NCBI RefSeq assembly: GCF_017051705.1
Contig: NZ_JAFIDJ010000001.1
Span: 310,001 to 374,000 of the forward strand
Direction: 5' to 3'
Source: Algoriphagus lutimaris
GTDB taxonomy: Bacteria > Bacteroidota > Bacteroidia > Cytophagales > Cyclobacteriaceae
Length of the DNA: 64,000 nt
Below, piece by piece: positions 1-64,000 of this stretch; the stretch's first letter is position 1, and every line of letters begins with the position of its first letter. Both the position numbers and the translations under genes were made by a program. The notes below the pieces were generated by a model. That model worked only from the letters and a program-made list of their open reading frames with translations. It was not told the DNA's origin and ran no database searches.

Positions 1-774
1 ATAAACCCCCACTGGCTGATTGAAAGAGGGGTGCAAGAGGCCTTGAATAACTTGGAAGGACCAATTTCTGAGCTCCATATCTACCTGCCTAATTCCCAAA
101 GTTATTTACCTGAAATCCCAATCATTAGCCCTGTGAAGCCCCTTATTCACATTGCAAAATCTGCAAAAATGAGGCAGACATTCACACCAATAAAGGTTGA
201 TTCAAGCTATGTGCTTGAACAAAATGAAATAGGGGTATTGGAAGTAGGTAGTACAAATTCCTATAACCAACCCAAGGAAGAGTTGCTCGAAATATCCTAT
301 TTCCTAGGAAATCTAGAGGAGGAAGAAAAAAGTACTATTCGGGCAGCAATGAAGTCAATTTCGGAGGTGATGAAAGTCAAGTGTGTCGAAACGGATCAAC
401 AAGACCAAGGGAATTTGGTTTTCGATTCCCAAAAGCCTGAGAAATTGGATTCCTCCACATTCTATTTTCTAGTATCCAATCATGGGTATTCAATGGATCA
501 AAATGTGGTTTTGATTCAAGATCAATTGGATTTTGATCATTCTGAGATGGTCAGGAATGGTCAACTTCCCGAATTTATTTTAGTAAACTTTCTTGAGTTT
601 ATTGGAGTACAATCATTGCCTGTGGAAGTGACTCATCATCAAACAGAGGCTCGATTTATTGCAAAAGAGATTCCCAAAGAGGATAAAAAGTCTGGCTTTG
701 AGATCATATTAATTGCGATGTTTGTCCTTACCTATGGTGCAGAACGTTATTTCTCCAATCAGAGAGGTATATGA
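1..774 (+). CDS. BatA-like membrane protein, 3' part (5' end outside window)
   Basis: The frame is open from the first base of the window, so this is the C-terminal part of a longer protein; the GTG at 31 is only the first in-window start-like codon. The end carries one hydrophobic segment (GFEIILIAMFVLTYGAERYF) followed by a short basic tail. This layout, placed directly before a DUF4175 gene, is typical of the Bacteroidota proteins with an N-terminal BatA (aerotolerance) domain and a C-terminal membrane anchor, usually found after moxR and DUF58 genes. The stop overlaps the next ATG in an ATGA. The BatA domain itself is not in view, so the family call rests on context and tail. Confidence 0.6.
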   Translation: MNPHWLIERGVQEALNNLEGPISELHIYLPNSQSYLPEIPIISPVKPLIHIAKSAKMRQTFTPIKVDSSYVLEQNEIGVLEVGSTNSYNQPKEELLEISYFLGNLEEEEKSTIRAAMKSISEVMKVKCVETDQQDQGNLVFDSQKPEKLDSSTFYFLVSNHGYSMDQNVVLIQDQLDFDHSEMVRNGQLPEFILVNFLEFIGVQSLPVEVTHHQTEARFIAKEIPKEDKKSGFEIILIAMFVLTYGAERYFSNQRGI

Positions 775-2957
775 GTAGAATTGAAAAACATATAGACCAA
801 ATTCAGCTTCAGCTAAAGCTCAATGCGCTAATCAAGTCTTTGTTTATTGGTTTAGGATCAGGATTGTTGTTTGACGCATTTCAAGATTCATTGGCTATTA
901 CTTTTTCTATTTCAATAATTTCATTTGCAATTGGAGCCTATTTCCAAGGACTGTTTAAAGATCAAAAATCCCATGCTTTACAAATCCTTCACGAGCGGTT
1001 ACCTGCCTTGGAATTTAGTCTTGAGTTATTGGATAAAAAAGAGAAAAATCTAGCGGAAACTCTTCAGTGGGAGCGGATCAATAATCAGGTTCCTGAACAT
1101 TATCCTTTCATTTATAAGGAAGGGTTAAAAGTGTTTTTTATGTTTTTCCTGATTTGTGCAGGGGTGTTTGCGTTGAGTTTTGTGGACTGGACTTCCTCTT
1201 TTAATCAAGAAATGGTGCAACCTGAAATAAGAAATACTTTGGCAATTGAGGAGGCAGCTCCACTTGTGGCATTGTCTGAACTTCATGTGACTATTCGCCC
1301 ACCTGCATATACAGGGCTGCCAGTTCAAGAGCAAAATACTCTGGAGATTAAGACAATTAAGGGGGCTGAATTAAGTTGGAATGTTGAATTTTCCAATTCA
1401 GATCAATTGAAAGTAATGATGGTTAATTCTCAAGGTGAGGAATTGATTTTTACAAAGGAGAATCAAATTTATACTTTAAAGGATGAAGCATTAGGATCAG
1501 GGATTTATGCCCTTCGAGGGTACCAAGGCGAAGAAAAAGTATTTGAATCCTCTTTTTTCACGATGGAGGTTTTTGAGGATAAAGTGCCTTTGATTCAGCC
1601 TTCTGAAAAAGATGTGTATAAATTTCATTTTCAGAAAGATCCACAGGTAATGAGTTTGGAGGCTAGGGTTTCTGATGATTTCAAAGTGAAGGAGGTTTAC
1701 TTGGTGGCTACGTTAGCCAGAGGATCTGGAGAGAATGTGAAGTTTCGTGAGAGTAGGATCGATCTGGAGGAAAAGAATTTTAAATCAGCTACGATCAATG
1801 CCCAACTGGACTTCAAAGCACTGGAATTTCAACAAGGGGATGAACTGTATTATTATTGGGCTGCAAAGGATAATAAACTGCCTGAATCTAATTTTTCAAG
1901 GTCAGACACTTATTTTATTAAGTATGTTGATTCCACTGGATTAGGAGAAACCGAAATGGCTGGAATGGCGATCAATGTGTTGCCTGAATATTTCAGAAGC
2001 CAGCGTCAAATTATTATCGATACGGAAAAATTGATTGCTGAACGAAGCACTATGAAGGAGCAAACATTCAATGAAACTTCAAACAATATTGGCTATGATC
2101 AAAAATTATTGCGATTACGATATGGTCAATACTTAGGTGAAGAATTTGAGAATTCTGCAGGAGGAGGATCTATGGTGGAAGATGATGGGGATATTTTGGC
2201 TGGGTATAGGCATGCTCATGACGAAGAGGGAGAACATGAAATGGCAGTTAATCTTGGGGCTTCCGAAACAGTAGCAGAAGAGAGCCATTCCGAAGAAGAA
2301 CATACTAGTGAAGATGATTCAGGGTTGGGAGATTTGTTAAGCGCTTACATGCATAATCACGAAGAGGAAGAAACCAATACATTTTATGAGGAATCGACAA
2401 AAAGCGCTTTGAAAATGGCCTTGGAGCAAATGTGGGAATCGGAACTCTATTTGAGATTATACGAACCAGAGAAAGCCTTGCCTTTTGAAAAAAAGGCCCT
2501 GGAGTATTTGAAATCCGTGCAGCAAAAGTCACGAGTGTATGTGAAGAGAACTGGTTTTGACCCTCCTCCAATCAAAGAGGAGGAGAAAAGGTTGACTGGA
2601 GAGCTGGATGATTTAGACCAACAGATAAGAAAGGAGCAGTTGATTCTTCAGGAGAAAATTGGGTCGCTAGCTTCTCAAGTGATCGGATTAATTTCAAAAA
2701 ATGAATTGAATGATGCGGATCATTTGATCATTACTGAATTTGGGAAATTATGGACAGCCAAAATGCAATATTCTGGTATGGAGGAATGGTCTGTATTATT
2801 GGAATTAAAGCAGCTTTCCAGAGGTGAGCTTTCCAGAGAGGGAAAAATTCACTTGTTCGAGTCTATCTATCCTATAGCGGTAAGTGGTGAAAGAAAGTCT
2901 TCTTCTTATCTACAGCAGCAAGAGTTGGAGCATGCTTTTTGGAAAAATATCAAATGA
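771..2957 (+). CDS. DUF4175-type membrane protein
   Basis: 728 residues. Two hydrophobic segments near residues 20-60 and a third near 121-140 are followed by a large soluble part beginning with LHVTIRPPAYTGLP (171-184), the conserved opening of the DUF4175 family. Residues about 480-545 form an acidic, histidine-containing insert (HAH at 481-483, MHNHEEEE around 527-534). The C-terminal third is charged and probably helical or coiled-coil. It starts in a 4-base overlap with the upstream gene and ends in one with the downstream gene, so the three are co-translated. The function of the family is not established; the setting suggests a role in envelope stress or a MoxR-VWA type complex. Confidence 0.8.
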   Translation: MSRIEKHIDQIQLQLKLNALIKSLFIGLGSGLLFDAFQDSLAITFSISIISFAIGAYFQGLFKDQKSHALQILHERLPALEFSLELLDKKEKNLAETLQWERINNQVPEHYPFIYKEGLKVFFMFFLICAGVFALSFVDWTSSFNQEMVQPEIRNTLAIEEAAPLVALSELHVTIRPPAYTGLPVQEQNTLEIKTIKGAELSWNVEFSNSDQLKVMMVNSQGEELIFTKENQIYTLKDEALGSGIYALRGYQGEEKVFESSFFTMEVFEDKVPLIQPSEKDVYKFHFQKDPQVMSLEARVSDDFKVKEVYLVATLARGSGENVKFRESRIDLEEKNFKSATINAQLDFKALEFQQGDELYYYWAAKDNKLPESNFSRSDTYFIKYVDSTGLGETEMAGMAINVLPEYFRSQRQIIIDTEKLIAERSTMKEQTFNETSNNIGYDQKLLRLRYGQYLGEEFENSAGGGSMVEDDGDILAGYRHAHDEEGEHEMAVNLGASETVAEESHSEEEHTSEDDSGLGDLLSAYMHNHEEEETNTFYEESTKSALKMALEQMWESELYLRLYEPEKALPFEKKALEYLKSVQQKSRVYVKRTGFDPPPIKEEEKRLTGELDDLDQQIRKEQLILQEKIGSLASQVIGLISKNELNDADHLIITEFGKLWTAKMQYSGMEEWSVLLELKQLSRGELSREGKIHLFESIYPIAVSGERKSSSYLQQQELEHAFWKNIK

Positions 2958-4579
2958 TGAATTTTAATCCCTCAATTCCCATCGACTGGTTGACCGTTTT
3001 TTCTATCCTGACCATCCTGGTTCTTGGGATTCAGTTGTTTTGGATTTATAATTTGAAGGTTTCCAACATTAGGAAGTGGGCAAAGTCTTTTTTGAATATC
3101 CTTTTTGGGGTTTGTTTCCTTGCCTATTTATTTCATCCTACTTGGACCTCTACTAAGGCTTCTGAATCAGTTTTAGTATATTCAAAAGATCTTTCTAATG
3201 AAAGAATTCGCTTCCTAAAAGATAGCTTGAGGTTAAAACGAGGCTTAACTATTGAAGAGTATGTTGGGAAGGGGAATCCGGTCTATTTGATTGGGCAAGG
3301 CTATTCAAGTTTTGAGTTGAATAAGTTGGTTGGAAAGAAAGTGATTTGGATACCAAATGCAAGTTCGATGGTGTTCGAGAATATTCATTGGAGAGGAATT
3401 CTTAACCAAGGTGAGATTCAAAAAATAACAGGTGAAATTCATGTGGATGAGCCATCTCTTCTTGAACTCAAAATTCTTGAACAAAGAATCGCTTATGATT
3501 CTCTTAGTGCCGGTAACAATATCGTTGAGTTTGATTTTCCAGTTTACATTTCAGGTAGGAATGAGATGGACCTTTATTTAAATGATTCACTTCAGAATAA
3601 AATCCGATTTTTTGCTAAAGCTACTAAACCCAAAAGTTATAGCCTTCAGTTCTCTTTTCCAGATCCTGAAGTTCGAGCTTTAAGCCAATTTTTAATTAAA
3701 AAAGGAGCAAAAGTAGAAGAGCAGATAAAAGTTTCACGATCTAGTAAAATTGCCTCTGGAGCCCAAGAATTGGACTCATTGAATATTGTGATTAGTGATT
3801 TAGATCAACTTAAATCCAGAAATAGGTCTGACGGTAAAAATCCCGGTATTGCAGGGGTTTTGTTGATTAATACTCAAAACCCAGAATTAGATGTCAAAGA
3901 GTTGAATGAGCTTTATGAAACAAACTTTGAGATTTCGAGAAATACTACCGAGGAGTATAGAGTTTTGGAATCAGGGATTGAAGTTTTACCCTATTCTTTT
4001 GTTCCAAAAAGGGGTCAGAAAACTTTGTTTGATAATTCAATTGCTGTTCAAGATAAGGGGGATTTAAAAATTGGAATCAGTTTAATAAGCCAGACATTTC
4101 CTAAATATCTAAGTGGAGATACACTTGCTTATAAGCGGATTTGGGATGAAATTCTTTCTCTTGTCACTCCTAATGAACTAGAAAACTGGAATTATTCAGC
4201 ACCTGTATTTACCAACCAAGTTGCTGAGATAGTATATAATGGAATCAATTTAGAGGTGAAGTCGACCATGCTCAATCAAGACACTGTTTTTTTTGAACAA
4301 GACCTCATCAACCCATTGACTAAAAGAGCACAATTTACTTCTTTGGCTTCAGGCTGGGTTTCATTGTCAGACTCTATGGAAGTATATGTCTATGGCGAAA
4401 GTGGCCTCAATTCCGTTCGATCTGAGATGAATCTTGCTATTTTTTTTAGGGAAGGGGATGGGAATCAAATTGATGTGAAATCTGGAGAGCAGAAAAGTGG
4501 GGTTTCAAATTGGGTGTTTTTAGCGCTCTTTTTAGTAGTCCTTGGGGCTTTGTGGTTAGAACCTAGGATAAACTATTAA
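2954..4579 (+). CDS. Membrane protein of the BatA/DUF4175 operon
   Basis: 541 residues from the ATG at 2954, which overlaps the upstream TGA (ATGA). A TTG five codons earlier would also be open but lies deeper inside the DUF4175 gene. Two hydrophobic segments sit near the N terminus (WLTVFSILTILVLGIQLFWI and SFLNILFGVCFLAYLF) and one at the extreme C terminus (NWVFLALFLVVLGALWLEP), so the large middle part is probably displayed on one side of the inner membrane. No catalytic motif is recognised. The topology, a double N-terminal span plus a C-terminal anchor, resembles BatA-type proteins lacking a VWA motif. It closes the operon; no hairpin terminator is seen directly after it. Confidence 0.7.
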   Translation: MMNFNPSIPIDWLTVFSILTILVLGIQLFWIYNLKVSNIRKWAKSFLNILFGVCFLAYLFHPTWTSTKASESVLVYSKDLSNERIRFLKDSLRLKRGLTIEEYVGKGNPVYLIGQGYSSFELNKLVGKKVIWIPNASSMVFENIHWRGILNQGEIQKITGEIHVDEPSLLELKILEQRIAYDSLSAGNNIVEFDFPVYISGRNEMDLYLNDSLQNKIRFFAKATKPKSYSLQFSFPDPEVRALSQFLIKKGAKVEEQIKVSRSSKIASGAQELDSLNIVISDLDQLKSRNRSDGKNPGIAGVLLINTQNPELDVKELNELYETNFEISRNTTEEYRVLESGIEVLPYSFVPKRGQKTLFDNSIAVQDKGDLKIGISLISQTFPKYLSGDTLAYKRIWDEILSLVTPNELENWNYSAPVFTNQVAEIVYNGINLEVKSTMLNQDTVFFEQDLINPLTKRAQFTSLASGWVSLSDSMEVYVYGESGLNSVRSEMNLAIFFREGDGNQIDVKSGEQKSGVSNWVFLALFLVVLGALWLEPRINY

Positions 4580-4639
4580 TTTTTTTTAAGGTCTGTGTTG
4601 CATTGAGCCCAGCAACCTCGTAATGGTTGAAAAACCATC

Positions 4640-4825
4640 ATGAAAGTCTTTATTAAGGTGATATTATTGTTGTTCTTTTTTGGGTTTACGCTCGAAGACA
4701 ATGGTAATGCATGCGGTTTAGTAGAGCAGTGTTTAATTATTCAAGGAGAACTGAATGAGTTTGAAGATTCGGGAATGTATCATCTTAAGAATTTTCACCG
4801 TATAGATCATGCGGTTTTGGATTAG
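4640..4825 (+). CDS. Possible small exported protein
   Basis: 61 residues starting with a basic residue and a strongly hydrophobic run (FIKVILLLFFFGFTL), so it would be a secreted or membrane-tethered peptide. Two cysteines follow (NACGLVEQC). A short hairpin (ATGGTT gaaa AACCAT, 4623-4638) lies directly before the ATG. No family is recognised. It lies alone between the DUF4175 operon and the sigma-factor gene; it might equally be a chance frame, since only its signal-like N terminus supports it. Confidence 0.35.
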   Translation: MKVFIKVILLLFFFGFTLEDNGNACGLVEQCLIIQGELNEFEDSGMYHLKNFHRIDHAVLD

Positions 4826-4906
4826 GTGCAAAGAACTATGCCTAATGATGAAATAAGAAAAGAAAAAATCAGCCAAATTTGACTGTCAAAGAAATAGCGT
4901 ATTGAA

Positions 4907-5455
4907 TTGAACTATACGGAAGAAGAGTTGATCGCCGGTTGCAAACGGAGGTCTGCCAAACATGAAGAGGTATTCTACAAAAAATACTATGGCTATGTCA
5001 TGGGAATCAGTCTGTCCTATTCTAAGGAGCGGGATTTGGCGTTAGAAATCACCAATGATGCCTTTTTAAAATTTTTTGCTTCCATTAAGAAAGTTGAAAG
5101 CTTTAAAACTGTGAAAGCTTGGCTTAGAAGAATTACAGTCAATACTGCCATTGATTATTATAGAAAAAACAAGAAGTTTCAAAGTCATCTTGATTTAGAA
5201 ATAGACATCCCAAATGAGGCAGAGGCAAATGCTCTTTCGAGTTTGGGGTTTGAGGATATTTTAAAGCTAATAAACCAGTTGCCGGAAGATCAAAAGCTAG
5301 TATTCAATCTCTATGAAGTGGAGGGATACAGTCATAAAGAAATTTCGGATAGAATGGGAATAACTGAAGGCTCATCCAGAGTTTATTTGACTCGAGCTAA
5401 GGTTAAACTTCGACAATTGGTCCATATACATTTAAGAGAATATGAAGGAAGATAA
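4907..5455 (+). CDS. ECF-type RNA polymerase sigma factor
   Basis: 182 residues. Region 2 lies at about 20-90 (YKKYYGYVMGISLSYSKERD, then FLKFFASIKKVESFKTVKAW) and region 4 at about 117-172 with the helix-turn-helix YSHKEISDRMGITEGSSRVY. An in-frame TAG at 4895-4897 limits the start; the best remaining codon is TTG at 4907. The protein would direct polymerase to a set of extracytoplasmic-stress or envelope promoters. The downstream gene overlaps by 14 bases and encodes a single-span membrane protein, the usual position of an anti-sigma factor. The target promoters cannot be told from the sequence. Confidence 0.9.
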   Translation: MNYTEEELIAGCKRRSAKHEEVFYKKYYGYVMGISLSYSKERDLALEITNDAFLKFFASIKKVESFKTVKAWLRRITVNTAIDYYRKNKKFQSHLDLEIDIPNEAEANALSSLGFEDILKLINQLPEDQKLVFNLYEVEGYSHKEISDRMGITEGSSRVYLTRAKVKLRQLVHIHLREYEGR

Positions 5456-6821
5456 GTCGGATGAATGGATTGCTTCTTCCCTGAAAAAACATCTGGAGGA
5501 GGGGCAATTGCCTTACGAAATCGGGGCTTGGGAGGAATTTCAAAAAGTGAGGAATTCCAGAAAACGTCGTGCTGCCTATTATTGGATGGGGGCTGTAGCA
5601 GCATCTCTACTTCTATTAGTTGGAATCAGTCAAGTTTTTCTGGATAGTGATTTTATACCCAACCAAGAACTGGATACATCGGAGATGCTATCAGAACAAA
5701 CCCTTGAGCAGGAAGAGAATCCTATTCTAGATAATGCTCTTGACACCGGATTACGCGGGGAGGTGGATGAAAGCGTTGAGCCAGAATTATTGGCTAAGTC
5801 TATTGAAAAGGTGCAGAGTGAAGCTGTTAACCGAAATGGACTGGAGGAAAAAAGTTCTGTCGAGGAACCAGGCCAGGGAATTGAGGCTGATCCATTTGTA
5901 AGCAACGCTGGTAAGAAAGAAAATTTGGTTGCACTTGAAGAAGTGAAGGAATTAGAAGAGAAGGAGATCGAGAATTCTTTAAAATTAAAAGAAGAGGTAA
6001 AGAAAAATGCTGAATTGCCATCTTCCTCATCAGGATTGATTGCTGCCCTAGAAAAGCAACCTGAAGCTAAGTCAGTGCGGGAAACAGTTGTTAAAATCAA
6101 TAAAGCCCAGGAGAATAACTTAGTAGCGAAAGTAGAAGAAGAGGATTTTCCTGAGATTCCAAAAGACCATACGACGGTTTCCTTGGGTATGGGCGTTTCA
6201 CCTGGCTTTGGAACCCTTCAGCAAGATGATGTGAATACCACTGCTTCAAGCATTGGAGTTGGGATGTTGTTGGATGTGGATTTACCAGGGAAATTGACGA
6301 TAGGTTCTGGCTTTGGGGTGAATTATATGAACCAACAAAATAAGTCTCAAATGCCCGTGACTATTGCAGGGTATCGTACCTCTCAAGTGGAAAAGCAAAA
6401 TATTCAGCAAGTTCAATTGGAGTTGCCTGTTTATTTTAAATACCCGATAACTAGAAATAATGCAGTTTCCATCCAAGCAGGTTTTTCTAATCTGTATGCG
6501 ATTAATCAAAGTGCAGAACAAATGACTACCGTAAATGAACAAGTAGCTGTCAATAACTTATCTGATGCAAATAGTAGTGCATTTGCATTGGCCAGTAAGG
6601 CCGTTTCTCAAACAGAAGTATTGCAAACAGAAGATTCTAAATTCTACCCATTTGCCACTCTTAATTTTGGGCTAAATATTAGATTAGTAGAAACAAAAAA
6701 TGCCAATTATTTAGTGATGCCTTTTTACAATCATCAGTTGAGATCCATTTCAGGATTTGGAACTAATTTTGGTATGTTTGGGGCTAGTCTTAAATTAAAT
6801 TTCGGAGGTTCAGAAAAGTAA
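5442..6821 (+). CDS. Membrane-anchored anti-sigma-like protein with C-terminal beta-barrel-like domain
   Basis: 459 residues. Residues 1-45 are polar and would be cytoplasmic; 46-66 (YYWMGAVAASLLLLVGISQV) is one membrane span; 67-240 is a long glutamate- and serine-rich linker of low complexity; 244-459 alternates polar and hydrophobic residues with many Gly and aromatic residues and ends FGASLKLNFGG, like small outer-membrane beta-barrels. The start overlaps the sigma-factor gene by 14 bases. The layout suggests an anti-sigma factor or sensor that reaches across the periplasm, but no recognised anti-sigma zinc motif is present, so the regulatory role is inferred from position only. A strong terminator follows. 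Confidence 0.7.
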   Translation: MKEDKSDEWIASSLKKHLEEGQLPYEIGAWEEFQKVRNSRKRRAAYYWMGAVAASLLLLVGISQVFLDSDFIPNQELDTSEMLSEQTLEQEENPILDNALDTGLRGEVDESVEPELLAKSIEKVQSEAVNRNGLEEKSSVEEPGQGIEADPFVSNAGKKENLVALEEVKELEEKEIENSLKLKEEVKKNAELPSSSSGLIAALEKQPEAKSVRETVVKINKAQENNLVAKVEEEDFPEIPKDHTTVSLGMGVSPGFGTLQQDDVNTTASSIGVGMLLDVDLPGKLTIGSGFGVNYMNQQNKSQMPVTIAGYRTSQVEKQNIQQVQLELPVYFKYPITRNNAVSIQAGFSNLYAINQSAEQMTTVNEQVAVNNLSDANSSAFALASKAVSQTEVLQTEDSKFYPFATLNFGLNIRLVETKNANYLVMPFYNHQLRSISGFGTNFGMFGASLKLNFGGSEK

Positions 6822-6850
6822 GAGTCCTATTTAATTTCCTGTTTCCTCTA

Positions 6851-6889
6851 AGGGTTTGAAGAATATCTGTCTTCAAACCTTTTTTTTTA
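6851..6889 (+). terminator. Rho-independent terminator after sigma/anti-sigma pair
   Basis: GGTTTGAAG (6853-6861) pairs with CTTCAAACC (6871-6879) across a 9-base loop, extended by G-T and A-T pairs, and is followed by a run of nine T. It ends the sigma-factor operon. Confidence 0.9.
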
Positions 6890-6969
6890 TATTTTTTTGT
6901 AGAAATTGGTTCGATACAATAGCCCCTGAATTACCTGAGTTGTTTTAACAATCAAAACCTTTTAACAAT

Positions 6970-7347
6970 ATGTTTACGAATACAAAAGCATTCGGTGGGT
7001 TCTCTGTAGACGATCTTCATGAGGCTAAAATTTTTTATAGGGAGATTTTAGGGGTAGAAGTGGAGAAATTGCCCATGGGGATACTTTGTTTAAAATTCCC
7101 TGATGACAATCAAATCATGATTTATCCTAAGACCAATCATCAGCCCGCCAACTTCACAGTATTAAATTTTCCTGTAAAAGATGTGGAAAAAGTAGTGGAT
7201 GAATTGATTGCAAAAGGTGTTGTATTTGAACAATACCAAGATCCAATTAAAACAGATGAAAAGGGGATCTGCAGAAATTCGGGACCATTAATCGCTTGGT
7301 TTAAGGATCCTGCAGGAAATATTTTGTCCATTTTGGAGGACGTATAG
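6970..7347 (+). CDS. VOC family (glyoxalase/bleomycin-resistance-like) protein
   Basis: 125 residues, one vicinal-oxygen-chelate module. The N half begins with AFGGFSVDDLHEAKIFYREILG and the C half ends with IAWFKDPAGNILSILED, the two typical betaalphabetabetabeta signatures of the superfamily. Such proteins bind a metal in a dimer and act as lyases, dioxygenases or drug-binding proteins; the substrate cannot be inferred. The gene stands alone after a terminator, about 150 bases downstream of the barrel gene, and converges with the DUF4397 gene, sharing a hairpin region. Confidence 0.85.
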   Translation: MFTNTKAFGGFSVDDLHEAKIFYREILGVEVEKLPMGILCLKFPDDNQIMIYPKTNHQPANFTVLNFPVKDVEKVVDELIAKGVVFEQYQDPIKTDEKGICRNSGPLIAWFKDPAGNILSILEDV

Positions 7348-7355
7348 TTTTCTAC

Positions 7356-7389
7356 AAAAAAAAATCCCAAAGCCTAAGCTTTGGGATTT
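7356..7389 (-). terminator. Terminator of the DUF4397 gene
   Basis: A 12-base perfect stem AAATCCCAAAGC / GCTTTGGGATTT (7362-7373 with 7378-7389) with loop CTAA. On the minus strand it is followed by a run of nine T (the A run at 7356-7364), so it ends the minus-strand gene; it could also slow plus-strand transcription from the VOC gene. Confidence 0.85.
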
Positions 7390-7408
7390 GAATGACTGAG
7401 ATTAACTT

Positions 7409-8137
7409 TTAATAATTGACATAATTGGTAATCAGTTGTAAATCAATCTTTTTGTCATTGTCAGTGCTTGATGCTAGACCTCTTAAGATTAATGTAATTA
7501 CCCGGTTACCTTTCAGCTCAATATCAGTAGCAGTGACTAAGGTTTCTCCGGTAGTAGAAGACTTAACTGTCAGGTCGTAAGTCCCAGATTCGATTCCTTC
7601 AAAATCACTTGCAGTTCCAAAAGGCAGGTTATTTACAAATGCAGACTCTTGTTCTGAAATTTCTAAAATAACATCTCCGGCGTCAGGTGATAAGTTTACC
7701 AATCTAAGTTGGGCTTCCTCAGCAACAGGCTCTTCCCATTCATCTTGAACCAAAATTGCATCGATTTGAGATAGCTGATCCAAAACGAAAATAGAGTAAA
7801 CACTATCCTCTTTGATGGTGAAATTCTTTTCTAAAATGGAACTCAAGGAATTTACTGAAGTGAATTTGAACGTTCTTTCTCCAATATAGAATGGTCCATA
7901 ATTAACACCATCTGCATATTTGATTGGGTAGTTGTTTATTTTGTTCTGATTTGCATAGATGTCCATTTCTGGAGCATCAGGAGAACCTTGGTACACCAAA
8001 ACGTAAGCTGCAGGGGGTACTGGGATTGTTTCATCATCATTAAAGCAGCTGGTTAAAGAAACTGTAGCGCCAATAAGAAAAAGGGCAAGTAATGATCTTA
8101 AATGTTTGTTAGACCAATTTTTCACTCTGTTAAGCAT
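7409..8137 (-). CDS. DUF4397 domain lipoprotein
   Basis: 242 residues. A hydrophobic signal ends in the lipobox LTSC (lipid Cys at residue 31), followed by acidic residues, so a membrane-anchored lipoprotein is expected. The sequence YVLVYQGSPDAPEMDIYAN near residue 46 is the hallmark opening of DUF4397 (SPDAPxVDVY), and a second similar repeat follows (LRLVNLSPDAGDVILEI). DUF4397 proteins are beta-rich extracellular proteins of unknown function. The gene has its own terminator and is divergent from the sulfatase gene. Confidence 0.88.
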   Translation of the reverse strand: MLNRVKNWSNKHLRSLLALFLIGATVSLTSCFNDDETIPVPPAAYVLVYQGSPDAPEMDIYANQNKINNYPIKYADGVNYGPFYIGERTFKFTSVNSLSSILEKNFTIKEDSVYSIFVLDQLSQIDAILVQDEWEEPVAEEAQLRLVNLSPDAGDVILEISEQESAFVNNLPFGTASDFEGIESGTYDLTVKSSTTGETLVTATDIELKGNRVITLILRGLASSTDNDKKIDLQLITNYVNY

Positions 8138-8510
8138 AATAGTAGGTTAATTAAATTTTTTTTCACAACTGTGACGTATTCTTTCCCTAAAACGCATCAA
8201 TCGATGTGTTTTTTTTTACTATTTCTTTGAGTTTTTGAGTTTTATCAATTTATGGTTCTTAATTGATAACTTCATCCAAGATCTAAGCACTATTTTGAAA
8301 TATGGGCATAGTCCAAGTAATTTGATTATAGAAACCACGGACTTAAAAGTATGATTGATTCTGTGAAAATAAATAGACTGTTTCAGCTATTATGAAACCT
8401 GTCATTAGCAAAAATATTAATAGTAGCTTGGTGATATTTTAAGATTAAGACTCCCTAAAATGTCTCTGTTTTAAGGTTAGGAAGGGATTCACCCCAAAAA
8501 AAAGGATAAG
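8138..8510. other. Intergenic region between divergent DUF4397 and sulfatase genes
   Basis: 373 bases without a supportable gene. It must carry promoters for both flanking genes, but no clear TAnnTTTG element was found. It holds a plus-strand terminator-like hairpin (listed separately) and a small inverted repeat GTTTCA/TGAAAC at about 8380-8398. Confidence 0.6.
8189..8217 (+). terminator. Orphan terminator-like hairpin
   Basis: AAAACGCATC (8189-8198) pairs with GATGTGTTTT (8203-8212) including one G-T pair, tetraloop AATC, followed by a T run. It reads as a plus-strand terminator, yet the nearest upstream gene is on the other strand. It could stop antisense transcripts or be chance. Confidence 0.5.
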
Positions 8511-10151
8511 ATGTTGAAAAAACTGGTTTCATATACTATTGTACTATTCACCATATTTAGTTGCAGTAACTCAGAAAATAAGTTTTCCCAGCTACCGAAT
8601 ATTCTTTTTGCAATCATGGATGATGTTACCTATATGCATATGGGTGCTTATGGTAGCGATTGGATCAATACACCTAATTTTGATCGGGTTGCGGCTCAGG
8701 GAATTCTCTTTCAAAATGCGTATACCCCTAATGCAAAATGTGGACCTTCCAGGTCTAATATTTTGACTGGTAGGAATTCCTGGCAACTGGAAGAAGCGGT
8801 CAATCATTGGGCTTATTTTCCGGTGAAGTTTAAGTCTGTCGCAGAATCTTTGTCTGAAAATGGGTACCATGTTGGCTATACAGGTAAAGGTTGGGCGCCA
8901 GGAGTGGCAAAACATGAAGATGGAAGCCCAAGAGATCTATTGGTTCATCGATACAATGATATTAAGTTAACTCCGCCTACACCACATATAAGTAATGTGG
9001 ATTATGCAGCTAATTTTGAAGCGTTTTTGAAAGATAAGGAGGAGGGAGAACCTTTCTTTTTTTGGTATGGAGGTTTAGAACCACACAGAGGTTATGAATA
9101 TGGCTCCGGAATAGCGAAGGGAGGAAAGCAACTAAGCCAAGTGAACGATGAAGCCATTTTTTCCTTTTGGCCTAAAGTGGACTCTGTCAGAACAGACCTA
9201 TTGGATTATGCCTTTGAAATAGAATATTTCGATCAGCAGCTAGGAATAATGCTGGATCAGTTGGAGGCCTCTGGTGAGTTGGAGAATACCTTGATCATTG
9301 TTACTTCAGATAATGGCATGGCATTCCCAAGAATCAAGGGGCAGGAATATGAATATTCAAACCACTTACCTTTGGCGATGATGTGGCCTGCAGGAATTAA
9401 GGCCACAGGTAGGAAGGTAGAGGACTTGGTAAGCTTTATTGATTTTGCCCCTACATTTTTAGAGTTGGCAGGAATTTCTGAGGAAAATTCAGGAATGGAA
9501 GCTATTACAGGGAAAAGTTTAACGGAGATTTTATTTTCAGAACAAGAAGGAAAAGTTACTGATTTTAGGGACCAGGTTTTGATCGGAAAGGAGCGACATG
9601 ATGTGGGTAGACCAAATGATGAAGGGTATCCTATTCGTGGGATATTCAAAGATGGAATGCTTTACCTGAAAAACTTTAAAACCGATAGATGGCCCGCAGG
9701 AAATCCCGAAACTGGATATCTAAATACTGATGGAGGGGCTACCAAAACGGTAGTTTTGAATAGTATTTATTCTCCAGATACATTTCGATTTTGGAATTGG
9801 TCATTTGGTAAAAGAAATGAAGAAGAATTGTTTGACATTAAAAGTGATCCAGACTGTATGAGAAATTTGGCTTTGGAGGAAGAATATCAAGAAATTCTCA
9901 AGGAGATGCGAATGCTATTGCTTACAGAATTGACCGAACAAGGGGATCCAAGAATGTTTGGAAAAGGTGATGTTTTAGAGAGTTATCATTACGCAGATCA
10001 AGATGGAGTGAACTTTTATGAACGATACCTAAATGGAGAGAATGTGAAATATGGTTGGGTAAATCAAACTGATTTCCAAGATTTAGATAAAATTGAAACG
10101 TATCAACATTTGAAAAATGGAAGTAATTCCGTGCTATTAAACAAAAAATAA
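8511..10151 (+). CDS. Sulfatase lipoprotein (type I, formylglycine-dependent)
   Basis: 546 residues. A short signal ends in FSC, lipid Cys at residue 18. Metal-binding residues D37-D38 lie in [10 protein letters not shown], and the modification motif C77-G-P-S-R ([13 protein letters not shown]) shows that Cys77 is converted to formylglycine for sulfate-ester hydrolysis. SDNGMAFPR is the later metal-site motif. The overall pattern, including the early [10 protein letters not shown] segment, is closest to the N-sulfoglucosamine sulfohydrolase-like branch, but the substrate is not certain. It would act in the periplasm or at the cell surface on sulfated glycans. The next gene, 19 bases after its stop, is a second sulfatase, so both are probably co-transcribed. 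No maturase gene is in the window. Confidence 0.9.
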
Positions 10152-10170
10152 ATTTGATTAAACATAACAC

Positions 10171-11718
10171 ATGAACCTAAAATCTACTATTCTTTTATCT
10201 CTATTTATAGGCCTATCTAGTGTCCTAGTGAGTTGTTCTTCTGATACGAAAGAAGAAATTGAAGAGAACCCATCCAAACCCAATATTGTAATTATCTATA
10301 TGGATGATTTGGGTTATGGAGATATGGGAGCCTATGGAGCCACAGAGATCAATACGCCAAATATGGATCGGTTGGCCAATGCAGGTTTAAGATTTACCAA
10401 TGGCTATGCTTCCTCTGCCACCTGTACTCCAAGTCGCTATGCTCTACTTACTGGGACTTATCCATGGAGAAATAAAAATGCCCATATTTTACCAGGTACA
10501 GCACCATTGATTATTGATACGGCACAATTGACTTTGCCGAAGTTGTTAAAAGAGCAAGGCTATTACACTGGGATAGTAGGGAAATGGCATTTGGGCTTAG
10601 GTGATGGGAATACTAATTGGAATGAACATATTTCTCCAGGGCCAAATGAGGTAGGCTTTGATTATAGTTACATTTTAGCTGCTACTCAGGATCGAGTTCC
10701 TACAGTTTATATTCACAATGGGGATGTTGATGGTTTGGACCCTAATGATCCTATTGAGGTGGATTATTCAACCAATTTTGATGGTGAGCCAACTGGGTTG
10801 GATAACCCGGAATTATTGACCATGAAATGGCATCACGGGCATAACAATAGCATCGTTAACGGGATTCCAAGAATTGGTTTTATGAAAGGTGGAGCATCTG
10901 CTAAATGGAGCGATGTGGATATGGCCGATCACTTTTTGAAGAAAGCTCAGGATTATGTGAAATCCCATAAGGAAGAATCATTTTTCCTATACTATGCATT
11001 GCAACAGCCACATGTCCCTAGAACACCCAATCCAAGATTTGTAGGTGCTTCAGGGATGGGACCTCGTGGAGATGTAATTGTTGAAGCAGATTGGGTAATT
11101 GGGGAGTTTATTAAAACCTTGGAAGAAGAAGGTCTCTTGGAAAACACATTAATCATATTTTCTAGTGACAATGGCCCTGTATTGAATGATGGGTATTATG
11201 ATAATGCAGTAGAGATGCTTGGCGATCATACCCCTGCGGGGCCGCTGAGAGGGGGTAAGTACAGTTTGTTTGAAGCTGGAACTAGAGTTCCGTTTTTTAC
11301 TTATTGGAAAGGCACTATTCAATCAGGTGTTTCTGATGCGTTAGTTTCTCAAATTGACTTGATGACTTCTTTGGGACGCTTAGCAGGTAGTACAAAAAAA
11401 GGGGAGGATAGTGAAAATTTCCTGAATACTTTTCTTGGAAAATCAGATCAAGGAAGAAATGAATTGATATTGGAAGCAACAAGTAGGCTAGCGATTAGAA
11501 AAGGAGATTATGTGATGATTCCTCCTCACAAAGGAGCTCCAAAAATTGAGACTGTAAATATAGAGGTAGGAAATGATCCTAATATTCAATTGTATGACTT
11601 GAAATCTGACATAGGACAACAACAAAATATTGCAGAGCAGCAACCGGCTATTGTTTCTGAAATGATTCAGGATTATCAAAGAATTACTGGGAAGGAAGTG
11701 GATTTAAAGATGAAGTAA
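10171..11718 (+). CDS. Arylsulfatase-like lipoprotein
   Basis: 515 residues. The signal ends in LVSC (lipid Cys 22). Metal ligands D45-D46 lie in IVIIYMDDLGYGDMGAYG; the catalytic motif is C85-T-P-S-R (TCTPSRYALLTG), a Cys-type formylglycine site. GKWHLGLG and SSDNGPVLNDG are further conserved sulfatase segments. It follows the first sulfatase directly and ends before a strong terminator. The two differ clearly in sequence, so they likely act on different sulfate positions of one glycan. No SusC/SusD or glycoside hydrolase genes adjoin them, so a full polysaccharide locus is not seen here. Confidence 0.93.
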   Translation: MNLKSTILLSLFIGLSSVLVSCSSDTKEEIEENPSKPNIVIIYMDDLGYGDMGAYGATEINTPNMDRLANAGLRFTNGYASSATCTPSRYALLTGTYPWRNKNAHILPGTAPLIIDTAQLTLPKLLKEQGYYTGIVGKWHLGLGDGNTNWNEHISPGPNEVGFDYSYILAATQDRVPTVYIHNGDVDGLDPNDPIEVDYSTNFDGEPTGLDNPELLTMKWHHGHNNSIVNGIPRIGFMKGGASAKWSDVDMADHFLKKAQDYVKSHKEESFFLYYALQQPHVPRTPNPRFVGASGMGPRGDVIVEADWVIGEFIKTLEEEGLLENTLIIFSSDNGPVLNDGYYDNAVEMLGDHTPAGPLRGGKYSLFEAGTRVPFFTYWKGTIQSGVSDALVSQIDLMTSLGRLAGSTKKGEDSENFLNTFLGKSDQGRNELILEATSRLAIRKGDYVMIPPHKGAPKIETVNIEVGNDPNIQLYDLKSDIGQQQNIAEQQPAIVSEMIQDYQRITGKEVDLKMK

Positions 11719-11738
11719 CTATTTGATACCTACTTGAG

Positions 11739-11780
11739 AAGGATTTAAATTGGATGAAAGTCCTTTTAAATCCTTTTTTT
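11739..11780 (+). terminator. Terminator after the sulfatase pair
   Basis: AAGGATTTAAA (11739-11749) is an exact reverse complement of TTTAAATCCTT (11765-11775) and is followed by a T run to 11780. Confidence 0.88.
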
Positions 11781-11837
11781 GTTTGAATACCTAGAGGAAT
11801 TATTTTACTTCTAAATTGATTGTTGATAGGTAGACTA

Positions 11838-13244
11838 ATGGGAGATGAAAAGCTTATGAAAAATAACCAAGGCTTGCTTGAAGGAAGCATTTTTAAATCT
11901 TTAACCACGCTAGCCTGGCCGATTATCATGGCCAACATTCTTCAAACTGCTTATCAATTAATAGATACTTTTTGGCTTGGAAGATTAGGCGCTAATGCCG
12001 TTGCAGCTGTGAGTATCAGTTTCCCGATATTGTTTTTAGTCTTGTCCTTAGGTGCTGGATTGACCTTGGCAGGAACGGTCATTGTTTCTCAGTACAAGGG
12101 AGCTTCCAATCAAAAAATGATTGATTTTTCTGCTGGACAAACAGTGGCTTTGGTATTGCTAGTTTCCACCTTCTTAGCAGTGGTTGGGTTTCTTTCAGCG
12201 AGACCTTTGATGGTACTGATAGGAGCTGGGCCTGAAATCCTAGAAGACTCAGTTTCTTATTTTCAAGTGTCTTCTTGGGGCTTTGTGTTCCTTTTTATGT
12301 TTTTTGTTTTTCAATCCTTGATGCGGGGAATCGGGAATGTAATGCTTCCTATGTATATCGTTTTGGGGACTGTTTTTCTAAACCTAGTGTTAGATCCCCT
12401 TTTTATTTTTGGTTATGGGTCCATCCCAGGTTATGGCGTAGCAGGGGCAGCTGTAGCAAGTGTCATTACTCAGGGTATTTCCGCTGTGGTAGGTTTGATA
12501 ATTCTATTTGGAGGTAAACGTGGAATTAGAATTAAGCTTAAAGAAATGATTCCCCAATGGGAATGGGTAAAACGGTTATTTTCCTTAGGTATCCCCGCAA
12601 GTTTAGAGCAGTCCTCCAGAGCTGGTGCGATGACTGTGATGGTGATGTTGGTTACAAGCTTTGGAAGTAATGTAGTGGCTGCCTATGGAATTGGAGCTAG
12701 AATATTAAGCTTAGTCATCGTCCCTGCTCTAGGGTTTGCGATCGCTACTACCACCCTTGTTGGTCAAAATATAGGAGCCGCGAAAATCAAACGTGCTGAA
12801 AAAATAGGGGACCTAAGCAGTAAAATTGCATTCTTTGGTTTGACTGGTGTTGGGCTGATATTATTTCTTCTTGCAGAGCCATTGACTCGGTTTTTTGTTC
12901 CTAATGATCCACAAGTAATTCGAGAAGGTTCTAAGTTTATTAAGATAATGGCGCCGAGTTTTGGTTTGTTGGGAGTTCAACAAGTATTAAATGGATTGTT
13001 TAATGGAGCGCGCTTTACACAGGCCTCTATGTTGATTTCAGTTTTTAATATGTGGATTGTGCGGTTTCCGCTGGCCTTTATCCTTTCCTACCAGACAGAC
13101 TTAGGTTTTGAAGGGATATGGTGGGCTTTCCCAATTTCCAATCTATTTGCAGCTATAGTGGCTTTTATCTATTATAAATCGGGTCATTGGAAAGTCAGGA
13201 CCCTTAGAAAACGGCACTTATGGCTTCAACAAGGAATAAATTAA
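11838..13244 (+). CDS. MATE family efflux transporter
   Basis: 468 residues from ATG 11838; the frame is open to a TTG at 11820, and another ATG is at 11856. The protein is almost wholly hydrophobic with about 12 membrane spans in two similar halves. The opening (LLEGSIFKSLTTLAWPIIMANILQ) and the DTFWLGRLGANAVAAVSISFP segment are typical of MATE exporters, which use Na+ or H+ gradients to expel drugs and metabolites. A terminator separates it from the upstream sulfatases. Downstream lies a degraded gene on the opposite strand. Confidence 0.9.
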   Translation: MGDEKLMKNNQGLLEGSIFKSLTTLAWPIIMANILQTAYQLIDTFWLGRLGANAVAAVSISFPILFLVLSLGAGLTLAGTVIVSQYKGASNQKMIDFSAGQTVALVLLVSTFLAVVGFLSARPLMVLIGAGPEILEDSVSYFQVSSWGFVFLFMFFVFQSLMRGIGNVMLPMYIVLGTVFLNLVLDPLFIFGYGSIPGYGVAGAAVASVITQGISAVVGLIILFGGKRGIRIKLKEMIPQWEWVKRLFSLGIPASLEQSSRAGAMTVMVMLVTSFGSNVVAAYGIGARILSLVIVPALGFAIATTTLVGQNIGAAKIKRAEKIGDLSSKIAFFGLTGVGLILFLLAEPLTRFFVPNDPQVIREGSKFIKIMAPSFGLLGVQQVLNGLFNGARFTQASMLISVFNMWIVRFPLAFILSYQTDLGFEGIWWAFPISNLFAAIVAFIYYKSGHWKVRTLRKRHLWLQQGIN

Positions 13245-13254
13245 GGGCTTTTTT

Positions 13255-13374
13255 TTAATCTCGTTCCCAGAAGAAAGGAGGTTCAATTCCTAATGCTCTC
13301 AGATAGACATACCCTTGCCCTCTATGTTGAACATGGTTTTTTGTATTGTGGAGCCAATTGAGCTTTAAGAAAAG
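13255..13374 (-). pseudogene. C-terminal remnant of a DinB-like (DUF1572/YfiT-type) gene
   Basis: Read on the minus strand, 40 codons from 13374 to the TAA at 13255 give a peptide containing HNTKNHVQHRGQ and LRALGIEPPFF, which matches the usual C-terminal end of DinB-superfamily four-helix proteins (H...HRGQ metal motif, then LR..G..PP). The frame is closed upstream by TAA at 13375-13377 and no matching N-terminal part is found in the next few hundred bases, so this is a leftover of a deleted gene. The peptide resemblance is from memory and not from a search. Confidence 0.55.
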
Positions 13375-13692
13375 TTAAATGAACTAATCGATGATATAAA
13401 GAGAATTCGAGAAATCTAATATTCTTCGTAATCCTGATTTTGTTGGGATTTTGCTCTTTATTCTTCCTTTTATTTCTTAATTCTTTTGATTTTGGAATAA
13501 AATACAAGTAATAAATTTTAATTTGTACTTAAGATTTTGGGATAGGGTATTCTGATTACTCTTAGCGATTTTTGAAAATTAGACGATGATTTTTTCTCAT
13601 CTCTAAATTTTTCTTTGGCATCAATCAAGATTTCTACTCAAATTCTACCCTTTTAGGGAGAAAAATCACTTTAAACAAACATCATTTTTACT
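13375..13692. other. AT-rich intergenic region before the CHAT protein gene
   Basis: 318 bases with no supportable gene. It must hold the promoter of the large gene at 13693. A TTTG (13613) and a TACCCTTTT (13647 region) are present but not at the usual spacing, so no promoter is called. Confidence 0.5.
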
Positions 13693-16600
13693 ATGTCAAC
13701 ACTGAAACTCAAGCTCAAAGGAAATGACCATTTACCTTTTATTAAAGGGGAGGATAATGGTTTTGAATATTATGGTTTGGATCAGGCATTTACAGTTTTA
13801 AGCCCTACCCGTGGCGATGTAGAGGAGCAAACAATCGAAATAGATGATGACCATATTATTGAATTTGAATTTGACGATGATAGCGTTTGGCTAGGAGACA
13901 AGGAAACTCTTCGTGATATTTTTCCAGAGCGTTTCAAACGTTCTGCTGGCGAAGATGAACTTTTTTTGCCCGATGAAATTGCTACAGAAGAAACGGATAG
14001 AGGGATCTTCAAAAAAGTGGGTATCAAACTATTGAAGATTTTTGTCAAGAAAAAGGTGATCCGACCAAAAATGAGGGAGTTGGCGATCAATCTGGAAAAC
14101 AAACAGCTGGCATTTCGGGGAAACGATTTTGAAAAAGTAAAGTATGGTATTTTATGCCATTGTTTGCCGGATTTTGAATTAGAGGAAGTCAAAGCGCTGG
14201 ACTCTTCCAAAAGACATTTGTTGTTTTTGCATGGTACCGGTTCATCTACCAAGAGTTCTTTTGGAGATTTGAAAGATTCTGAAGATTGGAAGAATTACAC
14301 CAGTGAATATGGGCTTGACCAAATTCTGGCTTTTCAGCATAGAACCTTGTCTAGCAGTCCTCTTGAGAATGTTTTGGATTTAGTCAGTCAGCTCCCAGAT
14401 GAGATCGAATTAGATTTGATCAGTCAATCTCGTGGAGGTTTGGTGTCAGATGTTTTTGCAAGGTTTTGTACCGATCCAAGGGGGTTTGATACAGCAGAGT
14501 TGGAGGTTCTTGTTGACCATGATCGAGACCGTGATGTAGAGGTAATCAAGGAACTTAAATCTTTGATGGAGTCTAAAAAAATCACTATTCATAAGGTGGT
14601 TCGTGTGGCCAGTCCGGCGAATGGAACGACCCTAGCTTCCAAACGATTGAATATATTTTTAAATGTAACCTTCAATTTGATCGGGTTGGCAACTGGGCAA
14701 GCTGGAAATCCAATTTTCATCACTTTTAAAGAGATGATTATGGAGGCTGTGGCTTGTAAAGACGATGTGGATGTGCTTCCTGGGTTGGAAGCTATGAACC
14801 CCAAATCTCCATTTATCAAGGCTTTAAATTATCAAGGATCACAGATAGTGATCCAATCTCCTTTGTATGTGGTAGGGGGTAGTAGTGAGTTGAGTTTACG
14901 ATTTAAAAGTCTGGTGGTCTTAGTTGGTAAGTTCTTCTTTTTGGATAAAAACGACTTGGTAGTGGATACCGAAAGTATGAAGTGGGGTGCAGTGAGAAAA
15001 GAAGGGAATGTTTCAGTTTTTATAGAAAAAAGCGGTTTGATAGACCACTTTAAATACTTTTCTTCTCCCAGGACTTTGAAAGCAGTGGTGGATGCATTAG
15101 ACGCTTTGATGGACCAAGAGCCAGAAGGCTTTGTGACCTTTGCGAAAGCCAGTGGTAAAGAAAGAGGAGTGTTTGGTATAGAGGGTGGAGATTACAAACG
15201 AGAAAAAATTTCAGGTAAAAAACCAATTGTCATTCTTTTACCGGGAATAATGGGCTCCAACCTGAAGGATGAGAAAAAGCTTTGGATTAATTATTTCCGT
15301 TTTTTGAAAGGCGACTTATCCAAATTAAGTTATACAGACAGCGGTAAACAGCCTATTCAAGCGGACTCTTTAATATCCACCTCTTACGAGGCCTTAGGGA
15401 AAAATCTAGAAAAAAGCTATGAGGTGTTCACGTTTCAGTTTGATTGGAGAATACCTTTAAAAGCCAGTGCTGAAAAGTTAAATGCAAAGATTTCAGAATT
15501 ATTAAAGTTTAATCAGCCCATCAAGATAGTAGCGCATAGTATGGGTGGAGTTTTGGTAAGGGATTTCATTTTATATCATCCCGAAACCTGGCAAGTATTG
15601 AATAAGTCCATTGGGTTCAAAGCGGTCTTTTTAGGTTCTCCTTTGGGAGGATCTTATCGAATTCCTTATGTGCTTTTTGGAAAAGACAGTTTGATCCGAT
15701 TGTTGGGTAAAATTGATATAAAAAATAATACGAAAGACCTATTATCTGTTTTTTGTGATTTCCCCGGAATACTCAATCTGTTGCCGATCAATAAAAATGG
15801 GAATCATGACTTTTCAAGCAGGAGTTTTTGGGAAAAATTGAGAGCTGCATCTGGTGATAGCTCTTGGCCAATTCCATCCAAAACTGTATTGGATGAATTT
15901 GCTATTCACCAAAACAAGGTTATGGCAGAGGCTGACTCAATAGACTATAGCAATATTACCTACATAGCTGGACAAAGCAGTAAAAAGAACTTTACTGTTT
16001 CTAATCTGGAAATTGAAGATGGAGAATTGGTCTTTTATGCCACTAATGCAGGGGATGAAAGCGTTACATGGAAATCTGGAATCCCTGATGGAATTAGAAA
16101 GGCGGGACAATATTATTACTGTAATGTAACCCATGGAGGGCTTTCGAAGGATAGTAAGTTATTCTCGGCTATTGAAGACCTACTGATTTATGGATCTACC
16201 TCCAAATTACAAAATAGTCTTCCGATCGTGAGAGGTGAAGAGCAAGAGTTTGCACCTAAAGAGACAGAGGTATTTGATATCAGTGAAGAGAATGTTGTCA
16301 ACAGCATACTTGGAGTAGATAAGGAAGAGGAAAAATGGAGTGTAGAAGCTCCAATTAGAGTATGTGTAAGCCATGGAGATTTAAAATATGCAGACTACCC
16401 AGTTTTAGCAGGACATTTTGAATATGATTCAATTTTGACTACAGAAAAAGCGATTGATTATCAATTGAATGGTGAGTTGAGCAGGTTGTTAAGACTCGGT
16501 TTATATCCAGGGCCAATTGGTTCAAATCAAATCGTTTTAGCTGATAAGGATGCGGAGACAAAATTTAAAGGTGGCGTCATAGTTGGTTTGGGGGTCCCTG

Positions 16601-18999
16601 GCGAATTATCGGGATTTCAGTTGATGGTATCCATAGAAAAAGGAGTTTCCAGGTATCTGACCATAAAAAATGCCCCTGAGGAAGAGATTTCAGATGAGAC
16701 AATAGGTATTTCCGTCATAGCGATAGCAAATATGTATGGAGGATTGTCTACAGAGAGTTCAATTAGAGCGATAGTTCAAGGTGTTCAACGAGCTAATAGA
16801 AATATTAGAAATTATTATGAGTCGAAAATAAAAGTAATTGAAGAAGTAGAATTCATAGAGATTTTCCATGACAAAGCTTTGTCCATATTGAAATCCGTTC
16901 AACAATTGCAAAGCAGCGATAGCAGAGACTTTAACATTGTATTCAAGGGAAAAGGGTTGAAGTCAAAACTGGGTAAGAGATGGAGAATTCCATATGATAA
17001 TTCTTCGGATTGGTGGACAAGAATTACCGTAAGGGAAGAGCAAAAAGGGTCTGCTGAAATTCTCAAGATTGCTGTGGCGACGAGTGGGGCCAGTGAAAAG
17101 GTGGAAGAGGTTGAATCCAATAACAAGACCTTGGAGATTTTGCTGAAGGACATGACCTTAAACAATCAATATTCTCCGGAGATTGCTAAAACTATGTTTG
17201 AGTTGTTGGTTCCTTTTAGTTTTAAAGAGGAATTGAAAAGGCAAAATAATATCTCTTGGGTGTTGGATATTGCTTCAGCGGAATATCCTTGGGAGATGAT
17301 CCAAGAAGATGTGAATGCTGTTCCTCTTTGCATCCATACAGGGATGGTAAGGCAACTGTCAACCGGGAATTTCAGGGAGAAGACGTCTAGGGTGAAAAAT
17401 AAAACTGCGGTGGTAATCGGTGATCCTCAGCTGGATCAGTTCATGTCGCAATTACCGGGAGCAAAGAGAGAGGCGGAAATGGTTTCTAGCTTACTGAAAG
17501 ATGCAGGATACACCACTCAAAGTCTCATCAATACAAATGCTTCAGAGATTTTTTTAAAGCTCTTCTCCAAAAATCATAAAATAATTCATTTGGCGGGGCA
17601 TGGTGTTTTTAATTATGGTAGCAAAAAAGCAACAGGAATGGTCATTGGAAATGACACATTCTTGACCCCAGGACAGATTGCAGGAATGAGTGAAACTGCA
17701 GAGATGGTTTTTGTGAATTGTTGTTACTTGGGGCAAATGAATCAAGAGTCTGAGAAGGAAAGTCAACAGCGAAATAAGTTTGCGGCAAATATTGGAACTC
17801 AATTAATCAATAATGGGGCAAGGGCAGTAGTGGTAGCTGGTTGGGCAGTGGATGATTCGGCTGCTTTGGAATTTGCGAGGCAGTTTTATAAATGCATGTT
17901 TTCCGGTGTAGGGTTTGGAGAAGCCGTAAAAAGGTCTAGAAAAAGGATTTATGAGGAATTTGGAAGAAGAACGAATACCTGGGGGGCATTCCAGTGTTAT
18001 GGTGATCCATTTTATAATCTCTCTAATGGAGCTAGAGATAGCTCTGGCAGTTCAGGAGTGGTGATAGAAGAAGAGGTGGAAATTGAGTTGCAAAACCTAT
18101 TACATCAATTGGAGGCCAATCAAAACGACCATGAATATGTGCTCGGTAGGGTGAACAAATTGGTAGAAGCAACAGAAAAAATAGGGCTGGAAAATGATAG
18201 GATTGTAGAGCTTACAGCGGCGTTATATAATGGACTGAATAATTATGCGAATTCCATAGCATGCTATAAAAAGCTTCTTTCCTCTAATAAGGCTAGCTAT
18301 TCCATGAAGTCTCTTGAGCAATATGGCAATGTAAGAGCTAAGTTTGCGGTTAAGAATTTCTTGGAAGAATCGATCAGTGGACCAGATACGATTAAGGAAA
18401 TAGATGTAGTGATTGCTGATTTTGATAACCTACTCAAATTTGGTCAAACGAGAGAGCGATTAAGTTTGATGGGAAGTACTTACAAAAGAAAGATGTTTGT
18501 ACAGCAAAAAATGGGAGCCAAAGAAAGTATTAAATCTCTAAAAGAATCTATCTCTTATTATGAAAAAGCTGCTAGTAGCAGTGATTTCAAAGATCCTTAC
18601 CCTTTAACAAACTGGCTTTCTTTATTAAGGTTGGCAATGCTTATGGAAGGAAAATCAAGCATTACAACTATTCCACTGGATGCGAGAAAAGCATTGGATG
18701 AATTGAAAAATAGGTGTGAAAAGAAACTGGAAGAAGAAAAGGATTACTGGACATTTGCAAATCTGGCTACTATTCAATTAACCCAGCTAATTCTCGGAAC
18801 TTCTAAGGTAAATCTAAATGAGGTTAAAAAGTCTTACAATGAAGTTTGGAAAATGGCGGGAAATAAAGGCCAGAAAAATGCAGAGATCGAACACTTGGAA
18901 ATTCTAAGTTTGATTATTTCGAAAATTAAAAAGACCGATTCAAAAGAATTAGGAAAGGATATTGGTCAGTTAATGGAGTATTTGAAAGCTAGTATATAG
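13693..18999 (+). CDS. Giant two-hydrolase plus CHAT (caspase-like) protein
   Basis: 1768 residues, no signal peptide. Domains seen: 1-150 beta-rich, acidic; 170-400 first alpha/beta-hydrolase (HLLFLHGTGSS at 175-185, nucleophile elbow SQSRGG with Ser246); 510-790 second alpha/beta-hydrolase of LCAT type (PIVILLPGIMGSN at 511-523, elbow AHSMGG with Ser616); 885-1050 a conserved-looking domain (VCVSHGDLKYADYPVLAGHF, then GGVIVGLGVPGELSG); 1160-1445 CHAT protease domain with His1303 in HLAGHG and Cys1344 in VNCCYLG; 1460-1768 helical, repeat-like, probably TPR-like. CHAT domains are caspase-relative proteases found in bacterial immunity and separase-like roles. The gene stands alone, closed by a terminator, next to a gene remnant and a tRNA. 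A cytoplasmic effector that combines lipid or ester hydrolysis with proteolysis is inferred; the trigger and substrates are unknown. Confidence 0.85.
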   Translation: MSTLKLKLKGNDHLPFIKGEDNGFEYYGLDQAFTVLSPTRGDVEEQTIEIDDDHIIEFEFDDDSVWLGDKETLRDIFPERFKRSAGEDELFLPDEIATEETDRGIFKKVGIKLLKIFVKKKVIRPKMRELAINLENKQLAFRGNDFEKVKYGILCHCLPDFELEEVKALDSSKRHLLFLHGTGSSTKSSFGDLKDSEDWKNYTSEYGLDQILAFQHRTLSSSPLENVLDLVSQLPDEIELDLISQSRGGLVSDVFARFCTDPRGFDTAELEVLVDHDRDRDVEVIKELKSLMESKKITIHKVVRVASPANGTTLASKRLNIFLNVTFNLIGLATGQAGNPIFITFKEMIMEAVACKDDVDVLPGLEAMNPKSPFIKALNYQGSQIVIQSPLYVVGGSSELSLRFKSLVVLVGKFFFLDKNDLVVDTESMKWGAVRKEGNVSVFIEKSGLIDHFKYFSSPRTLKAVVDALDALMDQEPEGFVTFAKASGKERGVFGIEGGDYKREKISGKKPIVILLPGIMGSNLKDEKKLWINYFRFLKGDLSKLSYTDSGKQPIQADSLISTSYEALGKNLEKSYEVFTFQFDWRIPLKASAEKLNAKISELLKFNQPIKIVAHSMGGVLVRDFILYHPETWQVLNKSIGFKAVFLGSPLGGSYRIPYVLFGKDSLIRLLGKIDIKNNTKDLLSVFCDFPGILNLLPINKNGNHDFSSRSFWEKLRAASGDSSWPIPSKTVLDEFAIHQNKVMAEADSIDYSNITYIAGQSSKKNFTVSNLEIEDGELVFYATNAGDESVTWKSGIPDGIRKAGQYYYCNVTHGGLSKDSKLFSAIEDLLIYGSTSKLQNSLPIVRGEEQEFAPKETEVFDISEENVVNSILGVDKEEEKWSVEAPIRVCVSHGDLKYADYPVLAGHFEYDSILTTEKAIDYQLNGELSRLLRLGLYPGPIGSNQIVLADKDAETKFKGGVIVGLGVPGELSGFQLMVSIEKGVSRYLTIKNAPEEEISDETIGISVIAIANMYGGLSTESSIRAIVQGVQRANRNIRNYYESKIKVIEEVEFIEIFHDKALSILKSVQQLQSSDSRDFNIVFKGKGLKSKLGKRWRIPYDNSSDWWTRITVREEQKGSAEILKIAVATSGASEKVEEVESNNKTLEILLKDMTLNNQYSPEIAKTMFELLVPFSFKEELKRQNNISWVLDIASAEYPWEMIQEDVNAVPLCIHTGMVRQLSTGNFREKTSRVKNKTAVVIGDPQLDQFMSQLPGAKREAEMVSSLLKDAGYTTQSLINTNASEIFLKLFSKNHKIIHLAGHGVFNYGSKKATGMVIGNDTFLTPGQIAGMSETAEMVFVNCCYLGQMNQESEKESQQRNKFAANIGTQLINNGARAVVVAGWAVDDSAALEFARQFYKCMFSGVGFGEAVKRSRKRIYEEFGRRTNTWGAFQCYGDPFYNLSNGARDSSGSSGVVIEEEVEIELQNLLHQLEANQNDHEYVLGRVNKLVEATEKIGLENDRIVELTAALYNGLNNYANSIACYKKLLSSNKASYSMKSLEQYGNVRAKFAVKNFLEESISGPDTIKEIDVVIADFDNLLKFGQTRERLSLMGSTYKRKMFVQQKMGAKESIKSLKESISYYEKAASSSDFKDPYPLTNWLSLLRLAMLMEGKSSITTIPLDARKALDELKNRCEKKLEEEKDYWTFANLATIQLTQLILGTSKVNLNEVKKSYNEVWKMAGNKGQKNAEIEHLEILSLIISKIKKTDSKELGKDIGQLMEYLKASI

Positions 19000-19020
19000 G
19001 AAATTACTAGATGTATAATA

Positions 19021-19060
19021 AAAAAGCCCTGCAGTTTAAAATGCAAGGCTTTTTTTTTTT
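19021..19060 (+). terminator. Terminator of the CHAT protein gene
   Basis: AAAAAGCCCTGCA pairs with TGCAAGGCTTTTT (19021-19033 with 19042-19054, one mismatch) and runs into a tract of about 14 T. Confidence 0.88.
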
Positions 19061-19181
19061 AAGTAGAGGGTGGGGGATTGGCTTCGCCTTTCCCTAGTTG
19101 GGGGAAAGATGCAAACCAAGCCTACTCAGTTCGTTCGTTTTGGTCTTTTTATTTCATAGCCACTCAAGCAAGCTTGGTAGT

Positions 19182-19218
19182 TAAAAACAAAAAGCCCTTC
19201 CGCTATGCGAAAAGGCTT
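19182..19218 (-). terminator. Terminator of the tRNA-Ser transcript
   Basis: On the minus strand AAGCCTTTTCGC (19218-19207) pairs along 12 bases, with two G-U pairs, to GCGGAAGGGCTT (19203-19192) across a 3-base loop, followed by TTTTTGTTTTT. It starts seven bases after the tRNA 3' end. Confidence 0.85.
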
Positions 19219-19224
19219 GCTTTG

Positions 19225-19313
19225 CAGAGGGTGGGGGATTCGAACCCCCGGTACGGTTTGACCCGTACGACAGTTTAGCAAACTGCTGGTTTAAGCCACT
19301 CACCCAACCCTCT
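19225..19313 (-). tRNA. tRNA-Ser (anticodon GCU)
   Basis: 89 bases. The acceptor strands AGAGGGT (5') and ACCCTCT (3') pair over seven bases with discriminator G at 19225; the T arm reads CCGGGGGTTCGAATCCCCC; the anticodon arm CAGTTTGCTAAACTG holds anticodon GCT; a long variable arm (GTACGGGTCAAACCGTAC) is typical of class II serine tRNAs. CCA is not encoded. A promoter is seen 330 bases upstream, and three partial copies of the tRNA lie between promoter and gene. Confidence 0.95.
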
Positions 19314-19586
19314 ATTATGTGTTTCCAAAATAATATTCTGGAATTAAGTTTAGCAAGCTGCTGTCCCGATAACTATCGTGGATAAGCCACTCACCCAACC
19401 CTCTATTATGTATTTCCAAAATAATATTCTGGAGTTAAGTTTAGCAAGCTGCTGTCCCGATAACTATCGTGGATAAGCCACTCACCCAACCCTCTATTAT
19501 GTGTTTCCAAAATAATATTCTGGAATTAAGTTTAGCAAACTGCTGTCCCGATAACTATCGTGGATAAGCTACTCACCCAACCCTCT
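19314..19586 (-). repeat. Three tandem 91-bp repeats carrying the tRNA-Ser 5' half
   Basis: Units at 19314-19404, 19405-19495 and 19496-19586. On the minus strand each begins with the same 22 bases as the tRNA 5' end (AGAGGGTTGGGTGAGTGGCT and two more), then has a 20-base hairpin-like insert with CCACGATAGTTATCGGG in place of part of the D loop, then AGCAGCTTGCTAAACT, matching the tRNA anticodon arm with zero or one change, then an AT-rich tail with a TTCCA/TGGAA inverted repeat. The third unit keeps GTTTGC as in the tRNA; units 1 and 2 have GCTTGC. None has the T arm or 3' acceptor strand, so none can be a complete tRNA. Confidence 0.9.
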
Positions 19587-19648
19587 ATTTTGACTTTAGG
19601 AGAATAGGAAATTATTCAAATAAACCTCCTTGTTTCCTTAAGGCGTTG

Positions 19649-19680
19649 CAAATATAAATCAATTGATAAGATTATAACAA
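19649..19680 (-). promoter_or_regulatory. Promoter of the tRNA-Ser transcript
   Basis: On the minus strand a perfect Bacteroidota -7 element TATATTTG (19656-19649) lies 21 bases after a TTG (19680-19678), giving a start near 19642. The transcript would read through the three partial tRNA repeats before the tRNA. Confidence 0.65.
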
Positions 19681-19777
19681 GCTTCAGAGGCATAGAAATC
19701 ATTTCTATTTTACTTTTTTGTTAAAATACTGGTAATCAAAAGAAATAATTTACATGTTCGTAATTCCTTTTTGGTAA

Positions 19778-19799
19778 AAATACCCAGTACTGGGTATTT
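19778..19799. promoter_or_regulatory. 22-bp perfect palindrome, candidate operator
   Basis: A perfect 22-base inverted repeat with the 16-base core TACCCAGTACTGGGTA (19781-19796) flanked by AAA/TTT. It ends at the position of the -33 element of the promoter for the gene at 19850, so it is well placed for a dimeric activator or repressor. The regulator is not identified. Confidence 0.7.
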
Positions 19800-19826
19800 C
19801 TATTGAATTTCGCTTTTATAAATTTG
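19797..19826 (+). promoter_or_regulatory. Promoter of the small gene at 19850
   Basis: A perfect -7 element TAAATTTG (19819-19826) lies 18 bases after TTTC (19797-19800), which would serve as the -33 element. The predicted start near 19832 leaves a leader of about 18 bases. Confidence 0.65.
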
Positions 19827-19849
19827 TGATCAATCCTCTTTTAAAAACT

Positions 19850-20104
19850 ATGTTAATACAAACTAGCAACGGAAATTTTTTGATAGAAAGAAATAATTTG
19901 AAATCAGATTCTGTGAAAATTAAAACTAACTCAAAAGAAGAACTCCAGCGATTTTTTGGCTCTAATCAGATTATTTTTACTTCGAACTCAGATTATCCAT
20001 ACCATATTTTTGCTTGTAAACAAGAATTTGCGAATGCATTGATTCTGATGGTAAAAGAGATAGAATATTCTGAATTTATCAACCATGAGCTGATTAATCG
20101 ATAA
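19850..20104 (+). CDS. Small hypothetical protein under a palindrome-controlled promoter
   Basis: 84 residues from the ATG at 19850; a GTG at 19826 in the same frame overlaps the -7 element and would lie upstream of the predicted transcript start, so it was not used. The protein is soluble with no signal, cysteine motif or recognised domain (starts MLIQTSNGNFLIERNN, ends EYSEFINHELINR). The AT-rich codon use matches nearby genes. Its value lies in its regulation: a perfect palindrome next to a good promoter implies tight control. It is followed by its own hairpin terminator and then the PAS protein gene. Confidence 0.7.
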   Translation: MLIQTSNGNFLIERNNLKSDSVKIKTNSKEELQRFFGSNQIIFTSNSDYPYHIFACKQEFANALILMVKEIEYSEFINHELINR

Positions 20105-20132
20105 TCTCAAAAAAACTTGAAATTTTTTTTAG

Positions 20133-20163
20133 AAATGCTTTTCAGGGATGAAAAGCATTTTTC
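20133..20163 (+). terminator. Terminator after the small gene
   Basis: AAATGCTTTTC (20133-20143) pairs exactly with GAAAAGCATTT (20150-20160), followed by TTTT. A/T runs on both sides allow it to work in both directions. Confidence 0.75.
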
Positions 20164-20324
20164 GTTTAATCACTTACTTTTTTCTGTCTTATAAAAATAT
20201 TAATTCGAATAACCGATTTTTATAGTATAAAATTCTTTAAAAGCATCTTTTTTTAATTGATAATTTTTATCAATCTTTAAGTTCAAAGAATCAAGAAGTT
20301 GTCACCTAGTACTTCTTTAATGCT

Positions 20325-21620
20325 GTGATTAGTGCTGAAAAAATAGAAAATCTTATTCCGGAGGTTTTAATGGATTCTAATCATTTTTTTCTCATCCTGA
20401 TGGATGTGGAAGGAAATCTATTGGACTCTAATAAAATCTTTAAAGAGACTGTTGAGGGAGTAGAAACTGCTTCCTTGTCTTCGTATTTGTCTGAAAGCTC
20501 TTGTAGTGATTTTGCAAATACTTTAGATGAGTTATTGTCTTGCCCAAAGCAAAAGCAGCACTTACTATTAGAATTAAAAGGATATCGAGGTAATTCTAAG
20601 GTTTGGATTGAGTTTTCAGTCATTACCAATCTTGATATGGATTTATTAGGTGTGGTTGGGATAGGAATAGATTTTCAGTTTCTAAAGCAAGAAATACCAT
20701 TAGAAAATCTTAGTGATCTTCTGGGTTTATCAAGTATCCTATTAGACAAGGATTTCTGTGTAATTGAAGTGGAGGATGTAGTCAGAAATTGGCTTGGGAT
20801 TGAGTTCGAGGATTTTTCTGGCAAAAGGATATTTGAATCTGAGCTTGGTTTGGAGATAGTAAATAATACCTCGTGGAAGAGCTTTTTGGTGGGTGATGAA
20901 AGTTCTCAATTTCTGCACCTAATAGATTCCAGACGGGGTCATGAATTTACGGGCTTATTGGTCCGATATAAAAAAGGATATCAACTTTTTTTACTTCCAA
21001 AAATGAAAGAATCATTTTCTCTTCAGACTACAAAACCATTTAGTGAAACTCAATTAACAGCAATTCCAGGGTCTGTTTGGGTAGTGGATTCAGATATGAA
21101 ATTAATCCAGCAAAATAATGCGGGGAAAGTACTTTCAGAATCATGGTCTGGGTCGAAGCTTTTAGAGGGGGCAAAGCTCCAATTTACTTCCAGTTCCTCT
21201 AGATTTTCCCAATTAAAGGAAAATGTGAGAAAATGTCTTTTGAAAGGAATTTCCTCAGAAATAGAATTGAACCTCAAATTAAAAGAGGGTGAATTTGGTT
21301 TTTGGAAAGTAATAGTAAAGCCTGTTTTGAGTCCTAATGGGGATCGAATTGCAGCTTTGATACAAGCGATAGACATTTCTGCTTGGGGAAATAAACTAGT
21401 GGAGATCCAAAATGAAAATAAAATGCTTAAAGAGCTGGCATTAAAACCTTCTCATGTATTGCGTTCTCCATTGTCATCTATGTTGGGACTTTTGGACCTG
21501 ATCGATCCTCATCAATTGGACATAGAGAATCAAAAATATTTTTCATACCTCAAACCATTGGCGAAAGAATTGGATGATGTTATCAGAACTAACGCCAAAA
21601 AGATGAGTGTGTTTGATTAA
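20325..21620 (+). CDS. PAS-domain protein with kinase-like H-box but no ATPase domain
   Basis: 431 residues from GTG 20325; an alternative ATG lies at 20370. Three PAS-like segments can be proposed: about 18-120 (FFLILMDVEGNLLDSNKIF), 125-225 and 245-355 (PGSVWVVDSDMKLIQQNN ... RIAALIQAIDISAW). The C-terminal end has SHVLRSPLSSMLGLLDLI with His377, like a histidine-kinase dimerisation box, followed by about 40 helical residues and the stop. The N, G1 and G2 boxes of an ATPase domain are absent. There are no membrane spans, so it is cytoplasmic. It may be a kinase partner or phospho-acceptor that depends on another ATPase, or a truncated kinase. It overlaps the next, convergent gene by four bases. 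Confidence 0.75.
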   Translation: MISAEKIENLIPEVLMDSNHFFLILMDVEGNLLDSNKIFKETVEGVETASLSSYLSESSCSDFANTLDELLSCPKQKQHLLLELKGYRGNSKVWIEFSVITNLDMDLLGVVGIGIDFQFLKQEIPLENLSDLLGLSSILLDKDFCVIEVEDVVRNWLGIEFEDFSGKRIFESELGLEIVNNTSWKSFLVGDESSQFLHLIDSRRGHEFTGLLVRYKKGYQLFLLPKMKESFSLQTTKPFSETQLTAIPGSVWVVDSDMKLIQQNNAGKVLSESWSGSKLLEGAKLQFTSSSSRFSQLKENVRKCLLKGISSEIELNLKLKEGEFGFWKVIVKPVLSPNGDRIAALIQAIDISAWGNKLVEIQNENKMLKELALKPSHVLRSPLSSMLGLLDLIDPHQLDIENQKYFSYLKPLAKELDDVIRTNAKKMSVFD

Positions 21621-23143
21621 TAAAGCCCAATTATGTTCATTTCGCTCAGTTTGCCAGGGATATAAACTTCTCCAAAATTTATCTCTTCTCCAGAAATAAT
21701 GATCTCATTATTTGTCCTGAAAACGACCCCTTCTGTTTGGGAAAGAATAGAAGGACTTCCTAGATAAACCCTTCTTTTTCTTCCACTGAAAAACTCAGTA
21801 TTACTAAAATCTGAAAACAACCAGATAAAAGATTGGCTAGCAATTCCCTTATTTTCATAGCCTAAAAGAGCAATTACTTTTCCATCTGGACTTAAATCTG
21901 CTCCAGTTATTAATCCTTGGGTATCGAATTCCTCTGTAGGTGATACTTCTTGCTTTGTTATTTCATCCTTTATCACGTAGTGCCTAGTTTTTCCATCCCC
22001 TCGGTTTTTGGTAAATAGATGAAGTTGGTTGTTCAGGAAAAAGAAACTTTCACAATCAAAGTTATTGCTCTCCATTGGCCCGGAAAAATTCACCTGATCA
22101 GCAAATGAAAACTCTATTATTTCTGCCACTAAACTATTGGAATGAAGGAGTTCGTCTTTTGAGACTCTAAGAATACTTAAGTTTTTTCTACTTCCGATGT
22201 TGTTCCCAAAGTCTCCAATATAGACATGAGACTCACTTTGGGCTAAATCCTCCCAATCTTCATTGAAGGCATTATCTATAGTTATTTCTCGTATTAGTTG
22301 ACCGTCTTCTGGATTGAACTCTTGAATTTTGGGGTCATTGTCTTTATCATTTATGGAAAATAATCTTCCATTGATGAGTGCTAACCCAGAACTTTCGTTG
22401 AGGGACGTTCCTAATTCAGCTTGAATCCAGGGTAAAAGGTTGATTGGTTTATGGTCCAAGTCCAGATTTACTTTCTCCTGAATTAGTTCAAAGTCAATTT
22501 TTTGAAAAGTACTAAGTGCATTTTCATTTTGTTTCTGGATAATTTTTGCCAGGTGATGAAAAGAGGTCGATTGGCTGATTACCTTAAAACTGGATGATGG
22601 ATTATTCGATGTAAGTTCTAGGGTAGTTTTTATGCCTGATTTGATGTATTTGTAATAGACCTCCTTATTCTTATTGAGTTGGATTGAGGGATGCGAAATA
22701 AACTTAGGAGCGGGTGAGTCAGGACTTTGTGAGAGGGTCAATAAACCATAATCGGTGTCTACGGGAAATCTCCATGATTGCTTTTCTTGATTGAGGTTTA
22801 GTTGCCCCTCAGCTTTTAAAGGTAAAAAATCCGAAAAATCTGGACTGACAGATATCGAATGAAAAGTATAATTCCCCAATGGTAGTTCGATTGAAAAAGA
22901 CTTTTCAATAGTGTTGGGGTTCAGCTCTAATTGAAAGGTTTGGTTGGTTTCATTGGTGAAGTTGACTATCATGGAATTAGTCAACACATGTGTCCAATTT
23001 GTTCCATTATCGTTGGAAAGTGGGAAGTTTCCCAAATCTATTCCTGTAACCGTAAGTATTCCATTACCAGGCCTTGGTTTTTCATCTTCTTTACATGAAA
23101 ACAAAAAAGAGAATGCCAAAAGGATAAAAAGAAACTTCTTCAT
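21617..23143 (-). CDS. Lipoprotein with C-terminal beta-propeller-like domain
   Basis: 508 residues from the ATG at 23143; an in-frame TTG at 23155 was rejected because the ATG gives a compact signal MKKFLFILLAFSFLFSC with lipid Cys 17. The N-terminal part (about 25-125) is beta-rich. From about residue 235 the sequence (ESSGLALINGRLFSINDKDN, WEDLAQSESHVYIGDFGNN, TGADLSPDGKVIALLGYE) resembles SdiA-regulated or phytase-like propellers that bind metals or phosphate esters. Enzymatic function is unproven. The gene converges with and overlaps the PAS gene stop. Confidence 0.75.
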   Translation of the reverse strand: MKKFLFILLAFSFLFSCKEDEKPRPGNGILTVTGIDLGNFPLSNDNGTNWTHVLTNSMIVNFTNETNQTFQLELNPNTIEKSFSIELPLGNYTFHSISVSPDFSDFLPLKAEGQLNLNQEKQSWRFPVDTDYGLLTLSQSPDSPAPKFISHPSIQLNKNKEVYYKYIKSGIKTTLELTSNNPSSSFKVISQSTSFHHLAKIIQKQNENALSTFQKIDFELIQEKVNLDLDHKPINLLPWIQAELGTSLNESSGLALINGRLFSINDKDNDPKIQEFNPEDGQLIREITIDNAFNEDWEDLAQSESHVYIGDFGNNIGSRKNLSILRVSKDELLHSNSLVAEIIEFSFADQVNFSGPMESNNFDCESFFFLNNQLHLFTKNRGDGKTRHYVIKDEITKQEVSPTEEFDTQGLITGADLSPDGKVIALLGYENKGIASQSFIWLFSDFSNTEFFSGRKRRVYLGSPSILSQTEGVVFRTNNEIIISGEEINFGEVYIPGKLSEMNIIGLY

Positions 23144-23194
23144 TATTGAGCCCAAATGAGGGATTACTAAGTTGGATTAAAGCTAATTAAGAAT

Positions 23195-24406
23195 TTAATC
23201 TATCCAAAGTAGACTGCTATCCCCGTAACTCAAGAATCTATAACCAGAATTTAATGCTTCCTCATAAATTTCTCTCCATCGATTACCAAGAATAGACGCT
23301 ATTAAAAGAATCAAGGTAGATCCAGGTTGGTGGAAATTGGTAATCAACCCATTAACAACTTGAAATTGGTAACCTGGGAAGATGAAAATTTCCGTTGAAC
23401 CCACTAACGTATCAATTCCTTTTGCTTCCATATGACTTAGAATAGCTTGAAAGGAATCTTTGTAATGAGGATGAACGGAGGATTCTGTATATGGATAAAG
23501 TTTAGGAATGTTGAATTCCTCTCCATCATTTCTCAATAGCTTCACACCGTACCAATACAGACTTTCCAAGGTTCTGACGGAGGTGGTGCCTACCGCTACA
23601 ATCTTTCCCTGATGTTGGAGCAGATTTCTGATGGTGTCAATAGCTACATGGATCTGTTCGCTATGCATGGGGTGCTCAATGACATTTTTCGACTTGATGG
23701 GTTGAAAAGTCCCCGCACTGACATGCAATGTTACTTCCTCCGTTTTCACTCCTTTTTTTCGGAGTTTTTCTAAAACTTCATTTGTAAAGTGAAGTCCAGC
23801 GGTTGGGGCAGCCACTGCACCCTCTTTTTGGGAATAGACTGTTTGGTATCTATCACGATCTTCGGCTACTGGCTTTCGATTTAAATAGGGCGGTAATGGG
23901 ACTTCTCCACTGGCTTCCACCACATCGACAAACGCAATCTGTTCTTGATCCCATGAAAACTCAACCTCTCTACGATCCCTATTGATTAATTTGGCAGAAA
24001 GGATTATTTCTTGATTTTGATAAATGATCCTTCCCTGAAGGATTTCTCCATCTTTCCATTTTTTTAAATTTCCGATCATGGTCTCCCAAATCACTGGATG
24101 CTTCGCAAGCATAATTTCAGGGATGACGGTAGTAGGGGCGATGGGTTGAAGTAGGAAAATTTCAATTCGGGCACCTGTTTCTCGTTGAAAAATAAGGCGT
24201 GCAGGAATGACTTTGGTATTGTTATAAACCAAAAGACTATCCTCCGGCAATAAATTGGGGATGTCCGAAAATCGCTGATGTGTAATTACCTGATTTTTGA
24301 AATGGAGGAGTTTGGAAGAATCCCTTTTTTCGAGCGGAAACCTAGCAATTCTCTCTTCTGGTAATGTATATTCGTATTCCTTTAAATCAATCTGGGGGAT
24401 ATTCAT
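23195..24406 (-). CDS. queA: S-adenosylmethionine:tRNA ribosyltransferase-isomerase
   Basis: 403 residues. QueA transfers and isomerises the ribosyl part of SAM to preQ1 in tRNA, making epoxyqueuosine at the wobble position. Family segments seen: LPEERIARFPLEKRDSSKLL near the N terminus, LLVYNNTKVIPARL, GAVAAPTAGLHFT, TLHVSAGTFQPIK, IVAVGTTSVRTLE and ITNFHQPGSTLILLI. It is longer than the usual 340-350 residues because of extra segments in the middle and near the C terminus, as in other Bacteroidota. A promoter element lies 22 bases upstream of the start; the gene is divergent from menC. Confidence 0.95.
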   Translation of the reverse strand: MNIPQIDLKEYEYTLPEERIARFPLEKRDSSKLLHFKNQVITHQRFSDIPNLLPEDSLLVYNNTKVIPARLIFQRETGARIEIFLLQPIAPTTVIPEIMLAKHPVIWETMIGNLKKWKDGEILQGRIIYQNQEIILSAKLINRDRREVEFSWDQEQIAFVDVVEASGEVPLPPYLNRKPVAEDRDRYQTVYSQKEGAVAAPTAGLHFTNEVLEKLRKKGVKTEEVTLHVSAGTFQPIKSKNVIEHPMHSEQIHVAIDTIRNLLQHQGKIVAVGTTSVRTLESLYWYGVKLLRNDGEEFNIPKLYPYTESSVHPHYKDSFQAILSHMEAKGIDTLVGSTEIFIFPGYQFQVVNGLITNFHQPGSTLILLIASILGNRWREIYEEALNSGYRFLSYGDSSLLWID

Positions 24407-24428
24407 GTACTTTTTCCTAATTCGCTGG

Positions 24429-24436
24429 CAAATATA
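24429..24436 (-). promoter_or_regulatory. -7 element upstream of queA
   Basis: TATATTTG on the minus strand matches TAnnTTTG exactly and lies 22 bases before the queA ATG. The -33 side is weak. Confidence 0.5.
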
Positions 24437-24478
24437 GCCCTTGTAAACAAAATTACCGATTGGCTTACTGATTAAACT

Positions 24479-25561
24479 ATGCAGACTATTCCAACCATCC
24501 GATTTGAATTCATTAAAAGGAATCTAATTTTTCGATTCGATGCTGGAACCTCAAGAGGGGTTTTGAAAACGAAAGAAGTGTTTTGGATTAAGGCCTTTCG
24601 CGAAAGTGAACCTGAGTTGATCGGATGGGGAGAAGCGGCTCCATTGGTGAAATTAAGTCCAGATGACAGGCCTGATTTTGAGCAGGTATTGAAAAAAACG
24701 CTCCGGTATTTGGAAAAGGAATCCTGGTCCATGGAGGAAGCCTCAATTTTGGTAAAGGTAGCCAATTTGATCCCATTTGAATTACCGAGTATTCGATTTG
24801 GAGTGGAAACAGCATTGTTGGATTTGTTGAATGGCGGTAATCAAAAGATTGTTTCGAATCCATTTTATGAGAAAGGGCTTCCAATTCCTATTAATGGGCT
24901 CATTTGGATGGGAAGTGCTGAATTCATGAAACAGCAAATTGATGAAAAGTTGGCCCAGGGGTTTCACTGCATCAAAATGAAAATCGGAGCCATTGATTTT
25001 GAAAAAGAGCTTGAGTTATTACACTATATCCGCAGCAATTATTCCGATTCAGAAATCACGTTGAGAGTGGATGCGAATGGAGCATTTGCACCCGAAGAAG
25101 CACTATCTAAACTGACTGCTTTACATCAATTGGATTTGCATAGCATCGAACAGCCGATTCGGTCCGGGCAGGGTGAAGAAATGAAGAAGCTATGCATGGC
25201 CTCTGAATTACCGATCGCTTTGGATGAGGAACTCATAGGAGTCAAGGATAAAGCCGGGTTATTGGATCAGATCAATCCTCCTTATATTATTTTGAAGCCA
25301 AGTTTATTGGGAGGTATTAAAGAAACCAGAGCTTGGATCAGCGAAGCCGAAAAACGTGGGATTGGCTGGTGGATGACTTCCGCTTTGGAAAGCAATATAG
25401 GCTTAAACGCCATTAGTCAGTTGACAAGTCAATATCAGCCATCCATTCCACAGGGGTTGGGTACCGGGAAGTTGTTTCACAATAATTTGAATTCTCCGCT
25501 AACTGTTCGTGAGGGGAATATTTATTACGATGTCAAAGTTCCTTGGGAAATACCCTCTTAA
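24479..25561 (+). CDS. menC: o-Succinylbenzoate synthase (enolase superfamily)
   Basis: 360 residues. The enolase-superfamily layout is complete: catalytic Lys pair K166/K168 in CIKMKIG, metal ligands D198 (LRVDANGAF), E224 (HSIEQPI) and D249 (ALDEEL), and K273 in ILKPSLLGG. The pattern PINGLIWMG with DLHSIEQPI and GQGEEMKKLC is that of Bacteroidota MenC, which dehydrates SHCHC to o-succinylbenzoate in menaquinone synthesis. Dipeptide epimerase is the main alternative. No other men gene is in the window. The gene is divergent from queA and overlaps the next convergent gene by four bases. Confidence 0.85.
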   Translation: MQTIPTIRFEFIKRNLIFRFDAGTSRGVLKTKEVFWIKAFRESEPELIGWGEAAPLVKLSPDDRPDFEQVLKKTLRYLEKESWSMEEASILVKVANLIPFELPSIRFGVETALLDLLNGGNQKIVSNPFYEKGLPIPINGLIWMGSAEFMKQQIDEKLAQGFHCIKMKIGAIDFEKELELLHYIRSNYSDSEITLRVDANGAFAPEEALSKLTALHQLDLHSIEQPIRSGQGEEMKKLCMASELPIALDEELIGVKDKAGLLDQINPPYIILKPSLLGGIKETRAWISEAEKRGIGWWMTSALESNIGLNAISQLTSQYQPSIPQGLGTGKLFHNNLNSPLTVREGNIYYDVKVPWEIPS

Positions 25562-26697
25562 TCTGGTAATTGAAATAAGTAAACTGGTTTATGGACTTTA
25601 ACTTTCCAGTTTGTCAAGGCTAAAGTCCCATTTTCTTCATTTCTTTCGAATACCACTACATCATTGCTAGCCTGATGTGCAGCTAATAGGTATTTTCCGT
25701 CATTAGTGAGGTTGAAATTTCTCGGCATGAGTCCCCCGGAGCTACTATTTTGGATTCTTGAGAATGTTCCATCTTGAGCTTTTTTAAATACAGAGATAGT
25801 GTTGGCATCCCCCCTGTTGGAAACATAAATATTTTCACCATCGGGAGATATTTTCACTTCAGCTGCACCCACTGCTCCTTTGAAATTTTCATCCAGTAAA
25901 TTGAGTCTTTGTTTTGGAGTGAAGGTGTCATTGTTGAACCCAATTATTTCTAGGGTGGCAGACATCTCTTGAACTAAGAAGATGGTATCACCACCTTTTG
26001 AAAAAACTAAATGTCTTGGTCCATCTCCTGCGGAAAGACTCAATTCATTGACCAGAGACAAAGGCTCTTCATCCTCCGGGCTTACCTTGTAATTGTATAG
26101 TTTATTGGTTCCAAGGTCTGCCACCAATAGCCTGGACCCATCAGGGCTGAAAACTGTACTATGAACATGGGGGCCTTCTTGCCTATCAGGATTTGTACCT
26201 TTTCCATGATGCTGAATGGTTTGCTGATGTATCAGCTTCCCTTCCGGGGTGATTTCATAGATACTTAGACTTCCTCCCGTATAATTACCTACAGTAAGGT
26301 GTTTTTCATTTGGGGATAAAGCTAAATAACAAGGGTGATCACCGAAAGATGGCATTTTGTCAACAAGCTCCAATGAATCTGAAGTCATATTTAGATTAAA
26401 ACTGAGTACCTCTCCTCCCTTTACTCCGGCAGATTCTTCCAAAGCAAATACACGGTTTCCCTGTTTATTGGCTATTACGAAAGACGGATTTTGCACATCA
26501 GGCGTTAATAGGGTAACTTCAAGAATATCCTTACTCGGATTGAATTTCAATAGATTGATCCCTTGATCAGCAGAATCTGTATAGGTGCCTATTAGGAAAG
26601 TGTATGTGTTTTCGGATTTATCCATAGGAGGAGTGGAAGGGTTTTTACAAGAAAAACACAGAATAAATAAGAGGGTAATAGTAAAAATTGATTTCAT
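25558..26697 (-). CDS. Lactonase family (seven-bladed propeller) lipoprotein
   Basis: 379 residues. The signal ends in CFSC (lipid Cys 17). The mature part opens YTFLIGTYTDSADQGINLLKF and contains ALSPNEKHLTVGNYTGGSLSIY, GPHVHSTVFSPDGSRLLVAD and GPRHLVFSKGGDTIF, the repeat signatures of the YkgE/6-phosphogluconolactonase (pfam10282) propellers. Cytoplasmic members hydrolyse 6-phosphogluconolactone; this exported form more likely acts on a periplasmic lactone, so the substrate is unclear. It converges with menC. Confidence 0.88.
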   Translation of the reverse strand: MKSIFTITLLFILCFSCKNPSTPPMDKSENTYTFLIGTYTDSADQGINLLKFNPSKDILEVTLLTPDVQNPSFVIANKQGNRVFALEESAGVKGGEVLSFNLNMTSDSLELVDKMPSFGDHPCYLALSPNEKHLTVGNYTGGSLSIYEITPEGKLIHQQTIQHHGKGTNPDRQEGPHVHSTVFSPDGSRLLVADLGTNKLYNYKVSPEDEEPLSLVNELSLSAGDGPRHLVFSKGGDTIFLVQEMSATLEIIGFNNDTFTPKQRLNLLDENFKGAVGAAEVKISPDGENIYVSNRGDANTISVFKKAQDGTFSRIQNSSSGGLMPRNFNLTNDGKYLLAAHQASNDVVVFERNEENGTLALTNWKVKVHKPVYLFQLPD

Positions 26698-26868
26698 CTG
26701 GGAAAGATAGAAAAATATTCAGTTGTTTATGATTGCTCGAAATGTTGAGAATTGATAATTTTCATGTAAAAAATTAAATGATTTGCCTTTTCTGTTATTG
26801 ATTAGGTAAATAATTGGGTAAAACTTAGAATTTTATTTAATTTGGTAAGCTTATTAAACCGGACCCTG

Positions 26869-29403
26869 ATGCATAAAACCTATGATACTGAAGTCGCGAA
26901 GCGATTTACGATTTACAACAGTTTATTTTTAGATCTTCCTTTTGATGATATCTACCGTACCGGAACTTTATTACCAATTTTAGGTACAGCATGTCAGAAA
27001 GGCTTTCAATCTGGTCTCACTCCAAAGCAGATCATTGAAGGTTTTTTTGAGGAAATGATGTCAAACAATACCGAGACAGAACAGACCAATCTTTTGTTTA
27101 AAATGATCCAATATGTGGAGAGGCAAGTGGTATTGTTTGACTCCATAGAAGATGCTGCATTCGAAAAAATCAATGATTTGAGTGGAAAAGGTTCTATCAA
27201 AGCCTTGATTGCTAGGGCAGATAATGATCACAAGCGAGAAGCCTTGATTGAGAAGCTGAAGAATTTTTCTGTTCGCCTTACGTTGACGGCACACCCCACA
27301 CAATTTTATCCCGGCAGTGTTCTTGGAATAATTACTGACCTCGAGAATGCTATTCGTTCTGATGATATTGGTAAAATTAATTTGTTGTTAAAGCAATTGG
27401 GTAAAACTGGTTTTATCAATAGGGAAAAACCAACCCCCTATGAAGAAGCCATCAGTTTGATATGGTATTTGGAAAATGTGTTTTATCAAAGTATTTCTGA
27501 TATCACCATAAGGTTACTTTCTACCCTAGATATACCACTTCATACTTGGGAAAACCCAGGCTTATTGAAAATTGGATTTTGGCCAGGTGGAGACCGGGAT
27601 GGTAACCCATTTGTAACCCATGATACCACCGTCAAAGTAGCTGAAAGGCTTCAGAAGTGGATTCTAAGATGTTATTATAGAGATCTTAGGAAGCTGAAAA
27701 GAAGGTTGACCTTCAAAAATGTAGAGGATAAAGTACTTCATATTGAGCGATCTATTTATAAAACTCTTTTTGAGGATGAGGCAGTTTATACTTCCATAGA
27801 GCAACTTTTGGACGATCTGCTAAAAGTTAGGGAGACGTTGATTCAAGATCATAATGGAATGTTTATAGATCTTCTTGACCAATTTATTTTAAAAGTCAAG
27901 ATTTTCGGTCTCCATTTCGCTTATATGGATGTAAGGCAGGATAGTAGAAAGCATGATAGCCTTTGGGGAGAAATATTTGAATTGAAAGGGATTGATTGGG
28001 CTGAAACAGAAGATGATCAGATTGAGCAAATTTTGGCCATAAAAGATTTACCTGCAGTAGAAGAAGTGCAAGATGATTTTCATAAAGAAATGCTACAAAC
28101 TTTTGGGGTGATTGGACAAGTCCAAAAATCCAATGGAGAAGAAGCATTGCATCGCTATATCATTTCTAATTGTCAATCTAGAAAGCACCTGTTAGAAGTG
28201 TATAAATTGGCAAAACTCACAGTGGGAGAAGGGAAAAAGAATCTGCCTTTGGATATAGTTCCTCTTTTTGAAACGATTGATGATTTGGCAGAAGCTCCAG
28301 AGATCATGACTTCCCTCTATCACTTGCCCGAGTACAGAGCACATTTAGCAAGCAGAGGTAATAAACAAACCATTATGTTGGGATTCTCCGATGGAACAAA
28401 AGATGGTGGTTATCTTCAAGCTAATTGGTCCATATTACGAGCAAAAGAGGAATTGACAAGAGTTTCTCGGGAGAATGGCATTGAGATAGCCTTTTTTGAT
28501 GGTAGGGGAGGACCTCCAGCAAGAGGTGGTGGAAACATGCATAATTTCTATGCTTCCTTGGGGGAGAAGGTTGAAAACTCAGAAATCCAAGTTACGATTC
28601 AGGGACAGACCATTTCTGCCAATTACGGTAAACAAGCTTCCTGCACTTATAACTTTGAACAGTTGTTGAGTGCTGGATTAGAGAATCATTTGTATTCTGA
28701 TTCGGAAAATAACCTCAGTGAAAGCCAAAGGGCATTGATTCAGGAACTTGCAGATAAGGCTTATGAATCCTACAAGGACTTCAAAAACCACGATAAATTT
28801 GTTCCGTACCTGGAACATGTAACTCCGCTGAAATATTTTGGAATGACGAATATTGGCTCTAGACCTCTAAAAAGAGGAAAAGGCGGGGGTCTTAAATTTG
28901 AAGATTTGAGAGCGATTCCTTTTGTGGGTAGTTGGGCACAAATGAAGCAAAACATCCCTGGTTTTTATGGAGTGGGAACAGCCATAGAAAAGCTTGAAGA
29001 AGAAGGGCGAATAGATGAGGTGAAAGAACTCTATCAAAATAGCTTGTTTTTCCGGACCTTGCTTGGTAACTCTATGCAGTCTCTCAATAAATGTTTTTAT
29101 CCGGCAACGGCATATTTGAAGGATAATAAGAATTACGGGGAGTTTTGGCAAATTATGTTTGATGAATACAATAAATCAATACTGAAATTGAAAGAGGTTT
29201 CTGAAATGGAAGAGTTGATGGGAGATAATCAAGTAAGTAAAAAATCCATTGCAATTCGTGAAAAAATTGTTCTGCCTCTGATTACCATTCAGCAATATGC
29301 GATTCAGTCCATGCTAGAATCTGGAAAGAGTTCAGAACTATTTCAGAAATTAATTCTTAGAAGTATGTTTGGAATTATTAATGCCGCAAGAAATGCAGCG
29401 TAA
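26869..29403 (+). CDS. ppc: Phosphoenolpyruvate carboxylase
   Basis: 844 residues from ATG 26869; the frame extends nine codons to a TTG at 26842, which is less likely. The enzyme adds bicarbonate to phosphoenolpyruvate to give oxaloacetate, refilling the TCA cycle. Active-site segments are present: LTLTAHPTQFYPG with catalytic His142, GFWPGGDRDGNPFVTHDT, FFDGRGGPPARGGG and GSRPLKRGKGGGLKFEDLRA. The C terminus ends IINAARNAA, close to the family norm. It is shorter than the E. coli enzyme and belongs to the Bacteroidota type. It is single-gene, ended by a strong shared terminator. Confidence 0.95.
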   Translation: MHKTYDTEVAKRFTIYNSLFLDLPFDDIYRTGTLLPILGTACQKGFQSGLTPKQIIEGFFEEMMSNNTETEQTNLLFKMIQYVERQVVLFDSIEDAAFEKINDLSGKGSIKALIARADNDHKREALIEKLKNFSVRLTLTAHPTQFYPGSVLGIITDLENAIRSDDIGKINLLLKQLGKTGFINREKPTPYEEAISLIWYLENVFYQSISDITIRLLSTLDIPLHTWENPGLLKIGFWPGGDRDGNPFVTHDTTVKVAERLQKWILRCYYRDLRKLKRRLTFKNVEDKVLHIERSIYKTLFEDEAVYTSIEQLLDDLLKVRETLIQDHNGMFIDLLDQFILKVKIFGLHFAYMDVRQDSRKHDSLWGEIFELKGIDWAETEDDQIEQILAIKDLPAVEEVQDDFHKEMLQTFGVIGQVQKSNGEEALHRYIISNCQSRKHLLEVYKLAKLTVGEGKKNLPLDIVPLFETIDDLAEAPEIMTSLYHLPEYRAHLASRGNKQTIMLGFSDGTKDGGYLQANWSILRAKEELTRVSRENGIEIAFFDGRGGPPARGGGNMHNFYASLGEKVENSEIQVTIQGQTISANYGKQASCTYNFEQLLSAGLENHLYSDSENNLSESQRALIQELADKAYESYKDFKNHDKFVPYLEHVTPLKYFGMTNIGSRPLKRGKGGGLKFEDLRAIPFVGSWAQMKQNIPGFYGVGTAIEKLEEEGRIDEVKELYQNSLFFRTLLGNSMQSLNKCFYPATAYLKDNKNYGEFWQIMFDEYNKSILKLKEVSEMEELMGDNQVSKKSIAIREKIVLPLITIQQYAIQSMLESGKSSELFQKLILRSMFGIINAARNAA

Positions 29404-29411
29404 GAACTATT

Positions 29412-29458
29412 AAAAAAAATAAGCCGCTTTCATCAAATGATGGAAGCGGCTTTTTTTG
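29412..29458. terminator. Bidirectional terminator between ppc and the envelope cluster
   Basis: A 14-base stem AAGCCGCTTTCATC / GATGGAAGCGGCTT (29421-29434 with 29439-29452, one G-T pair), with a T run on the plus side and an A run (29412-29419) giving T on the minus side. Confidence 0.92.
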
Positions 29459-29461
29459 GTT

Positions 29462-30103
29462 TTATTTACCGGCAATTAAGCCGTCTTTGATCAATTGATA
29501 AACTACCAATTCAGAAAAACTTCTGGAAAAGGTTTCGATCGAACTAGGATTGGTTGTTTCTGATTGAGCTGACCAAACAAGTGTTTCAGTTTGTACATCA
29601 TAGAGGTTCATCTCTAAATAATACTTCTTGTCTGTAGAATAGTATCCTGGGTTATACATGACAGGATTATAGTAAGAATAATACCCATAGAATCTACCAT
29701 AATAACCTCCATACATCATTGGTGAATACATGGTAGTACCAGGTACATATCTGGTTTCAGATGTTTGATCCAATAATGCAATTGTTAAAATTGCATCACT
29801 ACCTCCTTCTTTGATGGCCTTTAACGTAGCATCTTTGTTTTCTTCCGTAGCTTTGAAGCCGGGAGGAATGATGTCAAAAGAGCTGACAGCAGTAACCCCT
29901 CTCTCTTTCAAATGAGTGTTGATGTCATTTTCAATGGTCTGTCTGGCTACCAAATTACTGGAAATCCCTGTTACAAAGATGTTCTTATATGGTTCTGAAG
30001 GAGTGTCTGGCCCCGTCCAAGATCCAATAATTTTGGAACTTGGAGAACATGAAATGGCAAATGCCAAAATTAGTAAAGTGAATACTATATTATTCTTTTT
30101 CAT
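29462..30103 (-). CDS. Envelope lipoprotein with tyrosine/glycine-rich segment
   Basis: 213 residues. Signal ends AISC (lipid Cys 19). The first half resembles DUF4136-type lipoproteins (KNIFVTGISSNLVARQTIEN, then SDAILTIALLDQTSE). Residues about 125-155 are very rich in Tyr, Gly and Met (MYGGYYGRFYGYYSYY). The C-terminal part has YYLEMNLYDVQTETLVWSAQ, a typical end of this group. It is last in the minus-strand envelope cluster, 17 bases after the DUF4136 gene. The role is unknown; outer-membrane association is inferred. Confidence 0.75.
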   Translation of the reverse strand: MKKNNIVFTLLILAFAISCSPSSKIIGSWTGPDTPSEPYKNIFVTGISSNLVARQTIENDINTHLKERGVTAVSSFDIIPPGFKATEENKDATLKAIKEGGSDAILTIALLDQTSETRYVPGTTMYSPMMYGGYYGRFYGYYSYYNPVMYNPGYYSTDKKYYLEMNLYDVQTETLVWSAQSETTNPSSIETFSRSFSELVVYQLIKDGLIAGK

Positions 30104-30120
30104 AATTGAAGGGAGAAGAT

Positions 30121-30666
30121 TTAATTTTGGTCAATTTCTTTGAACAATTCACTCACTGCGAATTGAATAGCTTCCGCTTTTTTATCGTCTTTTTTAGGGA
30201 CTACCCGATCAATAGAACCTATCCAGACTGCTGTATTTAATTTTGAATCTATTAGGTGCAGGGTAATGCTCCCTTCTTTGTAGGTATTTACAGGCACCTC
30301 TTCACTTTTCCAGGTATACCGTCTTTGTCCTGTGTAGGTAAATGGATCTGTAGCCAAACTAGTTGTCCTGGTTTGTACTTTATCCTCAACCAATAGTCCT
30401 ATGTTTACCAATAAATCTGGATTGGAAGAAACACTTAATCCACGAGTGCTCATCTCTGAGTCAATATCCTTCTTGATCAAGTCAATGGCTTTTTGAAAAT
30501 ATGGATTGTCAGGGGCTGTATTTTCAATTTCCATGAAACCATAACTTTTAAAGTCGGAAAGGTTGAAATTTTGGTAGTCCTCACCCTCCACCGTCACCAA
30601 AGAAGAAGTACATCCAAAACTGACTAACAACATCAGGTAAGGAAATAGTAGCTTTTTGATTTTCAT
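30121..30666 (-). CDS. DUF4136 domain lipoprotein
   Basis: 181 residues. Signal ends SFGC (lipid Cys 19). DUF4136 hallmarks: DYQNFNLSDFKSYGF near residue 32, NPYFQKAIDLIKKDIDSEMSTRGL, and the C-terminal GSITLHLIDSKLNTAVWIGS. The family is of unknown function. The next gene starts 17 bases later. Confidence 0.88.
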   Translation of the reverse strand: MKIKKLLFPYLMLLVSFGCTSSLVTVEGEDYQNFNLSDFKSYGFMEIENTAPDNPYFQKAIDLIKKDIDSEMSTRGLSVSSNPDLLVNIGLLVEDKVQTRTTSLATDPFTYTGQRRYTWKSEEVPVNTYKEGSITLHLIDSKLNTAVWIGSIDRVVPKKDDKKAEAIQFAVSELFKEIDQN

Positions 30667-30811
30667 TTAATTGATATTTTAATTCAATTACTAATACTGA
30701 AGGATGTTACAGAAAGTTTGATCTTATCCAAAAACAGAACCATTACATCCAAAAGATTGGTCCAAGCAATCAATTGTATATAACGAAACTGATGTAAGTT
30801 GGATCAACTAA

Positions 30812-31402
30812 TTAATTGAAAATTACAAAGCCGAAGTTAAAATTGATATTTGACTGGCTATCAAAATTATCGCCACCTGTCCCCATCAAATATTTGGCTC
30901 CAAATTTAAAAGCCATACTTGAATTAGGTTGGATTAATGCTCCCACTTCAGGTTTGATAGCAAATTGCCAATGCGTCTTACTCGAAGTGTAAATTCCCAT
31001 GTCAAGTCTTCTATTACTTGCCATAGTTCCGATTCCTAATCCCGCATAAGGTCTAAATAAGCCAGTTCTAAGTGCATAGTAATTAACGGTAGCTAAAATT
31101 GGCCAAGTATATTGATAGCGATATTGAACACCTGAAATAGATGCTGAACCTTCTGTATAAACTTTTTCATCTTCTCTTTTATATAATGTGGTATGTCCAG
31201 CTTCAAGGCCAACAGCTACACGAGGGTTAATGAATTTTTGAAATTCAAAATTGATTCCTCTTCCAGATGGGTTGTTTATATAATCGGAGGTGTTTCCAAG
31301 AGGAACGGTAACTACATAATTTACTGAAAACAAAGAGTTTTGAGCAGCAGCAATAAAGGAAATACCTATAAATAATAGGGTAGTGATAAATATATTTTTC
31401 AT
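30812..31402 (-). CDS. Outer-membrane beta-barrel protein
   Basis: 196 residues with a signal peptide ending AAAQ. The mature part alternates aromatic and small residues (FEFQKFINPRVAVGLEAGHT, FRPYAGLGIGTMASNRR, NFNFGFVIFN) and ends in Phe-Asn, typical of eight-stranded porin-like barrels. It starts four bases after the stop of the upstream DUF4136-like gene, so the two are translated together. No ligand can be inferred. Confidence 0.8.
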   Translation of the reverse strand: MKNIFITTLLFIGISFIAAAQNSLFSVNYVVTVPLGNTSDYINNPSGRGINFEFQKFINPRVAVGLEAGHTTLYKREDEKVYTEGSASISGVQYRYQYTWPILATVNYYALRTGLFRPYAGLGIGTMASNRRLDMGIYTSSKTHWQFAIKPEVGALIQPNSSMAFKFGAKYLMGTGGDNFDSQSNINFNFGFVIFN

Positions 31403-31406
31403 GTCT

Positions 31407-32054
31407 TTATTTTGCTAAATATGGTGATTGTTCGAAGGCTTGTTTGATACTTGCATTTACACGATTGTTGATGCTGTTTTCACTTCCTTCTATTAATCCA
31501 TTAAAAATACCTGTCCAAAGAACTGGGATTTTTTCAGTTGCATCAATTGCGTTAGGATCAGTCATTTGCATTAGTAAAGTTCCTGTTCTATATCTTGTAA
31601 TAGTGGGTGGATAATAACCTGGGTACCACCAGCCCCATCCTGGTCCCCATCCTGGGTAAAACCAACTCCAATACCACCAATCATAGTAATAGTAAATTTT
31701 GTCAGTTTGAGATACTGATGGTAAAATGATTAAATCAGGGTTGACTGTGGAAGCTACTTCCGTATACCCTAATTCATTCATATTACTCCTTATAGAGGAT
31801 AAAATGAGGTTTCCAAATTTTGGGTCAAGGTATTCCGGCTCATCCCCAGGCTCTCCTCCTATAAAGTCATCTGTGATTAATACTACTTTGTCTGGGAGGG
31901 AATACGTTGATTTGGATTGAAAATCATAGCTAACATCATAGTTGGTGTAAACTAAATCCAATTCATCTATGAAATCTGCTCCCCCTGGGCTACAGGATAT
32001 TGCAAGTACTCCTAGTGTAAGTATTAATGAGATTTTGAGTAATTTTTGTTTCAT
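31407..32054 (-). CDS. DUF4136-like lipoprotein with aromatic-rich insert
   Basis: 215 residues. Signal ends AISC (lipid Cys 21). Residues 35-115 and 155-215 match the DUF4136 style (SKSTYSLPDKVVLITDD, NELGYTEVASTVNPDLIILP, VLWTGIFNGLIEGSENS). Between them, residues 121-150 hold 18 aromatic residues out of 30 (YYYYDWWYWSWFYPGWGP and more), an extreme composition. Neighbour 29462-30103 has a milder version. The insert may pack into a membrane or bind carbohydrate; this is inference only. Confidence 0.82.
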   Translation of the reverse strand: MKQKLLKISLILTLGVLAISCSPGGADFIDELDLVYTNYDVSYDFQSKSTYSLPDKVVLITDDFIGGEPGDEPEYLDPKFGNLILSSIRSNMNELGYTEVASTVNPDLIILPSVSQTDKIYYYYDWWYWSWFYPGWGPGWGWWYPGYYPPTITRYRTGTLLMQMTDPNAIDATEKIPVLWTGIFNGLIEGSENSINNRVNASIKQAFEQSPYLAK

Positions 32055-32073
32055 TTTTAATTATTTGGTTTAA

Positions 32074-32550
32074 TTAATTCTCACCTATAAATGGAAGTTC
32101 TTGCTGTAGCGCATTCCGTATGGTATTATGAATATAGGTGTCGATTTGTAAAAACTTTGCAGCATTAATAGCTGAAGTTGCTTTCTTAAATTTTTTGTAA
32201 TATTTGGAATGAAGTTTTGAAAGTTCTATATCATTCTTGATGGATCTCTTTGCTAAATCATCCGCTTCGTATTCGCCCAAGGAATTGTAACTATTAAGAT
32301 AATCATCAATGATTTTTATGCGATCTCTGGAAATTTTTTTTCTCTCAAATTCATATTCTTGGTATACAATCCAAAAAGCCGACGCAATACTTTCCGGTAA
32401 ATCCATGTAGGCCTCTACAATCATTTTCTTATCATTACCAAAAGCTTCCTGGATTAGAGTTATTTCATCATCCACTGTCATCTCTTGACTATAACCAAAG
32501 TTGACTGCAAAAAACATGCATACTATCAAAGGAACTAAATAATTTTTCAT
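32074..32550 (-). CDS. Small periplasmic helical protein
   Basis: 158 residues with a cleavable signal ending GYSQ. The mature part is helical and charged (EFERKKISRDRIKIIDDYLN, LSKLHSKYYKKFKKATSAIN) and recalls Spy/CpxP-like periplasmic chaperone or sensor proteins, though no LTxxQ motif is present. It starts the downstream half of the envelope cluster, 19 bases before the DUF4136-like gene. Confidence 0.72.
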   Translation of the reverse strand: MKNYLVPLIVCMFFAVNFGYSQEMTVDDEITLIQEAFGNDKKMIVEAYMDLPESIASAFWIVYQEYEFERKKISRDRIKIIDDYLNSYNSLGEYEADDLAKRSIKNDIELSKLHSKYYKKFKKATSAINAAKFLQIDTYIHNTIRNALQQELPFIGEN

Positions 32551-32668
32551 GGTTTTCTTGAGTTAGTGAGTTGTAATATTAAAAATAAAGCTTGTAAATT
32601 ATTTAAACTGTTAAAAGTTAAAAATTTAAAGGATTAAGTATAAATATTTATTGAATAATGTCAAACAG

Positions 32669-33868
32669 TTAAAATGTTTCATTCACATTGAGGTAAAATC
32701 CTGAATTTCCTTTTTTGCCAAAACCATAATCAGCTGTAATGGTAGTTCTGTTTTCCTTATTGATCATCACGCGTAGTCCAACCCCATATGCCGCATTAAT
32801 GTTTTCCAAAAGTTTCTCTTGGGTCATTTTACTTCCAAAAGAAGAAGCATTAATGAAAAGTGTTCCTCCGAACGTTTCTTTCTCTTTTTGTAAGGGGAAA
32901 CGGTATTCAGTTTCAGCATAAACCATAGTTTCTCCTCTAAATCTTCCTTGCGCATAACCTCTTCCTCCTCGTCCAAAAGTGTCATAGCCGATTGAAGGTA
33001 AACTCATGTAAGGGAGATCGCCTGAGACTAAAAAGTTTCCTAATCCCCAAACTCCGATGAGATGTCGTTTCCGTCTGTCGCTTAAGTTAAAATAATGCCT
33101 ATAATCTAATAGGAGGGAAGAGGAAGTTTTCTCAGAGCCTAAAAACTTTGGATTTATTTTATAAGAAACCAGTGCAAAGTTTTTCTCATAGGGAGATACG
33201 GCTATATCTCGATTTTCAAAAAGGCCATTGATGGTTATACCTGATAATGTATAACGCTCTTCACTAAAGCCTAACTGAGCATTATAGTAATCATGAGAAA
33301 ATATCAATTCTGTGGGACCGGCTTCCGTATCCAGAAAATTTTCAATCTTGGAATAAATGTCCAAGTGGTAACCGATACCCAGATAGAATTTAGAGTCACT
33401 GATTCTTTTTAAAACTGCTTCATAGAATCTAAACCAAGAAAAGTCCATTTGCTGCTCACCCCAAAGAACCCCCGCCTGATTGGGATTTTCTGTGGGGGCA
33501 TTGGGTGCGGTACTTCCCAATCCAAAAGTAGGCTGTGAAGTGATGAAATACCTCCAGTCTCCCCATAAAATCCATTTATCCTCAGAAAGAAAAATATTCG
33601 ATCTCGAACTAAAAATCCATTGTTTTTTAGTGGTGTATAAAAAATTCCCCACCAAATTAGACAAATGGGTGTCCTCAGGGTTGCCCATTCGCCATGTAGC
33701 CGATGGAGCCACTCCAAATAACCAACCATTGGCAGGGTTAGATCCTATGGCAGGTAATGGAACAATTTTAAAGTCCCTAATTTGATTTTTTTTATAAGTA
33801 ACAGAATCCTGAGCATATATATTTCCAAAAAGGAATAGACAAATGGTTATAGTCAGGAGCTGTTTCAT
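32669..33868 (-). CDS. BamA/TamA-family outer-membrane protein (barrel only)
   Basis: 399 residues, signal ending IYAQ. The sequence has the surface-antigen (Bac_surface_Ag) style: IVPLPAIGSNPANGWLFG, GFSEERYTLSGITINGLFENRD, RHLIGVWGLGNFLVSGDLPY, and a C-terminal GFGKKGNSGFYLNVNETF. No POTRA domains precede it, unlike true BamA, so it is a short barrel of unknown cargo. Its ATG overlaps the stop of the upstream porin gene by one base (TAATG), so the two are translationally coupled. Confidence 0.85.
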   Translation of the reverse strand: MKQLLTITICLFLFGNIYAQDSVTYKKNQIRDFKIVPLPAIGSNPANGWLFGVAPSATWRMGNPEDTHLSNLVGNFLYTTKKQWIFSSRSNIFLSEDKWILWGDWRYFITSQPTFGLGSTAPNAPTENPNQAGVLWGEQQMDFSWFRFYEAVLKRISDSKFYLGIGYHLDIYSKIENFLDTEAGPTELIFSHDYYNAQLGFSEERYTLSGITINGLFENRDIAVSPYEKNFALVSYKINPKFLGSEKTSSSLLLDYRHYFNLSDRRKRHLIGVWGLGNFLVSGDLPYMSLPSIGYDTFGRGGRGYAQGRFRGETMVYAETEYRFPLQKEKETFGGTLFINASSFGSKMTQEKLLENINAAYGVGLRVMINKENRTTITADYGFGKKGNSGFYLNVNETF

Positions 33869-35109
33869 TAGAAGGATATATCGAATTGCAGTCTAAATCT
33901 TAATTCATCACTTTGAGGAAGTTCTTTATCCTCAAAAGTGAATTTCGTGATTTCTGTAGTAAGTTTATTCAAATGACCCACAAAAAACCAATTAAATGCG
34001 AGTGCCGTTTCTCTTTGTTTGTTTTGTGAAATGGACATGTCCGGACTAATAACTGCATACCTTATTGCCACTTCTAGAGGTTTTGGCCAAAAATCAACCA
34101 CTTGATTTGGGAAATATCCTGCAGTGAAATACATGCCTCCTAAGGTAGTACTCCCACTGTCTTCAAAATTATCGACAATGTTTTTTCTATGGAATTCACT
34201 AGCCCAAGAAAATCCTTTGTAAATAAAAGCAGTTTCAATATTATATTGCTTTATCGTGTATTGGCCATCGTTAGTACCTTCAAATCCTGCTAAATTTCCT
34301 CCTCCCGAACTAGAGAATCTTGTATAGGGGCTGGTATTGGTGACCCCTGCAATTGCAATCAAAGCAGCTGGTTTCTCAGAAATAGTTATATCACCACCTG
34401 AAAATGGGACTTCTCTTCCCAATAAATTCCACTGGAATCTCCCAAAATACATCAATTTGGAATCATCATTAAATCTCGATCCTCTTCCTGTTCCTGTAAA
34501 AGCTCCAAGCCAATAATTAAAGTTTGAAGCTCCTCCGCCATCTAAATTTCCATAGATAGATAACCCTTGTTGCCTATCCACAGTAAAGAATCTATTTAAC
34601 AAAGATCTATCTACCAGTTGTTGGCTACCACTGCTTATGAAACGCTCTCGGGTGAATTCAACTTTCCATTGGCCGGCTTTAAATTTTAACCAAGGGAATT
34701 TTTCAATCATAATCCGGAAGTCCAAAAGAATGCTTTGGCTTAGCTCATATTCGAAATAATATTTTAACCAAGGTTGATATGCATGGCCGCCTATCTTTAA
34801 ACGTGCTCTATTGATTTTGAAAAGTTTTACATCCTGATTATTAAAATCATTAAAAGTGATAGGGTCTTGATCGTCAGGAACAGCAAATCTAAACTGGAGT
34901 CTACTGGCAAGCTGTAATTCAAATTTTTCATCTGCCGTAGTAAACACAAAACCTTTTGATGTGTGTCTAATTGGTTTTTCTTTTAAAACGGATTCCTGTT
35001 TGACTGAATCTTTTTCTTGGGCGATGGCACCAAAGCTTAATAGGATTAAAGATAGTCCGAGCAGGTGTTTGAAGGTAATAGGAAAAGGTAAGTCCCTAAA
35101 GAAATCCAT
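33868..35109 (-). CDS. OprO/OprP-like phosphate-selective porin
   Basis: 413 residues. Signal (KHLLGLSLILLSFGAIAQ) then a 16-stranded-type porin sequence: FELQLASRLQFRFAV, INRARLKIGGHAYQPWLKYY, FKAGQWKVEFTRERFISSG, and a C-terminal LRFRLQFDISF with terminal Phe. The family binds phosphate or polyphosphate anions in Pseudomonas; Bacteroidota members are often expressed under phosphate starvation, but no pho box is recognised here. Coupled to the BamA-like gene downstream. Confidence 0.85.
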   Translation of the reverse strand: MDFFRDLPFPITFKHLLGLSLILLSFGAIAQEKDSVKQESVLKEKPIRHTSKGFVFTTADEKFELQLASRLQFRFAVPDDQDPITFNDFNNQDVKLFKINRARLKIGGHAYQPWLKYYFEYELSQSILLDFRIMIEKFPWLKFKAGQWKVEFTRERFISSGSQQLVDRSLLNRFFTVDRQQGLSIYGNLDGGGASNFNYWLGAFTGTGRGSRFNDDSKLMYFGRFQWNLLGREVPFSGGDITISEKPAALIAIAGVTNTSPYTRFSSSGGGNLAGFEGTNDGQYTIKQYNIETAFIYKGFSWASEFHRKNIVDNFEDSGSTTLGGMYFTAGYFPNQVVDFWPKPLEVAIRYAVISPDMSISQNKQRETALAFNWFFVGHLNKLTTEITKFTFEDKELPQSDELRFRLQFDISF

Positions 35110-35211
35110 TTAAATTCTGATTTTGAAATTTGAGAATGCAAAGAACGTAAAATGCATTGAGAATATGATATTTTCCCAATGCATTTTTATAATTTTTCCA
35201 AGAGAATAAAT

Positions 35212-35865
35212 TTAACTCCCGGGGATTCTAAATACCAGACCTCCTTCAAAACCGAACTGGAATAAGGAACTATAAGAAGAAAGTCCTGCTCCTAAACCTC
35301 CAGATCCGAAGTAAAGACCTCCACCAATGGCTTGTGTGGCAGAGAATAAACTTGCCTGCACCCTAAAGGCAACATTGCTCGATAACCAAAAGTTAGCCCC
35401 ACCTCGAATGTTATAAGAGAATTTTGTAGCGGAGCTACTTTTTCGGGTGTCGGGATTGGAGATATTAAAAATCCCCATTCCTATTCCTCCTCCCGCAAAA
35501 GGTTCTACTACTTCAGATACTGGGAAATACCTAGTACCATTTAACATGATCCAGTTAATGGCCATGTCAAAATCTGTAAATCTGGGTCCTCCTTGAAAGC
35601 CAGTGTCAAGATAGGTAGTAGGAGCGTTGGTGTCTTGTCTCAAGTATTGTATTTCTATAGCACCCCGGTTAGGAATATGGTATTCCAGACCTGCTCCCCA
35701 TCGGAAACCATCTTGAATTTGACCGTTGAAATAAGATGAGCTAGAATAGTAAGAATCTACTTTGTCCTTGAATATATAGCCACCATAGGTGTTTACTCTA
35801 AATTCCTGTGCCATAGCACATCCGGAAATGATAAATAGAGCTAGAGATAGAAATGTATTTTTCAC
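35212..35865 (-). CDS. Outer-membrane beta-barrel (porin family) protein
   Basis: 217 residues, signal ending CAMAQ. Barrel-type segments: WGAGLEYHIPNRGAIEIQYL, PFAGGGIGMGIFNISN, VAFRVQASLFSATQ, and a C-terminal LFQFGFEGGLVFRIPGS. It is the first gene of the minus-strand envelope cluster, with a gap of about 100 bases to the porin gene. Confidence 0.82.
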   Translation of the reverse strand: MKNTFLSLALFIISGCAMAQEFRVNTYGGYIFKDKVDSYYSSSSYFNGQIQDGFRWGAGLEYHIPNRGAIEIQYLRQDTNAPTTYLDTGFQGGPRFTDFDMAINWIMLNGTRYFPVSEVVEPFAGGGIGMGIFNISNPDTRKSSSATKFSYNIRGGANFWLSSNVAFRVQASLFSATQAIGGGLYFGSGGLGAGLSSYSSLFQFGFEGGLVFRIPGS

Positions 35866-36026
35866 TGTCGGTAAGTTTAATTCAACTGAATGGATTAGAA
35901 AAGAGCCTTAATTATAAGGAAAAAGTAACTATTATTCTTTAGATGATTAAATGAAACCTCTCAATTGTTAAAAATATCTGATCAGAATCATTTTTAGTTG
36001 CCAGTGCTCACTTTTATTGATTTTGC

Positions 36027-36602
36027 TTATTTGAGTAAAGATTTCAGGATTTCTCTTTTTATAAAAACGATCAAAAACCAACTGATCAATCCAGCTAAAA
36101 AGCCTATGAATGCTCCAATCAAAACGTCTACAGGATAGTGTACACCTAAATAAATTCTAGTGTAGGAAATAATAGCCGCCCAGAGAAATAGCCATTTTAG
36201 ATGCTTAATGTTTTTACCCACTTTAAGATTAAGGAATGTAGCAATAGCAAAAGTATTTGCAGCATGAGAGGAAGCAAAACCATATAGCCCTCCACATCTC
36301 CCATAATTATTTATAATTCCTTCCCATCGCTCATCATGACAAGGCCTCAAGCGTTCAAAAAAAGGTTTCATAAAACCTGAGGTAGTTTGGTCTGCTATAA
36401 GAATTGACAAAGCAACGCCTCCAAATACCCACCAGCTAATTTTAGGATCTGCTTTGTAGATAAAATAAATTAAAACGGCATAAAAGGGGAGCCAAGTTAC
36501 TGTTTGAGAAATTTGGAACATGATAGGGTCCATCCATTCCCAATGGATAGAGTTTAAAAAAATGAAGAGACTCTCGTCCCATTTTTTGAGGGTTTCAATC
36601 AT
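36027..36602 (-). CDS. PAP2-family lipid phosphatase
   Basis: 191 residues with about five or six membrane spans. The three PAP2 active-site motifs are intact: KPFFERLRP (K79, R86), SSHAANT (Ser112, His113) and R149-IYLGVHYPVD (His155, Asp159). Such enzymes dephosphorylate undecaprenyl pyrophosphate or phosphatidic acid at the outer face of the inner membrane. The start overlaps the hemF stop by four bases (ATGA), so the two are co-translated. BacA-type undecaprenyl pyrophosphatase activity is a reasonable guess. Confidence 0.9.
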   Translation of the reverse strand: MIETLKKWDESLFIFLNSIHWEWMDPIMFQISQTVTWLPFYAVLIYFIYKADPKISWWVFGGVALSILIADQTTSGFMKPFFERLRPCHDERWEGIINNYGRCGGLYGFASSHAANTFAIATFLNLKVGKNIKHLKWLFLWAAIISYTRIYLGVHYPVDVLIGAFIGFLAGLISWFLIVFIKREILKSLLK

Positions 36603-37510
36603 AGAGTAAAGTTTATCCAGTCCACTCCCTTATTTAGATGGTTTAAAGTAAAGCTTTCTTCACTACCTATTTCTGGTTGATGCATGTATTCCCAACTAGC
36701 TTCTGGTGGCATACTCATTAAGATACTTTCAGTCCTTCCGTTAGTGTCAAGGCCAAATTTTGTTCCTGCATCCCAAACCAAATTGAACTCTACATATCTA
36801 CCTCGTCTTAATTTCTGCCAAGCCACTTCTTTTGGTCCGTATGGAATTTGGTGGTTCTTTTTCATAAAATAAGTGTAAACCTCTGGAAACAGCTTACCAA
36901 CGTTAAGGCTGAAATTAAGAATGTCTTCAAATTCCTGATCAGAACTGGCTTTTAAATGGTCATAAAAAATCCCTCCAATCCCCCTTGTTTCATTACGGTG
37001 TTTTATAAAAAAGTAGTCATCGGCCCATTTTTTATAGCTTGGATATGCATCTTGATTAAATTGGTCACAGACTTTTTTTACTTCCGAGTGGAAGTAAGAG
37101 GCATCTTCAATATTGATATAATGTGGTGTGAGGTCAATACCACCTCCAAACCAATGAACTCCATTATCCATTTCAAAATAACGGATGTTCATATGGATAA
37201 TGGGTACCATAGGACTTTTTGGATGTAATACGATAGACACTCCTGTGGCATAAAAATTTGCTTTCTCAAGCTTGAGCTTCTCTAGGATTTTAGTAGGTGT
37301 TGGTCCATGAACTGCCGAAAAAGCAACGCCTCCTTTTTCAATTATTTCTCCACCTTGAAAAATTCTGGTTCTCCCACCACCTCCTTCAGGTCTTTCCCAT
37401 TTGTCTTCATGAAACTTCCCTTTTCCATCTCCAATTTCAAGCTGGTTACAAATAAGGTCTTGAATACCTTGGTATATTTTAGAAATTTCTTCCTTGCTTT
37501 TTCTAGCCAT
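36599..37510 (-). CDS. hemF: Oxygen-dependent coproporphyrinogen III oxidase
   Basis: 303 residues from the ATG at 37510. A longer frame starts at 37573 and would add a false signal-like stretch overlapping the end of the upstream gene region; the family starts near ARKSKEEISKIY, so the shorter form is chosen. The enzyme decarboxylates coproporphyrinogen III to protoporphyrinogen IX in heme synthesis and needs O2. Signatures: HWFGGGIDLTPHYINIEDA, HRNETRGIGGIFYDHL, EFNLVWDAGTKFGLDTNGR and SMPPEASWEY. It lies 13 bases after the stop of the BamA-like gene. Confidence 0.95.
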   Translation of the reverse strand: MARKSKEEISKIYQGIQDLICNQLEIGDGKGKFHEDKWERPEGGGGRTRIFQGGEIIEKGGVAFSAVHGPTPTKILEKLKLEKANFYATGVSIVLHPKSPMVPIIHMNIRYFEMDNGVHWFGGGIDLTPHYINIEDASYFHSEVKKVCDQFNQDAYPSYKKWADDYFFIKHRNETRGIGGIFYDHLKASSDQEFEDILNFSLNVGKLFPEVYTYFMKKNHQIPYGPKEVAWQKLRRGRYVEFNLVWDAGTKFGLDTNGRTESILMSMPPEASWEYMHQPEIGSEESFTLNHLNKGVDWINFTL

Positions 37511-37523
37511 AATCTGATTTGAA

Positions 37524-39944
37524 TTAAAAAGGATAACCAATGCCAAAGTTAAACACAGTTTGCCCTTTTTCACCCAACGGTCTTTTAAAACTTAATTTGT
37601 TGAGAATCCATCGTTCGCCTTCAGGCCTTGCTGGGTCAATGGCTTTGGTGGCCATATCAAGTCTGATAATTAGGAAGTCAAAATCCATACGGAGTCCGAT
37701 TCCTGTTCCAACAGCAATTTCTTTATAAAATCGATTGATCCGGAAATCACCACCTGGTCTTGAATCTTCAACTCCTATATTCCATGCATTTCCGGCATCT
37801 ATAAATAAGGCCATGTCAAAATAACCTACAAGTTTTCTTCGGTACTCGAGCATAGACTCTATGATCATCTCCGAAGGCTGCTCAAATCGGTAATCAAAGT
37901 ATCCATTTTCATTTATAGGAGGTGTGAAGCTCCCGGGACCAAGTCGCCTTGCTTGCCAAGCCCGGATACTGGTACCTCCTCCAGCAAAAAAGTATTTTTC
38001 ATAAGGCAAAATCCCATTACTTACTCCATAGGGCTGTGCAATTCCAAAATTTAAGCGGTAGGCAAATGTTTGTTTTTTATCTATAGGCAAGTATTTTCTA
38101 AAATCTGCTTGTAATTTCAGCCATTGGAACCTTGCAAAGTCTGTGGTTTCGTTATTGGATGGCGCATTAAAAAAATTAAATGAAGTACCGCCACTCTCAA
38201 GAAATAGTTTTAAAAGAGAAGAGCGGTTGGTTTCAAATTCACCATATCTGTTGAAATTAATGATGGTTTGGCCAGAAATACTACTTACAATAGAAGGAAG
38301 AAAAGACCATGCTAAATTATTGCCTTGGTTAGCAAGCTCTTCCAATACATCAATAAATTCCTGGGTGATTTTTGGTGTTCTAATATAGTTGATATCCAAT
38401 AGATTGAAAGTGTATTGCTGTCTATTAGATCTAGTGGCCCAGGTATAAGAAAGTAAACCGTTGAGTCCTGAACGGGTATATTCTGGTCTGTTTGTATAGT
38501 TGTAACCAATAAGGGTTCGGGTATTAGGATTGTACCTGCCGTACCTTTCCAGACTTCTTGGAGAGAAAGGCATTAAGAACCTGGGGAAAATTACGGAAGC
38601 TGATGTTCCTATTTCCCTACTTTGATAAACCCCTTGATCTGTAGCGGAAGCCACCCCTTCTAATCCAGCTCTAAAATTAAATTCTAAGATTTCTCCAGCT
38701 CTAAAAAAGTTTCTATTCCTAAGGGAGGCAGAGAAAAATGGACCTGGCAACTGTTCGGTAATGCTAAGACCCAATTGATTCGTTAGTTGATATTTTTGAT
38801 TGGGTTGGGTTTGAATTTTCGCAGTTAGCGAAGTTCCAACTGTGTCAAAAGAAATGTTTACAAATCGAAATAAGTCGAGGTTGTTTAATTGTCTTTGGGA
38901 TTCAAGTACTTCAGATCTGTTATAAACATTGCCGCTATCTAAAAATACTCTCGAAGAGAATATTTTTTCAGAATATCTATTCTTATAAAATGAAAAGTCG
39001 ATATCTCTGTAACTTCTTGTAATTTTTTGATCTATGAAATCATTACTAGGCGGATTTACCCGGAAATAAATAGAATCAATTGTATATATCTCATGTTTTT
39101 CTGCAAAAGTGGGTTTTCTTATCAACTCTTCAATAACAACCGATTTTTTACTCGTATCCTGAAAAACATTGTATTCGATAAATGATTTCGAAAACATAAA
39201 GAAACCGTTGTTTTTCAATAGGTCTTCAATTCTATTTCTTTCTGATACGATGTTATTTTGATTATAATTTTCATGGAGCTTTAAATGGGTTTCTGATTTT
39301 GACCTATCCAATAAACCTAAGATTTCTTCATTATCAGACCTTACGTAAATAGAGTCAATGAGGTAAGGTCGATTTTCTTCTACCTCATAGGTTACAAATG
39401 CTTTTTTCTTTTTGGTTTCGACTTTGAAATTGGTAGAAGCATCCATATACCCCCTGTTGTATAGGAAATTTCTAATTTCATTGGTAGAAACCTTGGTGTC
39501 TGCGCTGTCTAAAACTGTAGCAGGATTTCCTGTTCGCATGACCAGATTTCCAAATTCAGCTTTCTTCTCTAAGCTCTCTACTCTTGATTCTAATTTGTCT
39601 TGCTTTTTAATTAATTTTCTGTTGTCAGAATTTTCTCCACGTGCCCTTCCAATAGAATCCAATTCTTCTTTTTTCAGCTCTAGTTTTCTGGCAACTTTAG
39701 CACTGTCATAAAAATTTTTCCCAAACCTATAAATATTTACTCCCAATGAAATGTTGGTCAAAGGGATCCTAGTATTAGGTTCTTGAATGAGTAATGGGTA
39801 AAGATCTCCTTGATTTACTTGGTCAAGCCCTGTAATGTTGTTTTGAAAGATCACATATTCTCCATCAGGGATGTTTTTAGTCACAGAACAGCCTGCCTGG
39901 ACTAAAAGGACACAGATAAAAAGTATATATTTGGTGAATTTCAA
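37524..39944 (-). CDS. BamA/TamA-like outer-membrane lipoprotein with POTRA-type repeats
   Basis: 806 residues from TTG 39944, which gives the compact lipoprotein signal KFTKYILFICVLLVQAGC. The frame remains open to a TTG at 39974, overlapping the divergent methyltransferase gene; no ATG is available. The N half carries repeated IDSIYV-type elements spaced like POTRA domains and a helical insert (KKQDKLESRVESLEKK). The C half is a surface-antigen barrel: FFASLRNRN-like segment, PYGVSNGILPYEKYFFAGG, SIRAWQARRLGPGSF, MALFIDAGNAWNIG and FNFGIGYPF at the end. A role in outer-membrane protein or lipid assembly is inferred. Lipidation is unusual for BamA proper and common in this Bacteroidota group. 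Confidence 0.88.
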   Translation of the reverse strand: MKFTKYILFICVLLVQAGCSVTKNIPDGEYVIFQNNITGLDQVNQGDLYPLLIQEPNTRIPLTNISLGVNIYRFGKNFYDSAKVARKLELKKEELDSIGRARGENSDNRKLIKKQDKLESRVESLEKKAEFGNLVMRTGNPATVLDSADTKVSTNEIRNFLYNRGYMDASTNFKVETKKKKAFVTYEVEENRPYLIDSIYVRSDNEEILGLLDRSKSETHLKLHENYNQNNIVSERNRIEDLLKNNGFFMFSKSFIEYNVFQDTSKKSVVIEELIRKPTFAEKHEIYTIDSIYFRVNPPSNDFIDQKITRSYRDIDFSFYKNRYSEKIFSSRVFLDSGNVYNRSEVLESQRQLNNLDLFRFVNISFDTVGTSLTAKIQTQPNQKYQLTNQLGLSITEQLPGPFFSASLRNRNFFRAGEILEFNFRAGLEGVASATDQGVYQSREIGTSASVIFPRFLMPFSPRSLERYGRYNPNTRTLIGYNYTNRPEYTRSGLNGLLSYTWATRSNRQQYTFNLLDINYIRTPKITQEFIDVLEELANQGNNLAWSFLPSIVSSISGQTIINFNRYGEFETNRSSLLKLFLESGGTSFNFFNAPSNNETTDFARFQWLKLQADFRKYLPIDKKQTFAYRLNFGIAQPYGVSNGILPYEKYFFAGGGTSIRAWQARRLGPGSFTPPINENGYFDYRFEQPSEMIIESMLEYRRKLVGYFDMALFIDAGNAWNIGVEDSRPGGDFRINRFYKEIAVGTGIGLRMDFDFLIIRLDMATKAIDPARPEGERWILNKLSFKRPLGEKGQTVFNFGIGYPF

Positions 39945-39963
39945 AACGGGAGAACAGATCGGA

Positions 39964-40710
39964 ATGCTTAGCAAAAATACAGTTAAGTTTATAAAAACCT
40001 TACATCAAAAGAAATACCGAAACCTAGAACAAAAGTTCTTTTTAGAAGGAGAAAAATCAGTTTTAGAGGTCATAGATTCGGATTTTAAGATTGAGTTGCT
40101 GCTTGCAACAGATCAATTCATGGAAAGTAATGAAGAAATCATGCAATCTTTCCGGGGTGAGGTGTTGAATGTGACCCAAAAACAATTGGAAAGTGTCGGG
40201 CAATTCCAAAGTAATGACAGCGCATTAGCGGTAGTTTGTATGAAGCCCAATCAATATTTTGAAAGACCAAAAGAAGAGTTAGTAATTGCATTGGATGATG
40301 TGAGAGACCCAGGAAATTTAGGTACAATTATTAGGATTGCTGATTGGTATGGGATAAAGCATTTACTTTTTTCAGAGCAAACTGCAGAGTTTTATAATCC
40401 AAAAGTAATTCAAGCAAGTATGGGATCATTCACTAGAGTGAAGTTTTATTATGGGGATTTGGCAAAAGTCTTTAATCAATGGCAATGTCCTGTATATGGA
40501 GCTTATTTAGATGGAGAAAATATTCATCAAATAGATCAAGTGAACCCTGGGATTCTATTAATGGGAAATGAGTCCAAAGGGATTTCAGAGGAGCTTGCTC
40601 CTATGGTCACCAATAAATTAACAATTCCAGGCTCTGGAAATGCTGAGTCATTGAATGTAGCAATTGCCACGGCAATACTGTGTGACAATTTTAGTAGGTT
40701 GGGTGTCTAA
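39964..40710 (+). CDS. TrmH/SpoU-family RNA 2'-O-methyltransferase
   Basis: 248 residues from ATG 39964; the frame extends 31 codons upstream but that part lies inside the divergent BamA-like gene. The N-terminal substrate-binding part begins FIKTLHQKKYRNLEQKFFLE. The three SPOUT motifs are present: ALDDVRDPGNLGTIIRIADW, LLMGNESKGISEEL and SGNAESLNVAIATAILCDNF. It methylates a ribose 2'-OH in 23S rRNA or tRNA using SAM; the exact site is not clear. The stop overlaps the next ATG (TAATG). Confidence 0.92.
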   Translation: MLSKNTVKFIKTLHQKKYRNLEQKFFLEGEKSVLEVIDSDFKIELLLATDQFMESNEEIMQSFRGEVLNVTQKQLESVGQFQSNDSALAVVCMKPNQYFERPKEELVIALDDVRDPGNLGTIIRIADWYGIKHLLFSEQTAEFYNPKVIQASMGSFTRVKFYYGDLAKVFNQWQCPVYGAYLDGENIHQIDQVNPGILLMGNESKGISEELAPMVTNKLTIPGSGNAESLNVAIATAILCDNFSRLGV

Positions 40711-41696
40711 TGATTCGAAAATTACTAAGTACCTTAAATAAGGTTGGAATTAATGGGTTTTTATTAGGGATTTTTGCTGCGATTTTTTTTGGCTATTTAT
40801 TCCCGTTTTTTGGTTCCTCAGAATCTACGGTTCCTTGGAAACCCATCATCAATGTGGGGATTGGATTTGTATTTTTCTTTTATGGGGTCAAATTAAATCC
40901 CCAACAATTGAAATCAGGATTAAAAAACTGGAAGTTACATTTACTGATTCAATTGACTACCTTCTTAGTATTTCCGCTACTGGTTTTTTTGATTTTCAGC
41001 TTTCTTCCTTTTATTAATCAGGATTTTAGACTTGGGATATCTTATCTTTCTGTCTTACCATCCACCGTGAGCGCTTCGATAGTGATGGTTTCTATCGCTA
41101 AAGGGAATATTCCAGGAGCAATTTTCAATGCAAGTATCTCTAGTTTGTTAGGGGTGATTATTACTCCGGCCTGGATGGAAGTGTTGGGGAACTCGTCCAA
41201 TTTTGAGATTGACTTCGCCGGTACTTTAGGAGAATTATCAGTTAAAGTATTGTTGCCAGTTATAGTGGGATTATTGTCTCATAATTGGTTATACCCAAGA
41301 ATTCAAAGCCATATAGGGAAGGTGAAATATCTGGATCAGACGGTCATTATGATTATTGTTTTCACTTCTTTTGCAGAGTCCTTTGCTCAAAATGTGTTTT
41401 CACCATATAACTATTCAACGCTCGTTGAGGTAAGCGTGACCATGTTGGGATTGTTCTTTTTGGTGATGGGAGTGGTCGAACTACTTAGTAGGATTTTGAG
41501 GTTTTCTAGGGAGGATAAAATTACCGCTCTTTTTTGCGGATCTAAAAAATCCTTAGTTCAAGGTGTGGTGATTGGCAAAGTCATTTTCCCTGATCCTGCT
41601 ATTCTAGGATTGGTATTACTTCCTGTCATGCTTTATCATATTCAACAATTGATAGCAGGGTCAATTATAGCATCTAGTTTTGGTAAAAGGATTTAA
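40710..41696 (+). CDS. SBF-like (bile acid:sodium symporter family) transporter
   Basis: 328 residues with about ten membrane spans. Typical segments: INGFLLGIFAAIFFGYLFP, VGIGFVFFFYGVKLNPQQL, SYLSVLPSTVSASIVMVSIA and LFCGSKKSLVQGVVIGKVIF. This is the SBF-like 7 type (relatives of eukaryotic SLC10A7 and yeast Rch1), whose substrate is not established. Coupled to the methyltransferase by a TAATG overlap; the pairing probably reflects transcription only. Confidence 0.9.
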   Translation: MIRKLLSTLNKVGINGFLLGIFAAIFFGYLFPFFGSSESTVPWKPIINVGIGFVFFFYGVKLNPQQLKSGLKNWKLHLLIQLTTFLVFPLLVFLIFSFLPFINQDFRLGISYLSVLPSTVSASIVMVSIAKGNIPGAIFNASISSLLGVIITPAWMEVLGNSSNFEIDFAGTLGELSVKVLLPVIVGLLSHNWLYPRIQSHIGKVKYLDQTVIMIIVFTSFAESFAQNVFSPYNYSTLVEVSVTMLGLFFLVMGVVELLSRILRFSREDKITALFCGSKKSLVQGVVIGKVIFPDPAILGLVLLPVMLYHIQQLIAGSIIASSFGKRI

Positions 41697-41775
41697 AAAC
41701 AAAATATTACTTTTTCCGGTTTTTTGATCGAACTATATATTTTGTATTTTCAATTGAAATAAATTTCTAAAAGAT

Positions 41776-42657
41776 ATGAAAGCTTTTAAAAGGGCATTTT
41801 ATGTGCTTTTTTTAATTTTCGCGATGGGTTTTTCCCTAAGTTATGAAGCTCAAGCACAGGATAAAACGGATATTTTATTCTTGAAAAGTGGGGAGAAAAA
41901 AGAAGGTAAAGTAACGGGGATTACAACTTCACATGTCAAATTCAGGTATATAGGCGAAGAATTTGATTATGAAATTCCAAAAACAGATTTAGCGAAGATC
42001 CAATTTTCCAGTGGGAGGGAAGAAGTATTTGAGGTCGCTGAAACTGGAGCAACGGTAAGCACTTTACCTCCTCCTCCAAATGCTGCAGATGCCCATAATA
42101 AGATAGCAGTTTTACCTTTTCAGTTTATTAGCAATGATCCAAGTATGGATTCTAATTCCTTAAGTAATCTGGCTCAAAACACAACTGCGAATTCTATTCG
42201 AGAGCAATATGGAAACTTGATGTTGCAGGATCCGATGACCACCAACGCCTTGCTAGCGAAGAGTAATATTGACCAATCCAACATCACTTCCATGACACCT
42301 GCAGAAGTAGCGAATTTGTTGGGGGTGGAGTATGTGGTTTATGGTACTGTCAACTTAACAAACAAAGGAGCCTCTACTTATGGCAGCTCAGGCACTACTT
42401 ACAAAGAGCGAGAAAAAACAGATTACAACAGAGGGAAGACTGATGAGCGAACCAAAGGAAGTGCTTTTACCTCTTCAAGTTCCTCAACGACCATTGAGTA
42501 TGATACTTCTGTGGACTTCCGATTATTTAATAACCAGGGTACAAACTTATACTCTGATTCCAGACATGTTTTTGGGAGTGATGTGAACTCCTATGAAAAT
42601 GGAATTAACTACATGATCAAAAGGACGCCATTTGGTTCTAAATACGGAAAAAAGTGA
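41776..42657 (+). CDS. Secreted protein with CsgG-like domain
   Basis: 293 residues. Signal peptide ends EAQAQ. Residues 30-90 form a small beta domain (DILFLKSGEKKEGKVTGITT, FDYEIPKTDLAKIQFSSGRE), common before other domains in Bacteroidota. From residue 108 KIAVLPFQFISNDPSMDSNSL and LLGVEYVVYGTVNLT resemble the periplasmic CsgG/FlgO-like fold. A Ser/Thr-rich stretch follows near 200-235. It is single-gene, ended by a bidirectional terminator. The role, perhaps envelope assembly, is a guess. Confidence 0.72.
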   Translation: MKAFKRAFYVLFLIFAMGFSLSYEAQAQDKTDILFLKSGEKKEGKVTGITTSHVKFRYIGEEFDYEIPKTDLAKIQFSSGREEVFEVAETGATVSTLPPPPNAADAHNKIAVLPFQFISNDPSMDSNSLSNLAQNTTANSIREQYGNLMLQDPMTTNALLAKSNIDQSNITSMTPAEVANLLGVEYVVYGTVNLTNKGASTYGSSGTTYKEREKTDYNRGKTDERTKGSAFTSSSSSTTIEYDTSVDFRLFNNQGTNLYSDSRHVFGSDVNSYENGINYMIKRTPFGSKYGKK

Positions 42658-42673
42658 TTTTAATAATACCGAT

Positions 42674-42713
42674 AAAAAAAGCAGGTCTGAAAATTTCCAG
42701 ACCTGCTTTTTTT
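42674..42713. terminator. Bidirectional terminator between CsgG-like gene and ACBP
   Basis: GCAGGTCTG (42681-42689) pairs exactly with CAGACCTGC (42698-42706), flanked by a run of A and a run of T, serving both convergent genes. Confidence 0.92.
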
Positions 42714-42972
42714 ATAAATAAGACTTAGAAAGCTCTTCTACCAGTTCAATGTATTCTTTTTCAGCCTCAGACTTAGACTTGCCTTTCAAGTTTAGCCAGC
42801 TATGGTATTTCGCTGCCGCCTTAAAGTCGAATCCTCCTGGTTTTTCTCCTGTATTATCCCCTTCGGTGGCCTGCTTATAAAGGCCATATAGTTTGAGGAG
42901 CTCTTCATTAGAAGGCTTTTGCGTAAATTTCTTGGTTAAATCAATCGCTTGGTGTAGATTTTCTAATTTCAT
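42712..42972 (-). CDS. Acyl-CoA-binding protein
   Basis: 86 residues, the full length of the four-helix ACBP family. Signatures: KKFTQKPSNEELLKLYGLYK, EGDNTGEKPGGFDFKAAAKY and WLNLKGKSKSEAEKEYIELV. It binds long-chain acyl-CoA in the cytoplasm. The single gene lies between two hairpin terminators and converges with the CsgG-like gene. Confidence 0.95.
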   Translation of the reverse strand: MKLENLHQAIDLTKKFTQKPSNEELLKLYGLYKQATEGDNTGEKPGGFDFKAAAKYHSWLNLKGKSKSEAEKEYIELVEELSKSYL

Positions 42973-43043
42973 AGTAAACTGGTTTAGGCTATTTTAGTTT
43001 CCAAATATTGCGCCAATTTCAGAATTAATGAAATGTATAGGTA

Positions 43044-43078
43044 TAAAAAAAGCCAGCGTTAGTGCTGGCTTTTTTTTT
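43044..43078 (-). terminator. Terminator of gltA
   Basis: AGCCAGC (43051-43057) pairs with GCTGGCT (43064-43070); an A run at 43044-43050 gives the T tract on the minus strand and the plus side is T-rich too. Confidence 0.88.
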
Positions 43079-43094
43079 GTAATTCAGGAATAAA

Positions 43095-44381
43095 TTATCT
43101 CTTATTCATGGAAACATATTCGCGTTCGTTTGCTCCCACATAGACTTGTCTTGGACGTCCAATAGGCTCGTTATTTTCACGCATTTCTTTCCATTGCGCA
43201 ATCCATCCTGGAAGTCTTCCTAATGCAAACATCACAGTAAACATATCGGTAGGAATTCCTAGTGCTCTATAGATGATACCTGAATAAAAGTCTACGTTTG
43301 GATATAACTTTCTATCGATAAAGTATTGGTCATTCAATGCAGCATGCTCCAATTCTTTAGCAATATCCAAGACCGGGTCATTTACACCTAATTTGGTCAA
43401 TACATCATCAGCAGCTTTTTTAATGATTTTTGCTCTTGGATCGAAGTTTTTATATACTCTATGTCCAAAGCCCATTAATCTAAATGGATCATTTTTGTCT
43501 TTTGCTTTGTCCAGATATTTCTTAGCATCTCCGCCATCCGCTTTAATCGCTTCAAGCATTTCAATCACCGACTGGTTCGCTCCACCGTGTAGGGGACCCC
43601 AAAGCGCATTGATTCCAGCAGAGATAGAAGCATAAATACTAGCTTGAGAGGAACCAACAATTCTTACAGTAGAAGTAGAACAGTTTTGCTCATGGTCTGC
43701 ATGTAAAATCAATAATTTATCCAAAGCAGAAGCAACTACTGGATCTACATCGTACTTTTCAGCTGGAAGTGCGAACATCATTTTTAGGAAGTTCGAACAG
43801 TAATCCAATGAATTGTCAGGGTAATTTACTGGATGTCCAATTTCATTTTTATATGCCCATGTAGCAAAAGTTGGCATTTTCGCTAGCAATCGAATAATGC
43901 TCATATTTACTTCATCCTCACTTCTATTCGGGTTCAATGATTCTGGATAGAAAGCAGTCAAAGAACAAATCAAAGAAGAAAGTACTCCCATTGGGTGAGA
44001 ATTAGAAGGGAAACCTTCCAGAATTTTTTTGATATCTTCGTGTACTAGCGTATGGTGAGTGATTTCTTTAGAAAAGGATTCATACTCAGCCTGCGTAGGA
44101 AGCTCACCATAAATTAATAAGTAGGCGACCTCTAGGAAAGTTGACTTTTCTGCAAGATCTTCAATTTTATAACCTCTGTAGCGAAGGATACCTTCTTCAC
44201 CATCTAAAAATGTAATTGCACTGGTAGTTGAACCAGTGTTTTTAAATCCCGGATCAAGGGTGATTAAACCGGAAGCTCCTCGAAGCTTTGCAATGTCAAT
44301 TGCAGATTCATTTTCTGTGCCGGTAATTACCGGGAATTCATACTCTTGTCCTTTGTAGGACAACTTAGCGGATTCAGACAT
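43095..44381 (-). CDS. gltA: Citrate synthase
   Basis: 428 residues. It condenses oxaloacetate and acetyl-CoA to citrate. The hexameric, NADH-type long form is indicated by the N-terminal beta extension (KLSYKGQEYEFPVITGTENE) before the core. Active-site segments: LHADHEQNCSTSTVRIVGS, WGPLHGGANQSVIEML, MGFGHRVYKNFDPRA, NVDFYSGIIYRALG and GWIAQWKEMRENNEPIGRPR. It is single-gene with its own terminator; a gap of about 240 bases separates it from the bacilliredoxin gene. Confidence 0.97.
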   Translation of the reverse strand: MSESAKLSYKGQEYEFPVITGTENESAIDIAKLRGASGLITLDPGFKNTGSTTSAITFLDGEEGILRYRGYKIEDLAEKSTFLEVAYLLIYGELPTQAEYESFSKEITHHTLVHEDIKKILEGFPSNSHPMGVLSSLICSLTAFYPESLNPNRSEDEVNMSIIRLLAKMPTFATWAYKNEIGHPVNYPDNSLDYCSNFLKMMFALPAEKYDVDPVVASALDKLLILHADHEQNCSTSTVRIVGSSQASIYASISAGINALWGPLHGGANQSVIEMLEAIKADGGDAKKYLDKAKDKNDPFRLMGFGHRVYKNFDPRAKIIKKAADDVLTKLGVNDPVLDIAKELEHAALNDQYFIDRKLYPNVDFYSGIIYRALGIPTDMFTVMFALGRLPGWIAQWKEMRENNEPIGRPRQVYVGANEREYVSMNKR

Positions 44382-44595
44382 ATAACAGGTTTGTTTGGAT
44401 TGCTCTTTAGAAAAAACTTAGAATTTCGGGCTTAAGTTAATAAAAGCATGTTGTTTTTTGGATGATAATTGTATTAAGGGAGATATAATTCTTCGATTAA
44501 TTGATAAACTGACTTAATCGCAGAAAGTTTATAGGATATTTTGAATAATTAACTGCATGTTTTTTATCCCAGATATCTACTATCTCCAATAGTTG

Positions 44596-44625
44596 AATAA
44601 AAAAAGCCCCGCAGGGCTATTTTTA
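44596..44625 (-). terminator. Terminator of the suf operon
   Basis: AGCCC / GGGCT (44605-44609 with 44614-44618) with loop CGCA; the A run 44598-44605 gives T residues on the minus strand directly after the bacilliredoxin stop. Confidence 0.75.
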
Positions 44626-45048
44626 TTAAGCACAAAAGTGCTCAAATACTTCCACTAGGTGGTCTCCGATCATTTTGGCATTTCTTCCCTCGATGTGGTG
44701 ACGCTCAATAAAATGAACTAATTCACCGTCTTTGAATAAGGCCATAGCTGGAGAAGATGGAGGGTAAGGAAGCACGATCTCTCTGAACTTATCGACTGCC
44801 TCTCTATCATTTCCTGCAAATACAGTTCCTAGGACATCAGGTTTTACTTTTGCATGATCTAAAGCATATTTCACTCCAGGTCTTGCAGCACCTGCTGCAC
44901 ACCCACATACTGAGTTTACTACTACAAATGTGGTTCCTTTTTGGTCTGGACCAAGTTTTTCAGCAACAATTTCGGCTGTTCTAAACTCCTCAAAACCTTC
45001 ATTAGAAAGTTCTGCTCTCATTGGAGCAATTAATTCTTCTGGATACAT
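44626..45048 (-). CDS. BrxA/BrxB-family bacilliredoxin
   Basis: 140 residues, thioredoxin-like. The redox motif is C48-G-C50 in VNSVCGCAAGAARPG, typical of the YphP/YqiW family that removes bacillithiol from proteins in Bacillus. In Bacteroidota a role with bacillithiol or another low-molecular-weight thiol is inferred. It is the last gene of the suf operon, 23 bases after DUF59, which points to redox protection of Fe-S assembly or of its target proteins. Confidence 0.93.
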   Translation of the reverse strand: MYPEELIAPMRAELSNEGFEEFRTAEIVAEKLGPDQKGTTFVVVNSVCGCAAGAARPGVKYALDHAKVKPDVLGTVFAGNDREAVDKFREIVLPYPPSSPAMALFKDGELVHFIERHHIEGRNAKMIGDHLVEVFEHFCA

Positions 45049-45071
45049 ATGTTCTATTATTTAAAGTCTAT

Positions 45072-45410
45072 TTATAAAAAACCTAATTCTAATTTCGCTG
45101 CTTCAGACATCATATCTTGAGAATAAGGCGGATCAAAAGTAAGTTCAACTTCTACATTACTAATTCCCTGAATCTGCTGGATTTTATCCTTCACTTCTGA
45201 TGGGATAAATTCTGCCGAAGGGCAATTTGGAGAGGTTAATGTCATAAGTACATAGACATTATTTACGGGATATACTGTTATCTCATAAATTAACCCTAAT
45301 TCATAAACGTCTACAGGTATTTCAGGATCATAAACCTGTTTGATAGCAGTAACAACTTTCTCCTTCAAATCTGTTATTTGTCCCACACTTGTATTGTTTT
45401 CAGTTTCCAT
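45072..45410 (-). CDS. DUF59 (MIP18/SufT-like) Fe-S assembly protein
   Basis: 112 residues. DUF59 core: VVTAIKQVYDPEIPVDVYEL near 19-38 and VLMTLTSPNCPSAEFIPSEV with the conserved Cys. These proteins assist Fe-S cluster assembly or transfer. It lies three bases after sufE and before the bacilliredoxin. Confidence 0.92.
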   Translation of the reverse strand: METENNTSVGQITDLKEKVVTAIKQVYDPEIPVDVYELGLIYEITVYPVNNVYVLMTLTSPNCPSAEFIPSEVKDKIQQIQGISNVEVELTFDPPYSQDMMSEAAKLELGFL

Positions 45411-45413
45411 GAA

Positions 45414-45845
45414 TTAGGCGTTTTGTTTGGTTTGTAAGGCCAATGCATACAATTTCATTTGTTTGATCATTGCAGCCAGCCCATTGGAGCGTTGACTTCC
45501 AATAATGCCACCCATGCCTATTCGATTGATAAAATCTAAATTAGCGTCGATGATTTCCTTTGGGGTCCGATCATTTAGAACTCTGATTAATAACGAAATC
45601 AGACCTTTGGTAATATCAGTATTCGAGTCGGCTTGATAATGGACTCTTCCATCTTTGTCATCCGCGATTAACCAAACTTTAGATTGGCAACCCTTGATGA
45701 TATTTTCTTCCACTCGCTCACTATCAGGAAAACTTTCAAGGTTGGCACCAAGTTCCATTATATAAAAAATGGTACTCTCTTTGTCATCCCCGAGGATTTC
45801 AAATTCACTGATTATTTCATTTTGAATTTCCTGAATACTGCTCAT
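45414..45845 (-). CDS. sufE: SufE sulfur acceptor
   Basis: 143 residues. SufE accepts persulfide sulfur from SufS at Cys53 in NIIKGCQSKVW and passes it to SufB. The opening EIQNEIISEFEILGD and GGIIGSQRSNGLAAMIKQMK match the family. Its start overlaps the sufS stop by four bases. Confidence 0.95.
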   Translation of the reverse strand: MSSIQEIQNEIISEFEILGDDKESTIFYIMELGANLESFPDSERVEENIIKGCQSKVWLIADDKDGRVHYQADSNTDITKGLISLLIRVLNDRTPKEIIDANLDFINRIGMGGIIGSQRSNGLAAMIKQMKLYALALQTKQNA

Positions 45846-47065
45846 TTATTTTTTATTCTTGCGATTCTGGCGACGCCTTCTGCTAGTTGTTCAATTTCTG
45901 ATTTGGAATTGTAAACAGCAAACGAAGCTCTAACAGTTCCCTCGAGACCAAGTCTTTTCATTAAAGGTTGAGTACAATGATGACCAGTTCTTACGGCAAT
46001 TCCTCTTGCATCCAACATCACGCCTACATCAAAGGGATGCATTCCATTGATATTAAATGACAGCACACTTACTTTATTAGAGGCTGTTCCCACGGGGATA
46101 AAACCTTTGATCGGCAAAAGTAATTCATTGGCATAAGCCAACAAACTATCTTCATGCTCTTTAATTTTAGATTTTCCAATTTCACGGATAAAATCCAATG
46201 CATACTTAAATGCAATGACGTCTCCTATGTTTGGAGTTCCAGCTTCAAATTTGAAAGGAATATCATTGAAAGTAGTCTTCTCAAAACTTACCTCCTTGAT
46301 CATTTCACCCCCACCCTGGAAAGGAGGCATAGACTCTAATAATTCTCTTTTACCATAAAGTACGCCAAGGCCAGTAGGCCCGTATAATTTATGTGCAGAT
46401 AAAGCGAGGAAATCACAGTTCAATTTTTGGACATCTATTTCCAAATGACTGGTAGATTGCGCTCCATCCAACAGGACTTTGGCTCCTGCTTTATGAGCAG
46501 CTTCAATAACCCGTTCTACTGGATTGATAGTGCCCAACGCATTTGAAGCGTGTACCACACTGACCAATTTGGTTTTTGGGCTAAGAAGTTTTTCAAACTC
46601 TTCAAAAAGGATCTCTCCGGCATCATTGATGGGGATTACCTTTAATATCGCCCCTTTTTCTTCGCAAAGTATTTGCCACGGAACTATGTTGGAATGATGC
46701 TCTAACGTGGAAATTATGATTTCATCACCTTCGTTGATGAATTTTCTTCCAAAAGTGTAGGCAACTAAATTGATGCTTTCTGTCGTGCCTTTTGTGAAGA
46801 TAATTTCGGCAGATTCCCTGGCATTAATAAAATGCTGAACAGCCTCTCTCGAATCCTCAAAATATCGGGTAGATCGATCAGCTAAGGCATGAGCCCCTCT
46901 ATGAATATTGGCATTGTCATGAAGATAATATCCACTCAAAGAGTCAATGACCGTTTGTGGCTTCTGCGTGGTGGCTGCATTGTCAAAATAGATCAAAGGC
47001 TTCCCATGTACCTCTTGATGAAGTATAGGGAACATCTGTCTAATTTTATCAATAGGGAAACTCAT
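45842..47065 (-). CDS. sufS: SufS cysteine desulfurase
   Basis: 407 residues. PLP-dependent group II cysteine desulfurase that releases sulfur from cysteine for Fe-S assembly. PLP-lysine K226 is in LSAHKLYGPTG, and the reactive Cys364 in RTGHHCTQPLM; both numbers match E. coli SufS. LEHHSNIVPWQ and NIHRGAHALADRST are further signatures. It follows sufD by seven bases and overlaps sufE. Confidence 0.97.
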   Translation of the reverse strand: MSFPIDKIRQMFPILHQEVHGKPLIYFDNAATTQKPQTVIDSLSGYYLHDNANIHRGAHALADRSTRYFEDSREAVQHFINARESAEIIFTKGTTESINLVAYTFGRKFINEGDEIIISTLEHHSNIVPWQILCEEKGAILKVIPINDAGEILFEEFEKLLSPKTKLVSVVHASNALGTINPVERVIEAAHKAGAKVLLDGAQSTSHLEIDVQKLNCDFLALSAHKLYGPTGLGVLYGKRELLESMPPFQGGGEMIKEVSFEKTTFNDIPFKFEAGTPNIGDVIAFKYALDFIREIGKSKIKEHEDSLLAYANELLLPIKGFIPVGTASNKVSVLSFNINGMHPFDVGVMLDARGIAVRTGHHCTQPLMKRLGLEGTVRASFAVYNSKSEIEQLAEGVARIARIKNK

Positions 47066-47072
47066 TCAATAA

Positions 47073-48341
47073 TTAGAAATTACTCCCAAGTCTATTTTGT
47101 ACCAAGTTGATGCAATACTCTCTAAAGCTGTCATTTTGGATATGTTCCAATACTTCTCCAGCGAATGCATAAAGAAGTAATCCTTTAGCTTGTAATTTAT
47201 CGATTCCTCTCGCTTGAAGGTAAAATAAAGCCTCCTCGTCCAATTGTCCAGTAGTACATCCATGGGAACACTTCACATCATCTGCCCAAATTTCCAATTG
47301 TGGTTTCGTATTGACAATTGCATCTTCGGAAAGAAGGATGTTATTGTTTTGTTGGAATGCATTCGTTTTTTGAGCATCCTGTCTAACAAAGATTTTACCG
47401 TTGAAAACCCCTCTGGACTGATCTGCTAAGATTCCTTTATATAATTCATTGGATTCTGCGTGGGGAATGGTGTGGTCCACATTGGTATGATTATCTACAT
47501 GTGTTTTACCATTCAAAAGATAAATTCCATACATGTTTCCTTCTGAATTGCTCCCCAGAAGATTCAGGGAAAGGTTATTTCTTACCATTTCTCCAGATAG
47601 GGAAATAGTAACAGAAGTAAATCGGGAATCTTGAAGTAGGTTTGTTTCAATATTGCTTACCTCGATTGCATTCTTTCCTTCATTTTGCAATCTATAATAT
47701 CTAATCTGAGAGTTTAAGCCACCTTTGATTTCCACTACTTTATTGACAAAATAAGGCTTGTCACTATTATTAATAGTGTGGGTTATAAAAGTTACCTCTG
47801 CAAAGTCACCTGCTTCAATCCATACTCTTGGAGAAATAACATCGCCCTCATTGCTCTTGATAAAAGAAAGCAAAAGAATAGGCTTTTCTACTACTTCTTT
47901 TTTAGGGATGGAAATATAAACTCCACCTTCGAAAGATGCTTGATTTAGGGCAGCAAAAGGATCTTTTTCAGCCTTAGCAATACTTCCAATGGCTAAATCT
48001 GATTTCTCATTTAAAGAAGAGAAGTTTAGTTTTTCTACTTCCAGACACAAGTGGTTTTGTAAATGTCCATTGGCAAATACCAATACTGAACCGTCAAATC
48101 CCGTGGGAATAGCAGCTTTTACTTCTTCAGAACTGACCTCAAATGGCTTAGCTCCGGTAATAGAAGTGAGAGATTGCTCCAGCTTTTTGGCGATTGAAGT
48201 AAATTTATATTCTTCTGATTTGAGGGTTGGAAGTCCTTGCTTGGTAAAGCAGACTTTTCCTTCTTTCCTGATATTTTCAAATCCGGCAAAAGAAGATTCC
48301 AAAAATCCTTCAAATAGATTTTCCTTAGTCAGCGTACTCAT
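47073..48341 (-). CDS. sufD: SufD, scaffold complex subunit
   Basis: 422 residues. Forms the SufBC2D scaffold for Fe-S cluster building. Signatures: GLPTLKSEEYKFT near the N terminus, and NNILLSEDAIVNTKPQLEIW, DDVKCSHGCTTGQLDEEALF with YLQARGI at the C-terminal half. It lies 22 bases after sufC and seven bases before sufS. Confidence 0.95.
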   Translation of the reverse strand: MSTLTKENLFEGFLESSFAGFENIRKEGKVCFTKQGLPTLKSEEYKFTSIAKKLEQSLTSITGAKPFEVSSEEVKAAIPTGFDGSVLVFANGHLQNHLCLEVEKLNFSSLNEKSDLAIGSIAKAEKDPFAALNQASFEGGVYISIPKKEVVEKPILLLSFIKSNEGDVISPRVWIEAGDFAEVTFITHTINNSDKPYFVNKVVEIKGGLNSQIRYYRLQNEGKNAIEVSNIETNLLQDSRFTSVTISLSGEMVRNNLSLNLLGSNSEGNMYGIYLLNGKTHVDNHTNVDHTIPHAESNELYKGILADQSRGVFNGKIFVRQDAQKTNAFQQNNNILLSEDAIVNTKPQLEIWADDVKCSHGCTTGQLDEEALFYLQARGIDKLQAKGLLLYAFAGEVLEHIQNDSFREYCINLVQNRLGSNF

Positions 48342-48363
48342 GTTTTTGGGGTTGATGGGAATA

Positions 48364-49128
48364 TCAGACAGTTGCCTCAGAATCTACGGCTTCTTTAATC
48401 CAGTCGTAGCCTTTTTCTTCCAGTTCCAAAGCCAGATCCTTAGTACCGGATTTTACAATTTTTCCTTTGTAAAGCACATGTACAAAATCAGGTACAATGT
48501 AATCCAATAAACGTTGGTAGTGAGTTACTACGATAGTTGCATTATCCTTGGATTTCAATTGGTTCACTCCATTTGAAACTATTCTTAATGCATCGATATC
48601 CAAGCCTGAATCGGTTTCATCCAAAATGGAAAGCGTAGGTTCAAGCATTGCCATCTGGAAAATTTCATTTCTTTTCTTCTCACCTCCTGAAAAACCTTCA
48701 TTCAATGACCTACTTAGAAGTTTTTGGTCGATTTCTACCAACTTCATTTTTTCTTTCATCATGGTCAAGAACTTCACGGCATCCAAAGATTCCAAACCTC
48801 TGTACTCTCTTACTTGGTTTACAGCAGTTCTAAGAAAATTAGTGGAGCTTACCCCGGGAATTTCTACAGGATATTGAAATGCAAGAAATACTCCTTCTCT
48901 TGCTCTATCTTCAGGAGCTAGATCTAAAAGGTCTTTTCCTTTGAAAGATACTTCTCCTTCAGTAACCTCATATTCTTCTCTTCCAGCCAATACAGAAGCC
49001 AAGGTAGATTTACCGGAACCATTTGGTCCCATAATCGCATGGACTTCACCAGCTTTAACTTCCAAATTGATACCTCTCAAAATAGGTGTTCCTTCGATAG
49101 AGGCATGCAGGTTTTTTATACTTAACAT
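48364..49128 (-). CDS. sufC: SufC, Fe-S assembly ATPase
   Basis: 254 residues, ABC-type ATPase. Walker A GPNGSGKST starts at residue 34, the signature FSGGEKKR at 146-153, and Walker B LSILDETDSGLD with Asp170 and Glu171. It powers the SufBCD scaffold. It lies between sufB (39 bases) and sufD (22 bases). Confidence 0.96.
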   Translation of the reverse strand: MLSIKNLHASIEGTPILRGINLEVKAGEVHAIMGPNGSGKSTLASVLAGREEYEVTEGEVSFKGKDLLDLAPEDRAREGVFLAFQYPVEIPGVSSTNFLRTAVNQVREYRGLESLDAVKFLTMMKEKMKLVEIDQKLLSRSLNEGFSGGEKKRNEIFQMAMLEPTLSILDETDSGLDIDALRIVSNGVNQLKSKDNATIVVTHYQRLLDYIVPDFVHVLYKGKIVKSGTKDLALELEEKGYDWIKEAVDSEATV

Positions 49129-49167
49129 ATTCGTATTAATCTTTCAATTTCTAATTTTTAAACTCAC

Positions 49168-50613
49168 TTATCCTACAGAGCCTTCAAGTGTTAGTGCTAG
49201 TAACTTTTGGGCTTCAACTGCAAATTCCATCGGCAATTGATTCAATACTTCTTTCGCATAACCATTAACAATCAGGGCTACTGCATCTTCAGTAGAAATA
49301 CCTCGCTGATTACAATAGAATAGCTGATCTTCTCCAATTTTTGAAGTAGTTGCCTCATGTTCAACTTTCGCAGTAGAATTGTTGATGTCGATGTATGGGA
49401 ATGTATGAGCTCCACATTTATCACCCATTAACAGAGAGTCGCACTGTGAGAAATTTCTAGCATTATCTGCTCTTTTCATCACTTGAACTTGTCCTCTATA
49501 TGAGTTTTGTGATTTTCCTGCAGAGATACCTTTGGATACAATCCGAGATTTGGTGTTTTTACCAATGTGTATCATTTTGGTCCCAGTATCTGCTTGCTGG
49601 TAATTATTTGTAACTGCTACAGAGTAGAATTCTCCGATTGAGTTATCTCCTTTCAAAATGCAAGAAGGGTATTTCCAAGTAACTGCTGAACCAGTTTCTA
49701 CCTGAGTCCAAGATATTTTAGAATTGTCTCCGGCGCATATCCCTCTTTTCGTTACAAAATTGTAGATACCGCCTTTTCCTTCTTTATCACCAGGGAACCA
49801 GTTTTGCACGGTTGAATATTTGACCTCCGCATTTTTGGAAGCATAAATTTCAACTACAGCTGCATGTAGCTGATTTTCATCTCTTTGAGGAGCAGTACAG
49901 CCCTCTAGGTAAGAAACATAAGAATCATCTTCTGCTACTATAAGAGTTCTTTCAAACTGTCCAGTATTGGCAGCATTAATTCTGAAATAAGTAGATAGTT
50001 CCATTGGACATCTTACTCCTTTAGGAATATAACAGAATGAACCATCGGAAAATACTGCTGAGTTTAGTGCTGCGTAATAATTGTCAGTCATAGGAACAAC
50101 AGAACCCAAGTATTTTTTTACCAGTTCTGGATGTTCTTTGACAGCTTCACTAAAGGAGCAGAAAATAATACCAAGTTTAGATAAGGTACCCTTAAAAGTC
50201 GTTGCAACAGAAACTGAATCCAATACTGCGTCTACAGCGATTCCTTGAAGTTTCTTTTGCTCATTAAGATTGATTCCTAATCTTTCATAGATCTGAAGCA
50301 GTTCTGGGTCTACTTCATCTAATGATTTAGGTTTATTATTTTGCTTCGGTGCTGAATAATATCGTAAACTCTGAAGGTCAATTTTAGGGTAAGTGACATT
50401 GGCCCAATTGGGCTCTGTCATATTTTGCCAGGTTTTGAAAGCCTTCAATCTCCACTCAAGTAACCATTGTGGTTCTTCCTTCTTGGCAGAAATCCACTTA
50501 ATGATTTCTTCATTGAGTCCGATAGGGGCTTCATCGGCCTCAAAATTTACAGACCACCCATGTTCGTACTCTTTGGAGGTAAATTCTTCTAAAATCTGAT
50601 TGTCTTTGCTCAT
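49168..50613 (-). CDS. sufB: SufB, Fe-S scaffold subunit
   Basis: 481 residues, the usual SufB length. It builds clusters with SufC and SufD. Signatures: [60 protein letters not shown], and [20 protein letters not shown]. It is the first gene of a seven-gene minus-strand operon; a -7 promoter element lies 38 bases upstream. Confidence 0.97.
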
Positions 50614-50650
50614 ATTAGCTAAGTTATTTAGACTAATTACATTTTAACTG

Positions 50651-50658
50651 CGAAGGTA
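50651..50658 (-). promoter_or_regulatory. -7 element upstream of sufB
   Basis: TACCTTCG on the minus strand is one base from TAnnTTTG and is followed by CAG, like many strong Bacteroidota promoters; the -33 side is T-rich without a clear TTTG. No Fur or IscR-type site was recognised. Confidence 0.5.
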
Positions 50659-50764
50659 CAACATATAATGAAAAAATTATGTTCAGAATTATTCGAAAAA
50701 TCTATGATTGATATAATAAATCAATAAAAAGCGGTGTTTCGCTTCAAATTGGCCTTATAAAAGC

Positions 50765-50801
50765 AAAAAATAAGTGTTGAATTTTCAACACTTATTTTTT
50801 T
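50765..50801 (-). terminator. Terminator of the Lrp-type gene
   Basis: Near-perfect inverted repeat AAATAAGTGTTGAA / TTCAACACTTATTT (centre 50782-50783) flanked by A and T runs, lying 54 bases after the lrp stop on the minus strand. Confidence 0.85.
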
Positions 50802-50854
50802 TGAAAAGTCTCAAAAGACTGAATTTTATTTATTTGGATTTAATCCAAATAGAG

Positions 50855-51328
50855 TCATTTCTCTTTATCGAAGAATTGAATTGGTCGATTAATACTCTCC
50901 TCCAGCACGATTAAAGTTTCGGTTCTGTCTATTCCTTCTACTTTTTGGATATTGTCTAAAACCAAGCGCAAGTGATTGGTGTCACGACAGATAATCTTTG
51001 CAAAAATGGAATAATTACCTGTAGTGTAGTAGGCACTAACTACCTCAGAAATGGTTTTTAATTTTTCAATTACATTATCATAAAGAGAACTCTTTTCAAG
51101 ATAGATTCCCAAGAATGCAGAAATATCATAACCTAATTTCGAGAAGTCTATGTTAAGTGTGGCGCTTTTCACAATACCCATATCCTCCAACTTCTTCATT
51201 CGTACGTGAACTGTACCAGATGAAACGAAAACTTTTTTGGCAATTTCCGTGTAAGGAGTCTTTGCATCTTCGTTTAATAATGAGATGATTTTTAGGTCTA
51301 TGTTGTCGATATCTAAAATTTTATCCAT
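50855..51328 (-). CDS. Lrp/AsnC-family transcription regulator
   Basis: 157 residues. The N-terminal helix-turn-helix (LDIDNIDLKIISLLNEDAKT, EIAKKVFVSSGTVHVRMKKL) is followed by a RAM/AsnC ligand-binding domain (AFLGIYLEKSSLYDNVIEKL, SAYYTTGNYSIFAKIIC). It is expected to bind DNA as a dimer or octamer and respond to an amino acid. It has its own terminator and no adjacent biosynthetic gene to reveal the ligand; the suf operon, 240 bases downstream, is probably a separate unit. Confidence 0.93.
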   Translation of the reverse strand: MDKILDIDNIDLKIISLLNEDAKTPYTEIAKKVFVSSGTVHVRMKKLEDMGIVKSATLNIDFSKLGYDISAFLGIYLEKSSLYDNVIEKLKTISEVVSAYYTTGNYSIFAKIICRDTNHLRLVLDNIQKVEGIDRTETLIVLEESINRPIQFFDKEK

Positions 51329-51451
51329 TTTCGGTTATTGGATTTAGATGATTGTTAATGAATGTGCCTGTAAATTAGAGGTTCTTCAAAAAATACCAAA
51401 ATTTTTTTTTCAATTTGTAATTGAATTATAAATCTATTTACTTTGGGTTCG

Positions 51452-51611
51452 AGATGGAACAATAGTTGAATATTTTGTTTTCATCTTGAATAGTCAAATT
51501 AAAATTGGCTGATTTTCATTTAGCCAAATGTTTGATTAAAAAAAACTAGAAACTTTTAATCTCTAAAGTTATATTTGGGTTTATATTCTGAAAAGGGTCT
51601 TGCTGATGGCG
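51452..51611 (+). ncRNA. Candidate small RNA or leader ending in an orphan terminator
   Basis: TTTG (51414-51417) and TTACTTTG (51438-51445), 20 bases apart, fit a Bacteroidota promoter with one mismatch, giving a start near 51452. A TTGGCT/AGCCAA stem lies at about 51505-51527. The transcript would end at the hairpin GTCTTGC tgatg GCGAGAC with T run near 51611. No gene precedes the terminator on this strand. It could also be an attenuator for the gene at 51696. Confidence 0.35.
51591..51611 (+). terminator. Orphan plus-strand terminator
   Basis: GTCTTGC (51597-51603) pairs with GCGAGAC (51609-51615 region) with one G-T pair; flanking AAAA/TTTTTT extends the stem and supplies the T run. Confidence 0.65.
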
Positions 51612-51652
51612 AGACTTTTTTGTTTCCAAAAGTAAATTTAAAATACAAAAAA

Positions 51653-51684
51653 TTGCATTTGAAAGTTTTATTGGTGTATTTTTG
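51653..51684 (+). promoter_or_regulatory. Promoter of the TonB-C-like gene
   Basis: A perfect -7 element TATTTTTG (51677-51684) lies 21 bases after TTG (51653-51655). The start near 51691 leaves a very short leader before the ATG codons at 51696 and 51702. Confidence 0.5.
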
Positions 51685-51695
51685 TTGAATATTAC

Positions 51696-52238
51696 ATGAC
51701 TATGAACGCAAAAGTAATTTTTCGTATTTTTTCTTATTTCGCTCTTTTGGGGCTTGCTGTCTTGTTTCCATTATCCAGTGGTGAATTAAAAGCACAAATT
51801 TCCGGTGATTTCCCGGATACCAGAATCAATTACATCCAATATAATCGATTAAGTTTTCGCAACTTGGAAGAGGAAAGTGTGGAGGATGAAGGGTTGGAAG
51901 CGAAAAAATTAAAAATAGAACCGCTGACAATGATCGAGGAAAATGTTGCCAGAAATTTAAATTCGCATTGGACATGGCCAGAGTATACACTGGAAATGAT
52001 TGATAGTTATTCCCCATTTCTTTTTAGGACAAAAAAATCTGCTGCCTTAGAGGAAGTGAAAGTATTACTTCAAATCAATTCGAAAGGTAGATTGAGTGGT
52101 TTCGAAATTTTAGGTGATGTGGATAATGGCCTAAAAGAGCGATTGGATCACATGCTTCGTAAACTTCCGGATTGCAAACCAGTACCTGGGTATGCTTATT
52201 ATAATCCTGAAGTTTTTGAATTAACAATTCGAAAATAA
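51696..52238 (+). CDS. Secreted protein with TonB-C-like end
   Basis: 180 residues from ATG 51696 (51702 also possible). A hydrophobic N-terminal segment (IFRIFSYFALLGLAVLFPLS) is probably a signal peptide ending near LKAQ. The C-terminal 65 residues (EVKVLLQINSKGRLSGFEIL, then LRKLPDCKPVPGYAYY) follow the betaalphabeta layout of TonB C-terminal domains. No proline-rich linker is present, so it is not a classic TonB. The role is unknown. Confidence 0.65.
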   Translation: MTMNAKVIFRIFSYFALLGLAVLFPLSSGELKAQISGDFPDTRINYIQYNRLSFRNLEEESVEDEGLEAKKLKIEPLTMIEENVARNLNSHWTWPEYTLEMIDSYSPFLFRTKKSAALEEVKVLLQINSKGRLSGFEILGDVDNGLKERLDHMLRKLPDCKPVPGYAYYNPEVFELTIRK

Positions 52239-52327
52239 CTTACCTTCAAATAATCCAGGCTTTTTTTTGAGCGGTTGGGTGGTTTATTTCTACTCTATTT
52301 ATTTTGAGTAAAACAACCACAGACCAA

Positions 52328-54244
52328 ATGAGAAAAACGTTACTGATTATCTGCTTTGCTTTGTCTGCAAATGCTTTATTTTCCCAAGTAAAATCATTTG
52401 CTCCAGACAAAACATTTCCAGAAGAAAACTCCAAATCCAAGTTTTATACGGTGTCAGGAGAACGGCACGGACCTTCATTTTTTAAAAAATTCACCTTTCC
52501 CGAAGTACAATATACTCCAGGAGACCAACTTACATTTGACCAATACCACACGGTAGATGTAATGTATTATTGGTATAATATCTGGGCTGAACAATATCCC
52601 GAAATCGTGGATGTTTATGAAGTCGGGAAATCTTTTGAAGGAAGACCCATCCTTCAAATGACCATAACCAATAAGGAAACAGGAAAAGATACCGACAAGC
52701 CCGCAGCCTACTTTGAAGGAGGAAGACATTCGGGAGAAATTACCTCCAGTGAATCTATTCTTTGGCTAACCCAGCACATACTTGAAAATTATGGTGCTGA
52801 TCCGGAAATCACAAAACTGGTAGATACCAAGGCAATATACCTGCGACCTCAAAACAATCCGGATGGATCAAATCTTTACTTAAGGACGGAACAAAGAAAT
52901 AGGAGTACGGTAAAACCTCATGACAATGACAGGGATGGATTGATTGATGAAGATCCAGAAGAAGATTTGGATGGAGATGGTATTATTTATCAGATGAGGA
53001 AAAAGGCGGTAACGGAAGAAGAGAAGAAGAAGGCCAATTTCATTGTTGATCCGGAAGATCCTAGCCAAAAATTAATGAAAAGAACTTTTCCTGGAAAAGG
53101 TGATTACTTGGTGTATACCGAGGGATTTGATAATGATGGAGATGGTTCATATAATGAAGATGGCATTGGTGGCTTGGACTTACATAGGAATTACCCAGAA
53201 AACTGGAGGCCGGATATTGGTGGAGATTTAACAGGGCGTGGGTACACCCAATATGGAGCTGGAGAATACCCAATGAGTGAGCTGGAATCTAGATATACCG
53301 TATTATGGATGCTGAGCCATCCAAATATCTCAGTGGTCAATTCAATGGATACGAGAGTTCCTATGCATTTGAGAGCACCTTCTACCTCCAAAGCAGAGGA
53401 AAGAATGTATCCGAAAGATTTGGAGATTTATAAAGAAATGGATGAATTAGGTTTGTCCTTCACGGCCTATCCTTGGGCTGGAGATGTATATGAAACGTAT
53501 GCCACTAGATACAAAGTAAATAGCATGACAGGAGATCCTTTAAAACCAAGCCCCTTGTTTGGTCATGGACCTGATTTTGGGTACTTCTATTATGGAAGTA
53601 TCTGGTATGGGGATGAGCTTTGGAATAATGGTGCGATGAAGGATTACAATGGAGATGGAATCTATGATGATTTTGATGGTCTAAGATGGGATGAAGAGGA
53701 AAATGGAGGAAAAGGATTTAAATCTTGGACACCTTTCCAACACCCCGTTTTAGGGGAAGTAGAAATTGGTGGGTTTCATCCAAAGTTCTTTGGACAAAAT
53801 GGACCTACATGGCAATTAGAAAATTGGGCGAAAAAGCAGGCACTATTTAATCTTGCTATGGCCAAGAAGCTGCCCCAGTTGACGGTTTCTTCCGTGGAGG
53901 TAGCTAATTTAGGAGATGGGGAGTTTGAAATCACATTAAATTGGGAGAATACAGGAAGTTTACCTGTAGCATTGGAACAAGCCAAATTGGTCAAAATCGT
54001 TCAAGAGGATAGGGTCTCCTTAACCTTTGAAAAAGAATTGACAGAAGGGTATGAGAATGCCAAGGTTAAAATCATTACTCCCGAATTGTATGATAAAACT
54101 ATCTATGCTGGATATACGGGGGTAGGAGAGAAGAAATCAGTCACCTTCAAAGTGAAAGTGGAAACATCGGAAGAAGTTTCTGGAAAAATTAGTTTATCCT
54201 CTACGAGAGGTGGGTATTTTGAGAAAGAATTTACTTTAAAATAA
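52328..54244 (+). CDS. M14-family zinc carboxypeptidase-like protein
   Basis: 638 residues from ATG 52328; the TTG at 52304 is open but the ATG begins a clean signal RKTLLIICFALSANALFSQ. The M14 core shows GGRHSGEITSSES with zinc ligands His134 and Glu137, PQNNPDGSN, and LDLHRNYPENW, the DLNRN-type substrate site. At the expected third zinc ligand the sequence is VVNSMDTRVP, with Asp341 where family members usually have His. EF-hand-like acidic loops (NDNDRDGLIDEDPEEDLDGDG, FDNDGDGSYNEDG, YNGDGIYDDFDG) lie within the core and likely bind calcium. It would cleave peptides outside the cytoplasm. The S9 peptidase gene follows six bases later. Confidence 0.85.
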   Translation: MRKTLLIICFALSANALFSQVKSFAPDKTFPEENSKSKFYTVSGERHGPSFFKKFTFPEVQYTPGDQLTFDQYHTVDVMYYWYNIWAEQYPEIVDVYEVGKSFEGRPILQMTITNKETGKDTDKPAAYFEGGRHSGEITSSESILWLTQHILENYGADPEITKLVDTKAIYLRPQNNPDGSNLYLRTEQRNRSTVKPHDNDRDGLIDEDPEEDLDGDGIIYQMRKKAVTEEEKKKANFIVDPEDPSQKLMKRTFPGKGDYLVYTEGFDNDGDGSYNEDGIGGLDLHRNYPENWRPDIGGDLTGRGYTQYGAGEYPMSELESRYTVLWMLSHPNISVVNSMDTRVPMHLRAPSTSKAEERMYPKDLEIYKEMDELGLSFTAYPWAGDVYETYATRYKVNSMTGDPLKPSPLFGHGPDFGYFYYGSIWYGDELWNNGAMKDYNGDGIYDDFDGLRWDEEENGGKGFKSWTPFQHPVLGEVEIGGFHPKFFGQNGPTWQLENWAKKQALFNLAMAKKLPQLTVSSVEVANLGDGEFEITLNWENTGSLPVALEQAKLVKIVQEDRVSLTFEKELTEGYENAKVKIITPELYDKTIYAGYTGVGEKKSVTFKVKVETSEEVSGKISLSSTRGGYFEKEFTLK

Positions 54245-54250
54245 GAAACT

Positions 54251-57064
54251 ATGCTTAAAAAAATAGTAGTGATTTGTTTCTTTTTTGTTGGGATTATAAA
54301 TCATCTGGAGGCTCAACAGAAAAGATCCTTAACGCACAAAGATTACGATGGATGGGAAAGTCTTAGGTCTGAAAAAATTACCAAGGATGGACTTTGGGTT
54401 AGTTATCAGATTTCCCCCCAGGAAGGGGACGGGAGAATTGAAATTTTCCCTTTTAAAAACCCGAATAATAAATATGTTATTCCAAGAGGCACCTCTTTTA
54501 GTTTCACTGCAGATGATCAATTTGTAGTAGGTAAAATTGCTCCGCAAGAAGATACGGTTCATCTGTTAAAAGTGAAAAAGACAAAAAAGGAAGATATGCC
54601 AACAGACAGTCTTTTCATTTATGAAATGAGCTCTGGAGAAATAGAAAAATATGCAAGGGTAAAGTCCTTTGATACTCCAAGCGAAAAAGGCAGCTGGGTG
54701 GCCATTCTCTTTGAAAAAGAAAAACCTGCGAAGAAAGATCCAGCAGATTCCACTTCCAAAGAAGAAAAAACTAAAAAAACAGATGGAACAAAGCTGCTTG
54801 TTCGAAGTCTAACAGGAGACAAGTCTTTTGAGTTTGAACGAGTAAAATCCTACGGATTTGCTCCAAATGGTGATCATTTGCACTTTGAATTGGCAGAGGA
54901 AGATACCTTGGACAATGCTGCAATTCATATTTTGAACCTAGCAACAGGGGAAAGTCATGAAATCCATCAAGGGATGACATCTTATACCATGAATAAGTTT
55001 TCTCCCCAGTCAAAGTATTTGGCATTCCTGACCTCCGATGATTCCACAAAAGCTAAAAAGCCTTATTATCAACTTCAGCTTTTTGATATTGAAAATAAGA
55101 GTTTAAGTCAAATTGCTGATGAGAATACCAATGGTATTTTAGAAAATGGTAGGATCAGTGAAAATGGTTCTCTGAAGTTTTCTGAAGATGAATCCAGAAT
55201 ATTTTTTGGGGTAGCTCCTGAATACATCGATTACCCATATGAAGAGGATAGTACCATTTTGGAGGATGAAAGACCAAGATTGGATATTTGGGGATGGCAG
55301 GATTCCCAAATTCAACCTATGCAATTAAAAAGAAAGTCTAGAGAAGAAAAAAGGTCTTATTTGGCCACAATGGATTTGAATTCCGGAAAAATCTCTCAAT
55401 TAGAAACTCCTGATTTACAAGATGTCTCTTTGGAGAATAAAGTTACCAGAGACTTTGGATTAGGAACTACCAATGCACCTTATGAAAGAAATTATAGCTG
55501 GGATATTCAAATTGGAAGGGATGTTTATTTAGTTGATTTTACGGATGGAACTAGAAAACTCATTGAAAAAGATGTAAGTGGTTTTCCTAGTATTTCTCCT
55601 GGAGGTAAGTATGTTTACTGGTATGCAGGTAGTGATAGTGTATGGGTAGCTTATGATATTCAGAATGAGGAAAAAATCAATTTAACTGCTGGTCTTGATG
55701 TGCCTTTTTATGAAGAACTCCACGATTCTCCATCGAATCCTGGAAGTTATGGTACAAGCGGTTGGTTGGATGAGGATGCGGCTATATTGATAAATGACCG
55801 CTATGATATCTGGAAAATTGACCCAAAAAATCCATCAACAGCATCTAGGATTACATTAGGAGAAGGAAGAAAGAATAAGATGGAATTTAGGATGGAGGTT
55901 CTTGATAGGGAAGTGTTGAGTATTGATCCGGAAGAACCGGTGATACTAAATGCATTCAATGAAATGACCAAAGAAGCTGGGTATTATTCAACAAAAGTAG
56001 ATGCGAATACCGCACCTAAAAAGCTTATTTTTACACCAAATCGTTATTATGGATTGACAAAGGCCAAAAATTCTGAGGAGGTGTTGGTAAGAAAGTCAAC
56101 TTATGTAGAAAACCCAGATGTATACCTGACAGATTTGACCTTTAAGAATCTAACCAAAGCATCTCATCTGAATCCTCAGCAAGCAAGTATCAATTGGGGT
56201 ACATCAGAATTGGTTTCTTATTTAGCTAATGATGGTACACCACTTCAAGGGATATTGTTCAAACCTGAAAATTTTGATCCTAACAAGAAGTATCCGATGA
56301 TGGTCTATTTTTATGAAAGAAGTAGTGATGGGCTATATTCATATCGGTCACCTGCTCCAAGTGCTTCCACTATCAATATCCCATATTTTGTAAGTAATGA
56401 GTATCTAGTCTTTGTTCCAGATATTAAGTATGAGTTGGGACTACCAGGGCCAAGTGCATATAACTGTATAATTCCTGGTGTACAAACCGTGGTAGCTAAA
56501 GGGTTTGTGGATGCAGATAATATGGCAATTCAAGGTCAGAGTTGGGGCGGATATCAGGTGGCCTATTTAATTACGCAGACCAATATGTTCAAAGCTGCGG
56601 GGGCGGGAGCTCCAGTAGTAAATATGACTTCAGCCTATGGTGGGATCCGTTGGGGTACAGGTATGAGTAGGATGTTTCAATACGAACAAACTCAATCAAG
56701 AATCGGTGGTACTTTATGGCAGAAGCCTCTTTATTATATAGAGAACTCCCCTTTATTTTTTATGGATAGAGTTGAAACACCAGTGCTAATCATGCATAAT
56801 GATGAAGATGGAGCTGTTCCATGGTATCAGGGGATAGAAATGTTTATGGCTTTAAAGCGATTAAATAAACCTGCTTGGTTATTACAATACAATGGAGAAG
56901 ACCACAATTTGGTCAATCGAAGAAATCGCAAGGATTTATCCATGAGATTGAGTCAATTCTTTGATCATTATCTGAAAGGAGCTCCGGCTCCCTTGTGGAT
57001 GACCGAAGGACTTCCGGCTGTTGAAAAAGGGAAGACACTCAAATATGAACTGAGTGATAATTAG
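54251..57064 (+). CDS. S9-family prolyl oligopeptidase-like peptidase
   Basis: 937 residues with a signal peptide (IVVICFFFVGIINHLEA). Residues about 30-660 form a long beta-propeller-type N-terminal part; 680-937 is an alpha/beta-hydrolase domain. The triad is visible: Ser764 in GQSWGGYQ, Asp853 in HNDEDGAVPW and His885 in GEDHNL. This places it in the dipeptidyl-peptidase/acylaminoacyl-peptidase group of S9. It acts on peptides in the periplasm or outside, with the M14 enzyme encoded just upstream as a likely partner in peptide use. A strong terminator follows. Confidence 0.93.
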   Translation: MLKKIVVICFFFVGIINHLEAQQKRSLTHKDYDGWESLRSEKITKDGLWVSYQISPQEGDGRIEIFPFKNPNNKYVIPRGTSFSFTADDQFVVGKIAPQEDTVHLLKVKKTKKEDMPTDSLFIYEMSSGEIEKYARVKSFDTPSEKGSWVAILFEKEKPAKKDPADSTSKEEKTKKTDGTKLLVRSLTGDKSFEFERVKSYGFAPNGDHLHFELAEEDTLDNAAIHILNLATGESHEIHQGMTSYTMNKFSPQSKYLAFLTSDDSTKAKKPYYQLQLFDIENKSLSQIADENTNGILENGRISENGSLKFSEDESRIFFGVAPEYIDYPYEEDSTILEDERPRLDIWGWQDSQIQPMQLKRKSREEKRSYLATMDLNSGKISQLETPDLQDVSLENKVTRDFGLGTTNAPYERNYSWDIQIGRDVYLVDFTDGTRKLIEKDVSGFPSISPGGKYVYWYAGSDSVWVAYDIQNEEKINLTAGLDVPFYEELHDSPSNPGSYGTSGWLDEDAAILINDRYDIWKIDPKNPSTASRITLGEGRKNKMEFRMEVLDREVLSIDPEEPVILNAFNEMTKEAGYYSTKVDANTAPKKLIFTPNRYYGLTKAKNSEEVLVRKSTYVENPDVYLTDLTFKNLTKASHLNPQQASINWGTSELVSYLANDGTPLQGILFKPENFDPNKKYPMMVYFYERSSDGLYSYRSPAPSASTINIPYFVSNEYLVFVPDIKYELGLPGPSAYNCIIPGVQTVVAKGFVDADNMAIQGQSWGGYQVAYLITQTNMFKAAGAGAPVVNMTSAYGGIRWGTGMSRMFQYEQTQSRIGGTLWQKPLYYIENSPLFFMDRVETPVLIMHNDEDGAVPWYQGIEMFMALKRLNKPAWLLQYNGEDHNLVNRRNRKDLSMRLSQFFDHYLKGAPAPLWMTEGLPAVEKGKTLKYELSDN

Positions 57065-57085
57065 GCAAAATTGATATTCAAGTTT

Positions 57086-57117
57086 AAAGGGTCTGGAGTA
57101 AATCCAGACCTTTTTTT
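57086..57117 (+). terminator. Terminator after the peptidase pair
   Basis: GGTCTGGA (57090-57097) pairs exactly with TCCAGACC (57103-57110), followed by seven T. Confidence 0.9.
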
Positions 57118-57227
57118 ATGCCATGTAATTAAAACATCAGTTTTTAAAATATATTTTTAAGTACATTAACTATTTTTTAGTTTATATTTAAGACTTATTA
57201 ACTAAACTATTCTATCAAACACTTTTT

Positions 57228-57788
57228 ATGTACAATAAAATTAAATCAATTGTAACTGGCTACAAGAATAAAAAGGTAACCATTGGAGAAATAGAGATAA
57301 AGTTGGCATACCAAAAAAAGTTTACAAAGTTAGATCCTCTGGCACATTTAAGAAGTATAAAGCATGAGCTTCTTAAATCTCCAATTAAATCTTTAGAGCA
57401 TGTTGATTTTAAACCCTTTTGGGAAGAGAAAAAAAAATCAGTTGAGAGCTTAATACCTACTCATGAAGCATGCTTTTCAGTGCATCATAAAAACTACCTG
57501 GTAAAGCGATATGTGACTAAACATCAAAATCGTTCGGTAAGTATTTATACCTATAGTGCAGACGGAAAAACTTTTGCGATTTTCACAAGAAAATATGATT
57601 ATGGTGATTTTCATTGTCAATATGTAATTAGCTTCTTTAAAAAATATAATCTTGAGGGAGATGAAAAGGCGACTCATTGTATAAAGACAAAGGAATACTC
57701 TATTTTTTTAAATCATTTTGGGCATTCCCATTCACTCATTTGGAATAATCAAACTGAACTTGATCGATTCCTTTCAATACTTGAATAG
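57228..57788 (+). CDS. Orphan hypothetical protein
   Basis: 186 residues, basic and soluble, with no signal, membrane span or known motif. The N half is lysine-rich and helical (KLAYQKKFTKLDPLAHLRSI, FWEEKKKSVESLIPTHEAC); the C half is beta-like with aromatic and histidine residues (SIYTYSADGKTFAIFTRKYD, FLNHFGHSHSLIW). The upstream region is very AT-rich. It stands alone between two terminators, as many recently acquired genes do. No function is proposed. Confidence 0.7.
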   Translation: MYNKIKSIVTGYKNKKVTIGEIEIKLAYQKKFTKLDPLAHLRSIKHELLKSPIKSLEHVDFKPFWEEKKKSVESLIPTHEACFSVHHKNYLVKRYVTKHQNRSVSIYTYSADGKTFAIFTRKYDYGDFHCQYVISFFKKYNLEGDEKATHCIKTKEYSIFLNHFGHSHSLIWNNQTELDRFLSILE

Positions 57789-57791
57789 TGC

Positions 57792-57829
57792 AAGAGCCCT
57801 TGAGAAAAAATCTTCTCAAGGGCTCTTTT
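57792..57829 (+). terminator. Terminator of the orphan gene
   Basis: A 15-base perfect stem AAGAGCCCTTGAGAA / TTCTCAAGGGCTCTT (57792-57806 with 57813-57827), then TT. Confidence 0.88.
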
Positions 57830-57865
57830 AATAGGTCAAAAAAACAAAAGCTAATGCACTAGATA

Positions 57866-58660
57866 CTACACGGCTACTGCCGCTTTGATATGTGGATGAG
57901 GATCATAACCAACCAATTCAAAATCTTCTAATTTAAAAGAGAATATGTCTTTTACTTCCGGATTGATTTTCATAGTTGGAAGTGGTCTGAGGTCTCTGGT
58001 TAATTGCAGTTCTGCTTGCTCAATATGATTGGAATACAAATGAGCATCTCCAAAAGTATGCACAAAATCTCCCAGCTTTAGATCACAGACTTGGGCGATC
58101 ATCATTGTAAATAAAGCATAAGAAGCAATATTAAAAGGAACACCCAAAAATACATCTGCACTTCTTTGGTAAAGTTGACAAGAAAGTTTTCCATCAGCTA
58201 CATAGAATTGGAAGATGGTGTGACAAGGCGGAAGTGCCATTTGGTCCACATCGGCAACATTCCAGGCACTGACGATATGCCTTCTACTATCCGGCTTAGT
58301 TTTTATTTGATGGATCAAATTTTTGATTTGGTCTATTTCTCCACCCTTACCATCTGGCCAATGTCTCCATTGATATCCATAGACAGGTCCTAAATCACCA
58401 TTTTCATCTGCCCATTCATCCCAAATTGAGACTTTGTTTTCTTTCAAATAGCCAATGTTAGAATCTCCTCTTAAAAACCATAATAATTCCACAATGATAG
58501 ATCTCAAATGCAGTTTTTTGGTAGTAACCAAAGGAAATCCTTCAGATAAATCAAAACGCATTTGATGCCCAAAAATACTTCTGGTTCCTGTACCGGTTCT
58601 ATCGCCTTTTTGAGTTCCTTCTTCAAGGATTTTTCTCATTAAATCGTGGTATTGCTTCAT
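57866..58660 (-). CDS. thyA: Thymidylate synthase
   Basis: 264 residues from ATG 58660, exactly the E. coli length; the frame is open eight codons further. It methylates dUMP to dTMP with methylene-tetrahydrofolate. Catalytic Cys146 is in [30 protein letters not shown] and [11 protein letters not shown] bind substrate and folate. No folA (dihydrofolate reductase) gene follows, though the two are often neighbours. The divergent RND gene starts 130 bases away. Confidence 0.97.
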
Positions 58661-58791
58661 GGATTGAGGGTGCTTTCTTTGCACGCAATTTAGTTAGTTC
58701 GACCAAGAAATGGAACAATCTTTAACAAAGATCAGAGTTATCTTGTATTATTAAGTTCTAGAGGTCTATTGGTAAAGACTTAAATTTTCAC

Positions 58792-61053
58792 ATGTTCCAC
58801 AAATCTATTTCATATATATTCCTGGGAATTGGGATTTTAATTACTGTTTTGATTTTAATTTTTCCTCCTAAAATCAGCTTTAATTATGACTTTGAACAAT
58901 TTTTTCCCCAAAGCAATGAAGACTTAGAGTTTTATGAAGAGTATAAAAAGAAGTTCGAAAACGATAATGACTATTTGCTAATCGCTCTTGAAAACCCTGG
59001 TGGCGATTTGTTGGAAAAGCGTTTTTTGGATTCAATCTGGTCTATTCAAATCAAGATTAAGGACTTGGAGGGAGTGGACACAGTCATATCAATTCTAAAT
59101 ATAGAAAAGCCAATCATTGGATTATTTGGTTTAAGAAATGAAAAGGTATTGAAATGGGATACGGAACGTGAATTGTCGGAATCTTCGTCAGATTTAGGGG
59201 TTTATAAAACCCAATTGATTTCAAAAGACGGGAAATCACTGTTGCTATGGATAAAGAATACTCAAAATATAAGTAAGGAAAATGGAGACAGGCTTTACAG
59301 TGAGATCAAAGGAGTAATTGAACAAGCTGCTATTCAACCAAAGGCCATTGCTGGTAAAATTCAAGCTCAAGGGGATTTTATCCGTTTGATGCAAAAGGAG
59401 TTCGGGATGTTTTTTGGAGCTTCTATAGTACTGATTCTTGGAATGCTTTTCTTTATTTTCAGGACATTTTGGTCAATATGGATTCCATGTGTGGTTTTAC
59501 TGATAGGAACTCTATGGTCTTTTGCTGTGATGCTTTATTTCGGAAAAGCCCTAGATGTGATGTCCGTGATGCAACCTACAATATTTCTTATTGTTGGATT
59601 AAGCGCTTTGATCCATTTTATTTCACATTTGAACCAAAAAATCCGTCAGGGTATACGTATAGAAAAATCGATTCAAGAGGTTTTCAAGGAACTTTTTATT
59701 CCGGTTTGGTTGACCATTTTAACAACTTCTTTAGGATTTATCTCTTTATACTTTACCACTATTCCTGCATTAAAATCATTTGGGGTAAGTACTGGAATTG
59801 GTGTGTTGGTAGTATTTGGAGCCTTGATTTTACTGACCCCCGGGATTCTATACCTAAGTAGAATTCAGCCAAACCAAGGGACTGACAAATTTATTTCTGC
59901 CAATTTTTTAAAAGTATTATTTATAGAAGTCCTGAAAAAAAGGAAATGGATTTTGATGAGTTTTCTATTGATCAGTCTCTTGAGTATTTGGGGAGGATCA
60001 AAAATCCATGTAAACGGATACCTATTGGATAACCTGCCTGAAAACCATCCAATACAATTAGATGTCCACTATTTTGATGAGCAATATGGAGGTTCAAATC
60101 CATTGGAAATCTATTTAAAAACTGGCCTGGATGCTTCCTCTTTGATGGATTACGAAGTATTAGAAGCACTTGAAAAAGTTGAATCCAAATTAGCTGAGCT
60201 TACTGGTACAAATCAATTTCTATCCCCCTTGACTATTGTAAAAACCTTGAATCAGGCTCAAAATCAAGGTAGCGTGAAGGCTTTTGTATTTCCTTCTCCC
60301 GGACAATTTCAAAGAATGGAAAAGTATTTGAAAAGAGCAGGGGAGGAATTGAATTTCAAATTACTTCTCAATGATAATCAAGAGGGACGAATCAGCGGTA
60401 GATCTCCAGATTTTGGGTCCTATAAAATGGCCCAGATTCGCGAAGAGTTTCAAGATTTTGTGAACAGAGAGATTGATCCCCAAATATTAAGTCTTCAATG
60501 GACTGGTACTGCCTATCTAATTGACAATGGACATCAATCTGTGACAGTTCAAATGGCTAAAGGTCTAGGAGTTGCTTTTTTAGTGGTAGGCCTGATTGCT
60601 GGGATCTTATTCAGATCTTGGAGAATTTCTTTGATTCTTTTGATACCAAATATCATCCCATTGATTTGGATGTTAGGAATGATGATTTTGCTTGGAATTG
60701 AATTTAAGTTAACTACTGCAATTCTTTTTACGGTGGCCTTTGGAATCGCTGTGGACGATAGTATTCATTTCATGACAAGATTACGATTTGAATTGGGGAA
60801 AGGTAAAAGTTTGATTTACGCAATCAAAAGAACCGTGATGGAAACTGGGAGAGCCATCGTTTTGACCACCATAATTTTGGTCATGGGATTTGGATTATTA
60901 ATAGCGAGTGATTTTGGGGTTACTCATTTTACGGGATTATTGATTGCAGCTTCTTTGATCGTTGCATTACTGTCTGATGTACTCCTTCTTCCTATTTTAC
61001 TACTTCCCATGAAAAAAGTATGGGAGAAGAAAGCTAAGAAATTAATCCGATGA
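58792..61053 (+). CDS. RND-superfamily (MMPL-type) exporter
   Basis: 753 residues, in-frame ATG at 58792. One N-terminal span (residues 6-24), a periplasmic part with FNYDFEQFFPQSNEDLEFY, spans between about 205 and 360, a second periplasmic part at 380-570, and a final group of spans from 580 to 745 (GIAVDDSIHFMTRLRFELGK carries the RND Asp-Asp-type motif). Such proteins export hydrophobic or lipid molecules with proton energy. The two-fold repeat and lack of a partner adaptor suggest a hopanoid/lipid-type exporter rather than a drug pump. Its end overlaps the convergent gene by 12 bases. Confidence 0.88.
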   Translation: MFHKSISYIFLGIGILITVLILIFPPKISFNYDFEQFFPQSNEDLEFYEEYKKKFENDNDYLLIALENPGGDLLEKRFLDSIWSIQIKIKDLEGVDTVISILNIEKPIIGLFGLRNEKVLKWDTERELSESSSDLGVYKTQLISKDGKSLLLWIKNTQNISKENGDRLYSEIKGVIEQAAIQPKAIAGKIQAQGDFIRLMQKEFGMFFGASIVLILGMLFFIFRTFWSIWIPCVVLLIGTLWSFAVMLYFGKALDVMSVMQPTIFLIVGLSALIHFISHLNQKIRQGIRIEKSIQEVFKELFIPVWLTILTTSLGFISLYFTTIPALKSFGVSTGIGVLVVFGALILLTPGILYLSRIQPNQGTDKFISANFLKVLFIEVLKKRKWILMSFLLISLLSIWGGSKIHVNGYLLDNLPENHPIQLDVHYFDEQYGGSNPLEIYLKTGLDASSLMDYEVLEALEKVESKLAELTGTNQFLSPLTIVKTLNQAQNQGSVKAFVFPSPGQFQRMEKYLKRAGEELNFKLLLNDNQEGRISGRSPDFGSYKMAQIREEFQDFVNREIDPQILSLQWTGTAYLIDNGHQSVTVQMAKGLGVAFLVVGLIAGILFRSWRISLILLIPNIIPLIWMLGMMILLGIEFKLTTAILFTVAFGIAVDDSIHFMTRLRFELGKGKSLIYAIKRTVMETGRAIVLTTIILVMGFGLLIASDFGVTHFTGLLIAASLIVALLSDVLLLPILLLPMKKVWEKKAKKLIR

Positions 61054-62085
61054 AGGTTCTATTGAGAAAGTAGCTGATATTGGATAATGATCTGAATAAT
61101 CTACCTCTCTATGTGTTTTAAACTCGATTGCTTTTAAATTATGTGAGGAAAAAATGTGATCAATTCTCAAAAAGAACAAAACCTTATTATAAGTGAACCC
61201 AAAACCTCTGCCCGCTTTTTCAAATGCATTGTCCAAATTCTCCCCAAGTTTAAAATAAGTATAGGAATAAGGGATTTCATTCAAGTCACCCATTAAAATG
61301 ACAGGGTGAGGGCTGTTTTTTAAATGTTCCACTAATACACTTAATTGCTTGCTCCGTTCTAAGCTCCCTCTATGGAGTTTTCCCAGAGTTTGTCGGTAGT
61401 TTTCTTTAACCCCTTCCAGATTTTCCAAACCATCGGAATTAATTCTCATGGATTCCAAATGTGCATTATAAATGCGGAGGGTATCACCATTCACTAAAAC
61501 ATCAGCAAAAATTGCCCCATTCGTTCCATTTTTATCAAAGACCTTACCTTCATGAATGATCGGGTATCTACTGAAAATGGCTAAGCCTATGGATCGTTTT
61601 TCAGGGTTTCCATCAACTGGGTGGTAGAAGGAATAAAAACTATTGTCTTTGCCTAGAAGTTTTATTGCATTTCTGGAAGCAGAGGTATAATCCTGGTAAA
61701 ACTCCTGAAACACTTTGATGTCCGCAGGATGTTCATTCAGCCAGGTGAAAATATTTTGATCTATTTTGCCTTCGGCGTCCCTTTTAAAATCAAAATTATG
61801 GGCATTGTAGGTAAGTACTTTAAGCCCTTTGGACTCTTCATTTTTCGGATGGAACTGAAGTGTGATTATTGCAAATTTATACCCAATCAAAAGTGCGACC
61901 AAATGAAACCAAGCCCATTTTTTCCAAGATAAAAGAAAGATGAAAAATAGGAATAGGTTGATTAACCAAATGATCGGGATCAAAAAGGGGAGTAAGCCTA
62001 CGTATGGGAAATATTCGGGAGAAACATAAACACTTAAAAATAAAATCAGTGATAGGCAAAAGATTATTCCTGAGAGGTATTTCAT
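61042..62085 (-). CDS. Endonuclease/exonuclease/phosphatase-fold membrane protein
   Basis: 347 residues. Three hydrophobic segments occupy residues about 5-80, then an EEP domain with LKVLTYNAHNFDFK, VFQEFYQDY, IYNAHLESMRI, LMGDLNEIPYSYTYFKLG and DHIFSSHNLKAIEFKTHREV ending YSDHYPISATF. The metal and catalytic residues of the family are present. It may be a membrane-anchored nuclease, or a phosphodiesterase acting on lipids or nucleotides. It overlaps the end of the RND gene. Confidence 0.88.
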   Translation of the reverse strand: MKYLSGIIFCLSLILFLSVYVSPEYFPYVGLLPFLIPIIWLINLFLFFIFLLSWKKWAWFHLVALLIGYKFAIITLQFHPKNEESKGLKVLTYNAHNFDFKRDAEGKIDQNIFTWLNEHPADIKVFQEFYQDYTSASRNAIKLLGKDNSFYSFYHPVDGNPEKRSIGLAIFSRYPIIHEGKVFDKNGTNGAIFADVLVNGDTLRIYNAHLESMRINSDGLENLEGVKENYRQTLGKLHRGSLERSKQLSVLVEHLKNSPHPVILMGDLNEIPYSYTYFKLGENLDNAFEKAGRGFGFTYNKVLFFLRIDHIFSSHNLKAIEFKTHREVDYSDHYPISATFSIEPSSD

Positions 62086-62326
62086 AGGTAAGCTAAGTGG
62101 ACTTCAAATTAAATGAGTCAAAATTAGAAATCAGAATATCTGAAAGGTTTAATTTGTTTTAACAAATTCTTGGCCTTTTTCGTCTGTAATACGGTAAATT
62201 AGATAAACTGTTGAAAAATTAGTTGCTTGGCCCTCATAGGTATGAAAATTGTCGTTTAAATTGAGAAAGGCTGGAATTTTGTAAGGAAGAAGTTAATTGT
62301 TTACTTGAAAGAGAAATCTCCGTATC

Positions 62327-62899
62327 ATGAAAATACAATACTTAATTTGGGTATCCGCTATAGCTACCCTTTTATTTACTTCATGCGATCCTAAATCCTC
62401 TGAATCTATTGAAAAGTCCGCTATGTCCAATTCGGATATGGAATCTGAGGAAGTAGAGAATAGACCCAGTCCTCTTGAAGTGAAAGACGGAATGGTAGCT
62501 GGAAAAGCGTTTAAGGTACATTATGGTTCCCCAGCTGTAAAAGGGCGGGTCTTGTGGGGAGACTTGGTTCCTTATAATGTAGTTTGGCGGACTGGAGCCA
62601 ATGAGGCTACCTATGTAGAACTGAGTGAGGATATGACCGTGGAAGGAGAATTGTTGAAAGCTGGAAAGTATTCACTTTTTACAATTCCAAAAGAAAACGC
62701 TTCTTGGACCATCATCTTCAATTCTGAGTGGGATTTGGAGCATGGTCATTTTCAATATGATGAGGATAATGATGTGTTGAGGGTTGAAGTTGACCCAGTT
62801 TGGGAAGAAAATTCTCAAGAAAGATTATCTATTGATTTAGAAACCCCAGGGTTAGTGATCCGTTGGGAAAAATTAAAGCTTCCAATTACAATTCAGTAA
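62327..62899 (+). CDS. DUF2911 domain lipoprotein
   Basis: 190 residues. Signal ends FTSC (lipid Cys 20). The mature part has GKAFKVHYGSPAVKGRVLWG, VWRTGANEATYVELSEDM, LKAGKYSLFTIPKENASWTI and IIFNSEWDLEHGHFQYDED, the conserved DUF2911 core. Function unknown; envelope location is inferred. Confidence 0.9.
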   Translation: MKIQYLIWVSAIATLLFTSCDPKSSESIEKSAMSNSDMESEEVENRPSPLEVKDGMVAGKAFKVHYGSPAVKGRVLWGDLVPYNVVWRTGANEATYVELSEDMTVEGELLKAGKYSLFTIPKENASWTIIFNSEWDLEHGHFQYDEDNDVLRVEVDPVWEENSQERLSIDLETPGLVIRWEKLKLPITIQ

Positions 62900-62915
62900 A
62901 ATAATAAACAAACTC

Positions 62916-62948
62916 AAAGCCCTCAATTCATAATTGGGGGCTTTTTTT
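62916..62948 (+). terminator. Terminator after the DUF2911 gene
   Basis: AAAGCCCTCAATT pairs with AATTGGGGGCTTT (62916-62928 with 62932-62944, one T-G pair), followed by T residues. Confidence 0.9.
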
Positions 62949-63083
62949 GATTCATATCAAAACTTAATTTGAAAAATAGAGATTAAGAAAGAATGGATTA
63001 AATTCGCTCGATGTATGCTCTTTGGTATATCATGTAAATTGATTCTACCCTAATCTTATTCCAGTTCCCTTGTTTTAAAACAT

Positions 63084-64000
63084 ATGAAATATTTTTCCTT
63101 CCTATTTGTTCTCGGGATCACGATTGCTTTGGCTATATATATTTCAAGACCTATTGGACCTATTCCACCGATTGCACCTTTATTAGACCCCAATCATGGA
63201 TTTTGGCAAAATATGATCAGTGAGGATGAAAAAGCAGAATCTGAAATTTCGCTTCCAGGGTTAAGTGCACCGGTACAAGTAAATTATGATGAACACCTGA
63301 TTCCTCACATTTTTGCTCAAAATGCAAAGGATTTATACCAAGCTCAGGGATACATTACCGCCAAGCATAGGCTTTGGCAAATGGAGTTTCAGACAAGAGC
63401 TGCGGCTGGAAGACTATCAGAGATAGTAGGTGAAATCGCCTTAGACCTTGATCGAATTACCAGAAGAAAAGGACTTGGTTATGGTGCAGAGCTAGGGTTG
63501 GATTATTTGAAAGCCAATGATCAAGAAACGTTGGAATATATTGAGTCTTACTCCAAAGGAGTAAATCAATATATCCATGAGTTAAGTCCAGGTGAACTTC
63601 CTGTGGAATACAAGATTTTAAATTACCGACCTGAGGAATGGACTCCTTACAAAACTTTGTTGCTTTTAAAATACATGTCTGACATGTTGGTGGGTGATAG
63701 GGATTTAGAATATACCAACTTACGTAAGATTTTAGGGGCAGAAATGTTGGATAAGCTGTATCCTGATTTTTCAGAAGAAAGTGATCCTGTAATAGAAAAA
63801 GAAAAGGTTTGGGATTTTGAACCAATACCTATTGAAAAGCCAGAAGGGGTTGCTTATCCAAACGATTCATTGGTTTTTGAGCCTTTACCTCAGCCAGCTG
63901 AAGGAATAGGTTCTAATAATTGGGCAGTATCTGGTACAAAAACGAAGAATGGAAGACCAATTTTAGCCAACGATCCGCATCTTAGTCTGAACCTTCCATC
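63084..64000 (+). CDS. Penicillin acylase family hydrolase, 5' part
   Basis: The frame is open from ATG 63084 to the window end (305 codons seen; the 3' end is outside). A hydrophobic N terminus (YFSFLFVLGITIALAIYI) acts as a signal anchor. The alpha-chain part has VNYDEHLIPHIFAQNAKDLY and YITAKHRLWQMEFQTRAAAG, then the autocleavage site GIGSNNWAVSGTKT, where Ser277 becomes the N-terminal nucleophile of the beta chain. These enzymes hydrolyse amides such as penicillin G or acyl-homoserine lactones; the substrate is not clear. Not listed as a closed frame because the stop lies beyond the window. Confidence 0.92.
   Translation, partial: MKYFSFLFVLGITIALAIYISRPIGPIPPIAPLLDPNHGFWQNMISEDEKAESEISLPGLSAPVQVNYDEHLIPHIFAQNAKDLYQAQGYITAKHRLWQMEFQTRAAAGRLSEIVGEIALDLDRITRRKGLGYGAELGLDYLKANDQETLEYIESYSKGVNQYIHELSPGELPVEYKILNYRPEEWTPYKTLLLLKYMSDMLVGDRDLEYTNLRKILGAEMLDKLYPDFSEESDPVIEKEKVWDFEPIPIEKPEGVAYPNDSLVFEPLPQPAEGIGSNNWAVSGTKTKNGRPILANDPHLSLNLP

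Follow-up and report, generated by a model that had tools for sequence, protein, structure and literature searches.

A predicted fusion of two hydrolases, a CHAT caspase-like domain and a TPR-S domain in Algoriphagus lutimaris as a candidate signal-gated conflict effector

We confirm from its sequence that a 1768-residue protein of Algoriphagus lutimaris carries two predicted hydrolases with intact proposed catalytic triads together with a CHAT caspase-like domain whose His/Cys dyad is likewise intact. A TPR-S domain, which adds to what had previously been described for this protein, lies in its C-terminal part. The gene is located in a window of 64,000 nucleotides, which denotes the whole stretch of DNA analysed here (assembly GCF_017051705.1, contig NZ_JAFIDJ010000001.1, positions 310,001 to 374,000). 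Compared with known caspase-like effectors, the new element is the predicted fusion of the protease with two hydrolases in one chain. Together with the immune-signalling genes that adjoin some relatives, this architecture points to a possible cell-death or anti-phage effector that unites all functions in one protein. With slightly better than even confidence, we read the protein as a cytoplasmic, signal-gated executioner of the conflict or immune kind, the signal generator of which would act in trans in Algoriphagus. TIR genes adjoin some of its relatives far above chance. The features are as follows (window coordinates).

13245..13692, no strand assigned: interval upstream of the gene, containing the 3' remnants of a pair of genes, by alignment to G018 (locus L031)
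13693..18999, forward strand: complete gene from ATG to stop codon, encoding the 1768-residue protein without internal stop
13693..14208, forward strand: N-terminal domain, residues 1-172, unassigned, the window copy matching no Pfam family
14209..15102, forward strand: hydrolase 1, DUF7379 alpha/beta hydrolase, approximately residues 173-470, by Pfam, a PDB profile match and conservation
14428-14430, 14953-14955 and 15046-15048, forward strand: Ser246, Asp421 and His452, proposed triad of hydrolase 1
15205..16242, forward strand: hydrolase 2, LCAT / group XV phospholipase A2-like, approximately residues 505-850, by Pfam and PDB profile matches
15538-15540, 16054-16056 and 16132-16134, forward strand: Ser616, Asp788 and His814, proposed triad of hydrolase 2
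16330..17172, forward strand: middle domain, residues 880-1160, probably M17 aminopeptidase N-terminal domain-like
17185..18006, forward strand: CHAT caspase-like domain, residues 1165-1438, by Pfam, with His1303 at 17599-17601 and Cys1344 at 17722-17724
18070..18996, forward strand: C-terminal helical region, residues 1460-1768, with TPR-S (Pfam PF20308) at residues 1517-1645 (18241-18627)

The reading frame and its start cannot be ascribed to chance because 14 same-genus homologues (49-95% identity) align with it end to end, 13 of the 14 from Met1. The closest orthologue is 95% identical and the other thirteen show 49-73% identity over the whole length. Against the 95% orthologue, dN/dS was 0.05 for the whole protein (CHAT 0.018, TPR-S part 0.094), and the protein is therefore under purifying selection. 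The preliminary description had proposed a single uninterrupted frame without a signal peptide, situated beside a gene remnant and a tRNA gene, and all of this holds. Reading of the sequence revealed no apparent signal peptide, the mean Kyte-Doolittle value staying at or below 1.4 in every 19-residue stretch, and a tRNA-Ser(GCT) gene lies at 19224-19313. The motifs SQSRGG (Ser246), AHSMGG (Ser616) and GLGVPGELSG (965-974) as well as His1303 and Cys1344 were all found where they had been placed. In G018, the genome carrying the 95%-identical orthologue, both genes whose 3' ends match the upstream interval are intact, and about 1.4 kb is missing from the window. By reading, the two remnant genes are a DinB-like gene and a WYL/YafY-like regulator gene. 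The 1768-residue protein is the one CHAT match in its own genome.

Pfam recognised DUF7379 (E 3.5e-35, 122.1 bits against a cut-off of 33; best stretch 176-257), LCAT (E 8.1e-9, 35.6 bits against 21; residues 573-753), CHAT (E 6.5e-28, 98.4 bits against 24; residues 1165-1438) and TPR-S (E 1.4e-11, 45.3 bits against 27.6; residues 1517-1645). Profile searches of the PDB matched hydrolase 1 to the putative lipase 7x2p (E 5.4e-4) and hydrolase 2 to structures of LCAT and of group XV phospholipase A2 (E 6.7e-8 for the latter); the PDB searches gave no sequence match to CHAT structures. The C-terminal part, which had been described as helical, contains the TPR-S domain and matches TPR structures weakly. 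TPR-S is a predicted sensor of nucleotide-derived signals. A domain search had been proposed for three regions; it assigned TPR-S to the C-terminal one and a probable M17 likeness to residues 885-1050, and for the N-terminal domain (residues 1-172) the profile searches gave no convincing match.

The middle domain probably resembles the N-terminal domain of M17 aminopeptidases, as judged from profiles of its relatives. At E<0.1, 15 of 41 members (best 7.9e-7) matched PF02789 (M17 aminopeptidase N-terminus, M17_N) in this part of the chain. The match scored above cut-off in the Rhizobium relative L050, and the best PDB match of a middle-domain profile was a cytosol aminopeptidase N-terminus (3jru, E 0.021). 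The likeness is likely but not settled because a PF02789 search of the window copy's middle domain gave no match and hhalign against five M17 peptidases lent no support (probability 0.6 percent). Residues 885-1050 had been called unassigned, which stands for the window copy itself with respect to Pfam but less so for the family. The M17_N fold is macro-like and hence may offer an ADP-ribose-type pocket.

Conservation of the active sites was assessed in an 81-row alignment to which Algoriphagus contributes 23 rows. It includes one row without hydrolases (L049, Rhizobium) and omits six loci with an ORF of at most 1650 aa (L080, L104, L114, L129, L130, L132). His1303 and Cys1344 were kept in 81 of 81 rows and Asp788 in 80 of the 80 rows having hydrolase 2. 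We infer the Asp and His roles in both proposed hydrolase triads from order and conservation. In one Chitinophaga clade (L100, L102, L103), Ser616 is replaced by Gly together with His814 by Tyr; the joint loss lends weight to placing His814 in the Ser616 site, and the second hydrolase site is therefore dispensable in this clade. Such losses, and the absence of both hydrolases from L049, would be expected if the hydrolases were scaffolds or carriers and CHAT alone mattered. We consider this very improbable, however, given that Ser246, Asp421 and His452 were kept in all 80 rows having hydrolase 1, that Ser616 and His814 were kept in 77 of 80, and that locus L052 pairs a hydrolase with trypsin instead of CHAT.

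Our search returned at least 560 relatives, the best 80 of which (21 Algoriphagus and 59 other loci) were analysed. Whole-length members among these 80 occur in Chitinophaga, Flavobacterium, Spirosoma, Aequorivita and other Bacteroidota, and further whole-length members lie on proteobacterial plasmids of Paracoccus, Azotobacter and Ensifer, which match over 72-75% of the query with ORFs of 1767-1795 aa. Other architectures point towards modular exchange of the same parts: L049 consists of middle domain, CHAT and TPR-S, L050 of LCAT, middle domain (M17_N) and CHAT, L051 of DUF7379 and CHAT, and L052 of LCAT and trypsin, so that L050 and L051 each have one recognised hydrolase. TPR-S was scanned for in the window copy, L049 and three full-length plasmid relatives (L045, L047, L048); it was found in the first two and went undetected in the three plasmid relatives. 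The distribution of the family is patchy. The gene is present in 16 of 36 same-genus genomes, counting the genome of the window and one copy cut by a contig end, and a sample of 296 Bacteroidota genomes contained a whole-length copy in 5, of which two are Algoriphagus. The history of the family is probably a mix of vertical and mobile inheritance. In a FastTree phylogeny (long branches flagged), members cluster by class with 10 label changes compared with 34.4 in shuffles, which led us to reject both a wholly vertical and a wholly mobile history. Carriage by phages or viruses was also considered and discarded, as two pattern scans of viral contigs and phage records found no relative.

To characterize gene context outside Algoriphagus, 99 immediate neighbours of at least 100 aa were scanned at the 59 non-Algoriphagus loci among the best 80 of at least 560 relatives, with both sides covered at 41 of the 59 loci, one side at 17 and none at 1. 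TIR_2 was the commonest Pfam family among these neighbours, with 7 members at E<0.001. At 6 of the 59 loci the next gene encodes a TIR protein scoring above cut-off, the architectures differing as listed.

L079: adjoining TIR/ThsB_TIR
L109: adjoining CHASE2-TIR
L111: adjoining TIR-nSTAND1-LRR
L116: adjoining short TIR, with DUF4062 on the opposite side
L117: LRR-Roc-TIR 26 bp downstream
L121: adjoining 581-aa TIR protein

L097 and its relative L125 have TIR neighbours below cut-off. The number of TIR-adjoining loci expected was 0.064, giving P(>=6) of 4.6e-11, calculated from genome-wide TIR counts in the genomes of 47 of the 59 loci on the assumption of independently placed genes at a density of one per 1100 bases; the true value is less extreme because TIR genes cluster in islands. 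A TIR profile built from ten domains, six of which came from loci it then found, placed a TIR gene within six genes at 13 of these 59 loci from the best 80. Hits at distances 1 to 6 were 6/109, 4/104, 4/98, 4/92, 1/85 and 2/76 ORFs. Adjacency need not mean partnership because the excess of TIR hits extends to distances 2-4, a pattern that clustering in islands would produce. No TIR hit was obtained within six genes at the other 46 of the 59 loci; a full six ORFs on each side were available at only 29 of the 59. A separate phylum sample sharing no DNA with the 59 loci contained three full-length non-Algoriphagus copies. For one of them the two nearest neighbouring genes are TIR genes; no TIR hit was obtained for the remaining two or for the partial-architecture loci L148-L150 of this sample.

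Further neighbours of immune type were seen at individual relatives. In operon-like order, L076 shows TIR, AAA_31, the family member and RDD (start-minus-end distances of 0, 22 and 4 bp), and L079 shows SIR2-like/TIR, nSTAND1, the family member and TIR (9, 88 and 61 bp; SIR2-like by reading). On the Ensifer plasmid (L046) the order is SIR2, nSTAND1, a periplasmic-binding-like protein and the family member, the SIR2 gene being ThsA-like by PADLOC (2.9e-17). By reading, a membrane protein is encoded upstream of plasmid relatives, and for one Paracoccus copy it shows a solute-binding match. A cluster of type I restriction and Fic genes lies alongside the Azotobacter plasmid copy. TIR-nSTAND1-WD40 genes occur on both sides of L049, non-adjacent to it, a SIR2 gene lies near L050, a SIR2-AAA gene adjoins L051, and a caspase (Peptidase_C14) gene follows 13 bp downstream of L108. 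PADLOC further matched BovA at L051 (5.3e-12) and L050 (4.2e-6) and SAVED_CHAT at L051 (1e-11); on the window protein it gave no clear defence-model match, the weak best being BovA (E 0.0046).

The situation in Algoriphagus is different. By reading, the genes that flank the window copy and its 14 same-genus homologues resemble housekeeping genes; at least three chromosomal settings occur, with synteny common to relatives. A defence island was looked for around the same loci and not found, no TIR hit was obtained near the 21 Algoriphagus loci among the best 80 of at least 560 relatives, and the window gene has no TIR gene in an operon with it, the nearest on the same contig being about 155 kb away. 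Neighbour clustering recovered no conserved partner beyond the synteny of close kin, a procedure that divergent TIR genes escaped; the genes missed in this way surfaced by reading, Pfam and the TIR profile. The gene thus stands alone in Algoriphagus, as the preliminary description had it. The immune or conflict role and the defence islands it had envisaged find a counterpart in the TIR, SIR2, STAND, DUF4062 and restriction genes beside some relatives, but no such partner was found at the Algoriphagus loci. The A. lutimaris genome has 6 TIR matches. Across 23 Algoriphagus genomes, TIR matches averaged 2.9 in those with the gene compared with 1.1 in those without it (p 0.01; per Mb p 0.04), gene carriers among the same 23 genomes also being larger (p 0.02). 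These 23 were what remained of the 36 genomes of the genus once small metagenome bins, G029 and the contig-truncated G032 had been set aside. Three types of neighbour were also sought in 23 genomes with a view to empty sites; at the level of presence alone, MATE was found in 8, a QueA-like gene in 23 and a PAS-protein in 17.

These housekeeping-type neighbourhoods, which some other families share, raise the question of whether the protein could be a housekeeping or stress enzyme, namely a regulated lipid or ester hydrolase with a CHAT processing domain that acts in envelope turnover or development instead of immunity. Purifying selection would fit such a role, as would recurring murein-related neighbours (PG_binding 4/99 and VanY 3/99, loci assigned by reading; GH108 near L049). 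Yet the gene is patchy both within the genus and across the phylum and has no known housekeeping role, relatives reside on plasmids, and TIR genes are enriched beside the family, all of which makes this explanation quite unlikely in our view. Core housekeeping neighbourhoods had been named beforehand as a sign against an immune role; the neighbours do have this character in Algoriphagus, yet the gene itself is patchy and no housekeeping role is known for it.

A second question is whether the protein needs an outside signal at all. It may be a self-contained sensor-effector, the N- and C-terminal regions of which would sense a phage component or stress cue without a nucleotide messenger while CHAT and the hydrolases kill. 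The N-terminal and TPR-S parts evolve fastest (mean pairwise identity 0.31 and 0.28, compared with 0.54 for CHAT), as sensor parts often do. In addition, no conserved partner was found in Algoriphagus, and the 46 of 59 other loci without a TIR hit (best 80 of at least 560) are consistent with autonomy. On the other hand, relatives adjoin STAND, TIR, SIR2 or periplasmic-binding-like genes, which suggests that sensing is often delegated. The preliminary description had called the protein a self-contained effector; the majority of loci, at which no partner is seen, accord with this, whereas TPR-S and the operon-like sets of some relatives rather suggest an outside signal or sensor. Its further idea, that proteolysis and hydrolysis may control each other, is together with self-containment its weakest element. 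On balance we regard a self-contained sensor as a credible but rather unlikely explanation.

Under the signal-gated reading that we prefer, the protein would rest inactive until infection or stress. A TIR- or SIR2-type enzyme would make an NAD-derived nucleotide or, alternatively, a STAND sensor would engage the executioner protein. Reception of the signal by TPR-S, the middle domain or both would open the CHAT active site, and CHAT could then cleave cellular proteins, perhaps including its own linkers. The two hydrolases would attack membrane lipids or other esters, and the cell would be killed or arrested before the invader spreads. In Algoriphagus, the signal generator would act in trans, being encoded elsewhere in the genome. 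Our confidence in this reading, and in the more specific version that follows, is lowered because TPR-S went undetected in L045, L047 and L048 and because the excess of TIR genes extends over several gene positions. A more specific version, in which an NAD-derived signal from a TIR or SIR2 enzyme acting in trans docks on the TPR-S/M17_N-like, possibly macro-type, core, CHAT cuts its own chain and the two freed lipases dissolve the membrane, strikes us as quite unlikely in its full detail. If true, a protease and a membrane-breaking effector, which are separate in caspase-gasdermin systems, would be fused in one chain, and the Algoriphagus protein would act as an orphan effector that depends on TIR generators encoded at other sites of its genome.

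Several known systems offer points of comparison. In type IV Thoeris the TIR product N7-cADPR is reported to activate a caspase-like protease (PMC12847820). The present protein would be similar in its caspase-like effector, the TIR genes by some relatives and the proposed NAD-derived trigger, but the Algoriphagus gene has no adjoining TIR gene and two putative hydrolases are part of the same chain. In VMAP ternary conflict systems, caspase domains always occur with a neighbouring alpha/beta hydrolase, according to Kaur et al. 2020 (PMC7159879). The pairing of a caspase-superfamily protease with an alpha/beta hydrolase is thus common to both; the hydrolase there is a separate neighbouring gene, whereas two are fused to CHAT here. 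No MoxR ATPase or vWA gene was recognised by reading among the ORFs of 9000-24000, three neighbours of which were profiled. PMC8195603 lists alpha/beta hydrolases and caspases among effectors fused to death-like domains. According to PMC9729208, TPR-CHAT is activated by dyad rearrangement; like Craspase TPR-CHAT (Csx29) and separase in that source, our protein combines a CHAT His/Cys dyad with TPR-type helices, although these lie C-terminal of CHAT here and N-terminal in Craspase TPR-CHAT. Hydrolase 2 has the nucleophile region and DWR segment of LCAT and group XV phospholipase A2 but differs from them as a putative hydrolase that lacks an apparent signal peptide and belongs to a protease fusion. 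The closest parallels are L051 (DUF7379-CHAT) and L050 (LCAT-M17_N-CHAT), where the same modules are recombined with SIR2 genes nearby, each with one recognised hydrolase compared with two here.

Within a partial coverage of the literature that included PMC10907252, PMC13236601 and PMC12419801, we found no published account of the two-hydrolase-CHAT-TPR-S architecture. Bacterial immune systems are known or proposed to use both caspase-like proteases and lipid hydrolases as executioners, usually encoded by separate genes. The fusion of one protease, two hydrolases with intact proposed sites and a predicted sensor may therefore serve as a compact and testable model for a possible coupling of proteolysis to membrane attack, and the varying TIR, SIR2 and STAND neighbours of its relatives could be used as natural experiments on effector triggering. 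A minor observation concerns a secreted-looking neighbour, the L074 copy of which gave no Pfam match above cut-off and which was seen in six loci (L074, L083, L097, L111, L114 and L121).

Murein-related genes were found repeatedly next to relatives of the 1768-aa protein (two hydrolases, CHAT and TPR-S; 13693-18999, plus strand). In a Pfam scan of 99 immediate neighbour genes of at least 100 aa, from 58 of the 59 non-Algoriphagus loci of this family, PG_binding was matched in four and VanY in three, and these neighbours were allotted to their loci by reading. A PG-binding protein gene, identified by reading, lies 4 bp from the family copy at L145, and a GH108 gene adjoins the Rhizobium relative lacking the hydrolases (L049). 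The murein-related neighbours, in coordinates of each locus, are:

L071 14331-15089
L082 8249-8854
L089 8248-8853
L094 8106-8783
L145 6008-7243
L049 12803-13417

Further, a gene for one kind of secreted-looking protein was observed repeatedly, at most four genes from the family member at L074, L083, L097, L111, L114 and L121, records belonging to Spirosoma and Chitinophagales/Sphingobacteriales; the L074 copy, scanned against Pfam, matched no family above cut-off. In two Chitinophaga genomes, an SNF2-type helicase gene follows the family gene after 11 bp:

L092 14108-18127, SNF2-type helicase gene, profiled
L096 14150-18166, SNF2-type helicase gene, profile done on the L092 copy

Upstream of the 1768-aa gene, the window lacks ca. 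1.4 kb at 13245-13692 relative to G018, the same-genus genome carrying the 95%-identity orthologue (L031). The missing segment contains most of two G018 genes, DinB-like and WYL/YafY-like by reading, and the 3' ends of both are retained in the window. Other window features are:

8511-11718, two sulfatase-like lipoprotein genes, side by side (by reading)
20325-21620, PAS protein gene (HisKA match below cut-off in the Pfam scan)
19224-19313, minus strand, tRNA-Ser

The sulfatase-like pair adjoins a MATE transporter gene common to L031 and L032, another family locus. The Pfam scan found no ATPase domain in the PAS protein, whose counterpart in the same-genus genome G001 matches only over residues 213-431 and contains two in-frame TGA codons. 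In all, 3.3 copies of a 91-bp repeat unit (19292-19589, 97% identity) overlap the 5' end of the tRNA-Ser gene, and thus the start of this gene and its leader are present in multiple copies.
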